DNA of 64,000 nucleotides from Adineta ricciae (taxonomy: Eukaryota > Rotifera > Eurotatoria > Adinetida > Adinetidae), in the NCBI GenBank assembly GCA_905250025.1, contig CAJNOJ010000043.1, positions 124,001-188,000 on the forward strand, written 5' to 3'. Below are positions 1 to 64,000 of this stretch, piece after piece. The position numbers and the translations under genes are program-made. The notes beneath the pieces were generated by a model. It did not search any database, had not been told where the DNA came from, and saw nothing but the letters and a program-made list of their open reading frames with translations. Position 1 is the stretch's first letter. Every line of letters starts with the position of its first letter.

Positions 1-3000
1 GATATCAAGAAATTATGTGTGACCTTACGACGAAATTCCCGAGTATGTACAGACAAAAAGAGAACGCTCAACGACTTTTCAGAATGAAGCCCTATTGGAT
101 TGTAATGTGTAGATAAGTTTAGGACAAGCAATATGTGATTTCTTTGTCTGACGAACAATCGATCTTTGTTAACATAGAGTTTCGCTAGTTCATCATTGAA
201 AAAAATATCGTGATCGTGTCGTTCGGATTGTTTGCATAAATAGAATTTAACCATTTTTGCGTGATTTTATTTCTATAGGACGAACGTATACTCTTTCATT
301 ATAATGGTCACGGAGTTCCTCGTCCTACCTCTAATGGTGAGATTTGGGTATTTAACAAGAACTTTACGCAATATATTCCTTTGTCTTTGTACGATTTGCA
401 AAAATGGATAAGTTCACCATCGATTTACGTCTTCGATTGTTCACATGCCGGTGTTGTTCTGAATTTATTTGTGAAATTTGCTGAACAAATTAATAATGAA
501 CCTGAAGAGGGTCGACGTAACGTATTACAGACTGCTTTACCTTCGATTCCTGGCCATTTAACACCTCAAATACCTCCATTACTTACCGCACCCTCACCGT
601 TACACGATATCTTACTTGGTGCTTGTAGCGAAAATGAACTTTTACCGATGAATCCTGAGCTACCAGCTGATCTTTTTACTTCGTGTTTGACCACGCCGAT
701 TAAAATTGCGTTACGTTGGTACGTCCTACAAAAGGATATCAGTCGTTTGAATCCAAATATTGATCAAGATATGATCGACAAAATTCCTGGCACAGTCACT
801 GATCGAAAGTCGATGCTTGGAGAATTAAATTGGATATTTACAGCTGTGACAGATACAATCGCGTGGAACTCCTTACCAAAAGAAATATTTCAACGATTAT
901 TTCGACAAGATCTATTGGTGGCTTCACTTTTTCGAAATTTTCTCCTTGCCGAACGAATTATGCGCTCATACGGTTGCCACGTTTGTTCCCGACCGGCATT
1001 ACCGCCTATGTTTGAGCATCGACTATGGTTCGTAGTGAACGTCCTTTCTGAGAACATCTACACTTCTATCTATCGATTTGATTGATTAGGCACGCATGGG
1101 ACATGGCATTAGATTTGTGTCTAAAACAATTACCATCTGTGTTGAAACAAACAGAAAGTGGTATACGTGAACCGACATATGAACCTAGTTCATTCTTTGC
1201 TGATCAATTAACAGCATTTTCGGTGTGGCTTAGTGAAAATTCTCTGCTAACAACAACAGTAGAAAGAGAGAATTTAAAACAACCCGAACAACTACCCATT
1301 GTTTTACAAGTGAGTTCAATGTCACGTTTTCTTCGAAAAATCTACTGTTATTCTTAGGTACTTCTCAGTCAATCCCATCGACAACGAGCATTAGATTTAC
1401 TAGCACGATTTCTTGATATCGGAACGTGGGCTGTTCATCTCGCTTTATCTGTTGGAATTTTTCCCTACGTTCTTCGTTTATTACAAGCAACAAGTGATGA
1501 TTTACGACCGTACTTAGTATTCATTTGGGCAAAGATTTTAGCAGTTGATCGCGTATGCCAGGCTTCGAAAGATTATTTCGTTCTAATTCTAATTTGAATA
1601 GGCATGTCAGACTGATATTATTCGTGAGAAAGGCCATGAATATTTTATTTCCACACTAACTGATGTTCGGTCTTCGAACGGTGTTCGAGCATTAGCAGCA
1701 TTCAATTTAACTTGTCTAGTTGATAACTACACCAAAGGACAAGTACGGGCAATTTTTTCTTTCCTTGCATGACGCCATCCTCGATTTGTTTTCTTAGGAA
1801 GAATTATCCCAAGTTATGCCTCGTGTTGTCGATATCTTGAATACATCTACTACACATTTTCGTGAAACATCGGCTTTATTCCTTTGGTCAACATTATTCC
1901 TTGGCCAAGCATGGCGTTCGAACGCCAATGCTTGTGAAAAAGCCGTGCTCAGTCGTGCACCAGATACTTTACAAACTTTATTGCTCACACATGATTCACC
2001 TGAAGTTCGCGCTGCTTGTGCATACGCTCTTGGTACTTATTTGTCATCTTCAACGTCGGGAAATGAGCTAAGCGAACGTCGAAGTGAACAATCTAAAGAA
2101 GCCGCGATGATTCTTATTCGTAGTCTTCATGATGGTTCGCCGCTAGTACGACAAGAAGTTCTCATAGCTTTACGCCATTTTCTCATTTTATTTACTCAAT
2201 CAACAACCAGTGGAACAACAGTGACGAGTAACATCAATCGAGCAAACGTTAATTCTCTATATAAAACAGTGTTCGACAAAGTGACGGAAGCCATTCAGAC
2301 TGTGGTAGCATCCGATCCATGCCACGAAATGGTTCAATTAGCCGAAACGATCATAACTGATTTACAAAAGTCGATTCAAACGAAATTCTTTCAATGGTGC
2401 TGTAGTCGTTTTCGAGTATCAAATACAATCACGCGCGATCTAGGTTCAGGTATCTCACAACAACGAGGTGCATTCACCAATGAAGATGATGAAGATTATT
2501 TTGCACGCAGTGGTCGCTATTGGCACAATCACTGCATACGTGCCAACCCAAGTCGATTAGCTGACTTTCAACATATGCGCGAGACAGTCTTTCCAAATCG
2601 AATATCGAATTCTACACCACTGGTTTTACGTTTACATCCCTATGAAGATTATTTAACAGTGGCCAATTCGCATGGAAATCTAAATTTTTACGAAGTCGAT
2701 GGGACACCACGCTCACGACCAACATTAAAGGTTTCTCGTTCGACTACAACTATTCAATAGATACATCTTCTTTCTTTAGATTGGCTCTGTTGGTTCGACA
2801 ATCAATACACTAGATTATATCAATGCTCATCACCGAACGTTAATTTGTGTGGGAACGGATAACAGTGCCATTCGTATATTCGATGAATCGACTCATCGTC
2901 TTCTATCATCTTGGATAGCTCTCTACGATGAACATAACCATGCTCATGCATCACATCACCATCGTTCAACACCAAATCTTTCTAATCCAGCAAGTCCTTC

Positions 3001-3643
3001 CAGTACACCACCAACTAAATTCGTTCTTGATTGGAATCAAGACTTATGTCGTATATACGCATCGAGTACAGATATCAACTATATCTCCCTTTGGGATGTC
3101 GAACGTGAACGTTGTCTATACACAATGGATACAAATAGTTCTAGTGGTATTTTCTGTCTTATTTCTGATTCAAATGGTTTTTGTGCAGCTGGCATGGGCG
3201 ATGGCACTGTCCATTGTTTCGATGCACGTTCTCGCGAAGCTCCTATACTTATAATTCCTCCGTCAACACCACTGAAACCTCATTCTGCTATCATCAGTTT
3301 AAATATGAACACTAATGATCGTTTGTTATCAATAAGTAATCTTGGTCAATTGAGACGCTGGGAGATTGAGACAGGAGCTAGTGCTGAGTTACTTGCTCCC
3401 CAAACATCGCAGAATGTCTTAGCAGCTGATGTTCATTCAACAGGCAATGTTCTAGCATTAGCAACAACGAACGCTCTTCAATTCAAAACATGTTTTGGCG
3501 ATCTTCTATTTGATATCAAACATTCAAAATTTGCTCAAGTATCTTCTTTATCGTTTCACCAATATCGACAATTGTTGGCGGTCGGCTTTAACGATGGATC
3601 CTTATCGATGTTTACTGGAAAGACAAATTCAGCTAATGTATAA
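1..3643 (+). CDS. RPTOR: RAPTOR, regulatory-associated protein of mTOR (3' part)
   Basis: Scaffold subunit of mTOR complex 1 that recruits substrates. The 5' end lies before the window. Exons: 1-42, 279-1027, 1090-1309, 1358-1552, 1602-1742, 1798-2730, 2780-3643; all phases fit, giving 1047 residues to a TAA stop. The first residues read [12 protein letters not shown], then [17 protein letters not shown], the caspase-like RNC core typical of Raptor, followed by the SLYDLQKW and YVFDCSHAG blocks. HEAT-type helices follow ([31 protein letters not shown]), then a C-terminal WD40 propeller in the last two exons (for example [15 protein letters not shown] and [13 protein letters not shown]). The vertebrate protein is about 1335 residues, so roughly the first fifth is missing here. 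The 236-bp intron 43-278 is long for this gene; the others are about 48-62 bp. Family assignment is very secure. Confidence 0.95.
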
Positions 3644-6600
3644 TGAAATTTGTTCCTGTTATTTGTTCGATTTTTCGTTTTCTACTGATGGAGACGATCT
3701 TTTTGTCGTTAAAAGATGTTTGCTCTTGATAGTGCTGCCAATTTCAAAGATTGTTCGTTTTCATACTCATTTATACCAGAGAATTTTTTCGCGCAAACAT
3801 ATGTCTACTCCAGTGATATTCTTCTCTGTTTTTTTTCTACATATTGAAGCAAAATACATGTCGAATGGTAACCAAAGTGACAACCAGTCTTTTCTCTCGT
3901 TTCTTCTTCTTCATTTATTATGTTTTTGTTCTCTGTAGCATTCGTTACATTTCTTGAAAATTGTGTATTTGTATTCGCTGATCTTATCTTTGGTTGTAAA
4001 AATCCAAGTGAACAAGCAAAGAATTTCTAAGAAGGAAAACAAAGTCGATTAAACACACACACACACTTTTATTCTCAGAAAACTCTCTATTGAATGCTCT
4101 ATTGTCGCCGGCACAGTATATAATGATCACACGAACTTTTCATCCTCTATCCTTGTTTTCTTATTGAAGACAAAACAAAACAATCGTTGATTTATATGTA
4201 CAAGTTCATTTTATTAGTTTGTTTCAAGAAGAATCATGTCCATTATTGTCCGTTGTCGATGGAAACGCTAAGAGTGAATGAAAATATGTTGTTAGTTTAC
4301 TCTGCGATCGAGTCGATGAAACAGATCGAATTATTGATCGATAGAAATGTGCATTTATTAATAGACAACCCAAATGAAGAATAATTGATGCCATTGATTT
4401 CATTCTCGTATCGCTTGTCTTCAGGAACCATATAGAGACTAAAACGTCCCGAGAGAAAGAGAAAGTTCGCAAATGAAACTAACAAAAGTACTTACTAGAA
4501 AAGGATAGAGCATGGAACAGCGCAAGGGAGAAGAGAACAAGTCGCAGAGAAGTCTTGTCACCCGATCGAAGCGTTAAACCAAGCATAGTTGCCAAAACTA
4601 AACAATATCTCGAAAGTGTATAACATTAACCACAAGAGAATCTATTTACATGCATAAGATGTACCGAGATGTAATGTTGATTCAAATCTACCCGGTAATA
4701 TAAGACGTAAACATGATGGCCAGAGAAAGCCCTATATGAAAGCAAAGAGAACGTTGGGTTTACTTCAGAGCAAATCCGAAAGTTTACCATGAGAGTGAAA
4801 CAACTAAATAATGTGGTTGTTAATAGAAGCCAGGTTGCGAGTTTAGGCGGTAATTGAAAAATCAAATGGTCTGAATGGCCGAGTATTTGACTAATTTTGG
4901 ATCCTGCTGTGTCGCCTACACCCAAGACTTTCCGAACTTTTAATCGACTTTGTAAATCTCCACAACTATTTTTCCTAAAGAAAAACATTCGTTTCCCCCA
5001 ACGAGAAAACGAGTAAAAAAATCTACCTTGTGGAGATCTGCATTTCTCATTTATATTCGATAACGGTCAACGAATGTATATCACTATATGCCTCGATCGA
5101 AGTAGAAAAGGAAAAAATCGTTATCTTGTACACGTTTGTTATTTATTAGCGCTATTGTCGTGATGTAAACGTCATATAGTCAGCGATAGAAATTTTTAAA
5201 AAAGGACGAAGTTTAATACGATATGTAAACGATGGAAAAGGATCGAGCAGAAAAAAAAGAGTGAATGAGAGTAAATAACCGTCTTTTCTACTTAATATGA
5301 TCCGTTGCTGATGGTGCATTGGCAACATAGGAACTGTTAGTCTGTCTATCTAACAGCTTAGGGACATAACGAGAGTAAAATAGAAAGAGAATGGAAGATT
5401 TTCTATAGAAGAAATTAGCGTTTAAGTAACGAACAAATGAATAGTAGAAAAGTAAACAAGATTTCGAGGAAATCTACATACATGAGTGACTTTGTGTTCG
5501 TTGACGTTTGCTGAGACATAAGCAGCGTTCACATTCATACTAAAGGTGATACTATTTGTTATTGTCCATCTAGAACAAAGAGAAAGAAAGCGCAATTCAA
5601 CGTTCACATCTTCATTGTTTATCTCTCTTGTCAGAAAGTATTTAAATCAAAATCTATCATAAATAAAATTGTAGATAACAAACTAATACTAATTAATATG
5701 TCATGAATTACTCTCTTCCTTCTTTTTTCACTCGCTGCCACTATCCACGTCACTACGAAACAGTCGAATCAGTAGCGAACTCTCGACTAAAAATTTTTCC
5801 GAAATCTACGCTATCGGTAAGAGTTTGAAGCTTTTACAATCTTAATTAATAACTGACACTATATGTATGTGTCGTTCTGACATGTTAATAATGTGCTTAT
5901 ATGTTACAGACGAGAACGTTTGCCTACTCTCATGCGATATAATTAGATTGACGGCGGGTGTTCTTTTGCGAAGTAACACTATTAATTGTGTTATATCACA
6001 TTATCTACTCCGTTTAGAGAACGTGTTATTTATCTAATAAAAATAGTTTTTCTCCGCTTTGACGCGGACAATATTTCGAATGATAATAACTGCGAATGCA
6101 TCCATATGGCCTTTATAATCATCTTGATGGTGTAGTGTTAAAAATGAGATATTTCATGATCGATAGGAGAAGAACGAACGAAAAAAAAAGCGATCAATTA
6201 TTGAGAAATAATGTACGGAGGTGTTGATGAAAGAAATAGTTTTGTTTTTGATCAGCAGGATTCTCGGCTGTTCTTTCAACAGCAGAATTAATCACGGGTT
6301 GTGCTGTACTGAGCTTTTATTCTCTCTTGGTATCGTGTACATCAAGAAAGTTTACCATTCAATTCATAACAATCATCGAACGGCAACAAGATGAAGTGCA
6401 ATCAGTAGAAATGAAAATATGAATATATTGATTGATTGAGTTAATAATTGATAAGTTTCATTAGAAAACATTTCGTTGATGAAAAGAATGACTTGTTCAA
6501 GGTGCCGAAAGAAGCTTTTCTCTTCGCAATGATCATTTTCAATATTAAATCGATTGCGTTCGTTATACAAATGCTCGAGGAACGCTTTCTATATTCTTAC

Positions 6601-7045
6601 TCGTTCTACACCGATAGATCCTAAAATCACACAACGAGAAGTACTTCGATGAAAAATGTCCTTTTATTTGAAACGTTACGCTAACGAACATGATTTATCT
6701 ATGCAATGAACATCTTCTCGTTCCTACGAGCAAATATCACAAGGATGTGACATCTTCGCAAACAGAATATTTTGTTGACATCCGTGTGCATAGACACACA
6801 AATGTCAACATCTAATACCCATCACTTAATTGGCAAACTAATTACACGTGCCGTTTGTCTCTGTCTGTTGTATATATTAGGAAAAGGATTGAAAGATTGA
6901 ACACGAATGATCCAATCGTTGGATAGGGCGGACGAACTCGTGCCTATCAACGATAATCTCTTGTCAATATAATTCGTTCAAAATACGCCCTTTATCATCG
7001 AAACGAACGAAGGAAAGGGAGAGGGTTGGTCAATACTGACTTTTG
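3644..7045. other. Non-coding stretch between RAPTOR and MRPL4
   Basis: About 3.4 kb with no recognisable gene on either strand. The start is presumably the RAPTOR 3' UTR. A short AC microsatellite (7 units) sits at 4053-4066. The longest open frame (4626-4988, minus, 120 codons) has no domain, no homologue I recognise and biased composition, so I do not call it. I saw no tRNA or transposon ends, but I could not run a covariance or repeat search. Confidence 0.5.
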
Positions 7046-7104
7046 TATAAATAGACAACATTTCTTTTAACATTCATCATTCGAGTCAGATGAGACCATA
7101 AAGG
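7046..7104 (+). promoter_or_regulatory. TATA box and non-coding leader exon, probably of MRPL4
   Basis: TATAAATAG begins at 7046. About 25-55 bp downstream a short segment ends in a perfect donor, AAG|GTAAGTA, at 7103/7104. The leader contains ATG AGA CCA TAA, a four-codon open frame, so it is not the main coding exon. A matching acceptor (ttcatag) ends at 7489, seven bases before the MRPL4 ATG. The natural reading is core promoter, 5' UTR exon, 385-bp intron, then the MRPL4 start exon. This is inferred from sequence signals only. Confidence 0.5.
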
Positions 7105-7495
7105 TAAGTACGCCGATGACGAAATCTTCTTAATTCAATCTTTTTCGAATCAAAGAGCAGCTACATTTCATCTTACCAAACAGCGTTAGTTTGATAATAT
7201 CGATTTGCTAATACTGTCAGGTAAAGATGGCCTAAGGATGCTCAATCGACGAACATTCAACTTCAAAACTTCTGCTATAAATCTTTTCTTACTCTTAATC
7301 AAATACTAGTAAAATAATAACAACCATAGAACTACATTGTTCGCGTAAGGAAAAGTACAAATGGTACATCGGACTGGCACGTCCTCTGTTGAAAGTTGTT
7401 ATCTGTCAGTGACCAATAGATGTATGATGTATATGATTCACATATTTCGATTTCTACAAGCAGGTAGTTAGCATTCGTATCTTCATAGCTGAACA

Positions 7496-8793
7496 ATGTT
7501 GAGATCTTTGTCATTAGTCAAAGTAAATCGAATTATACGTTATGAATCACCAACAAAGTATACATTTAACTTAGATTCTTCGGAATTGTTCGCTTCAATC
7601 AATCAGATACTTTGAGAGTTCAACACAATCGTCATCATTTTCTCGTAGGTTTATTATTGAAATATTCGAAATTGTTTGTTATTTCGATCTTTTTTCCTCA
7701 AAGCTGAATCATCAGCGAATCCCATTCCTCAACAATTACCATTAATCGTCAGTCGACAACTTGAATATCCTCATACGCGCTATCCACCATTACAAGCATG
7801 GCTTGAAACTCTTGGACAGAAACGTGATGATAAATTAGGTATTGTTGATCTACATCCATCAATTTGGCAAACTTCGCCTAGGTATTTATCAATCCATTTC
7901 CAAATCGTTTCTGATCAATAGGACTATTTCAGACTGGACATTCTCTATGAAAATATAGAATGGCAAAAAACTTATAAAAAGATCGTACGTTTTCGTTTAT
8001 TTTTGAGACATAAGTTGAGCTTTTTCTCATCATCAAGGATTGGGCGTACACACCTCCACACCATGAATATCCTAGTATGAGAGGAAAGCCGTGGCCACAA
8101 AAAGGAACTGGTCGAGCAAGACACAAATCAAAATTCGATCCACAATGGAAAGGTGGTTATAAAGTTCATGGACCCAAAGGTCCAACATCGTTCTTCTATG
8201 TTCTTCCAAAAGAAAAACGTGTCGAAGGTTTGTGTACAGCATTAACCGTCAAATTACATCAGGTATAGTTCCTTCTTTACTAGTATCGATGTATTAATTT
8301 CAATCTCTCCTTCAGAATGATGTCCACTTTGTTGATTCACTGGATTTACCGACTCATCAACCAACAGTAAGAAAGTATTTATTCTCATTGAAGAATCGTT
8401 TCCTTTTTTCTTGTAGTACCTTCAAGAACTAGCTGAGGATCGTTTCTGGGGACCATCCGTGCTTTTCGTTGATGAGTATGTCACTGAATTTCTCTCGATC
8501 TTTGTTATCTTCTCGTTTGGTTTTACAGTACGGATATAATGCCGCATAATATCATGTTTGCAAGCGCAAAAACTGAGGGATTTACATTGATGCCAGTTTA
8601 TGGTAAGTACATAAGAAGAAACCTTCACTTAAAATAATGTTTCTCTTTAGGTTTGAACGTTTATAGTATATTGAAACATACAACGTTAGTGTTGACAATT
8701 CGTGCATTGAATAAGATCGAAAAGAAACTGTTACATGCATTACATTCATGCGACAATCCAAAGGATCAACCAGCACCACCGGACGAACCTTGA
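7496..8793 (+). CDS. MRPL4: Mitochondrial ribosomal protein uL4m (L4)
   Basis: Component of the large subunit of the mitochondrial ribosome. Exons: 7496-7538, 7704-7881, 7933-7984, 8038-8262, 8316-8366, 8417-8475, 8529-8602, 8651-8793, giving 274 residues (human about 311). The core [15 protein letters not shown], then [15 protein letters not shown], is the L4 signature, and the tail [16 protein letters not shown] fits MRPL4 closely. All exons from 7704 on are firm. The first exon is less sure: ATG at 7496 gives [14 protein letters not shown], a basic amphipathic start suited to mitochondrial import, and joins in phase through a weak donor at 7539. No other ATG upstream gives an open join to 7704. 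The gene runs tail to tail with SDHAF2. A possible poly(A) signal, AATAAA, lies near 8822. Confidence 0.92.
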
Positions 8794-8960
8794 TCTGTTT
8801 TTTGTTTTGTTATAAGATTAGAATAAACAGGGGAAAATGTCGTTCATAAAAAGAATAGAGGGATATTACTGTATGAGAAGATGTCTTTAATGACCAATGG
8901 AAGTAAAAATCTATTTATTAAGTATATTCAAAACTGTCATCAAATGATTTTTGTTCTCTA

Positions 8961-9383
8961 TTAAACGGGTACTAAGTCCGGTTGTCGGATGCGTATTTGT
9001 TTGTTCTCGTTTTTGACGAAATCTTTCAATAGATCCATGACAGGATGTTGATATTCTTCGGGTGTATCTATTTTCCCTATCGCCATATAATACAGATCCC
9101 AATCATTCGAAGGTGTATTGATCAGTTTATCGTATAAATCCAAATCTTTGGCATTCATTGTCGGTAAATGTATCGACGCGAAATTGCTTAGTAGAAGATC
9201 GTTTTCTAGCATGCCACGTTTTCGACTTTGATAGAGAAGACGGCGGCGTTGAACTTCGAGCGGTTCATTTTTTGGTTGAGTCCATACCGGTAATTGTTCA
9301 GAGGTTGATTCTAGATGAGATTGACGAATAAGAGTACGTCCCACCGAACGAATCGGACAATAAACTGTACGTAAGAAATTCAT
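8961..9383 (-). CDS. SDHAF2: Succinate dehydrogenase assembly factor 2 (Sdh5 family)
   Basis: Mitochondrial matrix protein needed for covalent FAD attachment to the succinate dehydrogenase flavoprotein (complex II). It is a single exon of 140 residues (human 166). The N-terminus, MNFLRTVYCPIRSVGRTLIR, is a basic, acid-free presequence. The core RRRLLYQSRKRGMLENDLLL is the Sdh5/DUF339 signature, followed by a helical region through DWDLYYMAIGK. The ATG is preceded directly by a textbook 3' splice site (ttgtctttag|ATG), so the start is firm and the transcript is probably spliced or trans-spliced at that point. It lies 142 bp downstream of TMEM65 on the same strand and converges with MRPL4 (167 bp between stops). 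All three neighbours are mitochondrial. Confidence 0.95.
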   Translation of the reverse strand: MNFLRTVYCPIRSVGRTLIRQSHLESTSEQLPVWTQPKNEPLEVQRRRLLYQSRKRGMLENDLLLSNFASIHLPTMNAKDLDLYDKLINTPSNDWDLYYMAIGKIDTPEEYQHPVMDLLKDFVKNENKQIRIRQPDLVPV

Positions 9384-9525
9384 CTAAAGACAACAAACAA
9401 ATGTAGTGTACTAATAAAATACGTTTATTTTACTGTTACAAGTAAAGTAAATACTAGAAAAATAGATGGAGAAAAACAAACATAAATTAACTAGAAAATG
9501 TACGATTTGATACTCGAATCACCAA

Positions 9526-10719
9526 TTAATCTTTGTCATGGTCTTTATCCTTCTTTGCAGAACTGTCGCGGAACAGTAATGGACACATTCCTAGGTATGT
9601 ACACAATCAAAAATGCATCTGATGAATTCACGATTGAAGCTTACCTAATATGCAACCTATATGAAGAAAGAAAACATCGAATTAGATTCAGAATGAAATT
9701 TATGAGCAACACACTTACCGACAAAAATACAAATAATCTTGGACTTGAAATGAGGAAAAGAATGCAATTGAAATACAGGATGATAATAACAAAGAAAAGA
9801 TCTTACCATGAGTTGCGTGACTTGTACAGATCGTTGTGACCATTGCACGGTGGTTAACTTTGGTGGATTTATTCCAAACATACTTAAGAATCGGCCGCAT
9901 GTTCGTTCAATACGATCTGCTAGACTAATGGGAAGAAATTGCTTATTAATCCTCTTTCTCGATCAATGACTTACCCGATTCCCATAACATCGCTAACAGC
10001 ATTTCCCAGAGCAGCAGCTAACAAAAACCGAATCGCATAAAATGTTATTAGAAGAATATCTCTTCTTACCTGCCATCGTAGATAGACAAAAGGCAGCACC
10101 GAGGAATGTCTCAATAGTTTCACCCTAGATAAATCGACAGTTTCTCTTCTTGTTTACATTGTTGTTTACTTACAGCTACAATCATCACGAAATTGTCAAC
10201 AAAGCCAAAGCCAATATATGGAAGTCCCGTTTCAATGAAAACTAAGCGGAAAATCATTCGAAGAATGTCGACACAGGAACCTTTCTTTACCGACGGCTAA
10301 TTGAGAAGTCAGAATGGGAACTGCTGCTGTTGTTCCGATTGCTAATTTTTCTACTTGGACTAATTCATTCGAAAGTATACGTCGATGATCTAGGATACAT
10401 ATCTAACAGTTTACTTCGTGCACTTTAAAAATCTTATTGCACCTGGTTCAAGTGAAAGAATGAAATCACGTGCTAATTCGTGAATATCTCCGGGTGTTTC
10501 GGATTTTGTGTAATGTGCATGGGTTGATAGACGTGCAGACTGTTCCAAACGATCTTTTTTGAAAACAAATCGTGCGATTTTCAGGGAAAACCGTGAAGCG
10601 GATCGATGCGATGATGGATTCGTTTCTGATGCATCAGAAAATGATGAACGAATGAAAATTCGTTGCAAACTAGTTGTTCGTGGAAGCCAGCAAGTATAAA
10701 GAGATAAACGGGCAGTCAT
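9526..10719 (-). CDS. TMEM65: TMEM65, mitochondrial inner-membrane protein
   Basis: Inner-membrane protein linked in mammals to mitochondrial Na+/Ca2+ exchange and cardiac intercalated-disc biology. Exons in transcript order: 10719-10443, 10389-10291, 10241-10174, 10124-10070, 10017-9975, 9924-9807, 9743-9719, 9656-9645, 9590-9526; 253 residues, all phases correct. The N-terminus is rich in Arg and Ser (mitochondrial targeting). Motifs include ELARDFILSLEP, LPYIGFGFVDNFVMIVAG (first membrane segment) and CLSTMAAAALGNAVSDVMGIG (second segment). The C-terminal segment, ICIFVGCILGMCPLLF, matches the human GCILGMFPL block. Exon 8 is only 12 nt and encodes the core of that block. The protein ends in a charged KKDKDHDKD tail. 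Identification rests on several conserved blocks and is secure. Confidence 0.93.
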
Positions 10720-11283
10720 TTGACTAATTATGATTCAATTATTGATCAACGCAAAAACATAACATAACATGTGTGTGGGTCTGTGTCATAGCATCTGTAT
10801 TTTAAAATGCAGATAACAAATTGTCGTATCAAATTGGACGACAGAGGTCGATAGCTGATGAAACCATGTGTGAGAAAGATATCTTGTACTTCTCTTTTGG
10901 AAAAAATCACGTTAACTGATGAGTAATCAGTTCGATTGATCGAGTAGGTCTTGTCAGATGTTTTCTAACAACATGACTTTATTCAATTAGTACTGTAGGC
11001 CTTATCCCACAAAGTTTGTAACAATAAACATGAAAAATAATTGTATGAAAACTATTCACATATAAAATCCGTCAGGTTGACCGATTGCAACCTATCCCAT
11101 AAAATAAAGATCGATTCTGAACAAAATTTTCCTAATATTGTGGATATGTATAAGTTGAATTCAACCAGTTGAATGCATTTTAATGGAATCAAAAGGAAGA
11201 ATTCAGCTTGAATGGATGCATTCAATTCTCAGGTTCGACACGCCTCCAATTTAACAAATTTCTATAAGAATAATTACAGCTTT
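10720..11283. other. Intergenic stretch with short inverted repeats
   Basis: No gene is recognised. It holds the palindrome GTTGAATTCAAC at 11154-11165 and an inverted pair, GTTGAATGCAT at 11168-11178 and ATGCATTCAA at 11216-11225. The same 12-mer palindrome recurs at 17102-17113. These could be remnants of a small foldback element or chance in AT-rich DNA; nothing else supports a mobile element. Confidence 0.35.
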
Positions 11284-12740
11284 CTATTTTGGAATAGTTG
11301 CTGATTCACAAGTGCCATCAAACCACCATTTGTGTATATCATCAATAACATTAGTTTTCGAATCGAGATGAAGTCTTAGACAGAGATCACAGAAAGGAGT
11401 AAAGAAGGCTCCAAGGCCCCAAACATAATCTTTTTTCCAAGCGAAATAAGATAAATATTTCTCTTTATCATTGCGCGTATCATTCAACAGTTTTGCCAAC
11501 ACACTCATCGTAGAGAATTGCTTTGCATCAATAAATCCCGATGATGGAATGAAAGCAGAATAATTTGTTCGTCCGAACACAACAGGTATCACCGGATGTT
11601 CAAGTGCGGCAAAGAACTTCTCGGCTAGAGTGTAAATACAAATGAAATATATTATTCGATTTTTCGGTTGTTATAATACATACTCGTATAGTCTGTGCAA
11701 AGACTATTTTCAAAACTTAAAATAAAATAATAATTTTGTGCAATGAATTGTCGACAATTTATGTTTGGTGGACACGATTCGCCACACCGTCCGTAGATTT
11801 TCACATCGATGTATCGTTGTAGTCCTCGTATGAACTCCAAACGTTTACTACTTCCACCACAATTAGATATTAGAGCGGCAGCCGTTCCTAATTTTTTCTT
11901 TTGTAAAACTTCGTCCGACGGTCGATGATCGGGTAATCTTGTTTTCAAATTAAGCTTTCGTGTAGAATTCTCATTTAGCATCGCACGATAATAGTCACTC
12001 GATGTATGAACGTACGCGTTACCGGAATAGTATGATGTAATAACATGTGATTCGAATCGATAGGACATCGTCCAGTTGAAGAATTGACGATAGGATTGCA
12101 AATTTGGCGTGTGTGCTGGTGATTCCCAAAGAGCGAAAACGAAACGTTGATTAGGAAGACGTTTTTCCTTTGCACGATTCATATCAATTCCATCGCGTAG
12201 GTGATAGACTACTGCGTCCGCTTGTAAAAAACGACTAAAATCATGTGTGATATCACATCTATCGGACAGAAATGGGCAATAAAGCGACGTCACTAATAGT
12301 AACAAAAATCACATGTTTTTTTTAATATGTGAGAAGATAAGAACATTCTTACTCCTTTGAGCAGACGTTTTCCCGCCTGAACCAGCACCTTCCCATGTAC
12401 GATCACCGAAAAATCCGTTGCCTAACAAGATTAATTTACTATTATTGCCAATCAACGATAGATTTTGAGTAAAAATATGTATCGGTAACTGAGGATGATA
12501 CACCGATCGTCGCGTATGAAATTCACTGGTTACCAAAGGTAAGTCATTGTTAACTACACTATTTGTCCCATTAACCAGTGACGTGTTTGTCGAGAAAGGA
12601 TCTCTGCGGGTATACAGTTCCACAAGTGATATATGTAGTGATCGTAATGCATACGAATATGGTCTAGTTATAACTGCGTAAACGATCAGAATAAATAAAG
12701 TGAAAATACAGAAATATTTGAAGTATTTTGGATAGTCCAT
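11284..12740 (-). CDS. Alpha-1,3-fucosyltransferase (GT10 family), Golgi type II
   Basis: Predicted to transfer fucose from GDP-fucose to N-acetylglucosamine-containing glycans in the Golgi lumen. Exons in order: 12740-12353, 12292-11684, 11624-11284; 445 residues. A single hydrophobic anchor (FCIFTLFILIVYAVI) follows a short cytosolic start (MDYPKY), giving type II topology. A variable stem follows. The catalytic region includes QADAVVYHLRD, RFVFALWESPAH, and the donor-binding signature FILSFENSLCTDYTTEKFF, typical of alpha-1,3-fucosyltransferases, and ends near a CDLC pair like the usual CxxC. The intron at 11625-11683 splits the signature (TDYT|TEK) and restores it exactly. A 3' splice site lies 11 bases before the ATG. 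Which family member or acceptor it uses cannot be decided from sequence. Confidence 0.9.
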
Positions 12741-13872
12741 TAAAAGAAAGCCTAGAAAAGACAATTTGAAATTTTGAGGTATTTACTCTCTAAGAATAGT
12801 TTTCCTATTCAATTAAGTCAACATACGATCCGGATGCTAGACAAATAACGTTGAATACGGAGAAGCACTACGGTAATATGACTACTACGGAGCTTTAAGC
12901 AAATATTTGCATGCACATATGTGTTTTATAATCTGCACTATTCGTCATTGTCACTAACAAAATATGTTTCATGAAAATATGCATAAGACTCACCTTAATT
13001 GTTCACACGGCTGTCTTGTTCGTTGGTGAGAATCAAAACGTTGCTCATGATGATTGTTTATCCTATGAATATCAATATAGATGTCGAAATGACTAAGAGT
13101 GTTGAGTTTTGCTCTCGTAAACGAAGAAAACGAGATGGAGAAAGAAAAATTCAGGAGGAGAAGAACAACAAGGAACAGGCAAAGAATAATGCTATGTAAA
13201 TGAGACTACAACGACGACAGGAAGAGAAAAAAAGAAATTATAAAGAAAGAAAAAAAAGGAATTATGAAGAAAGAAAAAAAATGAGGCCAACGCGTGAAGA
13301 ACTGAAAAGCATGATCTTCATTGGAGTCGCCATGCCGAAATTCAATTCGCTCTCTATACACATTTTACAGACAAATAGAAGTGTATAAGATAACGTCTAT
13401 TCATTTTCACCCTTATCAATACAAAAGCTAACCTTATTTTACTCGAAATTCTATCTAGAATGTTATAAATGCCACTGGTAAAAATTTTTCTTCATAAGTT
13501 ATAATGAATGATATTATGCATTGGAGAATAATGACAGTCACCATGGACAACGTTTCGTGATCAATAGCTATCGTGAGAATAGTCATGCATAGAAATGATG
13601 TTGACAGTGTAAATATTTGTAATACAGGACATAAATTTTCACATCAAATAAGCGGATGAAAAGAGTATTACATTTCTTTCAAAGTCAAATATTTGTGAGA
13701 GGAAATCGCTTTACTTCGTCTGACGATTGAATCAGTACTATCGGATATATTTTCATAGAGTTTCTTCGTGAAGATCTTTATCTGATGATCTACTCGAACA
13801 TTTTAATCGATAAAAATGAATAATAAAGATATATTATGGGAACTAGACAAACAAATGTTTAGCAATTTATCT
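12741..13872. other. Non-coding stretch with a purine-rich tract
   Basis: No recognised gene. On the plus strand 13110-13290 is strongly purine-rich (GAAAGAAAAAAA-type repeats) and therefore gives Lys/Arg/Glu-rich open frames without homology. I regard these as composition artefacts. The stretch carries the upstream region of the fucosyltransferase gene and the 3' flank of tektin-4. Confidence 0.45.
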
Positions 13873-15443
13873 CTATGAATTGTAGCCAAGTAAGCGCTGG
13901 ACACTTGGATAGCGCATTCGAATTGGCATACACTTTTGCTGATCAATGTAGAGACTATTCTTTTTCATCTCAATTTCCTTCACGAACATCTGATGATCAT
14001 CATGAAGTTTCTTCAAGTTCGATTCGGCTTCACGTAATTCACCAGTTAGATTATCAATAGATTGCGATAATTGATAAACTTCACCGATTAAACTGAAATA
14101 ATCATGCGAAAGATATTTTCACAAGAGAAATTAGATCTACGTACTGATCTTGAGCCGGATCATGACAAGATTCAATGCCAGGTCGAGCACGTCTATCATT
14201 GAGACGAGTTTGTGCTACTTTAAGTGGTGCTTCTTTCGAACGTATAGATGCACGAAGTGAATCAATCTTCTTCTCAGTCTCGGCTATCGCTTTCAATGTC
14301 TAAATTATTACACACCAATTAGTAGAAACTAGCCTTTGTGAGCCTCTTTTACTTCGCGCATGTTATAAATCATTTTTTGCATAGCATCCGACATTTCGGC
14401 AATACGTCGACCGAATTCGGTTTCTACTACATCAGCTTGCTCACGCATATCACGTGAGATGTCAACTAGAATGCTATCGATGAGTGAACGAAGTTGAATT
14501 GAGGCCATCAATTGATTTTGTCCATTAACAATATTATCGTGAGAATTCTGTGCCCACGATTCAGGTGTGGATTGACTAAAAGATATTGACACGACGTACT
14601 AGAAAGAATTATGAGAAAAATCTGATTTACTTGTCATAATTTCGAGCAACACCTGGATAGAACATGATATCAACATCTTCATTACGACGATTTGTTGCTT
14701 TGGCATCGGCAATAGATGCTTCCCATTTGTTACTCCAATCCATCTCAAGATTTTGCTTCGCATTACGATTGGCTCTAAATTTATGTTGGCGATTTGGATT
14801 GAACGGCTAGAATGCAAGTATCTTCTATTCGATATTTACCGAATTTGCTGTTCAGAAGTCATTATTGTTTGTCGTAAAAGATTTTGTACATTATTGATGA
14901 TCTCAACTTCTTTCATTAGAGCGATATCAACTGGATCGTGGACACGATCTTCTCCATAGCGACGTTCTCGATTGGCCAAACATTCGGTAGCTATATGCAA
15001 AGGAGCTTCTGTAGCATCTAATGCATTTGTTAAACGTTTCTTTTGTGCAACAAGTAGATCAGTTTCATTGCGTACATCTTCTATCATTCGATTGAGTTCG
15101 AATTTCCAAAAATTAACATCATGTAAACTACAAAATAAACACTCGGTAGATACAAGTATTTCAAACGATGAGCAACTGACCGTTGTTGTAATTTTTTTGT
15201 CGATAGTGCCTGTGTTTGCTGCGATAGTGCGAGTGTTTCATTTTCAGTTCGAGTGGCCTGCCAGCGTTGTTTTTCTGCTTCATCACGATCAGTAAATGCT
15301 TGATAATATTTCGCATAGTTATTTTCATGCCATTCATTCGGATTATACTTATTTGAACGAAAACCAACTGTGGATACACCGATACTTGATCCAGTTTGAC
15401 CACGATAACTTGGATCGAACTCATACTTTTCTGTCGATAACAT
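13873..15443 (-). CDS. TEKT4: Tektin-4-like axonemal filament protein
   Basis: Coiled-coil protein of the ciliary and flagellar doublet microtubule lumen. Exons in order: 15443-15181, 15127-14840, 14774-14631, 14575-14353, 14299-14145, 14092-13873; 430 residues (human TEKT4 435). Conserved blocks are NPNEWHENNYAKYYQA, ETDLLVAQKKRLTNALDATE, EMDWSNKWEAS, STPESWAQNSHDN, SKEAPLKVAQTRLNDRRARP and the end NSLYIDQQKCM...RYPSVQRLLGYNS. The block APLHIATECLANRERR followed by DRVHD fits tektin-4 best. The tektin nonapeptide, normally RPNVELCRD, reads RPGIESCHD at residues 345-353: Arg, Pro, Glu, Cys and Asp are kept and four positions changed. A 3' splice site ends five bases before the ATG. Length and end-to-end similarity suggest a working gene. 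Confidence 0.93.
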
Positions 15444-17833
15444 TTTTCTGATAATAACGATATACTAAATTAATTTATCAGTTGAAAAATAAATGAAATT
15501 GTTTGGCTTCTTTTTTTCCTTGAAAGAAAACTTATAGACAAACATTTTCAATTGACGTCACCAAGTAACAGACTTGAATAGAGACAAGATGTGAATTGTT
15601 TCTGCGCTGTAGGAATATGACATCTATGAAAGACTTGCCAGGTTCTTTTCGGTTAGATGTTACTCTTACTTTGATCAATCGTATAAAATGAACAAAGCGC
15701 GACATACGGCGAAACATATATTCATCAACTTTGGTCAATCATCTTTGCGGTCCTATCAGCTTCATTTATCTTGACTATCTTGTTGTTTTATTGAAGGCGA
15801 AGGAGAGTATGGACCATAGCCCTTGATATATGTTATGGAGTCTATTTTTACTTATATTCTCAAGTGGAATCGAATCCGTATGAAAAGTGATGAACATTAA
15901 ATATTGCATTTTTCACTTATACTAGTGTACTGCGAAGGACGCACTTACTATATATATTTACTTCGCTGTTTTTCTGTATATTTGTATATGAATGATTTTA
16001 TTCATCGCTCATGCAAAACAGCGTATTCAGAGAAGGTTAAAGAAAGTGTATTTAGAATGATTGGAGGATAAACAAAAATAGATATTGTTCCGAAGGCGAT
16101 GTGATTGGAATGTGTACTCACCTTGATTGTTGGTCTTAGAGTGATTGGTATATTTAGACAAGGTCATCAGCAATCAGTGTAAATTTGAATGAAATTAAAA
16201 TACAATAGAATCATGCCATGTGTAACTGGTTGTTTTTGTACATAAATTGTAGATCTTTAGTTTTTCGCTGCCGTTGTGAATAGTTTACTCTCCGAAATGA
16301 ATATATCAAAATATTTTCTAATTAACAATAGAGATTTATTTTTGAATTGTCATGCATTTTTCTTGAGGACGTGGACTCAGAAACTTGTCACTCACCCTCA
16401 TCCCTCACAAAGGCTTCAAAGATTCAAATTCATTAACGTACAACTCAAAGACTGGTATTGCTAAGAATGCCTTCGATCCTGCCAATACGGCTTTCTTTTT
16501 TCAGTCCTAACGGAAAGAAAGACTAATTGTTAGGTAGTGTTTTTGATAATGTTCCAACTTTCGGTTTTTTATTTACAAGGTTAACTAGCTAAAGTCACTG
16601 GACAACTGACTAAACCGAACCTTTTATGCCCATAATTTCAGGTTAGATGATCTCTGGCATTTCATGTAGCCTTTGTGTCAATAGTGATGAAAAGTTTTTC
16701 CGCTAGATCACTTAACTTTGCGATTACATTATTCGTTTTATATGTGATCACAAGCGACAAGTGATTGTGTATCTTATCATATCTCTTTATAATTCTGTCT
16801 AGCAATATTCAAACACCTTTCATCATTCTTCTGCTCCTCGTCCTGTTAAACATCAATACTTTCTAACCAATTTACAAGCGAACTTATAATTGATTTCGAA
16901 ATATTTTATTTATATCAATAAATTGCTTCTCTTTTTTAATTTTAGTTCAATCTCAATTCATTATCCTTATCAAACATCATTCCTACAACATCTTCACATT
17001 AAATTTCCTCTTCAACAGCTTTTAACATAACGTTCTCTATTTATTCTTCTATTATTATATAAACATTGTTTTGTTTTCAATCATTCCGGTTATAATATGA
17101 AGTTGAATTCAACTTTCGAGCTGGATACTTTTGAGAACATTATGATGTTCTCATTCGAACTTCAGCTGTACTCACTAAAAACAAACCATAACAGATACAA
17201 TTATACTCACAACAAAACAATGTACGAGGGATGATTAGAAGTCAACAAATAGAAAATATCAGAATGTGCACATTCGAAATACGGGCGTCACATTGTTTCC
17301 AATACCGTTGATTAGGACAAATAGTAGACATTCATTATAACACGAAATTCGACTTCTATAAATCGTTGACCATATTCTATCAAATAAGAGAAAATTGTGT
17401 CGAGGAAATAGTTCGCCCATCTAGAAGATACACGCACATAGATCGGTGTATGTATACTGTTAAAACTCGTCGGTATGGAATGCATGTAGAAGAAGTTCTA
17501 CGGCGCTGGTTTTTTTTTATTTTTCTTTCAAGACCTTAATACGTTTGTTTTTATTAAAAGCAGTTCGGGATAATCTAATGTTTGTCTTTGACATTATGAG
17601 AATAAACAAACCATTCATCCCGAAATGCGCGTGGAAAAAAAAACAAGCAAACAGAAGAAGAAAAAAGAAATCAAAGAGGAAAAGAAGCGAACAAAGATGA
17701 ATGACACGAAACGAGAGCCACCGGCAACAAGTGTTCACATATGACTAGACGGATCCATTCTCTTGCACAGAAGACTCTCTTTTTTTTTCAAATATGGATG
17801 TATTTTCGCTAATGTTGACAAGATGATTTGATA
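15444..17833. other. Long intergenic stretch, no recognised gene
   Basis: About 2.4 kb between the 5' end of tektin-4 and the 3' end of RECQL5. No open frame with recognisable domains. Two perfect inverted repeats lie close together: AGTTGAATTCAACT at 17101-17114 and GAGAACAT/ATGTTCTC with a four-base loop at 17133-17152. The part nearest 15444 should hold the tektin promoter. Confidence 0.45.
17101..17152. repeat. Cluster of two short perfect inverted repeats
   Basis: A 14-bp palindrome at 17101-17114 is followed 18 bp later by an 8-bp stem with a 4-base loop at 17133-17152. The first shares 12 bases with the palindrome at 11154-11165. They could be a hairpin, a dimeric factor site or a foldback-element remnant. 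No function can be assigned. Confidence 0.35.
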
Positions 17834-21881
<4,048 letters not shown>

Positions 21882-22835
21882 TGAAAATTCATCTCACGAT
21901 CCGTATTAATCTACAACAGATAAATACAAAAGATATCTATTTGATCAAATTTGAAGGTCGAATCAGGTAGTTTAGGACGAAACATCTACTGCGTGACGCA
22001 ATGTCTCTAAGGAACTAGTCCAAATCGAAAAGAAAACATGAGTAAGTAGTTCGTACCAACAGGAAAGACTTTCTATCTGACTACGCAACAAATTTTGTTT
22101 TTGTTAGTTTTAATTCAAATCTGAACGGTCATGAACTAAATCGAATCAGATAATAATTCACCAATGTCATAGCACCATCTATGTAATCGAGATGAATCAC
22201 ACGCACACGATGCAATTACGTATTTGATTGGTTATTAACATATTTTCGAAAGGTGGCATACGGTGTCGTGTCTATATGTTTGAAGTATTTCTATAATCAT
22301 CTCCGAAATTGTTATCATCGAACAAGAAATAAAAGATTGATTAACGCGAGTCTTTGATTCCGATATAAATCGATCATATCGTATTGTTCCGCACATCCGG
22401 TTTCATTCATTTATTCAATATAAATCAAAGAATCGTTTAGTATTGACATACAACTGAAACACAAACAGACGCAATCATACAACGCCACCTTTCATCTACC
22501 ATCTTCTCTAATTGCACGACAAAAACTATCGATATGTGTTCTTTTGCTCCGCTATTGAGATATTTGCATAAATAATTACTATATTGTAATCCTAATAGAA
22601 TGCAAATCAACTAAAATCATTCTTCGATTGATTGCATCTGCCATCATGCGACCAATCAGAAGCTGTTTGCGACGTCGACATGACTCATCATCTGATGAGG
22701 TCATAGGATATGGTTTGATCAAATGCACAGAAGAAGAAGAAGAAGCGTAAATTGAGTTACACGTTTGTTTACGTGTTCAGAAAGTAGACATGACAAACAC
22801 CACATATTTCTTCTTTTTATTCTAACTCATTTCCT
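21882..22835. other. Shared upstream region of RECQL5 and JIP3/4
   Basis: The two genes diverge from this 954-bp stretch, so it should hold both promoters. A 3' splice site (tgttgtag) sits about 32 bases upstream of the RECQL5 ATG. A CCAAT box and an AP-1-like inverted repeat occur at 22653-22704. No open frame with homology is present. Confidence 0.5.
22653..22704. promoter_or_regulatory. CCAAT box and AP-1-like inverted repeat
   Basis: CCAAT at 22653-22657 is followed by TGACTCATCA (22682-22691), which contains a consensus AP-1 site, and its near-inverse TGATGAGGTCA (22694-22704), separated by two bases. The element lies between the divergent RECQL5 and JIP3/4 genes, about 130 bp before the JIP ATG. 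A bZIP-bound bidirectional promoter element is plausible; this is inference from motifs. Confidence 0.4.
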
Positions 22836-25800
22836 ATGTCAACCGAGTCAATATTATTTTCGACAAATCGAGACAAGATGGTTCATAGTGACGCCAATGA
22901 ACAAGAATTGATATCTTCAACAATCAGTGAAGATAGCCATACACCGCTATCGGAAACGGTGACTACATTGGCTAGTAATGTTTACAAAGAACTAGAGCGT
23001 ATTATAAAAAATTTTGGTGAAAATAGCGTCAAAGATCTGATGCCTGTGATGATTTCAACGTTGGGTAATGAACTGATACACTTTATGTAATGAAAAATTG
23101 AAAAGAATGTTGTTGTTTCTTTCTAATTAAGAATCACTGGATAATGCACTGCATGAACGTGAAGTTAGTAAACTCGAAATGGAATCATTGAAAGAGCAAA
23201 ATGAACAATTATTTCAACAATATGAACGAGAGAAAGGTTTCCACAAAGAATATCAGCAAGTAAATCTTGAGAGGAAGTTTTTCGATTTGATTTGATTTAA
23301 TTCTATTTCTTTCCTAGCGTTACCTACAAATTGAAGATCATCTGGAAGAGATCAAACGAGAGAATGAAGAGAAATTACAAAGTCTTGAATCGATCGTGAA
23401 AATCTTCGAAATCAAAGCACGAAATACATCCGATCACGTCGGTAGATTGGAAGAAAAAGAATCCGATATGAAACAAGAATACAAGCGTTTACATGATCGA
23501 TATTGTGAAGTAAATTCTAGTCATATAAAACATTCGATCGGATCTTTTCTATTAACTCGATGTATATAGTTATTCAAAGCACATTGTGACTACATGGAAC
23601 GAACGAAAATTTTGTATGGGACAGATCGACTGGATCAATTATCAATTCATTCGCCATCTCGGTTAGTTTCTAGTGTAATAAACGATCGGAAGTTGATTCT
23701 AAATTAGAAAAATATCTGTCGGGCATAATCGATTGAATATGTTTCTCATTTCTGGAAAGGAAAATTAGATTATTTTGCAACTTTTGTAGGGGAAATCTTC
23801 AACTACCTCGTTCATCGGATGAAAAACGATCACCTACACTTGAACCATCAACAGATGAGTTACCATCAGGGTAGGATGATTTCCGTTTTCTCAAAAAAAA
23901 AGTAATTATCTCGTTTTCAGAATACAAGAACCTATTCATGCTGTTACGGATTTCCATTCCAAAAGCGAAATTGCTGATGGTACACATACACAAACCGAAT
24001 CAATGGCAAGTAATGATGTCGCTGTCAATACAGGTAAGTCTTCTCACAGCGCCGACCCGGAAATACACTCGGAACGTTTTCAGCTAAATTAGCAAAGATG
24101 TCCATGATTGACGAGATATCTTTCAAAGAATTTGCATCAGGTTCGCTAGATATTGTAAAAGTCAAAGTACTCGATGTTGTTTATATATTGTGAAGTGTTC
24201 CTGAGTTAGATAGTTAGCAATTGAGATTTCTATTGTTTTGTCTAGACGATGACAAATCGTATCTTGAAAGCTATAGACGTGGTAAGAATCATATGCAACC
24301 AGTTCAGCAGATGTATATCTCATGCTTGGATGTCATCTACCAACCTATCGCATGAGATAACCAGAAAACAAAATGTAACAGGAATTGATTTTTCACTATT
24401 CGATCTAACTGAATTCAAACATTTGACATGCGCTCTTCTGCTTTGCTTTTGTGTTTTGTTTTCGTAATTGATCTGTGTTTGTCTATGTTGCATGCTTCGT
24501 AGAGATCTTCTCCAAATTGCGAAGACTCAATCTTCTACCGAAACCATTCGATGAACAGCAATTCTGTGATATTGAAGATGAATTTGAACATACAAATAAT
24601 ACGACAGGTGATGGTTGTAGATTTGGTGTCTATATCAATCATATTCTCATCTAACATGGAAAATAGGAAACTGACATATTTGTTTCTTTCTCTATCTTGC
24701 TTAGATCCGGCGATTAGTGATGATGATGACGATATATCCATTGATGATCCGTTCGTTGACCAGACCTATTCTGAACAAAGTGCCTTACTACTTTTGTTTT
24801 CTTTAGAAAGAACTTGGAAGCATTCGACAAGGAAACTCGTAATGATAATATTGATATATCAGATGTCGATGCTTCAGCTGATCTATTCGGTAAGAAATAA
24901 AGAAAATTGATTCGAATTTCAAGAATACTTCTCGTTCTTTATATCATAGTTCGACAAAGTTTTTACGGTGAGATTTGATATTGTAACGTGGGATAGAGGT
25001 CTTTCTGTGCTCAGTTATAACCATTTTGTTTGGTTTATGAACATGAGTTAAAATTGTCTTTGATAAATTTAGGTATGACAAAGGAAGTATCGAATCTAAT
25101 TAAAGAAAATAACGAACTTTTGGAAACAAAGTATGGCGAAAAAATTGCCTTTTTCGAAGAAGAACAAGGATGTTTCATTCTGTTACTTTTTAGAAATGCA
25201 TTGAATGTCTTGAAAGATGATTTACTTGTTAAAATTGAAGAACTGGCCAGGTAGGTTGATTTGTTATTTGGAAAAAATAGAATTTGAGATCAATTTTAGT
25301 GAACAAGAGATTCTTCGCGAAGAAGTGGAATCGTTACATACGGTCAAAAGTCGTTTACAATCCAGGTAAGCTCACATTGTTTCGAAATAGTCAAAAATGA
25401 AACGAATATTTTTTTTTTCTCCAGAAACGTCGAAGTCGAAGAAGAACTTCGAAAACTACGTGAAGAACTCGAAAAGAAAAAGGAAGAAGAGGTAAGCAGT
25501 CTAACATTTCATTGACTCTATTGCATGTCCATATAAAAAAAAACATAGTTTACTAACATGTAAGTCACTCTTTTTCGCTTGAATCATAGTTGATTAATGC
25601 TCCTTTGATTCTTGATTTTCTTTCGTTTTAATCTGTTTGTTGGAATGATGCACGTTTAACTTAATTCAGGAGAATGTACCGACGGCAGATAGAAAGCGTT
25701 TCACTCGAATGGAAATGCAACGTGTGCTTCTCGAACGTAATCAATACAAACAACGCTTATTTGAACTGGAAGAAGCTATTCATCGACAAGATGCATTGCG

Positions 25801-28800
25801 CGCATCCAAACTTGAACAGATGCATTCTTCAACAATCGTAAACACGACGAATGATAGTCTGTTCGATCAAGTTCAAAGCAAACATCGACCAATGTTTCGC
25901 AAACTGTGAGTGAACATCTCGACGTTGTCTGAAATGTGTTCAGTTTCGAATCACGCGCATTCTATCTATCTGTTCGGTACATTTGATACTTTAGTTTAGC
26001 TCCATAACCCAACTAATACTTTCTGCATGATGTGACTAAACAGCTAAACGAACGAATATACGAATCGATGTTGTTTCCCTTGTAGAAACCTTTGACGATA
26101 AGCAAAGGGACACAAACGAGTACGCATCATCATCAAACGACACAAGATATTTCTTCGTCTACGAACAAAGTAGTTCCGAGTGAAACTACAACTGCGTCAT
26201 CGACATCGAAGTCCTTGTGGCGTATGTTCAGTGAAGACTGGCTACCCACAACAATGGTGCCTACGAATATTTTGGGCGTACCTGTTGCTGACATACAGAG
26301 CGATTTGAGAGAGGGTACAACGCAAATATCTGAGTTGTAAGGACGTCAAATTTCAATAACTAATCTAGTCATCTCTAAAGGCTCAGCAATCCTTCCACTC
26401 ACTGAGTTTTCTTTTTCTCCTCGTAGTTTTTCGGGTTTATTCGGTACGAATGCCAAAGAGTCGCCGATGAAACGTTCGAATCCCTCAACATCTATACAAC
26501 GCAGTTTGACACATGACCAGATTGCACCGGTATCATTAACAAACGAAAACTATTTGTCAGAGCAATCAGTGGATGAAAGGTACGGAAAAAGAAATGAACG
26601 TGTATTGGTATGTAACACTTGTTTATTCTTTAGTTCATCAACTGCGAAACCATCCCCAATGAAACGTTCTGATACCGATGAAAACAATCGCTTCGAAGCA
26701 TATGGCTGGAGTATTTCATCAAAAAATCAAGTTCATTCGTCTGATCATGATGGTAAACTTCAAGTTAATGTGCCGATGCCTATCTATTGCCGACCGATAT
26801 TTAATATAAACGATTCCACACAGGTAGCAACGAAATAGAATTTCAATATCTCTTACTTAGAGTTCGTATTTCGAAGATTTGGTGTGCTGTTGGCATTGAT
26901 ATGAGTGGATTAACGTTAGACAGTGAAGCAACGTCCGTGGATTCTGTAAACAAACAATTGATTGAGTCGTATCATCAAATGGTAGACGAACAGTGTTTGA
27001 AATTATCGTCACTTGTATGGATAGCTGCGAAAGCAAATGATACAGCCATGATTACAATCATCGATTCGAATAAACCAGAGAAAATTCTCGATACATTTAC
27101 ATTAGGAAATGCTATTATATATGCAATGGGTAGTATTCCAGGTTCATCAACTTCAGATTATCTATCATTTGATGAGTCAAAACTAAATGAGATAACATCA
27201 ATAAGTGGTAAGATGAAATATGAGTCCTATTCCAAAAAGAATTTCAAATTCTTTTTAGATGTGAAGATAACTTCGTGTACGACAGCATCACTCGCTACGG
27301 GTGGAAGTAAGTATTTATTATTCACGTAAGAAAATTGCAACTCATCATGCATATGCATAGATCGTTCGAATACTATCGACATATCAGAATCAGCTGTGGC
27401 TGATACATCTCAACAAAGTAAGTTTGGTATCAAAGATAAATCTGCTCATAATGAAATGTGATCGTGATTTTACAGATGTCGATATAGATAAGACAAAGTA
27501 CCCAACGGTCTGGCTAGGCTCAAGCGACGGATGGTGAGAAGGATATATAGTTTGACGTGTGCTTTGACCGAGATAATTCGTCTTTAGGCTTTACATTCAT
27601 TCAAGTACTAGTGAGCATCGAACTACGCTTGCAAAACTCTGGCTTCGACATGCTATTTACAGTATTATGTAAGAAAGAAATTCACTGAAGAACTGTTGCT
27701 GTATTGGAAAGAAATATTGAATTCTTTTAGTCATATTCGTGGTCGTGTTTTTGTTACGCTAGCAAATGAAAAAGTTGTTGTATTTCATCGTAATACAGGT
27801 ATAATTCTCCGAAGTAGATCAATATCTACAATCTTCTCTTAAGATGGTACATGGAATTTGAATAATTTCCATCTGATCGTAACTGGTAAAAGCCGAGAGT
27901 CAGTACGATGTGCTATCAATGTTGGAGATTCCATCTGGTGTGGTGTTGGAAATCGTGTCTATGTGATCAATGTTCAAACATTAGAAATTCAAGTATATTT
28001 AATTGATCATCTATGATAGAAACTCATTTTCGTTTTCTCTTTTTCCCAAAGAAACAATTTGAAGTGCATTCTCGTTCAGAACATTCGGTTCAACACATGA
28101 CTTGGTCTGGTGATGGCGTTTGGTTATCCGTTCGTTTATCTAGTACTTTGCAGTTGTATCACGCACGTACATACCAACATTTACAAGATGTTGACATACA
28201 ACCCTATGTGGAAAAAATGATTGGTTCGTTTTTCAGAACAGGTGTAATGAATATTTACATGCGTATAATTGTAGTTACGGAAAAAACAGGCCCATATTTT
28301 GTTCATATAAGTGCCTTGAATATCGCCTGCCGTCGTTTATGGATTGGTACTGGTAATGGTATCGTTATTTCAGTTCCTTTAACGGATAGTAAGTCATTCT
28401 GTGATGAAACAAGATTGAATTAGATCATGCATGATTTATTCTAGGTATTACTCGATCTTCTCAATCGGCAGCGGTAAAACCTGGTTCAGTTGTTCGTATT
28501 ACTGACCAAACACCATCTTCAAATTATGTTCCATATTGCAGCATGAATAATGCTCAATTATCATTCCACGGATATCGAGATGCAGTGAAGTTTTTCGTTG
28601 CCGTTCCCGGACAATCACCTTCGAAATCACTTGTTCATAATGAGACCACATCAGAATCTCTGGCAACTGTTTCTTCTACATCACCATTCGGTGATATTCT
28701 CGTCGTTAGTGGTGGTGACGGTTACCTCGATTTTCGTCCAAGTAGCAATACTATGACAGAGAACACCAATCGAAATGTATCTTATCTCATTGTATGGCAT

Positions 28801-28815
28801 ATGGGTTCAGCTTAA
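22836..28815 (+). CDS. JNK-interacting protein 3/4 scaffold (JIP3/JIP4, Sunday driver)
   Basis: Kinesin/dynein adaptor and JNK-pathway scaffold. Exon starts and ends: 22836-23064, 23132-23259, 23318-23509, 23570-23661, 23790-23870, 23921-24033, 24084-24140, 24246-24281, 24503-24607, 24705-24750, 24807-24889, 25073-25130, 25194-25250, 25300-25365, 25425-25491, 25670-25905, 26103-26336, 26427-26579, 26634-26823, 26877-27207, 27259-27306, 27361-27417, 27476-27533, 27588-27668, 27731-27798, 27844-27992, 28052-28223, 28275-28388, 28445-28815; 1223 residues. Two junctions are uncertain: 24750/24807 and the start of the exon at 26103 (weak acceptor). The N-terminal RH1 helix ([12 protein letters not shown]...VKDLMPV), a coiled coil ([16 protein letters not shown]), the RH2-like leucine zipper ([20 protein letters not shown]) and a C-terminal propeller ([57 protein letters not shown]) are all clear. 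Sequence does not separate JIP3 from JIP4; an invertebrate single copy is expected. Confidence 0.9.
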
Positions 28816-29363
28816 TGATCAAAGACAGATTAATCACCTAGTCATTGTGACTGATATGTTTCTGTTGTTTACAGTGATGTATTTTTAAAGCACGATTAAT
28901 ACTTTATACATATAATTGTTTGCTTTTTCTCTCCTTATGATTATCTATTCTTGTTGTTTTCTGGTATATCTAGTTATATATCTATCATATCCTATGCGAA
29001 AAACAAATGTATTTATTGTTTTGGGTATTTAGATCTGTCTGGTCGTGTCTAGTGATGGGATAAATAAACTTTCTTGGAAAATTGAATTGATTCATAACTA
29101 TGTAAACCACTGTCTAATTTTATTATCGTCGATGTCAGGCTACATATTTAAATAAATGAAATCCGCCGTGTCACGAACGGTTCCACACTGAAGTGGAAAA
29201 TAATAACAATCCGTACACGTGACTGGGCTAAGTGTTATTTGGAATAAAGAAAGAAGAATAAAATAAATTTCGTTCTTATCACTCTTATCACTTGATTTTG
29301 TCTTCACCTGCGAGAAAAAAAACATCGAGTTGCCATTTAAATTCCGTTTGCTGATCCGCAAAA
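28816..29363 (+). other. 3' flank of JIP3/4 and upstream of the UPF0317 gene
   Basis: No gene. A poly(A) signal, AATAAA, at 29063-29068 probably ends the JIP3/4 transcript. The region just before 29364 has no clear TATA box and no 3' splice site near the ATG. Confidence 0.45.
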
Positions 29364-30194
29364 ATGAGTAGTTTGAGCTATATTCGATACGAAAATCCCA
29401 TCGAACTGCGTCAGGCCATTCGTTCCGGCCAATTCACATCCACGACTAGTAGTCAATGTCCTCAGTATGTTCAAGCCAATATGGTCATTCTGCCAAAGAC
29501 TGTTTCCGATAAATTCTTGCAATTTTGTCAATCCAATCCACGAGCATGTCCTCTACTGGAAATGTTGCCAGCTGGAACGTATCAACCGAGAAAATTAGCC
29601 AAAACTGATGCTGACATACGTACGGATGTACCAAAGTATCGTGTTTACCAAAATGGAGAATTAGTTGAAGAAGTAGCTGATGTAAAAGAGCTTTGTAAGG
29701 AAGAGATGGTGACATTTCTTCTTGGTTGTTCGTTTTCATTTGAACATGCTTTGCAAAGCAACGGTATTCGTATTAAAAACGTCGATGAAAACAAAAATGT
29801 TGCGATGTATAAATGTTCCAAGATTCAATGTCCGGGACCGCTTGATAATGTTACATTAGTCGTTTCCATGCGACCTATACGAAATGATCAAGTTGAACTA
29901 GCAAAGGAAATCACGGGTGCGCCGCATTTTCAAAAAACACATGGAGCACCTTTGTATTGTGGATACAATTATGTGGAAGAGTTAGGTATTAATGAAGATT
30001 TAAATCAGGTGGATTTCGGTGAATCAGTTACGATCAATCAACAAACTGAAACACCATGTTTTTGGTATTGCGGTGTGACAGGAATCATGGCTGCCATTGA
30101 AATAAGTAAAACGGATAAGGTGACATGCATAACACATTCGCCGGGTTACATGTTTGTGTCGGATATTAGAGAAGACGAAGACATTCCACAGTAG
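29364..30194 (+). CDS. UPF0317/DUF1445 hydro-lyase (D-glutamate cyclase-related), intronless
   Basis: Single exon, 276 residues, the usual size of the bacterial YcsI/UPF0317 family (about 260-270). The match runs end to end: RQAIRSGQFTSTTS, YVQANMVILP, FLQFCQSNPRACPLLE, DIRTDVPKYRVYQNGELVEE, FLLGCSFSFEHAL, VVSMRPI, KTHGAPLYCG, VDFGESVTI, PCFWYCGVT, ITHSPGYMFV. Members are annotated as putative hydro-lyases. Vertebrate DGLUCY carries a related domain but is a longer, multi-exon mitochondrial protein. Here the domain stands alone, has no targeting sequence and no intron, among neighbours with up to 29 exons. Acquisition from bacteria, common in bdelloids, is the likely origin, though retroposition or descent from a DGLUCY-like gene is possible. 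The true substrate is unknown. Confidence 0.88.
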   Translation: MSSLSYIRYENPIELRQAIRSGQFTSTTSSQCPQYVQANMVILPKTVSDKFLQFCQSNPRACPLLEMLPAGTYQPRKLAKTDADIRTDVPKYRVYQNGELVEEVADVKELCKEEMVTFLLGCSFSFEHALQSNGIRIKNVDENKNVAMYKCSKIQCPGPLDNVTLVVSMRPIRNDQVELAKEITGAPHFQKTHGAPLYCGYNYVEELGINEDLNQVDFGESVTINQQTETPCFWYCGVTGIMAAIEISKTDKVTCITHSPGYMFVSDIREDEDIPQ

Positions 30195-30492
30195 AGTGCT
30201 TGACTGAAGTTTGTTTTTTTACTATTAAATTGAAGAGAGGTAATGAAGTTTTTCGTAATCATCCACGACTTTGTCTAAATTTGTGGTCGAATTTGATCTC
30301 CACGCTTACGTATACAAAACCATTGATTTCGACAGATACTCGTAAGAACATGAACCAGTTGAAGTTGAAATCTCTATGATACACAAATGTATATGTAAAA
30401 TGGGCTCTACAACAAAGAAATGAAATCTCACTTTGCTCAAAACTAACTCACGTCGTACAATGGGAACTGTTCAGTAAGCTAATTGTTGTACA

Positions 30493-31030
30493 TTACAATA
30501 TACTGCTATTGTAAATGAAACTGTAACAGTCGTTGGTAAAAGGCTCAGAAGTATAGATAGATAAAAGTAATTGAGAGAAAACGATATTGCCCGGTTCACA
30601 AGCCGTTCTATCAGTTCTATAGAAGATCGCATATGCTACTCCATGAAGAAGCCAAAGGCAAATAAAAGAAAGTAGTATCCGACGAGCAAAACGAACATTA
30701 CAAATATACTGTCGATATTGAGGATGTGAACAAGTGACAAAGAATTGGTCGACTGCTGCTAAACTCATATGCATGTAAATGTTGTCAAAACAGAAAATGG
30801 TAAAATATACCATCGGAGTTTACAGTAAAACATCGACATTCGAGCTACACATCGTAGGCAAAACCGGTGCTCATTATATAATACAGAAGGCCTGTACTCA
30901 GCTGTCCGATGCAGACAGCTGATGTCATGGTCAACAAGAAAGTACTGTGAATGTAGACATTCTGAATGAATATATACATCGGTTGATGTTTGTTCCTTAT
31001 ATATAGAAATTTTGTAAAAAAAGAATTCAT
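30493..31030 (-). pseudogene. Broken rhodopsin-like GPCR (bdelloid type)
   Basis: Reading the minus strand downward, receptor sequence continues through several frames. Second-helix-like sequence (CIGQLSTGLLYYIMSTGFAY) ends at a stop near 30860; SSNVDVLL lies in a second frame; CKLRWYILPFSVLTTFTCI, carrying the conserved helix-3 cysteine, is in a third and stops near 30765. MSLAAVDQFFVTC, the DRY-equivalent region, and the helix-4 segment ILLSFICLWLLHGVAYAIFY continue in another frame to a stop at 30493, before helix 5 is complete. The shifts are one or two bases and no GT...AG intron fits. No helices 6-7 and no clear start exist. I read this as a decayed receptor gene. It lies 1.1 kb from an intact GPCR on the opposite strand, but the two are not close copies. 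Confidence 0.75.
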
Positions 31031-32156
31031 TATTCCCGTTCACGCTTCGTAGTTGATACGCACGACTTCGTAAAGCGACCTTCACATTTGATTTTAACTA
31101 CATATGGTCCGAATGAGTATAAAGGTTTTCCAACTATTACATGAAAAATCATTCATGGATGCATAAAATGCAAAAACAATTAGCTATAGCTGGATGTTGA
31201 ACGAATATTTGAAGAATATATATGAACTCGCGCACTTTGTAGCGTGTTTAGCGTCTCATTGATAAGCAAATTCATGATCGCTGATTCCAGTTCATTTCTA
31301 TAGCATCATGAACTGTTTACTGGTGATAATGATTATATTTCGTTTATTTTTACATTCGAAATTGTACTATAAATATTGTGAGAGCATTATAGTGAAATCT
31401 GAATAGTACGTGGGAAATGATATTGCAATTAACATCACATATACTGCTGACAGGTTACAGTTCTTCGACTCTACCATAGATGTTTTACCTTGGAAGAAAG
31501 CTATCTACTTCAATAATTTACGATCATATATAGATCGATTTCACTGAACGTATTCGGACATCTTTCCAAACTAAATCCCAGTGCGACAAAAGAGATTGTT
31601 TGATCTCATCAAAATCTGTTATACTCCAATTAGATTTTATGCAATATACTTAAACCTTCAGCTATAATCTAATGAATCCAAACCTAAAATTAGCAGAGAA
31701 AAAATTTCATCGTCCCTTATCGCTTACAGCATGTAAAACTGACCTATGATCGATGGTTGATATGTGTTTAGCGCGAAATTTGGCAATTATACACACATAT
31801 GTGCTTTTTTTCTTTCCGAGTTTAGTTAAAGTGTAACTAGACTTTGTTTAGACTTGCGATCTGAGGTATCTATTCACTAGAGAGCGCAGAAGCGTTCTTA
31901 TGGCGTTCCTTGACAGTTCCCAAACAAGTCGACACGTCTGGTTGCGATAACGATGCCTTGTAAAAAGTAAAATAATGATGAAGATATCTTTGATCATATC
32001 AAAGAATCGGTGATAAAAAAAGATTGACTTTTTAGTTGTTTTATCACGTACGGTCTCCAATTAAAGCTTCTAGAATAAAAGACTTGTACTGCATTTCTGT
32101 CTCATCAATATCTCGCAGCAGTCGAAACTCAAAATCACAACGATTATACTCTTCGC
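31031..32156. other. Intergenic stretch upstream of the intact GPCR
   Basis: No recognised gene. It should contain the 5' remains of the broken receptor (nothing convincing for helix 1 was seen) and the promoter of the receptor starting at 32157. AT-rich, no clear repeats. Confidence 0.4.
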
Positions 32157-33164
32157 ATGTCGTCCTTCACTCAAATGATGATCGTTAAAACATTGAATCA
32201 AACATTTAGCGACACGACAATATCCAATGAATCATCATCTTCAACTTTGACAATCATTTTATCTCCGCAAACACGTTTCTGGATTTTTCTAGCTTTTGAA
32301 ATTCCAGCCGTTTTTTGTTCCATTTTTCTTCTCTACGGCCTATGTTCTGATCGAACACAAAGGAAAGCCCTGAACAATCATGTCATCATCGTTATTCTCG
32401 TCTTGTCATTCCTTATGCTCATTGTTGACTTTCCAAACTATCTATCAGTTCTTTATTCTGGTTCGGTGTTAATCAAATCACCTGTGAACTGTTCTATTTG
32501 GTTATTCGTTGACATTGCGTGTTTCTACGGCATCGGTATACTGATGGCGTGGGCATCGATTGAAAGGCATATTCTAGTTTTTCATAATCAATGGCTTATC
32601 AGTAGAAAGAATCGCATCTTGCTTCATTATTTGCCAATTGTTGCCGTCATTTTGTACCTGTGCACTTTCTATACCATTCTGATATTCTTTGCACCGTGCC
32701 AGAATGTATTTTACTATGACCAGTTTGTATGTTCAGGTGCATGCGCTTATCAATTTGGAACGATTGGTTTGACAGATGGATTTCTTAATGGCGTTGTTCC
32801 ATGTTTTCTAATCATGATATTTAACATTCTATTGCTCTGTCGCGTCATTAAACAAAAACAACATCTTCAACAACGGATTGATTGGCGTAAGTATCGAAGG
32901 ATGATTATACAGATGGGCTCCTGTACAGGACTCTTTCTTTTCTTCGATATACCGCTAATGAGTATCTATATGGCTCAAGCGATCGGTTTGTCATATGGCG
33001 CCACGGGTCAGTTCGAAATGTTCGTTTACTTTTTGTCATATTTTATTATCCTATGCATGCCTTTTGTATGTCTTGTATCTTCGCCTGAGATCTGCAAAAA
33101 GTTGAAGAAAGTGATCCAGCCACAACACTTCAATAACACCATTACTGCACAGCGCATGACGTAG
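32157..33164 (+). CDS. Rhodopsin-like G-protein-coupled receptor, intronless
   Basis: 335 residues in one exon with seven hydrophobic segments, starting with FWIFLAFEIPAVFCSIFLLYG. The extracellular N-terminus carries several N-glycosylation sequons (for example NQT and NES). Helix 3 ends with SIERH in place of the DRY motif (Arg kept). Cysteines are present at the helix 3 start (NCSIW) and in the second extracellular loop (FVCSGAC). Helix 7 reads FLSYFIILCMPFVCLVSSP, without a standard NPxxY. The cytoplasmic tail is short and basic. It resembles the large orphan, peptide-receptor-like families of bdelloid rotifers. The ligand is unknown. Lack of introns suggests expansion by retrocopy or an intron-poor family. 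Confidence 0.85.
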   Translation: MSSFTQMMIVKTLNQTFSDTTISNESSSSTLTIILSPQTRFWIFLAFEIPAVFCSIFLLYGLCSDRTQRKALNNHVIIVILVLSFLMLIVDFPNYLSVLYSGSVLIKSPVNCSIWLFVDIACFYGIGILMAWASIERHILVFHNQWLISRKNRILLHYLPIVAVILYLCTFYTILIFFAPCQNVFYYDQFVCSGACAYQFGTIGLTDGFLNGVVPCFLIMIFNILLLCRVIKQKQHLQQRIDWRKYRRMIIQMGSCTGLFLFFDIPLMSIYMAQAIGLSYGATGQFEMFVYFLSYFIILCMPFVCLVSSPEICKKLKKVIQPQHFNNTITAQRMT

Positions 33165-33490
33165 AACATGATGCGATTATTGTAATGTATATTGTACACT
33201 GTAATTTGTGTTTGAAAGTGAATTAAATATATATATATACATGTTTTGGATGTGATTTTGCACTTAAATGAAGAAGCTTATTCACTGGTCAGTTGTATTC
33301 TAGTGCCATCTATCTATGCGAATGATGATTGATCGTGTGTGACTTTCATTACTTCTTTCGAAAGAAAGTTCTTGTCGCTTTCCTCATTCAATATTAACAA
33401 ATCTTCAGTCATATTTTCAAAAATCCAAATCGATTTCAAATTTTGATTAACAATCTTTCTAGATCGCATCGCTGATTTACATACAATATT
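33165..33490. other. GPCR 3' flank and DDX46 upstream region
   Basis: It starts with the receptor 3' UTR, including a short TA repeat near 33230. Just before DDX46 a 3' splice site (tctttctag) ends at 33461, 29 bases before the ATG, suggesting a spliced or trans-spliced leader. No gene. Confidence 0.4.
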
Positions 33491-38371
<4,881 letters not shown>

Positions 38372-38930
38372 AATTACATTTTGTTCTTTCTTTCTCTGTT
38401 CGTCGATGTTTTGTAAAATCCAATTTGTCTTTTCCTCTATGATTTGTCTATATCTTGTCTATTCGTGATCGGGACGATTATATCGATGAAACATGATCAT
38501 CATGAAATAAAGTATCAACTAGAAACAATCGCTAACATAATAATTTATCCTTAAAACCACATATATAAGACGGAATTTCTTCGTGCCTAGTGGCGCCACC
38601 TACTGATAGACAACAACATTTATTATAAAAAGAATTTCAATATATATTATTTTGCTCTTTTTTCGGTTTCATGCGCATATTGCATTGAAAGCATTGTTTT
38701 AGTAATTTCGTTCGAATTTTACCATTTGTTGTAAAACGATCAATGGGAAGAGAGAGAGTTCACGCTTGTTCTATTTATTTATTTGTTTCTTTTCTCTTTC
38801 CTTCCAGCCCTCTTGCTCTATTGCGCATAAGACAAAACGCGAAAGAGAAAAGAAGAGAGAGATTGTTTAAACCAGGTGAATTTTGCTGAGAACAAAAAAC
38901 ACAACTTCAGATATCTACATCCAGACCAAG
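38372..38930. other. DDX46 3' flank and PDCD4 upstream region
   Basis: AATAAA near 38505 probably ends DDX46. The rest should be promoter and 5' UTR of PDCD4. A 3' splice site (aacttcag) ends at 38910, 20 bases before the PDCD4 ATG. No gene. Confidence 0.4.
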
Positions 38931-40549
38931 ATGTCAACGAGCGCCGCCGAGAAAGCCGAAGTTGATGCACTTATTGCTCAATTAAGTTCCTCGCAAGATC
39001 ATGAGAGAAAAACTTCAGTAAATATGAGTAGTAGCCCGGATGCTTCTACATCATCGTCTGAACGCAAACGTGTCTATATTCGTCAAAATTCAGGATCAAA
39101 TTCAAGCAATCATTTCTCTGGCTCGCCAACGGATGCACACAAACACTTGTTACAGAAAAATGCAAAACTTTCGAAGAAGAATGATCGTAAATCTCGACAA
39201 GGTTCGTTTTAAAAATGACATCAAAACTTCTTCATCGTTACTATTCACTTGATCGTATTTTTTTTTAGGAAAAGGTCGTGGTTTAGCTAAGAAAGGCGGC
39301 GGTGGTGGAAACTACACATGGGGTACCATGGGCTCGGAATTTCTCGATGAATACGCCGAAGATTTCGATGAAGATGATCTTGATGATTTGCAATACAATG
39401 AAGCGAAGGAGAAATATCTCACGCAAACTGCACAGAGCCAATTGAAGCCAATCGAAAACTTCGATAAAGATATCAAACCAATAATTGACGAGTATTTTGT
39501 CAATGGTGATGCGAATGATGTCGTGCAATCATTACGTAAATTTGATTTGCGAGAACATGGCGATGGAGAATTGCTTGCGTACATAGTCACAATAGCATTA
39601 GAAAAATCGAATGTTCACAAAGAATTAATATCACGTCTTTTACATGATCTTAATGGCGTCATGTTTCGCGCTAATGATTATATCAATTGTTTCAATACAC
39701 TGCTGACAACATTGAATGACTTGTCACTTGATAATCCTGAATGTTCAACTGACATTGGTAAAATACTCACGATTTGCTTTGTGTATTTTCAGTTGATTTG
39801 ATTTTATTTTAAAGGCAAATTTATTGCTCGTTCAATAGCTGATAAATGTATTGATAACACGAATGGCAAATATTTTGCTCGTTACAAAGGCAATGTCAAA
39901 TGCACTAAGATGCAAGCTGCTCTTGATAAAGCTGAGACACTTGTTTCAATGGGCGACTTCTATTTTCTTAATAATGTTTGGGGTGCCCGGTCAAGTAGGT
40001 TTTAACACCGAGAGAAGGCAAATCAGCGAATGTGTCCTTGTATTTTAGGTGGCTTTCGACCTGTGAGAGAATTAGCTGATAAAATGAATTTGATTATTCA
40101 TGAATACTATGACAGTGGTGATGGTAGTGAAACGATTCGTTGTTTGAAAGAATTGAATGTGCCACATTTTTTTCATGAGTTCATCTACAAATTAATTGAT
40201 TTCTGCTTAGAAAAAAATACAGAACGGTTAGTGGAATTGGCATTTTTTCTTTTTTATCAAAATTCACTGCGTACATTTTAGTGCCCAACAATTAACTATC
40301 GAGTTACTTGAAACATTGACCAAGACGGCAATCATTACCTATGATCAATTGAAAACTGGCATGTTTCGTTTATTTGATGATATGGAAGACATTCAGTTAG
40401 ATGTTCCGAATGTTTACGAACAACTACAAGCACTTACCAAACAATTAGAAGAGAACAAAGTCCTCAATCAGGATATCATATCCAATATTCCTCAAAAGGG
40501 ACGCAAACGCCTAACAAGTGGCGATGACAATTCCAAGCAAATCAAATGA
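38931..40549 (+). CDS. PDCD4: Programmed cell death protein 4, two MA3 domains
   Basis: Translation repressor that binds eIF4A through two MA3 domains and competes with eIF4G. Exons: 38931-39201, 39269-39757, 39815-39994, 40049-40226, 40282-40549; 461 residues (human 469). The N-terminal third is Ser/Lys-rich, with a KGRGLAKKGGGGGNYTWGT block like the human GKGVWGT region. First MA3: KDIKPIIDEYFVNGDANDV through KFIARSIADKCI. The linker VWGARS matches the human VWGSGGG. Second MA3: MNLIIHEYYDSGDGSETIRC, CLKELNVPHFFHEFIYK, then the tail KGRKRLTSGDD like human RGRKRFVSEGD. The inhibitory phosphodegron region of vertebrates is not clearly conserved. Gene identity is secure. Confidence 0.95.
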
Positions 40550-41832
40550 ATTCGAAAGGCACGATTTTTGACTAAAACAAACTTTGAAGAAAAAAACCCA
40601 TTCAATTCACTATTCAACCTTTCTATTTCGCCTCTGTAAATCTACCTCCATCTTACTACACAGTGATTTTCTTTGTACATGGTACTATTATCGAAAAACG
40701 ACAGCAACACGCAATAGACAACTTAGAAGTTCATTTGATTTTGTCTCCTTGTACATATGCATATATTATTCTGTTCTTTTCTCTTCTTGTCAAAACTAAT
40801 TCGGAGAACGAGTATCCATTTTACTGTTTTATTCATATAATAAACTATAGTTTATTTAGTCTACTTCCTGTTTCTTTTCATGCAAAATTGCCCATGCGGC
40901 ATTCTTCTCAGAGCGAGCGTATCGTTCGATTTGAGAAAAATTGCCTTTTTCTTTTCTCATCATAATAGCCTTGTTTTATTTTCAGATGAAATCTCGATCA
41001 GTAGATCTGTTCTATGTCTTTGATGTTTATTTTGAAGTCATAATAAATAATTCATCAACACGATTTTAGATGGAAAGGAGTCTTATTTATACCACAGACT
41101 GGAGTGCGTACTTGAATAATCAGTTTTCTATTTGTTTTACTCTTGAGAAGCTTTACAAAGACATGATTTCGTTTTTCTTCCTTGCATGGATATTAAATTC
41201 ACGAATATGATCAAATTATACTACCCGAAGTAAAATCGAATCATTCAAATATTTGATTTCCTACTGATTCAGACAAGGTTAGACGAGAAAAATGATGTCG
41301 GATCGTAAAGTGAAGTAAATCTTATTTGACTGCAGCATAGATAAGCCTCGCAACGTCTTTTTCAGGTTCTGCAACACATTCGTTGACTTCATTAAACGAC
41401 GAGTGAGGTGTAATTGAGAGTATTTAGTCGTTTTATCAATAGAGAAAGAGAGACAATCTGTTTGACAACAGTCTGTACTACAAAAAGAAACCGAAAGGCA
41501 CATAGACAAATAAACGAACCAATACGCGCATGTCATTTCGTCTAGTTCTATACATTTAATAGCGTCAGAATGAGAAGTACGCAAACAAATGCACTTCTTT
41601 TCATTTGACTCTTTGTTATTATTTTTCTTCATAACATTCCGATTGAACTTACCTTAGAGTGTCTTCTGTCTGAATGTTACAATTGAGAAGTGAAAGTATG
41701 CGTTTACTCGGATACGTTCAATGATAGATATGATTGCATTCTCTCAGTTTCGAAGGAGAATTGTGAACGAAAGAATCTTTATTTTGTCTTCTCTAGATTA
41801 TGTAATTTATTTTATTGTAAATTTTCTCAACT
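40550..41832. other. PDCD4 3' flank and upstream of the taperin-like gene
   Basis: About 1.3 kb without a recognised gene. The open frame on the minus strand at 41279-41632 (117 codons, starting MKKNNNKES) has no domain and sits in AT-rich DNA. A 3' splice site (cttctctag) ends near 41799, upstream of the next ATG. Confidence 0.45.
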
Positions 41833-44038
41833 ATGTCCGTCCTTGTGCCATCCATTCCATCATCGACAAATACTCCTCATCATTATTTTTCTAACGGAAA
41901 TTCGAATCAAACAACGAAATCGTTGCCATTCAAGACGCGTTCTACATTGAAATTAACGAATGAAAATGAGAATGATCATGTTCCATTCGGTGTTGTTAGT
42001 TCCATGAAACAGCGTTTACTTGATAAAGTAAACGAATCGCTATTAGCAACTCATCATTCCACATTGGTACGTCATTCCTTATCGAAAACATCTGCACGTC
42101 TGTCTTCGAACGAAAACTTGTTACAAACAAAATCAGCCATATCACCATTGAAACATTCCACACGTTTATCGCGTAGTCAAGATAGTTTGCTAAACAATAA
42201 CAATAATAATATCGAAGCATTTACATCCTATTTACAACCAAAACAAGAAGTAGTTATTGTCGATGCTGACATATCAAACGAAGAAAACATTTCCAACCAT
42301 CGACATTCATATACGGAATTACATGTTGATGAAGTACCAAAGCCTGGTAGGTTGTCTCTTTGATAGACATGTCATCGTTCATTTTCCTTCGATTAGGTAC
42401 GGTAACAACTGTAAAGAATATGTTTGAACGACAAATTCGTTTAAGTCGATTTGATAGTGATAAACTGTCGAATGCAACATCACGTAACACGAATAGCCAA
42501 CACCACCGAGACGTCTTAAGTCCAAATCGTTCACGTAGTATTTCTCCAAATGATATGGCTTTACGACAACGTCGAGCAGGGCTTGCACCGCCAACGTTAT
42601 CCTTACCTGTTGCTACGCCATACCCTGACCTTGTTACATCTCATACGCCACCGATTCCGTCTCAAATTGAAGTTAATAAAAGTGCTACAGAACAAACAAT
42701 CAATGAGAATAAAAAGAAAGATGCTCTCTCGAATGAAACCACAAGTATGAAATCAGATCCTAATCTCTTACTCTCGACGAATTCAATATCAAATACTTCT
42801 GATTACAAGCCATTAGATTTCAAGAGTCGTCTAGCGTTGTTTAATCAAACGACAACAAATACGAAAAGACCAGCACCTCCACCACCGAATTTTCTCACAA
42901 AACCAGTCGTTCATCATCATAATCAACATTTGGAAAAAGCTGATCATCCATCAGCGGATGAAGCTATCCATACCTTGGTAAACACATCAAAAGCAGTAAC
43001 ATTTTTTGGTGGGACTAAATTGAATGAAGCTAACAAATCAAGCCTACCAGCATCTGTCGTGCCTCCACCAGTACTCGTGACGATTGTTAAAGAAGAACAG
43101 TCAAGTGTTGATTTGCCGTATGTTCCAGATATTATTGGTGGATACGTCAAATTAAACAAATCATCTCTTTCCTCTGGAATCAAAAAAGTACGTAAACGAA
43201 TACTGCCGTGCGACATATATGCTATCGATCATTCAATTTAGGAAGCTCGAGTTCAATTTATGGATAATGTCCATACATTTGAATACCCATCGTTTAATAT
43301 TATCATGGCAGAATTTAGTACTAGTGCATCAGATAATGAAGATGAATATGATGAAGACGAAGAAAAGGGCATCAAAATTGTTCCTATGGGCGAAAATATA
43401 GCTGATCAAATCGATGATATGAACGATGATGAACTCGACCAATTAGCACGTATTAATGCGGAATTTAATACGACTAATTCAGCTGACAAAGCGTTACAAC
43501 CAAAGGGTAGCGGTTCTTATCTGTTTTTTTTTCTTTCTCCAGACATGTCATCTGGCACTTCAGTTTGGTTCGCATGAAGCACTGTTCTTTTCTCTCCTTC
43601 GAGAATTTTCCTCGTTCTTTACGTTCTCTTAGTTTCCGTTCGATCCTTCTCATTTGTCATAAACAACATCAGACGTCATCATGGCAAATAGTTAATGCGG
43701 CGCAAGCCAAGAGAGAGAAAAGCGATTTCAAAGAGTAATTTTTCACCAAGCATAGAAATTCCTCATAGGACGCGAATTCTTAAAAAGTAAGTTTGTCATG
43801 ATCGTTCTTTTCTTCTCTAGGCACGTTGCACACGTTTCGTCCAACTCATCTCGATCAATATGAACTAGGTAGCCAGCATGATTCGTTCCCGTACTCGACG
43901 TCGTCAGATATATTTTCTCGTGAAAATTATTTCAACTTTGCAGATCATTCCTCATTCAAACAAACGAAATCACCATTCGAAGTGACAAATAACATTCAGT
44001 GGAGCACAATGTCAACGACTACGGATTTACTTTTCTGA
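41833..44038 (+). CDS. Taperin/phostensin-like protein phosphatase 1 regulator
   Basis: Exons: 41833-42346, 42397-43187, 43242-43506, 43821-44038; 595 residues. Most of it is Ser/Asn/Thr-rich and disordered. Two blocks identify the family: KAVTFFGGTKLNE, and RVQFMDNVHTFEYPS followed by an acidic stretch (DNEDEYDEDEE). In taperin and phostensin the equivalent FxxF/FEYPS segment carries the RVxF PP1-docking motif, here RVQF. A proline run (APPPPNF) precedes it. Vertebrate relatives bind actin ends and target PP1 to actin-rich protrusions. The last exon could be alternative, since the frame reads on from 43506 for 23 codons. Stop to TTLL12 ATG is only 186 bp. Confidence 0.78.
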
Positions 44039-44224
44039 TTCTCATGTGCGTGTGTTCTTCTTTCGTGCGTGCGTTCGTTGTTGTTGTAATTAATCATTTT
44101 CAATTAATGGAATTTAGACAGAATGTCAGTTAATCTTTACGCTTCTTTTTATAAAAATTCTTTCATCAATGCAAATCGTCAAATTTGTTACTTGTCAGAA
44201 TAAGGCTTGTTCTAGATCGTAAAC

Positions 44225-46504
44225 ATGACTGACAATGCTATCGATGACGGAGACAGTGACTATAAACAATTTCTTCAAACACATCAATTACAGCTCGTTT
44301 TTAATAATATTCCCAAACATCTTTACCGTCGTTTATACGAGAAAATGAAAAATGAAATATTTGACAGCGGATCATATTTTCAGTTGTGTCCGGTAGATGA
44401 TGACGATGACGAATTAGAGAAAGCTTACAATCCTGAACGGCGATTTTATGTGTCAACATTAGAAAATGTTGTGCTCGATCCCGAAAAAGACGAAAACGCC
44501 ATTTTTCTTATCGATCACGCATGGACATATCGTATTAAAGATGCACGGAATGATTTACATACAATTCCTAAATTATACGAACGTATGGCATCGTTAATGA
44601 ATGTCAATTCTGATGTTAAAGAAGATGGTATAGAATTAATCTTACAGCGCATGTGGAAATTCAATCAAACATATACATTAACATCGACGCAGATCGATCC
44701 GCACATCGATGTCGAAGCCGCGCAAGAACCTTATTGGTAGGGGACAAGAATTGACAATTGAAAGAAAACGTTTTGTCTTTAGGTATATTATGGATGAGTT
44801 TGGCTCGTCAATTCGTCATTCGTCAACAAATGCAAATGTCTACTGTGCATCATTTTTCTTTGAGCCAACGCAAACCATGTTTACACTTCTCTATCCGATT
44901 TCTCGGATTGAACAGCCGTATACGGAAATCTTTCGAAACTATGTCTATGATAATAGTAGTTCATTGGATCGGAATATCAAATTACTACCATGGAATCGTG
45001 TTCATTTTCGTAAGGCAGTGCTTCGAAGTTTAACCATTGACAATTGCCCGGAAATTTTCGAGAAGAAACGCTCGAAGGATGTGGAAATTTTCGAAGAGTG
45101 CCATAAAAACGATCTCTATGATAAAACACCCGTTCCTACTAACAACACAAATTCTGACTTTAATCGTGTGTTTAAAGTTTACACTGATCATGATCTGATT
45201 AAACAACATCTAACTGATCCACATTATCAACTGGTTGATAGTTCCGATCAAGCTGATATCGTATTTATTAAAAAGGTTATACAAGATTTTCGTCACGAAA
45301 CTTTACGTTCACAATTGATCAATCAATTTCCATTCGAAAACATTCTCACCAATAAAGAACTATTAGCATTAGTCTCTCGACGATGGAAAGCTCTATACAG
45401 GTATGTTGCGAGGAGACATGAAAGAATGTTTGAAGAAAATCAACAATTGAATTATTTAGACAAGAGAACTTGTCTTTCGACAAAGTGACCTTTGAGGTGA
45501 AGTAATAGTTCGCCAGGATTGAACGAATATCTTCTTGATAGATATTTCTACTAATATTAATGACTGTTTGTCTCTTTTTCTTTTGCGCATTTTCAACTTC
45601 GTCTCACGTTTAGCGCATCGACAACGAACGAGGATCCGTATATTCATTCGCATGGAAGTCCACCGTGGTTACCAACAACGTTCATTCTCACGTATGAATT
45701 ACCACAGTTTGCTGTCTATTTTCAAGTGAGTGCATTGCTTTTTTCTTTCATCTATCGAATCGTTTTCTTTGACAAAACTAGTATCGAGAAGATCAACAAA
45801 TTGACAATACATGGATTGTCAAACCCATCAATTTAACACGATCGATCGATGTTTCGGTAAGCAATCTTTTCGATATGATTATTCGTTTACCTGAGTCAGG
45901 CTCCAAAATCGCTTGTAAATACGTGTCGACGCCCGTTTTACTCAATGTGCCTGACGTTGAAGGTAACGGTGTTAAATTCGATATTCGTTACATATTACTC
46001 GTACGAAATGTTCACCCGTTGAAATTATACGTTCAAAAGGTTTTCTGGCTTCGTTTTGCTAATAAACCTTTTTCTCTAAAAACATTCGACGACTACGAAA
46101 CACATTTCACGGTTATGAACTATCGAGTCGATGCGCAATTACGACAGATGGATTGTGACACATTTGTTAGTTTATACAATGAACAACACGGTCAAAAGAG
46201 TGGAAATTGGTCGGTGATTGAAAAACGGATTTTTCAAATGTTTCGAGAATTGTTTCATTGTGCGACAAGCGAAGAGCCACCACTAGGCATTAGTTCGTGT
46301 TCTTCATCCCGCGCACTCTACGCTGCTGATTTAATCTTAGAATTTGATAATAATCATGAAATTCAACCAAAATTATTAGAAGTTAATTATTCGCCCGATT
46401 GTCATCGGGCATGTACTTATTATCCAAATTTTTATAATCAAATTTTCAATGTACTTTTCCGAGATCTGATTGACGATCAGAATGTTCTCGATATATCCGT
46501 GTGA
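44225..46504 (+). CDS. TTLL12: Tubulin-tyrosine ligase-like protein 12
   Basis: Exons: 44225-44736, 44783-45400, 45614-45725, 45782-46504; 654 residues (human 644). TTLL12 combines an N-terminal SET-like region with a C-terminal TTL-like ATP-grasp domain and has been linked to tubulin and histone modification, although ligase activity is doubtful. Here YIMDEFGSSIRHS, PISRIEQPYTEI and LLPWNR match the middle region; FKVYTDHDLIKQHLTDPHYQ, INQFPFENILT, GSPPWLPTTFILTYELPQF, NTWIVKPINLTRSID, GVKFDIRYILLVR, VFWLRFANKPF, HFTVMNY and LLEVNYSPDCHRACTYYP match the TTL-like part. Codons 45857 onward look like a donor (gtaagc) but homology shows they are coding. A 3' splice site ends nine bases before the ATG. 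Confidence 0.95.
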
Positions 46505-46636
46505 TAACTTTGAATGATACAAATAAATACTGGTGATGGGTTTACATCAAATTCAGCGTAAGAAATCATTCAAAACTGAACTTCACTAGACAAATGGCGT
46601 TTTTTTTTCGTAGAAAAGAAACAGTTCAAAACCTAT

Positions 46637-48466
46637 TTATTGTTTTTTGTTCGTCAGTTGATCGTATTGGTCTTGATATATTTTTATTCTTTCACGATTT
46701 TCTCCGTATTTTTCCTTAGCAATAGTTATCGCTTTTAACGCGTGTTCAATGGCTTCGTTGTTGTATCCGAGAGAATCGAATACTATTGATAAATCTCGGT
46801 GAATATCAGCACGTGTTGTCCTGCTAGTCGAATCAGATTTTGCCGATGGTTTTAAAGCTTTCTGAAACCATTCGCGTGCTTTTGGATAGTCTTGTTTCAA
46901 TAAATACACTTGGCCGATGTAATACATAAGAAGCGAGATCATGTTTGAATCGGGCTTTTCAGCTTGAACGACGATTTTCAAGGCAGAGATGAATGCATGA
47001 CGAGCTTGATCGTAATTTCCTTGTTCTTTTTCGATGGTACCAATATGTGAATGAATTGAAGCTATTGAAGATGGATTCTCTGGTTTCAACGGTAATTCGA
47101 TATCCAGATGAGATTTGTAATGATACAGAGCACGCGAATGGTCTTGGCATTTTTCATAAGCATATGCTAAATAACGATGAATATCGGCGCATTGTTTCGA
47201 GTCTTTCTCGTCAGTGTTTTTCAGAAGGCTTTCGAAAATTTTCGTCGCTTTATCGAATAGGTTTGTTTCGATCATGTATCGACCTAAGGTAAAAAACTCT
47301 TGTATTCTTCCATGCTTATGTCGAATGGAATCGATGGTATTTTTGATCTGTTCGTGTTTATCATCGACTAAGATCAAATTGATTCGCCATAGTTTATCTT
47401 CAAATCGTTCGATTAGTTTTATTTGAAAAATTGGATTCAATGAGAAGAGTATGTGTCGATCGGTGTCGTGGAAATAATCCAGTTGATCCAGAGATACGAA
47501 TGGAAATGACGAGGTTGCCCGATCGATATCGATTTCGAAGAAAATTGATGTCAAATTTGAGTTATTTGCAGATTGTCTTGCAAAGCTCAACGAAATTTCA
47601 CGATCGATCGTCGTTCGTAAAAAGGTATTGAATGAAATGAAATCGTTGATTTGCATGTTCAAACGTTGAAATCGGTCACTCGAGAGCGCTTGACTGTAAT
47701 AAACCGATAAAGTCTGAGGATCCGTGGATTGAGTGTATAAATCATTGATTTGTTTATGTAAATCAGAGATGAAGAAAGCAGTTTGGTAAAGAATTTCCAT
47801 ATCGGCTAATCTTAAAGCTCGATGAATCATCGAAGAAAGAAAACATTCGCGAGTATACCACTCGATAGGTGATAATTGCTTGAAAACGTGATTTTCAAAC
47901 TGATCAATGATGATTAATTCGTTTGGATTATCTCTATAATGATCACGTGCGAATTCAATCAACGATCTTTTCTTTTGTTCATCTGACGGGTAATGAAGTA
48001 GGACTTCTCTCAATAGCAGCGAATTGTAAAACGTCGTTGAGTGATTGTTGGAAAGCATCCCAATCGAAGTTAGATCATTTGTTGCTTGACGGACATCCCG
48101 TCGAATGGCATCATGAATCGGACGAAGGTCTGCATACACTCCTTGAATTTTCCAATAGTCTTTGGTCCAATCAGCTTGATAGTGTCGATCATTACAAAGA
48201 ATATAAATTGAATATATTTGCTTATATGGCTCCAATCTCGTAACAATATCTTTAGCTAGAGCTTCTGATATGATAACAAATACTTCTTCATCATGAATCT
48301 CTTCCACAAATTGGAGCAATTCCTTCGAAGACGAATAGAATTTTATTGTATTAATATAAGATTGAAATAGATGTGATGATTGTCGATGTTCCGTGCCATT
48401 TGGGTCTAACCAGGCAAGTATGAAATTTTCTACAGAGTTTCTTTTTGCATCTGCGGTATGTGCCAT
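46637..48466 (-). CDS. Bdelloid-type ART-like/TPR protein, catalytic residues lost
   Basis: Single exon of 609 residues. The N-terminal domain (residues about 12-125; NFILAWLD, EVFVIISEALAKDIV, SIYILCNDRHYQADW, GVYADLRPI) recurs in many bdelloid proteins, usually before an arginine-specific ADP-ribosyltransferase fold and a TPR tail. The ART-like part spans about 235-375: FISFNTFLRTT (STS strand), SIFFEIDID, and HILFSLNPIFQIKLIE, then KLWRINLILVDD. Active relatives carry an R, an STS and an ExE triad. Here the R position is Tyr257 (VYYSQ), STS reads RTT, and ExE reads Asp336-Arg337-His338, so transfer activity is unlikely. Five or six TPR repeats fill residues 385-600. It converges with TTLL12 (132 bp between stops). 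It may be a scaffold that kept the fold without the chemistry. Family recognition is from memory of bdelloid proteins. Confidence 0.8.
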   Translation of the reverse strand: MAHTADAKRNSVENFILAWLDPNGTEHRQSSHLFQSYINTIKFYSSSKELLQFVEEIHDEEVFVIISEALAKDIVTRLEPYKQIYSIYILCNDRHYQADWTKDYWKIQGVYADLRPIHDAIRRDVRQATNDLTSIGMLSNNHSTTFYNSLLLREVLLHYPSDEQKKRSLIEFARDHYRDNPNELIIIDQFENHVFKQLSPIEWYTRECFLSSMIHRALRLADMEILYQTAFFISDLHKQINDLYTQSTDPQTLSVYYSQALSSDRFQRLNMQINDFISFNTFLRTTIDREISLSFARQSANNSNLTSIFFEIDIDRATSSFPFVSLDQLDYFHDTDRHILFSLNPIFQIKLIERFEDKLWRINLILVDDKHEQIKNTIDSIRHKHGRIQEFFTLGRYMIETNLFDKATKIFESLLKNTDEKDSKQCADIHRYLAYAYEKCQDHSRALYHYKSHLDIELPLKPENPSSIASIHSHIGTIEKEQGNYDQARHAFISALKIVVQAEKPDSNMISLLMYYIGQVYLLKQDYPKAREWFQKALKPSAKSDSTSRTTRADIHRDLSIVFDSLGYNNEAIEHALKAITIAKEKYGENRERIKIYQDQYDQLTNKKQ

Positions 48467-49089
48467 GAATAAACTTCTTCTTTAGTGAAGAGAAAATTTT
48501 AACGTTTGTCTACCACGTTTCTTTCTTCGGTCACCATAGTTTACAGTCGCTATGAAAAAGAACAAAAAAGGTTTTTTTTCTTTCCAATGCTTGGAATTTG
48601 AAGGTTAATCTTGTCGAGATTTATTTATCAAGAAGATATACAAGAGCAATGCAACGAATAGGATTGACATGATTTTGAATAGAAAAGTTGAACGATGGAT
48701 GAAAAATGACTTAGCATTAGACAGATATTGCTTAAAGTTCAAGGATGGTCAGCAGAACAGTATTTGACAGATTGCCTGTGGGGCTATTTTTTCAAAACCA
48801 CATATCCGACAGGATTTCATGTTGTTTAGCAGCGACCTCCATTGGACTATTCTCTTACTAGCTGACTAGATGCTCTGTCTATCCAGCCAGTTGAACTGTA
48901 TCGATTTTGTTATAATGTGATATTGGACTTCTTTTCTATATAATCGCAGATCTCAAACTTGGAATTGAAACGAATATTAACTAAAGCAACTTCACTCGTC
49001 ATCGAGTCGGTGTACGGTTTAATATGGAGATTTCTCTTTTTCGGGTGAAGAAAAGGAATAGTTCGATCAAAGTTTTTGTTTCAGAAAAT
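48467..49089. other. Divergent upstream region of the ART/TPR gene and POLK
   Basis: 623 bp without a recognised gene, presumably two promoters back to back. A 3' splice site (tcgcag) occurs near 48950. An upstream in-frame ATG for POLK exists at 49024, but conservation begins after 49090. Confidence 0.4.
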
Positions 49090-51471
49090 ATGAGTCGAAC
49101 AACGTTTTTGAACGTCGATGATACCAAAGCTGGTATGGCAGATCTGGATAAAGAGAAAATCAACAGATTGATTCTAGAAGCATCGAAAAGTAGGTATATG
49201 AATGCTGAGTTCGCTCAATCGATGAAATTTTACTGGAATAGATTCAAAATTTTTCAAACAACAACAACGTCGTGAAGAAGTATGATCGAACGAAGCCTGA
49301 AAATCAAGTGTAGTTTATCTTTCCAGGAAAATCGTCGGCGAATTGAAGTCAAATTATCAAAGATAAAGTCATTTACTCCCTTTCAAATTGAACAAGCAGA
49401 AAAAGCAGTAAGAACCGCCGCAAAACATCTTGCTATACATTATTTTTCACTCACTTCAAGGCAGACCGATATCTAAATCAATTAGACAAAACTCGACGTT
49501 TATCGCGCGCATTTTGCCATATAGATATGGATGCTTTTTATGCCTCGGTCGAAGTAAGCCGAATAAATACGTCTTTTCATCCAAGTTTTCCATCGCTCGT
49601 TTTAGATGCGTGATAATCCAGCACTTCAACATGTTCCAATGGCTGTCGGCGGTGACGCTATGTTGGTAATCAATGAAACTTCGACTTCCGTTCACAATAA
49701 GTTAGATAATACCTCTTGTTTTTAGTCAACATCGAATTATTTAGCCCGTCAATTTGGCGTACGTGCCGCTATGCCTGGTTTCATCGCAAAGCAACTATGT
49801 CCGAATCTTGTCATTGTTCCATGTGATTTCGAAAAATATCGAATCGACAGTTCAAAAGTAATGTAAGAGACAACTTTCGACGAAAAAGGAAAAGATCGAT
49901 AGTCTGTTCTATACAGGAAAATTATCAGTGAATACGATGATAATTATGGTTCATGCGGTCTTGATGAAGCATTTGCGGATTTAACAAATCATTTACAACA
50001 GCGAGCGACATCGTCCGAGCAACAACGAACATTTCCGAAAGAAGTAATGTCTACTACTTAATTCGATAAAATGAACGGCAAAGTTTCTACTAGGAAAACT
50101 CAACTGATACGATTACATTTGGTCTCACAGCAGAAGAAACTGTGCAAGAGATGCGTCATCGAATTTATCTAGCCACGCGATTAACAGCAAGTGCTGGGAT
50201 TGCGTGTAATATGCGTTTAGCAAAACTATGTTCAGGTAGAGATTTTCATGAATGTCATTGCTTGATTCAAGAAATTTTAGATATCAACAAGCCTAACGGA
50301 CAATATCAATTAGAATCAAACGTTGACGTTATTTTAAATTTTATTCGTAATCTACCAATACGAAAGGTAGTGTTCACATTTTAATATCTGCGCCTTCAAG
50401 TTGACAATCTAGATCAAAGGCATTGGAAAAGTCACTGCTCTCCATCTCGAATCACTTCATATTGAAACAGTCAATGATATTTACATCAAACGTGGTATTT
50501 TAAAGCTAATTGAATATCCCACAACGTTTGATTTTCTCATGCGCGTGTGCAATGGATGCGGTTCGACAGCTATTGAACACGATGATATACAAAAGAGTGT
50601 CGGACACGAAACAACGTTCAATAGTACAAATAATTCGTCACAATTGATAGCTATTTGCCAAGAATTAGCCAAGAAGACAGTGGATGAATTAATTAGCGAT
50701 CGGATTCTATGCAAACGAGTGACGCTGAAAATTAAAACCGCCAATTTTGAAATCTTAACACGATCGAAAACACTTTCATCCTATACAGACTCGTTGAGTA
50801 TGATTACAGACAAAGCAGTTACGTTGCTTAAACATGAGCTTGATCAAGATCTCGAACTACCAGCATTACGATTAATGGGTAAAGAATCGAATTCGAATAG
50901 GAACCGTTGATTTGTTTTCATTTTCAAGGCGTTCGAGTTGCTGATCTCAAAACGAAAAGTTCTGATCTGCCACTACTTCATTTCTTCTCCAAACAATCGA
51001 ATACAGCAAGCACAGAAAATGCGCATGATATGATTGAAGATATCGATGACGAAGATGAAATCGAAGAGTTTTCCGCGGAAGAAAATCAACACACGGACAC
51101 TTGTCCATCTATTCACAAACATCAAGACGAAGAAGATTCAAACTCGGGTGTTACCACATGTCCAGTATGTCACAAGATGCTTCTAGGTGATAACGAGAAA
51201 ATCAATCAACACATTGATATATGTCTAAATGGCGAAATGGTTCGAACGACAATCAAAGAGGAAGATCAACGAACATCACCCCAAATCAATCATGCTAAAC
51301 GGTATGATTCTGCTCTCTTCTGCTTTTCTATATATTTGAATGTTTGCATTTGCCAGAGTTGGTTCGACACAATCGAAATCGACGCCACCAGCGAAACGGC
51401 AACGAAAAAAACTGGATCTTACACCACCACCACACGTAAACGGCATTGATAGTTATTTTCTCAAAAAATGA
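49090..51471 (+). CDS. POLK: DNA polymerase kappa (Y family)
   Basis: Translesion polymerase that extends past bulky guanine adducts. Exons: 49090-49189, 49242-49279, 49327-49407, 49461-49553, 49606-49665, 49726-49862, 49917-50043, 50094-50235, 50281-50366, 50413-50878, 50929-51301, 51357-51471; 605 residues (human 870). AGMADLDKEKINRLILEA is the polymerase-kappa N-clasp. Catalytic HIDMDAFYASVE holds Asp95 and Asp97; GLDEAFADL holds Asp186 and Glu187. RAAMPGFIAKQLCP, LTASAGIACNMRLAK and NKPNGQYQLES are typical, followed by the IKGIGKVTA helix-hairpin-helix and the PAD. A single C2HC UBZ finger (Cys521, Cys524, His538, Cys542) replaces the two of vertebrates. PIP-like motifs are LLHFFSKQ and the end IDSYFLKK. 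An alternative start at 49024 would add 22 residues. Confidence 0.94.
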
Positions 51472-51842
51472 TTTCTAATATTCCTCTTTGTCAGATAGTT
51501 CTATTTTTATTTCGGATTATGCTTATTTGTGTTCTTTTTTCGTTTTCTTTACATATCAGATTCAATAAATATTTCGATACAGATTACTGGCGACATCTCT
51601 GATAATACATGTTACATTATACATGATCGAGAACAAAAGACGAATTCTATAGATCTATCTATCTATTTCTCTCTCTCGAAAGAAAAATGAAACTGATAGA
51701 AACGAGATAGCCAATACCGGAGAATTCTGTCTACCATTCAAAAATATATATCTCTTTTCGTTTCAAATCTATTCATAAGTATCGCAAGTTTCAAACAATA
51801 ATATTTCACAGTCGTTTTTAGACACCGATTTTCATTTCAAAC
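51472..51842. other. POLK-FOXK spacer
   Basis: 371 bp between two genes on the same strand. AATAAA near 51564 probably ends POLK. A 3' splice site (cgtttttag) ends at 51821, 21 bases before the FOXK ATG, so the FOXK leader is spliced or trans-spliced. Confidence 0.45.
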
Positions 51843-54332
<2,490 letters not shown>

Positions 54333-57300
54333 TTTGTTTTCCAAAACCGAATTGAGTCTTGTTCATTGTTTATTGTCATTTATGTAATACAAAGTCATAA
54401 ACGCTTACATGTGATCCGCAACGAAAGATTTGTCGACCTCTTGATATTTTATTAACATGAAAGTTCTATTTTCAAACCAATCATCGGATACAACCATTTT
54501 CAGAACCTTTTCTCATAGCTGACAATCCGGATGAGACTATAAACCTATCAATTTCTAACTATACACGTCGGGAGAACAGCTTCGAGGCGGCTCGTCGAGT
54601 ACATTGACTCTAGAAAACAGTAATTTCCCTTCCTATCTTTAGAATTCGAACGTTAATCGATAGCATTGTTTTTTCATGCGAATGTCTTTAAGATATTTTC
54701 CTTTCATGAATGTAACTTCTGTCTACTTGACAGCACTACAGCCGGGCATATATATATATCTAATTGTTCATTACCTTTCTCTTGGTAATCCGTTACTAAA
54801 AATAATAAATGATCATTAGTATTCGTGGAAGCATGTATTTGTTCTCGGACTGGAAAGCGACTTGTACCCGGTGAGCATGTGAGAGAAGTTACATGAAGAT
54901 AATAAAGAACAATATATGTATTATCTAAAATATAGTAGCCGGAAGATTGCTGAGTTTTTCTTCTCATGAACGCAATTCTCAGAAATTCCCTTGGCTTCTT
55001 TTCATATAATTTTGTTTTCAACTGTTATTCGACTAAAAATAGGCGGAAAAGACTTTGCCTCAAATGCTGAGATTTGTTTCATCATTATGGAAATTATCTT
55101 TTCCTCGAGATGCAGTAACTATATTTACTGTCTTGTTTATTTCATCATTAAACATCGGTGTGTTTGGATAACATTCCTCCTCTCATATTGCTTTTACCTT
55201 TAACATTAGGTTAGACTTTGCTCAAGTACTTTCGTATGTCATTAACAAAAGTACGTAACGAGGAAATAATAGAAACCGTAGGTAATGTAAAAACTAATGA
55301 GAAGTTCTTCTCGTCGAGAAGTAGCCAACTGGTTTTGCCATGTTCGAGAAGATACATTTGATTTGACGAAGTAGCTGTATGTTGAACGGATATGTGAAGC
55401 ATCGTCTCGATACGAACTTTCCATCGGTTTTCTTTTTCATTCTTTTGATTAAAAACCTTTGCATGAGTACAGAATGATACTGTCTAAGAATGCATAGTAA
55501 TTACTTTTACTATTGTTGTAATTATACATCCTTTTCTACTTCTTTTCAGATTCTACGCATACAAAAGAGCAATTAAATTTTTCAGGGAGTCAGGATCAAT
55601 CATACTATTGATTTAATGAGTTGTATTCTAATGAGAATTGCATTTTCTTCCTACTATTGAGTGCGCCGCAAGTGATCTGTTTGCTTTAGAAGAATACCAT
55701 TTGACGATTTTTTTGCCTTCTACTCTACAAAACTACTTTTACTTTTTCTTTTACGTCATTGTGTTGATTATTTCTCATAATTTTATCATCGTTTCAAATC
55801 TAACTACATATAATTAGACACACTCTGTTAGATCTGCATCACATGCAGAAGAAAAGACCCTTTCACCTAATTGACAATCACGATACATCAGTAAATCACG
55901 TCAACGAATACTTTTCCGGTGGTACGTCATAATCGAAGTTGTAATTGATACTACATTGTTTAATCAAGTGGATATTTTGTCTTCTCTCCTATCTCTATTA
56001 CGCATCATAGAATTCTTTTCTAATATTATGCTCGGTCCTCTCAATGGTTCACAGCTATGATATCAATAATGAGTACTCTTCTATTCTTTCAACATCTTCT
56101 AGGTGTTCAAAGGTGTATGAACTCTTAGTAAGATTAGATTCGGCGATAATTGAAAAAGAATACAGACATATTCGTTCTCGTTCTGTTTTGCTTACTTCTC
56201 ATGTCAATATTTGGTGTTCATCAATAACTAGCAGATAGTTAGACATGTCTTTCTCGAAGAGAAGCCTCGTCGTTGATATGAGATCTGGAATGAAACATAC
56301 TAGACTCAAGACTTCCTCTCAATTAATAATTAAATCTTCATTTTTTTTCGTCTGTAATTTTTTAATTACACTCCATCGACCTATTAGAAAAACCTCATCT
56401 TTCCCTCTCAAGCACACAACGTCAGGCATCTCAGATTTTGTCGGATATTCTTTCGTTAGCGTTGCACTCGTCGTAGCGTTGTTTTTTCTCGCTCACAGCT
56501 CTAACGTTACTATGCAGATTCATCAACGAAAACCTACTAGACTTTCGTTTTCTGGTTAAATTTCATACCGTTTTGTACACACGCACATAACCGTGTCGGA
56601 CATCGCAACTCGTCGTTCTCGTTTTCTTCTGTTTTTTTCCTGCATTCCGACTGAAAACATCTGCGGAACGATAAACAATTACAAAATTGATTTTGATTCG
56701 ACATAAGTAGCACGAGCTGAAATCATCTACAACTATAAAAAGACCTTTGCGTTTCCTTTTCCTCTATTTCCATTAGTGCATTATTGTCAGGTATGCTCTA
56801 AAATAAGGTTCTTTGTTCAAGTAAATGCTGCTTGAACGCGAGAGAAGAGAAGGTGTATATTGCTGCTCGTATTTTTAGTAATGTTGAGTTGTTCTGATTT
56901 CCCGTCCGGCAGATCGAACTTTTCGCTTGACTTTCTTCACTACTGTTTTCAATTAGATTAATGATATGCGTTGTTCTAGACGAGCAAGTAGATTCTGCGT
57001 AGGCATATCCAGTTATTCATTAATAACATCGAAGCTTGCACACGCACAAACGTGCCTCTATTGAAATTTTCTTTTTTTTTTCTATATCAGCATGATGCTA
57101 TATTCTTTCTACGCGGCAAATTAAATCAGGAATTATTTCGTATCGACTGACTTTCTTCTTCCCTCGAAGAAAAGAAATCCGACATTCGTGAGAAGGAAAT
57201 GCTCGTCATTTGATTAAAAAGAAAGTCGATGAGATCCTTACCTAACTTACCTCGTCAACGAGAAAGTTCGAAAAATAAACTCGGAAAGGCATCTGTGCCG

Positions 57301-58302
57301 TGTGTTGACGGCAAGTAGAATATATCTAATTGAAATATACATTTGTCAGGTATTTGTATCAACAACAGGAAAGGAAACGTAAGTTAAGTGCAAAAGAGGC
57401 CTTGCAGCATCATTCAGGTATATTTCCTTTTTTAATGAATATCTGTTACAATGTACAGGTAGGACTTCAGTAGTTGACTTTGATTAGAAATGCTAAGAAT
57501 AGAAATCTCAAAAGAGAATCCGCGAAGTCGAAGTAATGAAATAAGATATAGTTTTAAAACAATCCTAGACAGATGAATATAATCATCTTTTTACAGATTT
57601 ACTAACGAATTTTCAAAAAAGTCTGACTCTGCCTTCGTGAAAGTAATTTCACCTTTCACTCGCGATTTCTTACGTTTTAGAATGAATTTTTCTTTGCTAT
57701 TCCTCCTAATGACGCCGAGTAGACAAATAGATGTGAGAGTGTAGATCGTGTAGAGGTTCTCAAGTATATCTTGAATTGCTCGGAAGCAAATTTGCTCAAT
57801 TATTTTCGTCATAAATAATAAGCAAACGAAGAGTTGTTCTTTTCCGAACACTTTCAACGAGACTTAATCATTGAAATCGCAATAAAGCGTCGTTTGCCAA
57901 GAAGAATTCAACACTAAATGGGCTTCATTTGAGAAAAGAAACATATCCCTTCGACTTCTCGTCTCGTTCTTCAGGTTTCATAAACTAATGGCAGACATGA
58001 TTAGCCTGCTTTGAATAGGGATCTACTTCATTCGAAGAAGAAGAAAAAAGACAATAATCGAACTGATTCGTATTCATATTGTCTCTTTCATGATATTCAA
58101 ATGAGAACTGTCATTCGAGACTAAAAATAACTTGTCGTTTCTTTTGTGCTGCCAATAGAGTTATGTGGGCGAGAAATCGACTAATAATGTATGTGTTTTT
58201 TCCTTTTAAGATACGAACCATTGTATTTGAGGGTGTGAGTTCATTTTGTTTCCTTCGCCGTCTGTTGAATTATTTCATGCTTATTATCGACTAACATCAA
58301 CA
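54333..58302. other. Four-kilobase stretch with no recognised gene
   Basis: The largest empty stretch of the window. It begins with the FOXK 3' UTR. Open frames of 60-105 codons occur on both strands (for example 56245-56559 plus, 54704-55021 minus) but none shows domains or homology. A TATA-like TATAAAAAG at 56734-56742 followed by CAG|GTATGC at 56790/56791 looks like a promoter with a leader exon, possibly for the GPCR at 58303 or for a non-coding RNA. No tandem repeats or transposon ends were seen by eye. Confidence 0.45.
56734..56791 (+). promoter_or_regulatory. Possible TATA box and leader exon
   Basis: TATAAAAAG at 56734-56742, then about 48 bp ending in the donor CAG|GTATGC. The layout copies the MRPL4 promoter at 7046-7104. 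The next coding exon on this strand is the 8-nt start exon of the GPCR at 58303, but no acceptor links them convincingly. Confidence 0.3.
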
Positions 58303-59632
58303 ATGAATATGTAAGTATCAATAGAAGAAGTTCAATTCTTCGAAATATCTTCTACTCACTAGATCACAGTCCAATTACTCGGCACCTGAAAACTGGGAAT
58401 TGTTCTTGCTGTTCAATCGAATTATTTATCGCGGTTATTTTCTCTTTCTCATCATAGCTGGCACATGTGGAAATCTATTAACTGCGATCACACTTCTTCG
58501 AGCTCGTTTACGTAAATACACTACATGTCAATACATGGCCGTTTGTGCTCTGCTGAATATCGGTGTTCTATTGACCAATACATTAAACATGATGCTAACA
58601 AACGGCTTCAATATTCATTTACGCAGTCAATTCGATGTCGGCTGGTGTCGAATGAATGCATTCATTGCTCAATGGATCCGTGGCATGGCATCATGGATTC
58701 TTGTTTTAGTGGCGTTTGACCGTTTTCAACAATCGAAAACGGTTCCACGTGCACAAAAGAAAGATGATTACAAAGTTGCTATTACCATATGTGTAACTGG
58801 TTTTATTCTTTTTATATTGAATTTACATTATCTTCTATTTGCCGGTTCAAATGTCGAGCTGTTAGAAAATACCAAATTCTTAGCATGTATCTTTAACAAA
58901 CAGAGTAACGATACGATGCATAAATTCTTTGCGTCAACCAGTACATGGCAAGAACTAGTAACATATATTATTGTTGTAAGTACATTTGAGACGATTTTCT
59001 TATTTAAAAGCTCCTTTGTGGGCGATTAACGAAGTTTTCAATGAGAAAAGACTTATTTTTTTTTGTTTCTCTCGTTTTAGCCATGTATATTCACATTAAT
59101 TTTGAACATATTTATTATAAAAAATTCATTCTTATCTCCAATCAATAACGAACATCTGAAATCTCGCTCGAAAAGTCGAACACGGCGCGTGACAACTATG
59201 TTACTGGCATCACATCTAGGCTTCATCGCGCTCGTTGCACCTGCACAAACATTCTTCGCTCTTTCATTTGATCCATCACAGAACTTGTTGACAGATGAAC
59301 GTACCAAGTCGTTCATTATTAAAGGAAATATTTATCAATGTCTCATCAATACGTATTACGGTGCATCGTTCGTATTCTGCTTTGCATCGTCATCATTATT
59401 TCGACGAGAAATCGATAAACTATTGAATAAAAATTATCGACCGAAGAATTCGTTAATGAGTGGTGTAAGTGAAGCATTTTCTCCACACGAAAATCATCCA
59501 TTTCTACAACAGAAACGCATTAGCGCTGTCAATGGTTCCAGTAGTAGTCCGCAAGACGAGCACAGATCTCAAATGAAAATACATAAACGATCAACGGAAT
59601 CAACTATTGAAACCGATGCGTTTCTTTTCTAG
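58303..59632 (+). CDS. Rhodopsin-like G-protein-coupled receptor
   Basis: Exons: 58303-58310, 58363-58975, 59081-59632; 390 residues. The first coding exon holds only ATGAATAT and joins in phase to SQSNYSAPENWELF. Helix 1 (YFLFLIIAGTCGNLLTAITLL) carries GN, helix 2 follows LRKYTTCQYMAVCALL, helix 3 (WCRMNAFIAQWIRGMASWIL) ends in VAFDRF, a DRF variant of DRY. Helix 5 crosses the intron (TYIIV|PCIFTLILN), and helix 7 shows INTYYGASFVFCF in place of NPxxY. The tail is Ser-rich with basic patches. It belongs to the peptide-receptor-like orphan group common in bdelloids; the ligand is unknown. It converges with the nAChR gene. Confidence 0.85.
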
Positions 59633-60413
59633 AGAAATTCTTCTTTCTTTCTCTTCAAGTCCGATACATGTGCAGTGATGTATTTATTCTCTTCATTTTC
59701 GTTGTTTGTTATTTTTCGTTTGAATGTTATATTAGCGTCCTAGGAATGCGAATCATCTCGAGTATAGATTAATAGAATTATGAGTGCAAGTTCCCATCTT
59801 AATAGTCGTCTAATGAAAACAATTTGTTCGCTTCCGAGCCAAGAGTGCAGAACAGTTTGTTTTCAAGCTCGAAGCTCTCATCTCCTAGGACTTGTATATT
59901 TATGTATATGTTTGTTATGATGATCGGCAAATAAAAGTTACAATTAAATGAATTAATCTAGAGAAAACCGTAATTATCACGTTTAAATGGAGGAATATGT
60001 TTAATCATAAAACGAAGAAAACTGTCAAGTTGACGACTCAACTGGTTGAACCATTTTCTCTTACTACTTTAATTAGGTAGCACAAGTGTTCAGTAATCAC
60101 TTCAGAATATCCGGGCGAAACGGTTACGTGCTGATGTCGACGATCCGATACGGAGATAAAGAGTGCAAACCATCTGTGCATCAACACGTGGGCACGTCTC
60201 ATATTTAAGAGAAAAGCGCAGTTCTCTTTTTTTTTAATTAAAAAGCAACTCAAGTGTCATTGTTTGAGAAACTGTGAGAAAGAGAGCGGTTGTTAGTATG
60301 ACTAGAACCCGTTTTAAATACACGTCTGACAAGAAAGAGGATGTAGGAATTCATACGTGATCTTGTTTGAGGGAATGTCTTGTGCTTAATTGGTATAGTA
60401 AAAGTGAAGCATT
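59633..60413. other. Convergent 3' flanks of the GPCR and nAChR genes
   Basis: 781 bp, no gene recognised. AATAAA near 59929 on the plus strand probably ends the GPCR transcript. The open frame on the minus strand at 60038-60253 has no homology. Confidence 0.4.
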
Positions 60414-62448
60414 TTATTTCAGTCGCAAATCAGGTGCTTGCTGAAAGATGAATCCAAAAACAAGCATCGTGCCGATTAAAAATAAAACAACAAATAATCG
60501 ATCGATCACTCGTCCTAAAATCTGCCATTCCTGTCCGATAGTTGCATTGTGCTCTTGTTGTTCACATCGACGTTCGTTTTGTTCCATGAAGCGGTAGATA
60601 TAAGGAATAGATGCTTTAAAATGGTTGTTTTCACTGGATTTCGGTTTTGGTGTGTGCGAACGAAGCACTAAGGGACTCGATTGATTGTGATTGTTGTCAG
60701 AAGAGATAACGGTAAGCTTTTCATGTTCACTCGAATCTTCGTCTAAGGGTAACAGGCCGTTTTGAGAAGGTTCTGTATGATTTGTAGGAGTCAATTTTGC
60801 TTGTTTCTTGTAGCTTGGAAATTTCTGAGAAGAAAAGGTCAGAAGAACAGAAAAGAGACTGCTGATCTTCTTACTGTATGATTGTGTTCTTTCTGAAAAC
60901 GCACAGGCAGATCGATGTTCATGAAAAGAAGTTTTGGAATAATGAAGAAGAATAAACGTGATATCCAATTGGGTACAGGTTGAAGATAATGTTTACCATG
61001 ATGATAGAGATTAAGCGACGCAACTGACATTGCTGTGGCGATACTCACGATGATAATCGCAGAAAAATAGTATACACCTAGAAGAAATCAAAGACAACTT
61101 CTTGAATTCTCATGTCACTATCGGGATGCTCGAATAGGATTTTTCATCGACATACCAATCAATGGTAACGAATCGGAATTGGGTGGCATACTGTCGGCGA
61201 CTAACATGAGAAAAACGGTCATTGAAAGAAGGGTCGTTACACCAATTGAAACCTTTTCTCCTAAACAACAAGATACGAGGAAAACATCATGATCAATCGA
61301 AGGAGAATGAAAAGTCAACAAACCACTATCGGATGGAACACAAAAACCAAGAAAAGCCACTATTGTGATGAGAAAACATGGCAGCATCATGTTAAATACA
61401 TAGAACAATGGACGACGACGCATTTGTACGGTATATGTTAAATCTGGAAACGTTTCTGGACCTAAAACATTTCATAGAGAAATCACTGAGGATTTCATTC
61501 ACTTACAACATGAATATTTGACAACATTTTTCTTCACATGTAATCCAACAATTTCCCATTCTAAAAACGTGAACTGGAAATCGATTGCAATCATTAACAT
61601 GGTCATTTACCGGAATTCGCCATGAAATTAGTCAAATCGCCTGATGGTGATTTTTGCGAGAGATCTATTCGAGCACTGTCATAAGTCCATGACGCAAATT
61701 TCAATGTACAATTTTGTTCATCTGCAGACACATCAACAATAAACAAGAGAATACTAATAAGATTTGCCTACGCACCAAACGGAAAATATCGAACGTCGAT
61801 CGAACATGAACTACGAAAAATGCCTGTCGATAGCCATGTTACAATCCCTTCCGATGAAACCATCACATTCGTGGATATTTGACTCAATGCCGCCAGATTG
61901 TCGGCATTCTGTTCATTATTCGTACGAATATGAATTATTCTCCAACAACTTAAATTACTTACGTTGTAGAGAACGATGTCGGGCAACCAAACTTTATCAT
62001 ATTTAATATGTACTAAGCTAACATTGTCCCAGTCGAGTGGAGACCATCTCAATTTGGGATCAGGCCAAGTCTATACTCGGAACGACTTAGTGAATGACAC
62101 GGACTTTGTTTGATGAGAAGTTACTTACCATAGTTAACCATTGATTTGTAGTAATGATTTGATTCTTCTCGTCGACATCGATCAATTGTGCAAGTGATAA
62201 ATCAAATGAAACATTGGTTACATCGCGATGATCCAAAGCTGGTCGAATCGATTTATCATAAATCGTAGAATTTAATAAAGTTCGAACTAATTTCAGTTCC
62301 ATATCACACGTAACTTCTAAAATCATCTCATATTCAGTTCTTCCGAAGGATTTCTTAGTAAAAAAGCTTTACCTGCAATGAATATGTGAATCAAAAGAAT
62401 TGGGAACATCGTTCTAAAGAAGCTACAGGATATGCTCGACGTAGACAT
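60414..62448 (-). CDS. Nicotinic acetylcholine receptor, alpha-type subunit
   Basis: Pentameric cation channel subunit of the Cys-loop family. Exons in order: 62448-62373, 62316-62129, 62070-61963, 61908-61776, 61721-61611, 61560-61507, 61461-61324, 61260-61156, 61077-60875, 60824-60414; 508 residues, phases correct. A signal peptide ([11 protein letters not shown]) precedes the ligand-binding domain: [40 protein letters not shown], and the Cys-loop [15 protein letters not shown]. Vicinal cysteines in loop C ([14 protein letters not shown]) mark an alpha-type subunit able to form the principal binding face. M1 starts [16 protein letters not shown]2 is [20 protein letters not shown], with a glutamate at -1' as expected for cation selectivity; M3, a 100-residue cytoplasmic loop and M4 ([15 protein letters not shown]) follow. 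The outer-ring residue after M2 is Asp (VADSMPP) rather than Glu. Confidence 0.93.
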
Positions 62449-62825
62449 AACAATCTGCAATAATATCACAAGGAATAGTTAAGGAAAGAATTGGAGAATC
62501 ATTACATTGACATTCTGACTTTCGTAGCATTATTGGAATGTTAATTTTTATTATCGTAAGCTAACACGCAATTGAATCATCTTCTCAATTAGAATTCTTT
62601 ATTGGGATTGGTATTATCAATTAATTACCACAGTTTAGGTACTTTGAACAAATTGACTGCTGTGTGACCTGTTAGTCGCTTGAAAGAGGTCACTATTCAA
62701 CGAGATGTTGCTCGATTCTTCCATCTCTCGGTCGTCATGACGATGAGTAGTTTCGATGGCAGAAGAATATTTCACATACTACTTCATATTTTTGTATATC
62801 AATATAGAGTATCAGACCTGCTGAC
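62449..62825. other. Divergent upstream region of nAChR and RIBC2
   Basis: 377 bp between two diverging genes, presumably a shared promoter region. A 3' splice site (attgcag on the minus strand) ends six bases before the nAChR ATG. No open frame of interest. Confidence 0.4.
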
Positions 62826-64000
62826 ATGTACAAACTCGATATTCCATTGAATTTACGAGAAAAAGCTGCAGTTGAACGTCGCCGTCGAGCAGAAGAGGAA
62901 CGTCAAGGGAGAGTCTTCAATGCAAAATATCGACAGATAGGAGTTCGTTGATTTATATTCAAAAAAAACTATTGATAACCTTTTTTTTCTTATCTTTTGT
63001 AAAGATCGACAAAGAAGCACTTGATGAACAAGTTCAAGAACGAAATTGGCTAGAAGAACTCGAACGAAAACGTGCCAATGCATTCGGTAAGATTCGTATA
63101 TCTAGCTTTTCATAAATACAACACATCTTTCATTGATATCCTAGCTCAAGATGCAATTCGAAATGACACGATCGCTCAATTACTTCAGCAGCGACAAGAA
63201 AACGACGAAAGAGACTATAATCGATCTTTGAATGAATATCGTGCCATACATCAACAACCATCTGCACAAAGTATTGACACACCACCCTTCACTAGTCTTT
63301 TCGACGACCGTATTTTTCAATAGGGGAATGGGATTTGAATGATCCGGATTATTTGAAAAAGGATAAACCAGCACGTGTTTCTGACGACGATCCACGCTGT
63401 GGTCCAGCTAGTCTACAGAAATTCCAAGGTGAAGATCTCAATGCACGTGCGCGAGCGAAATATCAAATGGAGCAATTGCGAGAATGGTCGCGAATGCAAC
63501 AAGAAGATCAAAGACGCGCACAGCAACAGCAACAAACAGCTGATCGATTATATGATGCTAAACAAAGCGAGCTGGATCAGCGTGCATTGGAACTTCAACG
63601 AGCCGAAGAAGAATGTCAACATGCGATCAATCAAACAGTTAGAAATTACAACGATGCTTTGGTAAGTTGATTAGACAAGAGAATATACATTTTATACTTA
63701 CGTACTCTGTATGTACTTACCAGTCGTTGGGAGATGTAACGCTCATAATCAACGTTATATATTGTATTCCTGCTGTTAGATTAGAAGTGATAGTTATAAT
63801 TACTATCGCTTGTGCATTGAGATGTGTGATTAAACATGATATTCACTTCGAACTTGTTTAATTTTAGTTTCGGGAAACGCAAGAACGTCGCGCGTGGAAA
63901 AAACGGCGAGAAGATTATGATAATTATGCTGAAATGGCTAATATGATCTCATGTGATCTACTAACTGAAAATCCTGATCAAGCAATCAGCCAATTCGGAC
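62826..64000 (+). CDS. RIBC2: RIB43A-like protein (RIBC2 type), cut by window end
   Basis: Coiled-coil protein inside ciliary doublet microtubules, near the A-tubule seam. Exons: 62826-62942, 63005-63086, 63145-63270, 63324-63661, 63868-64000 (continues past the window); 265 residues seen of an expected 370-380. Blocks shared with RIBC2 are GIDKEALDEQVQER, EWDLNDPDYLKKDKPARVSD, LQKFQGEDLNARARAKYQME and DLLTENPDQAISQFG. The sequence is highly charged and helical throughout (RRRRAEEERQ, REWSRMQQEDQRRAQQQQQ). It lies head to head with the nAChR gene. With tektin-4 it is the second doublet-lumen protein in the window. Confidence 0.93.

What the first reader, a model, noticed from the sequence alone, without database searches (positions are those of the whole stretch)
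46637..48466. ADP-ribosyltransferase fold that kept its shape but lost its catalytic triad, joined to TPRs
The protein aligns by eye with the bdelloid N-terminal domain + arginine ART + TPR family. The three catalytic positions are all changed: Arg to Tyr257, STS to RTT (residues 284-286), and ExE to Asp336-Arg337-His338, with the catalytic Glu replaced by His. The flanking strands (FISFNTFL, SIFFEIDID, HILFSLNPIF) and the long TPR tail are intact with no stops in 609 codons. This suggests a selected pseudoenzyme, for example a decoy, NAD sensor or scaffold, in a lineage with many active ART copies.
Basis: partly seen in the sequence, partly recalled or inferred. Interest (0 to 1): 0.75.

Follow-up and report, generated by a model that had tools for sequence, protein, structure and literature searches.

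The report
Catalytically dead ADP-ribosyltransferase-TPR paralogue
One gene in a very large family of ADP-ribose-transferring enzymes has lost every residue needed for catalysis while its reading frame stayed whole, so it probably works by binding other proteins; several relatives in the same genome have lost parts of the active site independently.

Summary
Window 46637-48466 (-) is an intact 609-codon ORF in a large N-domain + arginine-ART + TPR family (72 loci including itself match from N-domain through ART, a lower bound). Of 104 paralogue ART domains read, 87 keep R, STS and [EQ]xE. This protein alone lacks the Arg, the first Ser and the catalytic Glu together (Y257; R284-T-T286; D336-R-H338). 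The columns match the R, STS and ExE of the Vis toxin.

The gene looks maintained: frame intact, N-domain and first TPR half constrained. Three other motif-damaged lineages have ART-domain dN/dS 0.12, 0.14 and 0.19 between sister copies. On this gene's own branch, however, the ART domain is relaxed and neutrality is not rejected for it as a whole. Only the hydrophobic core looks retained, and that depends on the cut-off. An NAD sensor is unlikely. No dN/dS was possible for this gene (no close copy), and structure prediction failed (pLDDT 42).

Best reading: a maintained non-catalytic binding protein, with a probable sister (L020) partway along the same path. Pseudo-ARTs are a known kind (ART3, ART4, TASOR); their recurrence inside one TPR-ART family is the less expected part.

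The parts
46637..48466 (-). Whole gene: single open frame of 609 codons plus stop (N-domain + pseudo-ART + TPR)
48071..48439 (-). N-terminal domain, residues 10-132; shared by the family, no credible relative in a PDB sequence-profile search
   Evidence: neutrality rejected on this branch (residues 1-135)
47312..47869 (-). Pseudo-ART domain, residues 200-385
47696..47698 (-). Y257 (TAC) at the region 1 Arg position
47609..47617 (-). R284-T285-T286 at the STS position
47453..47461 (-). D336-R337-H338 at the ExE position; catalytic Glu is His
46640..47311 (-). TPR region, residues 386-609
44216..46504 (+). Convergent neighbour, tubulin-tyrosine-ligase-like (SET_TTL match in 44682-45488; name TTLL12 recalled; outer limits from open frames), ends 132 bp from the pseudo-ART gene; a 73%-identical copy of its last 209 codons lies on contig C6
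49024..51449 (+). Upstream neighbour, Y-family DNA polymerase (IMS_C match in 50413-50907; name POLK recalled; outer limits read from translations); the 165-codon piece searched has no second hit in the genome

Best explanation
The gene encodes a maintained, catalytically dead member of a large N-domain + R-S-E ART + TPR family. It cannot bind NAD in the usual way or transfer ADP-ribose. It most likely acts as a non-catalytic binding or adaptor subunit through its N-domain and first TPRs, competing with or joining active paralogues or their partners. The ART part survives as a folded body whose pocket and surface have been released from constraint. Shown by calculation: homology, loss of all three motif sites, intact frame, constraint on the N-domain and first TPR half, relaxation of the ART domain. 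Inferred: absence of activity, a folded ART domain, binding as the mechanism, and active paralogues as partners.
For: Triad loss at columns fixed by Vis and by 104 paralogues. In the related iota toxin, substitutions at the same sites abolish or strongly reduce activity (region 1 R to A, first STS Ser to A, either Glu to D; table passage in PMC3000352). On the WIN branch neutrality is rejected for the N-domain (2dlnL 19.6), residues 136-199 (11.8) and TPR 386-499 (21.6), none of which is relaxed (no correction for several tests). Stop-free survival falls to 7% at 0.03 and 0 of 2000 at 0.1 neutral changes per site, times at which on average 0.32 and 1.0 of the 5 catalytic codons would have changed. 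Decaying copies do occur: 5 of 49 fetched paralogue loci carry in-frame stops. The probable sister L020 (99/96; 97/88 without motif columns; same contig, about 67 kb away) also lacks STS and the Gly after the Arg position, so, unless the losses are parallel, erosion began before the two split. Sister copies of motif-damaged ARTs elsewhere: L089/L101 (Arg to Tyr) dN/dS 0.12, L065/L067 (Arg to His) 0.14, L117/L120 (Glu to Lys) 0.19; Fisher p 7e-8, 5e-7 and 1.4e-3.
Against: No dN/dS could be taken for WIN: the best other full-length match in the genome is 32% identical and synonymous sites are saturated. The ART domain alone does not reject neutrality. The second TPR half does not either (2dlnL 1.4). 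No transcript, protein, partner or assay data. Both AlphaFold runs without an alignment failed (pLDDT 42.2 and 42.7). L020 shows the opposite TPR pattern (0.0 and 16.6), so the codon test is noisy in the repeat region.
Confidence: 0.6

Rival explanations
1. The dead ART domain itself is the selected part: a decoy or scaffold surface that mimics active ARTs.
For: Hydrophobic core kept: 58 of 64 core columns hydrophobic, the same as the canonical long-branch member L019 (58). Under neutral drift at the fitted ART time (0.63 per codon) this is reached in 1.6-4.8% of simulations. Core codons reject neutrality at cut-offs 0.7 and 0.8 (2dlnL 9.4 and 12.4) and on two other topologies (15.6, 27.6). 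Other motif-damaged lineages keep the whole ART domain constrained.
Against: At cut-off 0.9 the core does not reject neutrality (2dlnL 0.2) and even favours relaxation over no change (4.8). At the shorter neutral time 0.34 core retention is unremarkable (17-52%). Non-core ART codons look neutral (2dlnL 0.0 with L020 as sister), though a star tree rejects this (10.4), and leaving the 8 motif codons out weakens the relaxation signal from 14.6 to 5.8.
Confidence: 0.2
2. A recently dead gene on its way to becoming a pseudogene.
For: Long branch; relaxed ART domain; only 31 of 53 strongly conserved ART columns kept (58%), against 72% in L020 and at least 89% in the other 43 aligned paralogues.
Against: No stop or frameshift in 609 codons; N-domain and first TPR half constrained. 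Five changed catalytic codons do not fit the short neutral time that an open frame allows: at 0.1 changes per site or less, none of 2000 simulated runs changed all five.
Confidence: 0.12
3. An enzyme with an altered or migrated active site and some other NAD-dependent or unrelated activity.
For: Tyr257, Arg284, Arg337 and His338 put new side chains where the pocket was. Phe295, which lines up with the nicotinamide-stacking Phe of Vis, is kept. Some apparent pseudoenzymes proved active (discussed in PMC7955679, passages).
Against: Reading the sequence, there is no Arg within five residues of 257, no Ser within five of 284 and no Glu within five of 338. Conserved polar columns are lost more than hydrophobic ones: 12 of 30 kept against 24 of 35 (Fisher p 0.026). 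A new activity should constrain its own residues, and the non-core codons look free in most settings.
Confidence: 0.06

Closest known systems
Mammalian ART4 and ART3 (acatalytic R-S-E clade ARTs)
   Same: Same clade of ART, motif lost while relatives stay active. Human ART4 has Tyr and mouse ART4 His at the Arg position (PMC2576468, passages), the same two replacements seen here (Tyr in WIN and L089/L101, His in L065/L067).
   Different: ART3 and ART4 are listed as membrane or extracellular proteins; that they have no TPRs or N-domain of this kind is recalled. Human ART4 is listed with Ser and catalytic Glu kept (G-S-E, or Y-S-KxE); WIN has lost those too.
TASOR, PARP13/ZAP, RCD1 (pseudo-PARPs)
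   Same: Dead ART folds kept in multidomain proteins. In TASOR a Tyr plugs the nicotinamide cleft and the domain is not stabilised by an NAD mimic (PMC7532188, passages).
   Different: PARP-type (H-Y-E) fold, not R-S-E. TASOR's pseudo-PARP domain was shown to be needed for silencing; nothing of that kind is shown here.
LRRC9 ART-like family
   Same: Predicted pseudo-ART embedded in a repeat protein, proposed to act in defence (PMC7955679, abstract and passages).
   Different: LRR instead of TPR; remote fold prediction; no active members described in the passages seen. Here canonical paralogues sit in the same genome.
Canonical members of the same family (e.g. L010)
   Same: N-domain + ART + TPR; L010 is the best full-length match (32%) and groups next to WIN and L020 in one tree (96/85; not when L020 is left out).
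   Different: L010 has R, STS and ExE and is recognised by Pfam as ADPrib_exo_Tox and ART.

Membership tests
Catalytic R-S-E clade arginine ADP-ribosyltransferase | Region 1 Arg ([YFL]Rx) | tested here: not met
   Tyr257
Catalytic R-S-E clade arginine ADP-ribosyltransferase | Region 2 [YF]xST[SQT] | tested here: not met
   F282-L-R-T-T: first Ser is Arg
Catalytic R-S-E clade arginine ADP-ribosyltransferase | Region 3 [QE]xE | tested here: not met
   D336-R-H338
Catalytic R-S-E clade arginine ADP-ribosyltransferase | Recognised by PF01129 or PF03496 | tested here: not met
   No hit for WIN whole or ART domain alone at E up to 1; of 23 family members 16 hit PF01129 and 17 PF03496 at E up to 0.01
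Catalytic R-S-E clade arginine ADP-ribosyltransferase | NAD-dependent activity | not testable with these tools
   No assay
N-domain + ART + TPR paralogue family of this genome | End-to-end homology over N-domain, ART and TPR | tested here: met
   E 2.1e-103 to L010 over residues 7-595; canonical ART profile 149.5 bits
Pseudo-ART (inactive ART fold) | Common descent with canonical ARTs plus loss of the motif | tested here: met
Pseudo-ART (inactive ART fold) | Fold retained | tested here: inconclusive
   Core hydrophobicity kept, but AlphaFold without alignment failed
Pseudo-ART (inactive ART fold) | Maintained by selection | tested here: inconclusive
   Gene as a whole yes; ART domain of this copy not shown; sister pairs of three other motif-damaged lineages yes

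The most novel reading that the evidence does not exclude
The TPR-ART expansion carries its own class of selectively maintained dead members. At least five lineages in one genome (WIN; L089/L101; L065/L067; L042; L117/L120) independently lost the NAD-binding Arg or the catalytic Glu, and act as built-in regulators, decoys or dominant partners of the active enzymes, like a receptor network with catalytic and helper members.
Probability: 0.25. Interest if true: 0.72.

Novelty: new variant of a known kind. Interest (0 to 1): 0.47.

Why it matters
Reports on Adineta vaga link the annotation 'ADP-ribosylation' to desiccation and radiation (PMC10809525) and spaceflight (PMC12220480) responses (passages only). 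If the TPR-ART family contributes to that annotation (not tested), part of it counts proteins that cannot ADP-ribosylate. A family holding canonical and independently damaged members in one genome would allow direct tests of how pseudoenzymes arise and what keeps them. The probable pair L020 and WIN would give an intermediate and an end state.

Tried and rejected
Structure: the full protein and residues 189-394, folded from single sequence, gave pLDDT 42.2 and 42.7, so no fold search was run.

Close copies for dN/dS: none found in the genome. Other relatives: none in viral contigs or genome contigs (37 and 54 pattern matches, none confirmed). The second copy of the tubulin-ligase gene on C6 has an MTHFR-like gene (name recalled from reading the translation) where WIN would be, so it does not date the insertion. 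The polymerase neighbour piece has no second hit.

First codon-model runs: one with branch lengths near the bounds; one in which 3 of 6 regions stuck at a bound and are discarded, where the ART region gave 2dlnL 2.5 against omega 1 and 1.1 without motif codons. Both ART values agree with the later result that the ART domain does not reject neutrality. One search timed out before its TPR part, which was redone with fewer taxa. One search was a script error, redone.

Sisterhood of WIN and L020: two careful trees support it (105 ART domains, 33 of the 45 full-length rows, 12 near copies left out). A quick tree of 105 ARTs without motif columns gives no strongly supported set holding WIN, and leaving L020 out loosens WIN from L010. 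Long branches are flagged, so it is probable, not certain.

N-domain: no PDB relative (best E 0.45). NCBIfam matches of WIN, L010 and L020 gave no ART family, mostly TPR-type models. The NAD-sensor idea was rejected because the pocket residues are gone.

Papers: nine of ten searches used. Titles and abstract starts in these listings (searches listed only part of the papers found) named no bdelloid TPR-ART family and no rotifer pseudo-ART. Papers were seen as passages found by term only, never whole.

Full report
1. What is there. The frame at 46637-48466 (minus) is intact, 609 codons. It lies tail to tail, 132 bp from a tubulin-tyrosine-ligase-like gene, and next to Y-family polymerase exons. 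The host genome is held without a name (130 Mb, 1033 contigs).

2. Family. The whole protein finds 72 loci including itself that match from the N-domain through the ART, most of them into the TPR; this is a lower bound because only the best candidates are scored. The best other match, L010, is 32% identical. Of 23 members scanned one by one, all hit TPR families, 17 hit PF03496 and 16 PF01129; WIN hits TPR and other repeat families but no ART family. The family ART profile finds the solved arginine-ART Vis at E 2.4e-7, and the next hit is at E 0.76.

3. Motif. I fetched 49 paralogue loci at length, dropped 5 with in-frame stops, and read 60 further ART domains, 104 in all; one search listed 150 matches, its cap, and the rest were not read. 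87 keep R, STS and [EQ]xE. 17 are altered; ten of these keep Arg, first Ser and catalytic Glu and change only a later STS letter or the first Glu. The other seven, in five lineages, lack the Arg, the first Ser or the catalytic Glu: L020, L042, L117, L065/L067, L089/L101. WIN is the only one without all three. On a quick tree built without the motif columns, at least three changes are needed for R, three for catalytic E and four for first S. All three sequences that lost catalytic E (WIN, L042, L117) also lost first S; of the three lineages that lost R, two did.

4. What the changes should do. In the comparison table of PMC3000352 (passages only) the region 1 Arg binds phosphate, the first Ser positions the last Glu, and the two Glu act in the reaction. 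In iota toxin R to A, either E to D, and first S to A leave 0, 0 and 5% activity. WIN has Y, D, H and R at these places. The profile alignment puts them in the same columns. This predicts no NAD binding of the usual kind. It is not an assay.

5. Is the gene kept? With neutral substitution on the WIN sequence, a stop-free frame survives in 15.5% of runs at 0.02 per site, 7% at 0.03, 2.6% at 0.04 and 0 of 2000 at 0.1, while at 0.04 on average 0.43 of the 5 catalytic codons would have changed. So the triad was lost over a time in which the frame was being kept. A codon model with three site classes, on a polytomy with WIN and L020 as sisters and WIN as foreground, gives, for relaxed against neutral, 2dlnL 19.6 (residues 1-135), 11.8 (136-199), 21.6 (386-499) and 1.4 (500-609). 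TPR numbers rest on repeat alignments and are weak; L020 as foreground shows the reverse pattern there (0.0 and 16.6). Synonymous sites are saturated and several tests were made without correction.

6. Is the ART domain kept? For the whole ART domain the WIN branch is relaxed (relaxed against unchanged 11.8) and neutrality is not rejected (2.2). L020, L019 and L015 as foreground reject it (11.8, 39.2, 80.0). Split by family hydrophobicity, WIN not used, into core (64 columns) and the rest (122), the core rejects neutrality (12.4) and is not relaxed, and the rest looks neutral (0.0); the three other foregrounds reject neutrality in both parts (core 5.0, 34.0, 46.2; rest 12.2, 33.0, 47.8). The core result holds at cut-off 0.7 (9.4) and on two other topologies (15.6, 27.6), but not at cut-off 0.9 (0.2, with relaxation favoured at 4.8). 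With a star tree the rest rejects neutrality (10.4). Counting directly, WIN keeps 24 of 35 conserved hydrophobic and 12 of 30 conserved polar columns (Fisher 0.026); L020 keeps 23 and 16, so it is eroding too, while nine other members in the same table keep 32 or more and 25 or more. In WIN 58 of 64 core columns stay hydrophobic, which neutral drift at the fitted time gives in 1.6-4.8% of simulations, and at a shorter time in 17-52%. I read this as a fold kept, at most, with pocket and surface released.

7. The same thing elsewhere in the family. Three motif-damaged lineages have a sister copy that allows dN/dS in the ART domain: L089/L101 (VYY, LVN) 0.026/0.209; L065/L067 (VYH, SAT) 0.028/0.202; L117/L120 (LTT, EEK) 0.018/0.092. 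Ratios are 0.12, 0.14 and 0.19, all below 1 by Fisher test. The 22 other printed pairs with a ratio, apart from the mildly altered pairs L078/L090 and L095/L102, run from 0.06 to 0.48 with one at 0.68; one more pair has no synonymous change, and pairs inside the 16-member near-copy clade were not printed. L078/L090, which change only later STS letters, give 0.62 at dS 0.04, not different from 1 (p 0.49); L095/L102 give 0.26. Motif loss without decay is therefore real in this family, even where it cannot be tested for WIN.

8. Sister. L020, on the same contig about 67 kb away, keeps Arg and ExE but reads LTT for STS and, like WIN, Ser after the Arg position. It groups with WIN at 99/96 in the ART tree and 97/88 over N-domain plus ART without motif columns, with canonical L010 next. 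Long branches make this probable, not certain.

9. Against what is known. Mammalian ART3 and ART4 are acatalytic R-S-E ARTs, with Tyr (human) and His (mouse) at the Arg position of ART4 (PMC2576468, passages). TASOR is a pseudo-PARP whose dead domain is needed for silencing (PMC7532188, passages). LRRC9 is a predicted pseudo-ART in a repeat protein (PMC7955679, passages). WIN is of this kind, with an architecture that none of these three has as described in the passages seen, and with canonical siblings in the same genome. It is not a member of the catalytic R-S-E family by the three motif tests.

10. Verdict. Observation confirmed; interpretation partly supported. Most likely a maintained non-catalytic binding protein (0.6).

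Noticed in passing
L089 1-501, L101 1-504 (C158, C118); L065, L067 (C74, C56): Paralogue pairs that lost the region 1 Arg to Tyr and His, the same two replacements as human and mouse ART4, with ART-domain dN/dS 0.12 and 0.14.
   Followed up: yes
L117 and L120 (C99, C249); L042 (C247): Catalytic Glu replaced by Lys and Gln, with STS changed as well; the L117/L120 pair is under purifying selection (0.19).
   Followed up: partly
L032, L034, L044, L049, L052: Five of 49 fetched family loci carry an in-frame stop, so ordinary decay also occurs in this family.
   Followed up: no
whole genome G000: PF01129 gives 150 matches over its cut-off (the capped list), many in open frames of 200-350 aa, too short to hold N-domain, ART and TPR of the length seen here: a very large ART expansion.
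   Followed up: no
window 29364-30191: D-glutamate cyclase domain (PF07286, E 2.5e-41) in a 276-aa ORF.
   Followed up: no
window 46636-46641: An AATAAA on the minus strand overlaps the TAA stop codon of the pseudo-ART gene, which would leave a very short 3' untranslated region if used.
   Followed up: no
C6:542700-546720 (L119): The second copy of the tubulin-ligase gene is followed by an MTHFR-like gene instead of the pseudo-ART and polymerase genes, so local order differs between the two copies.
   Followed up: partly
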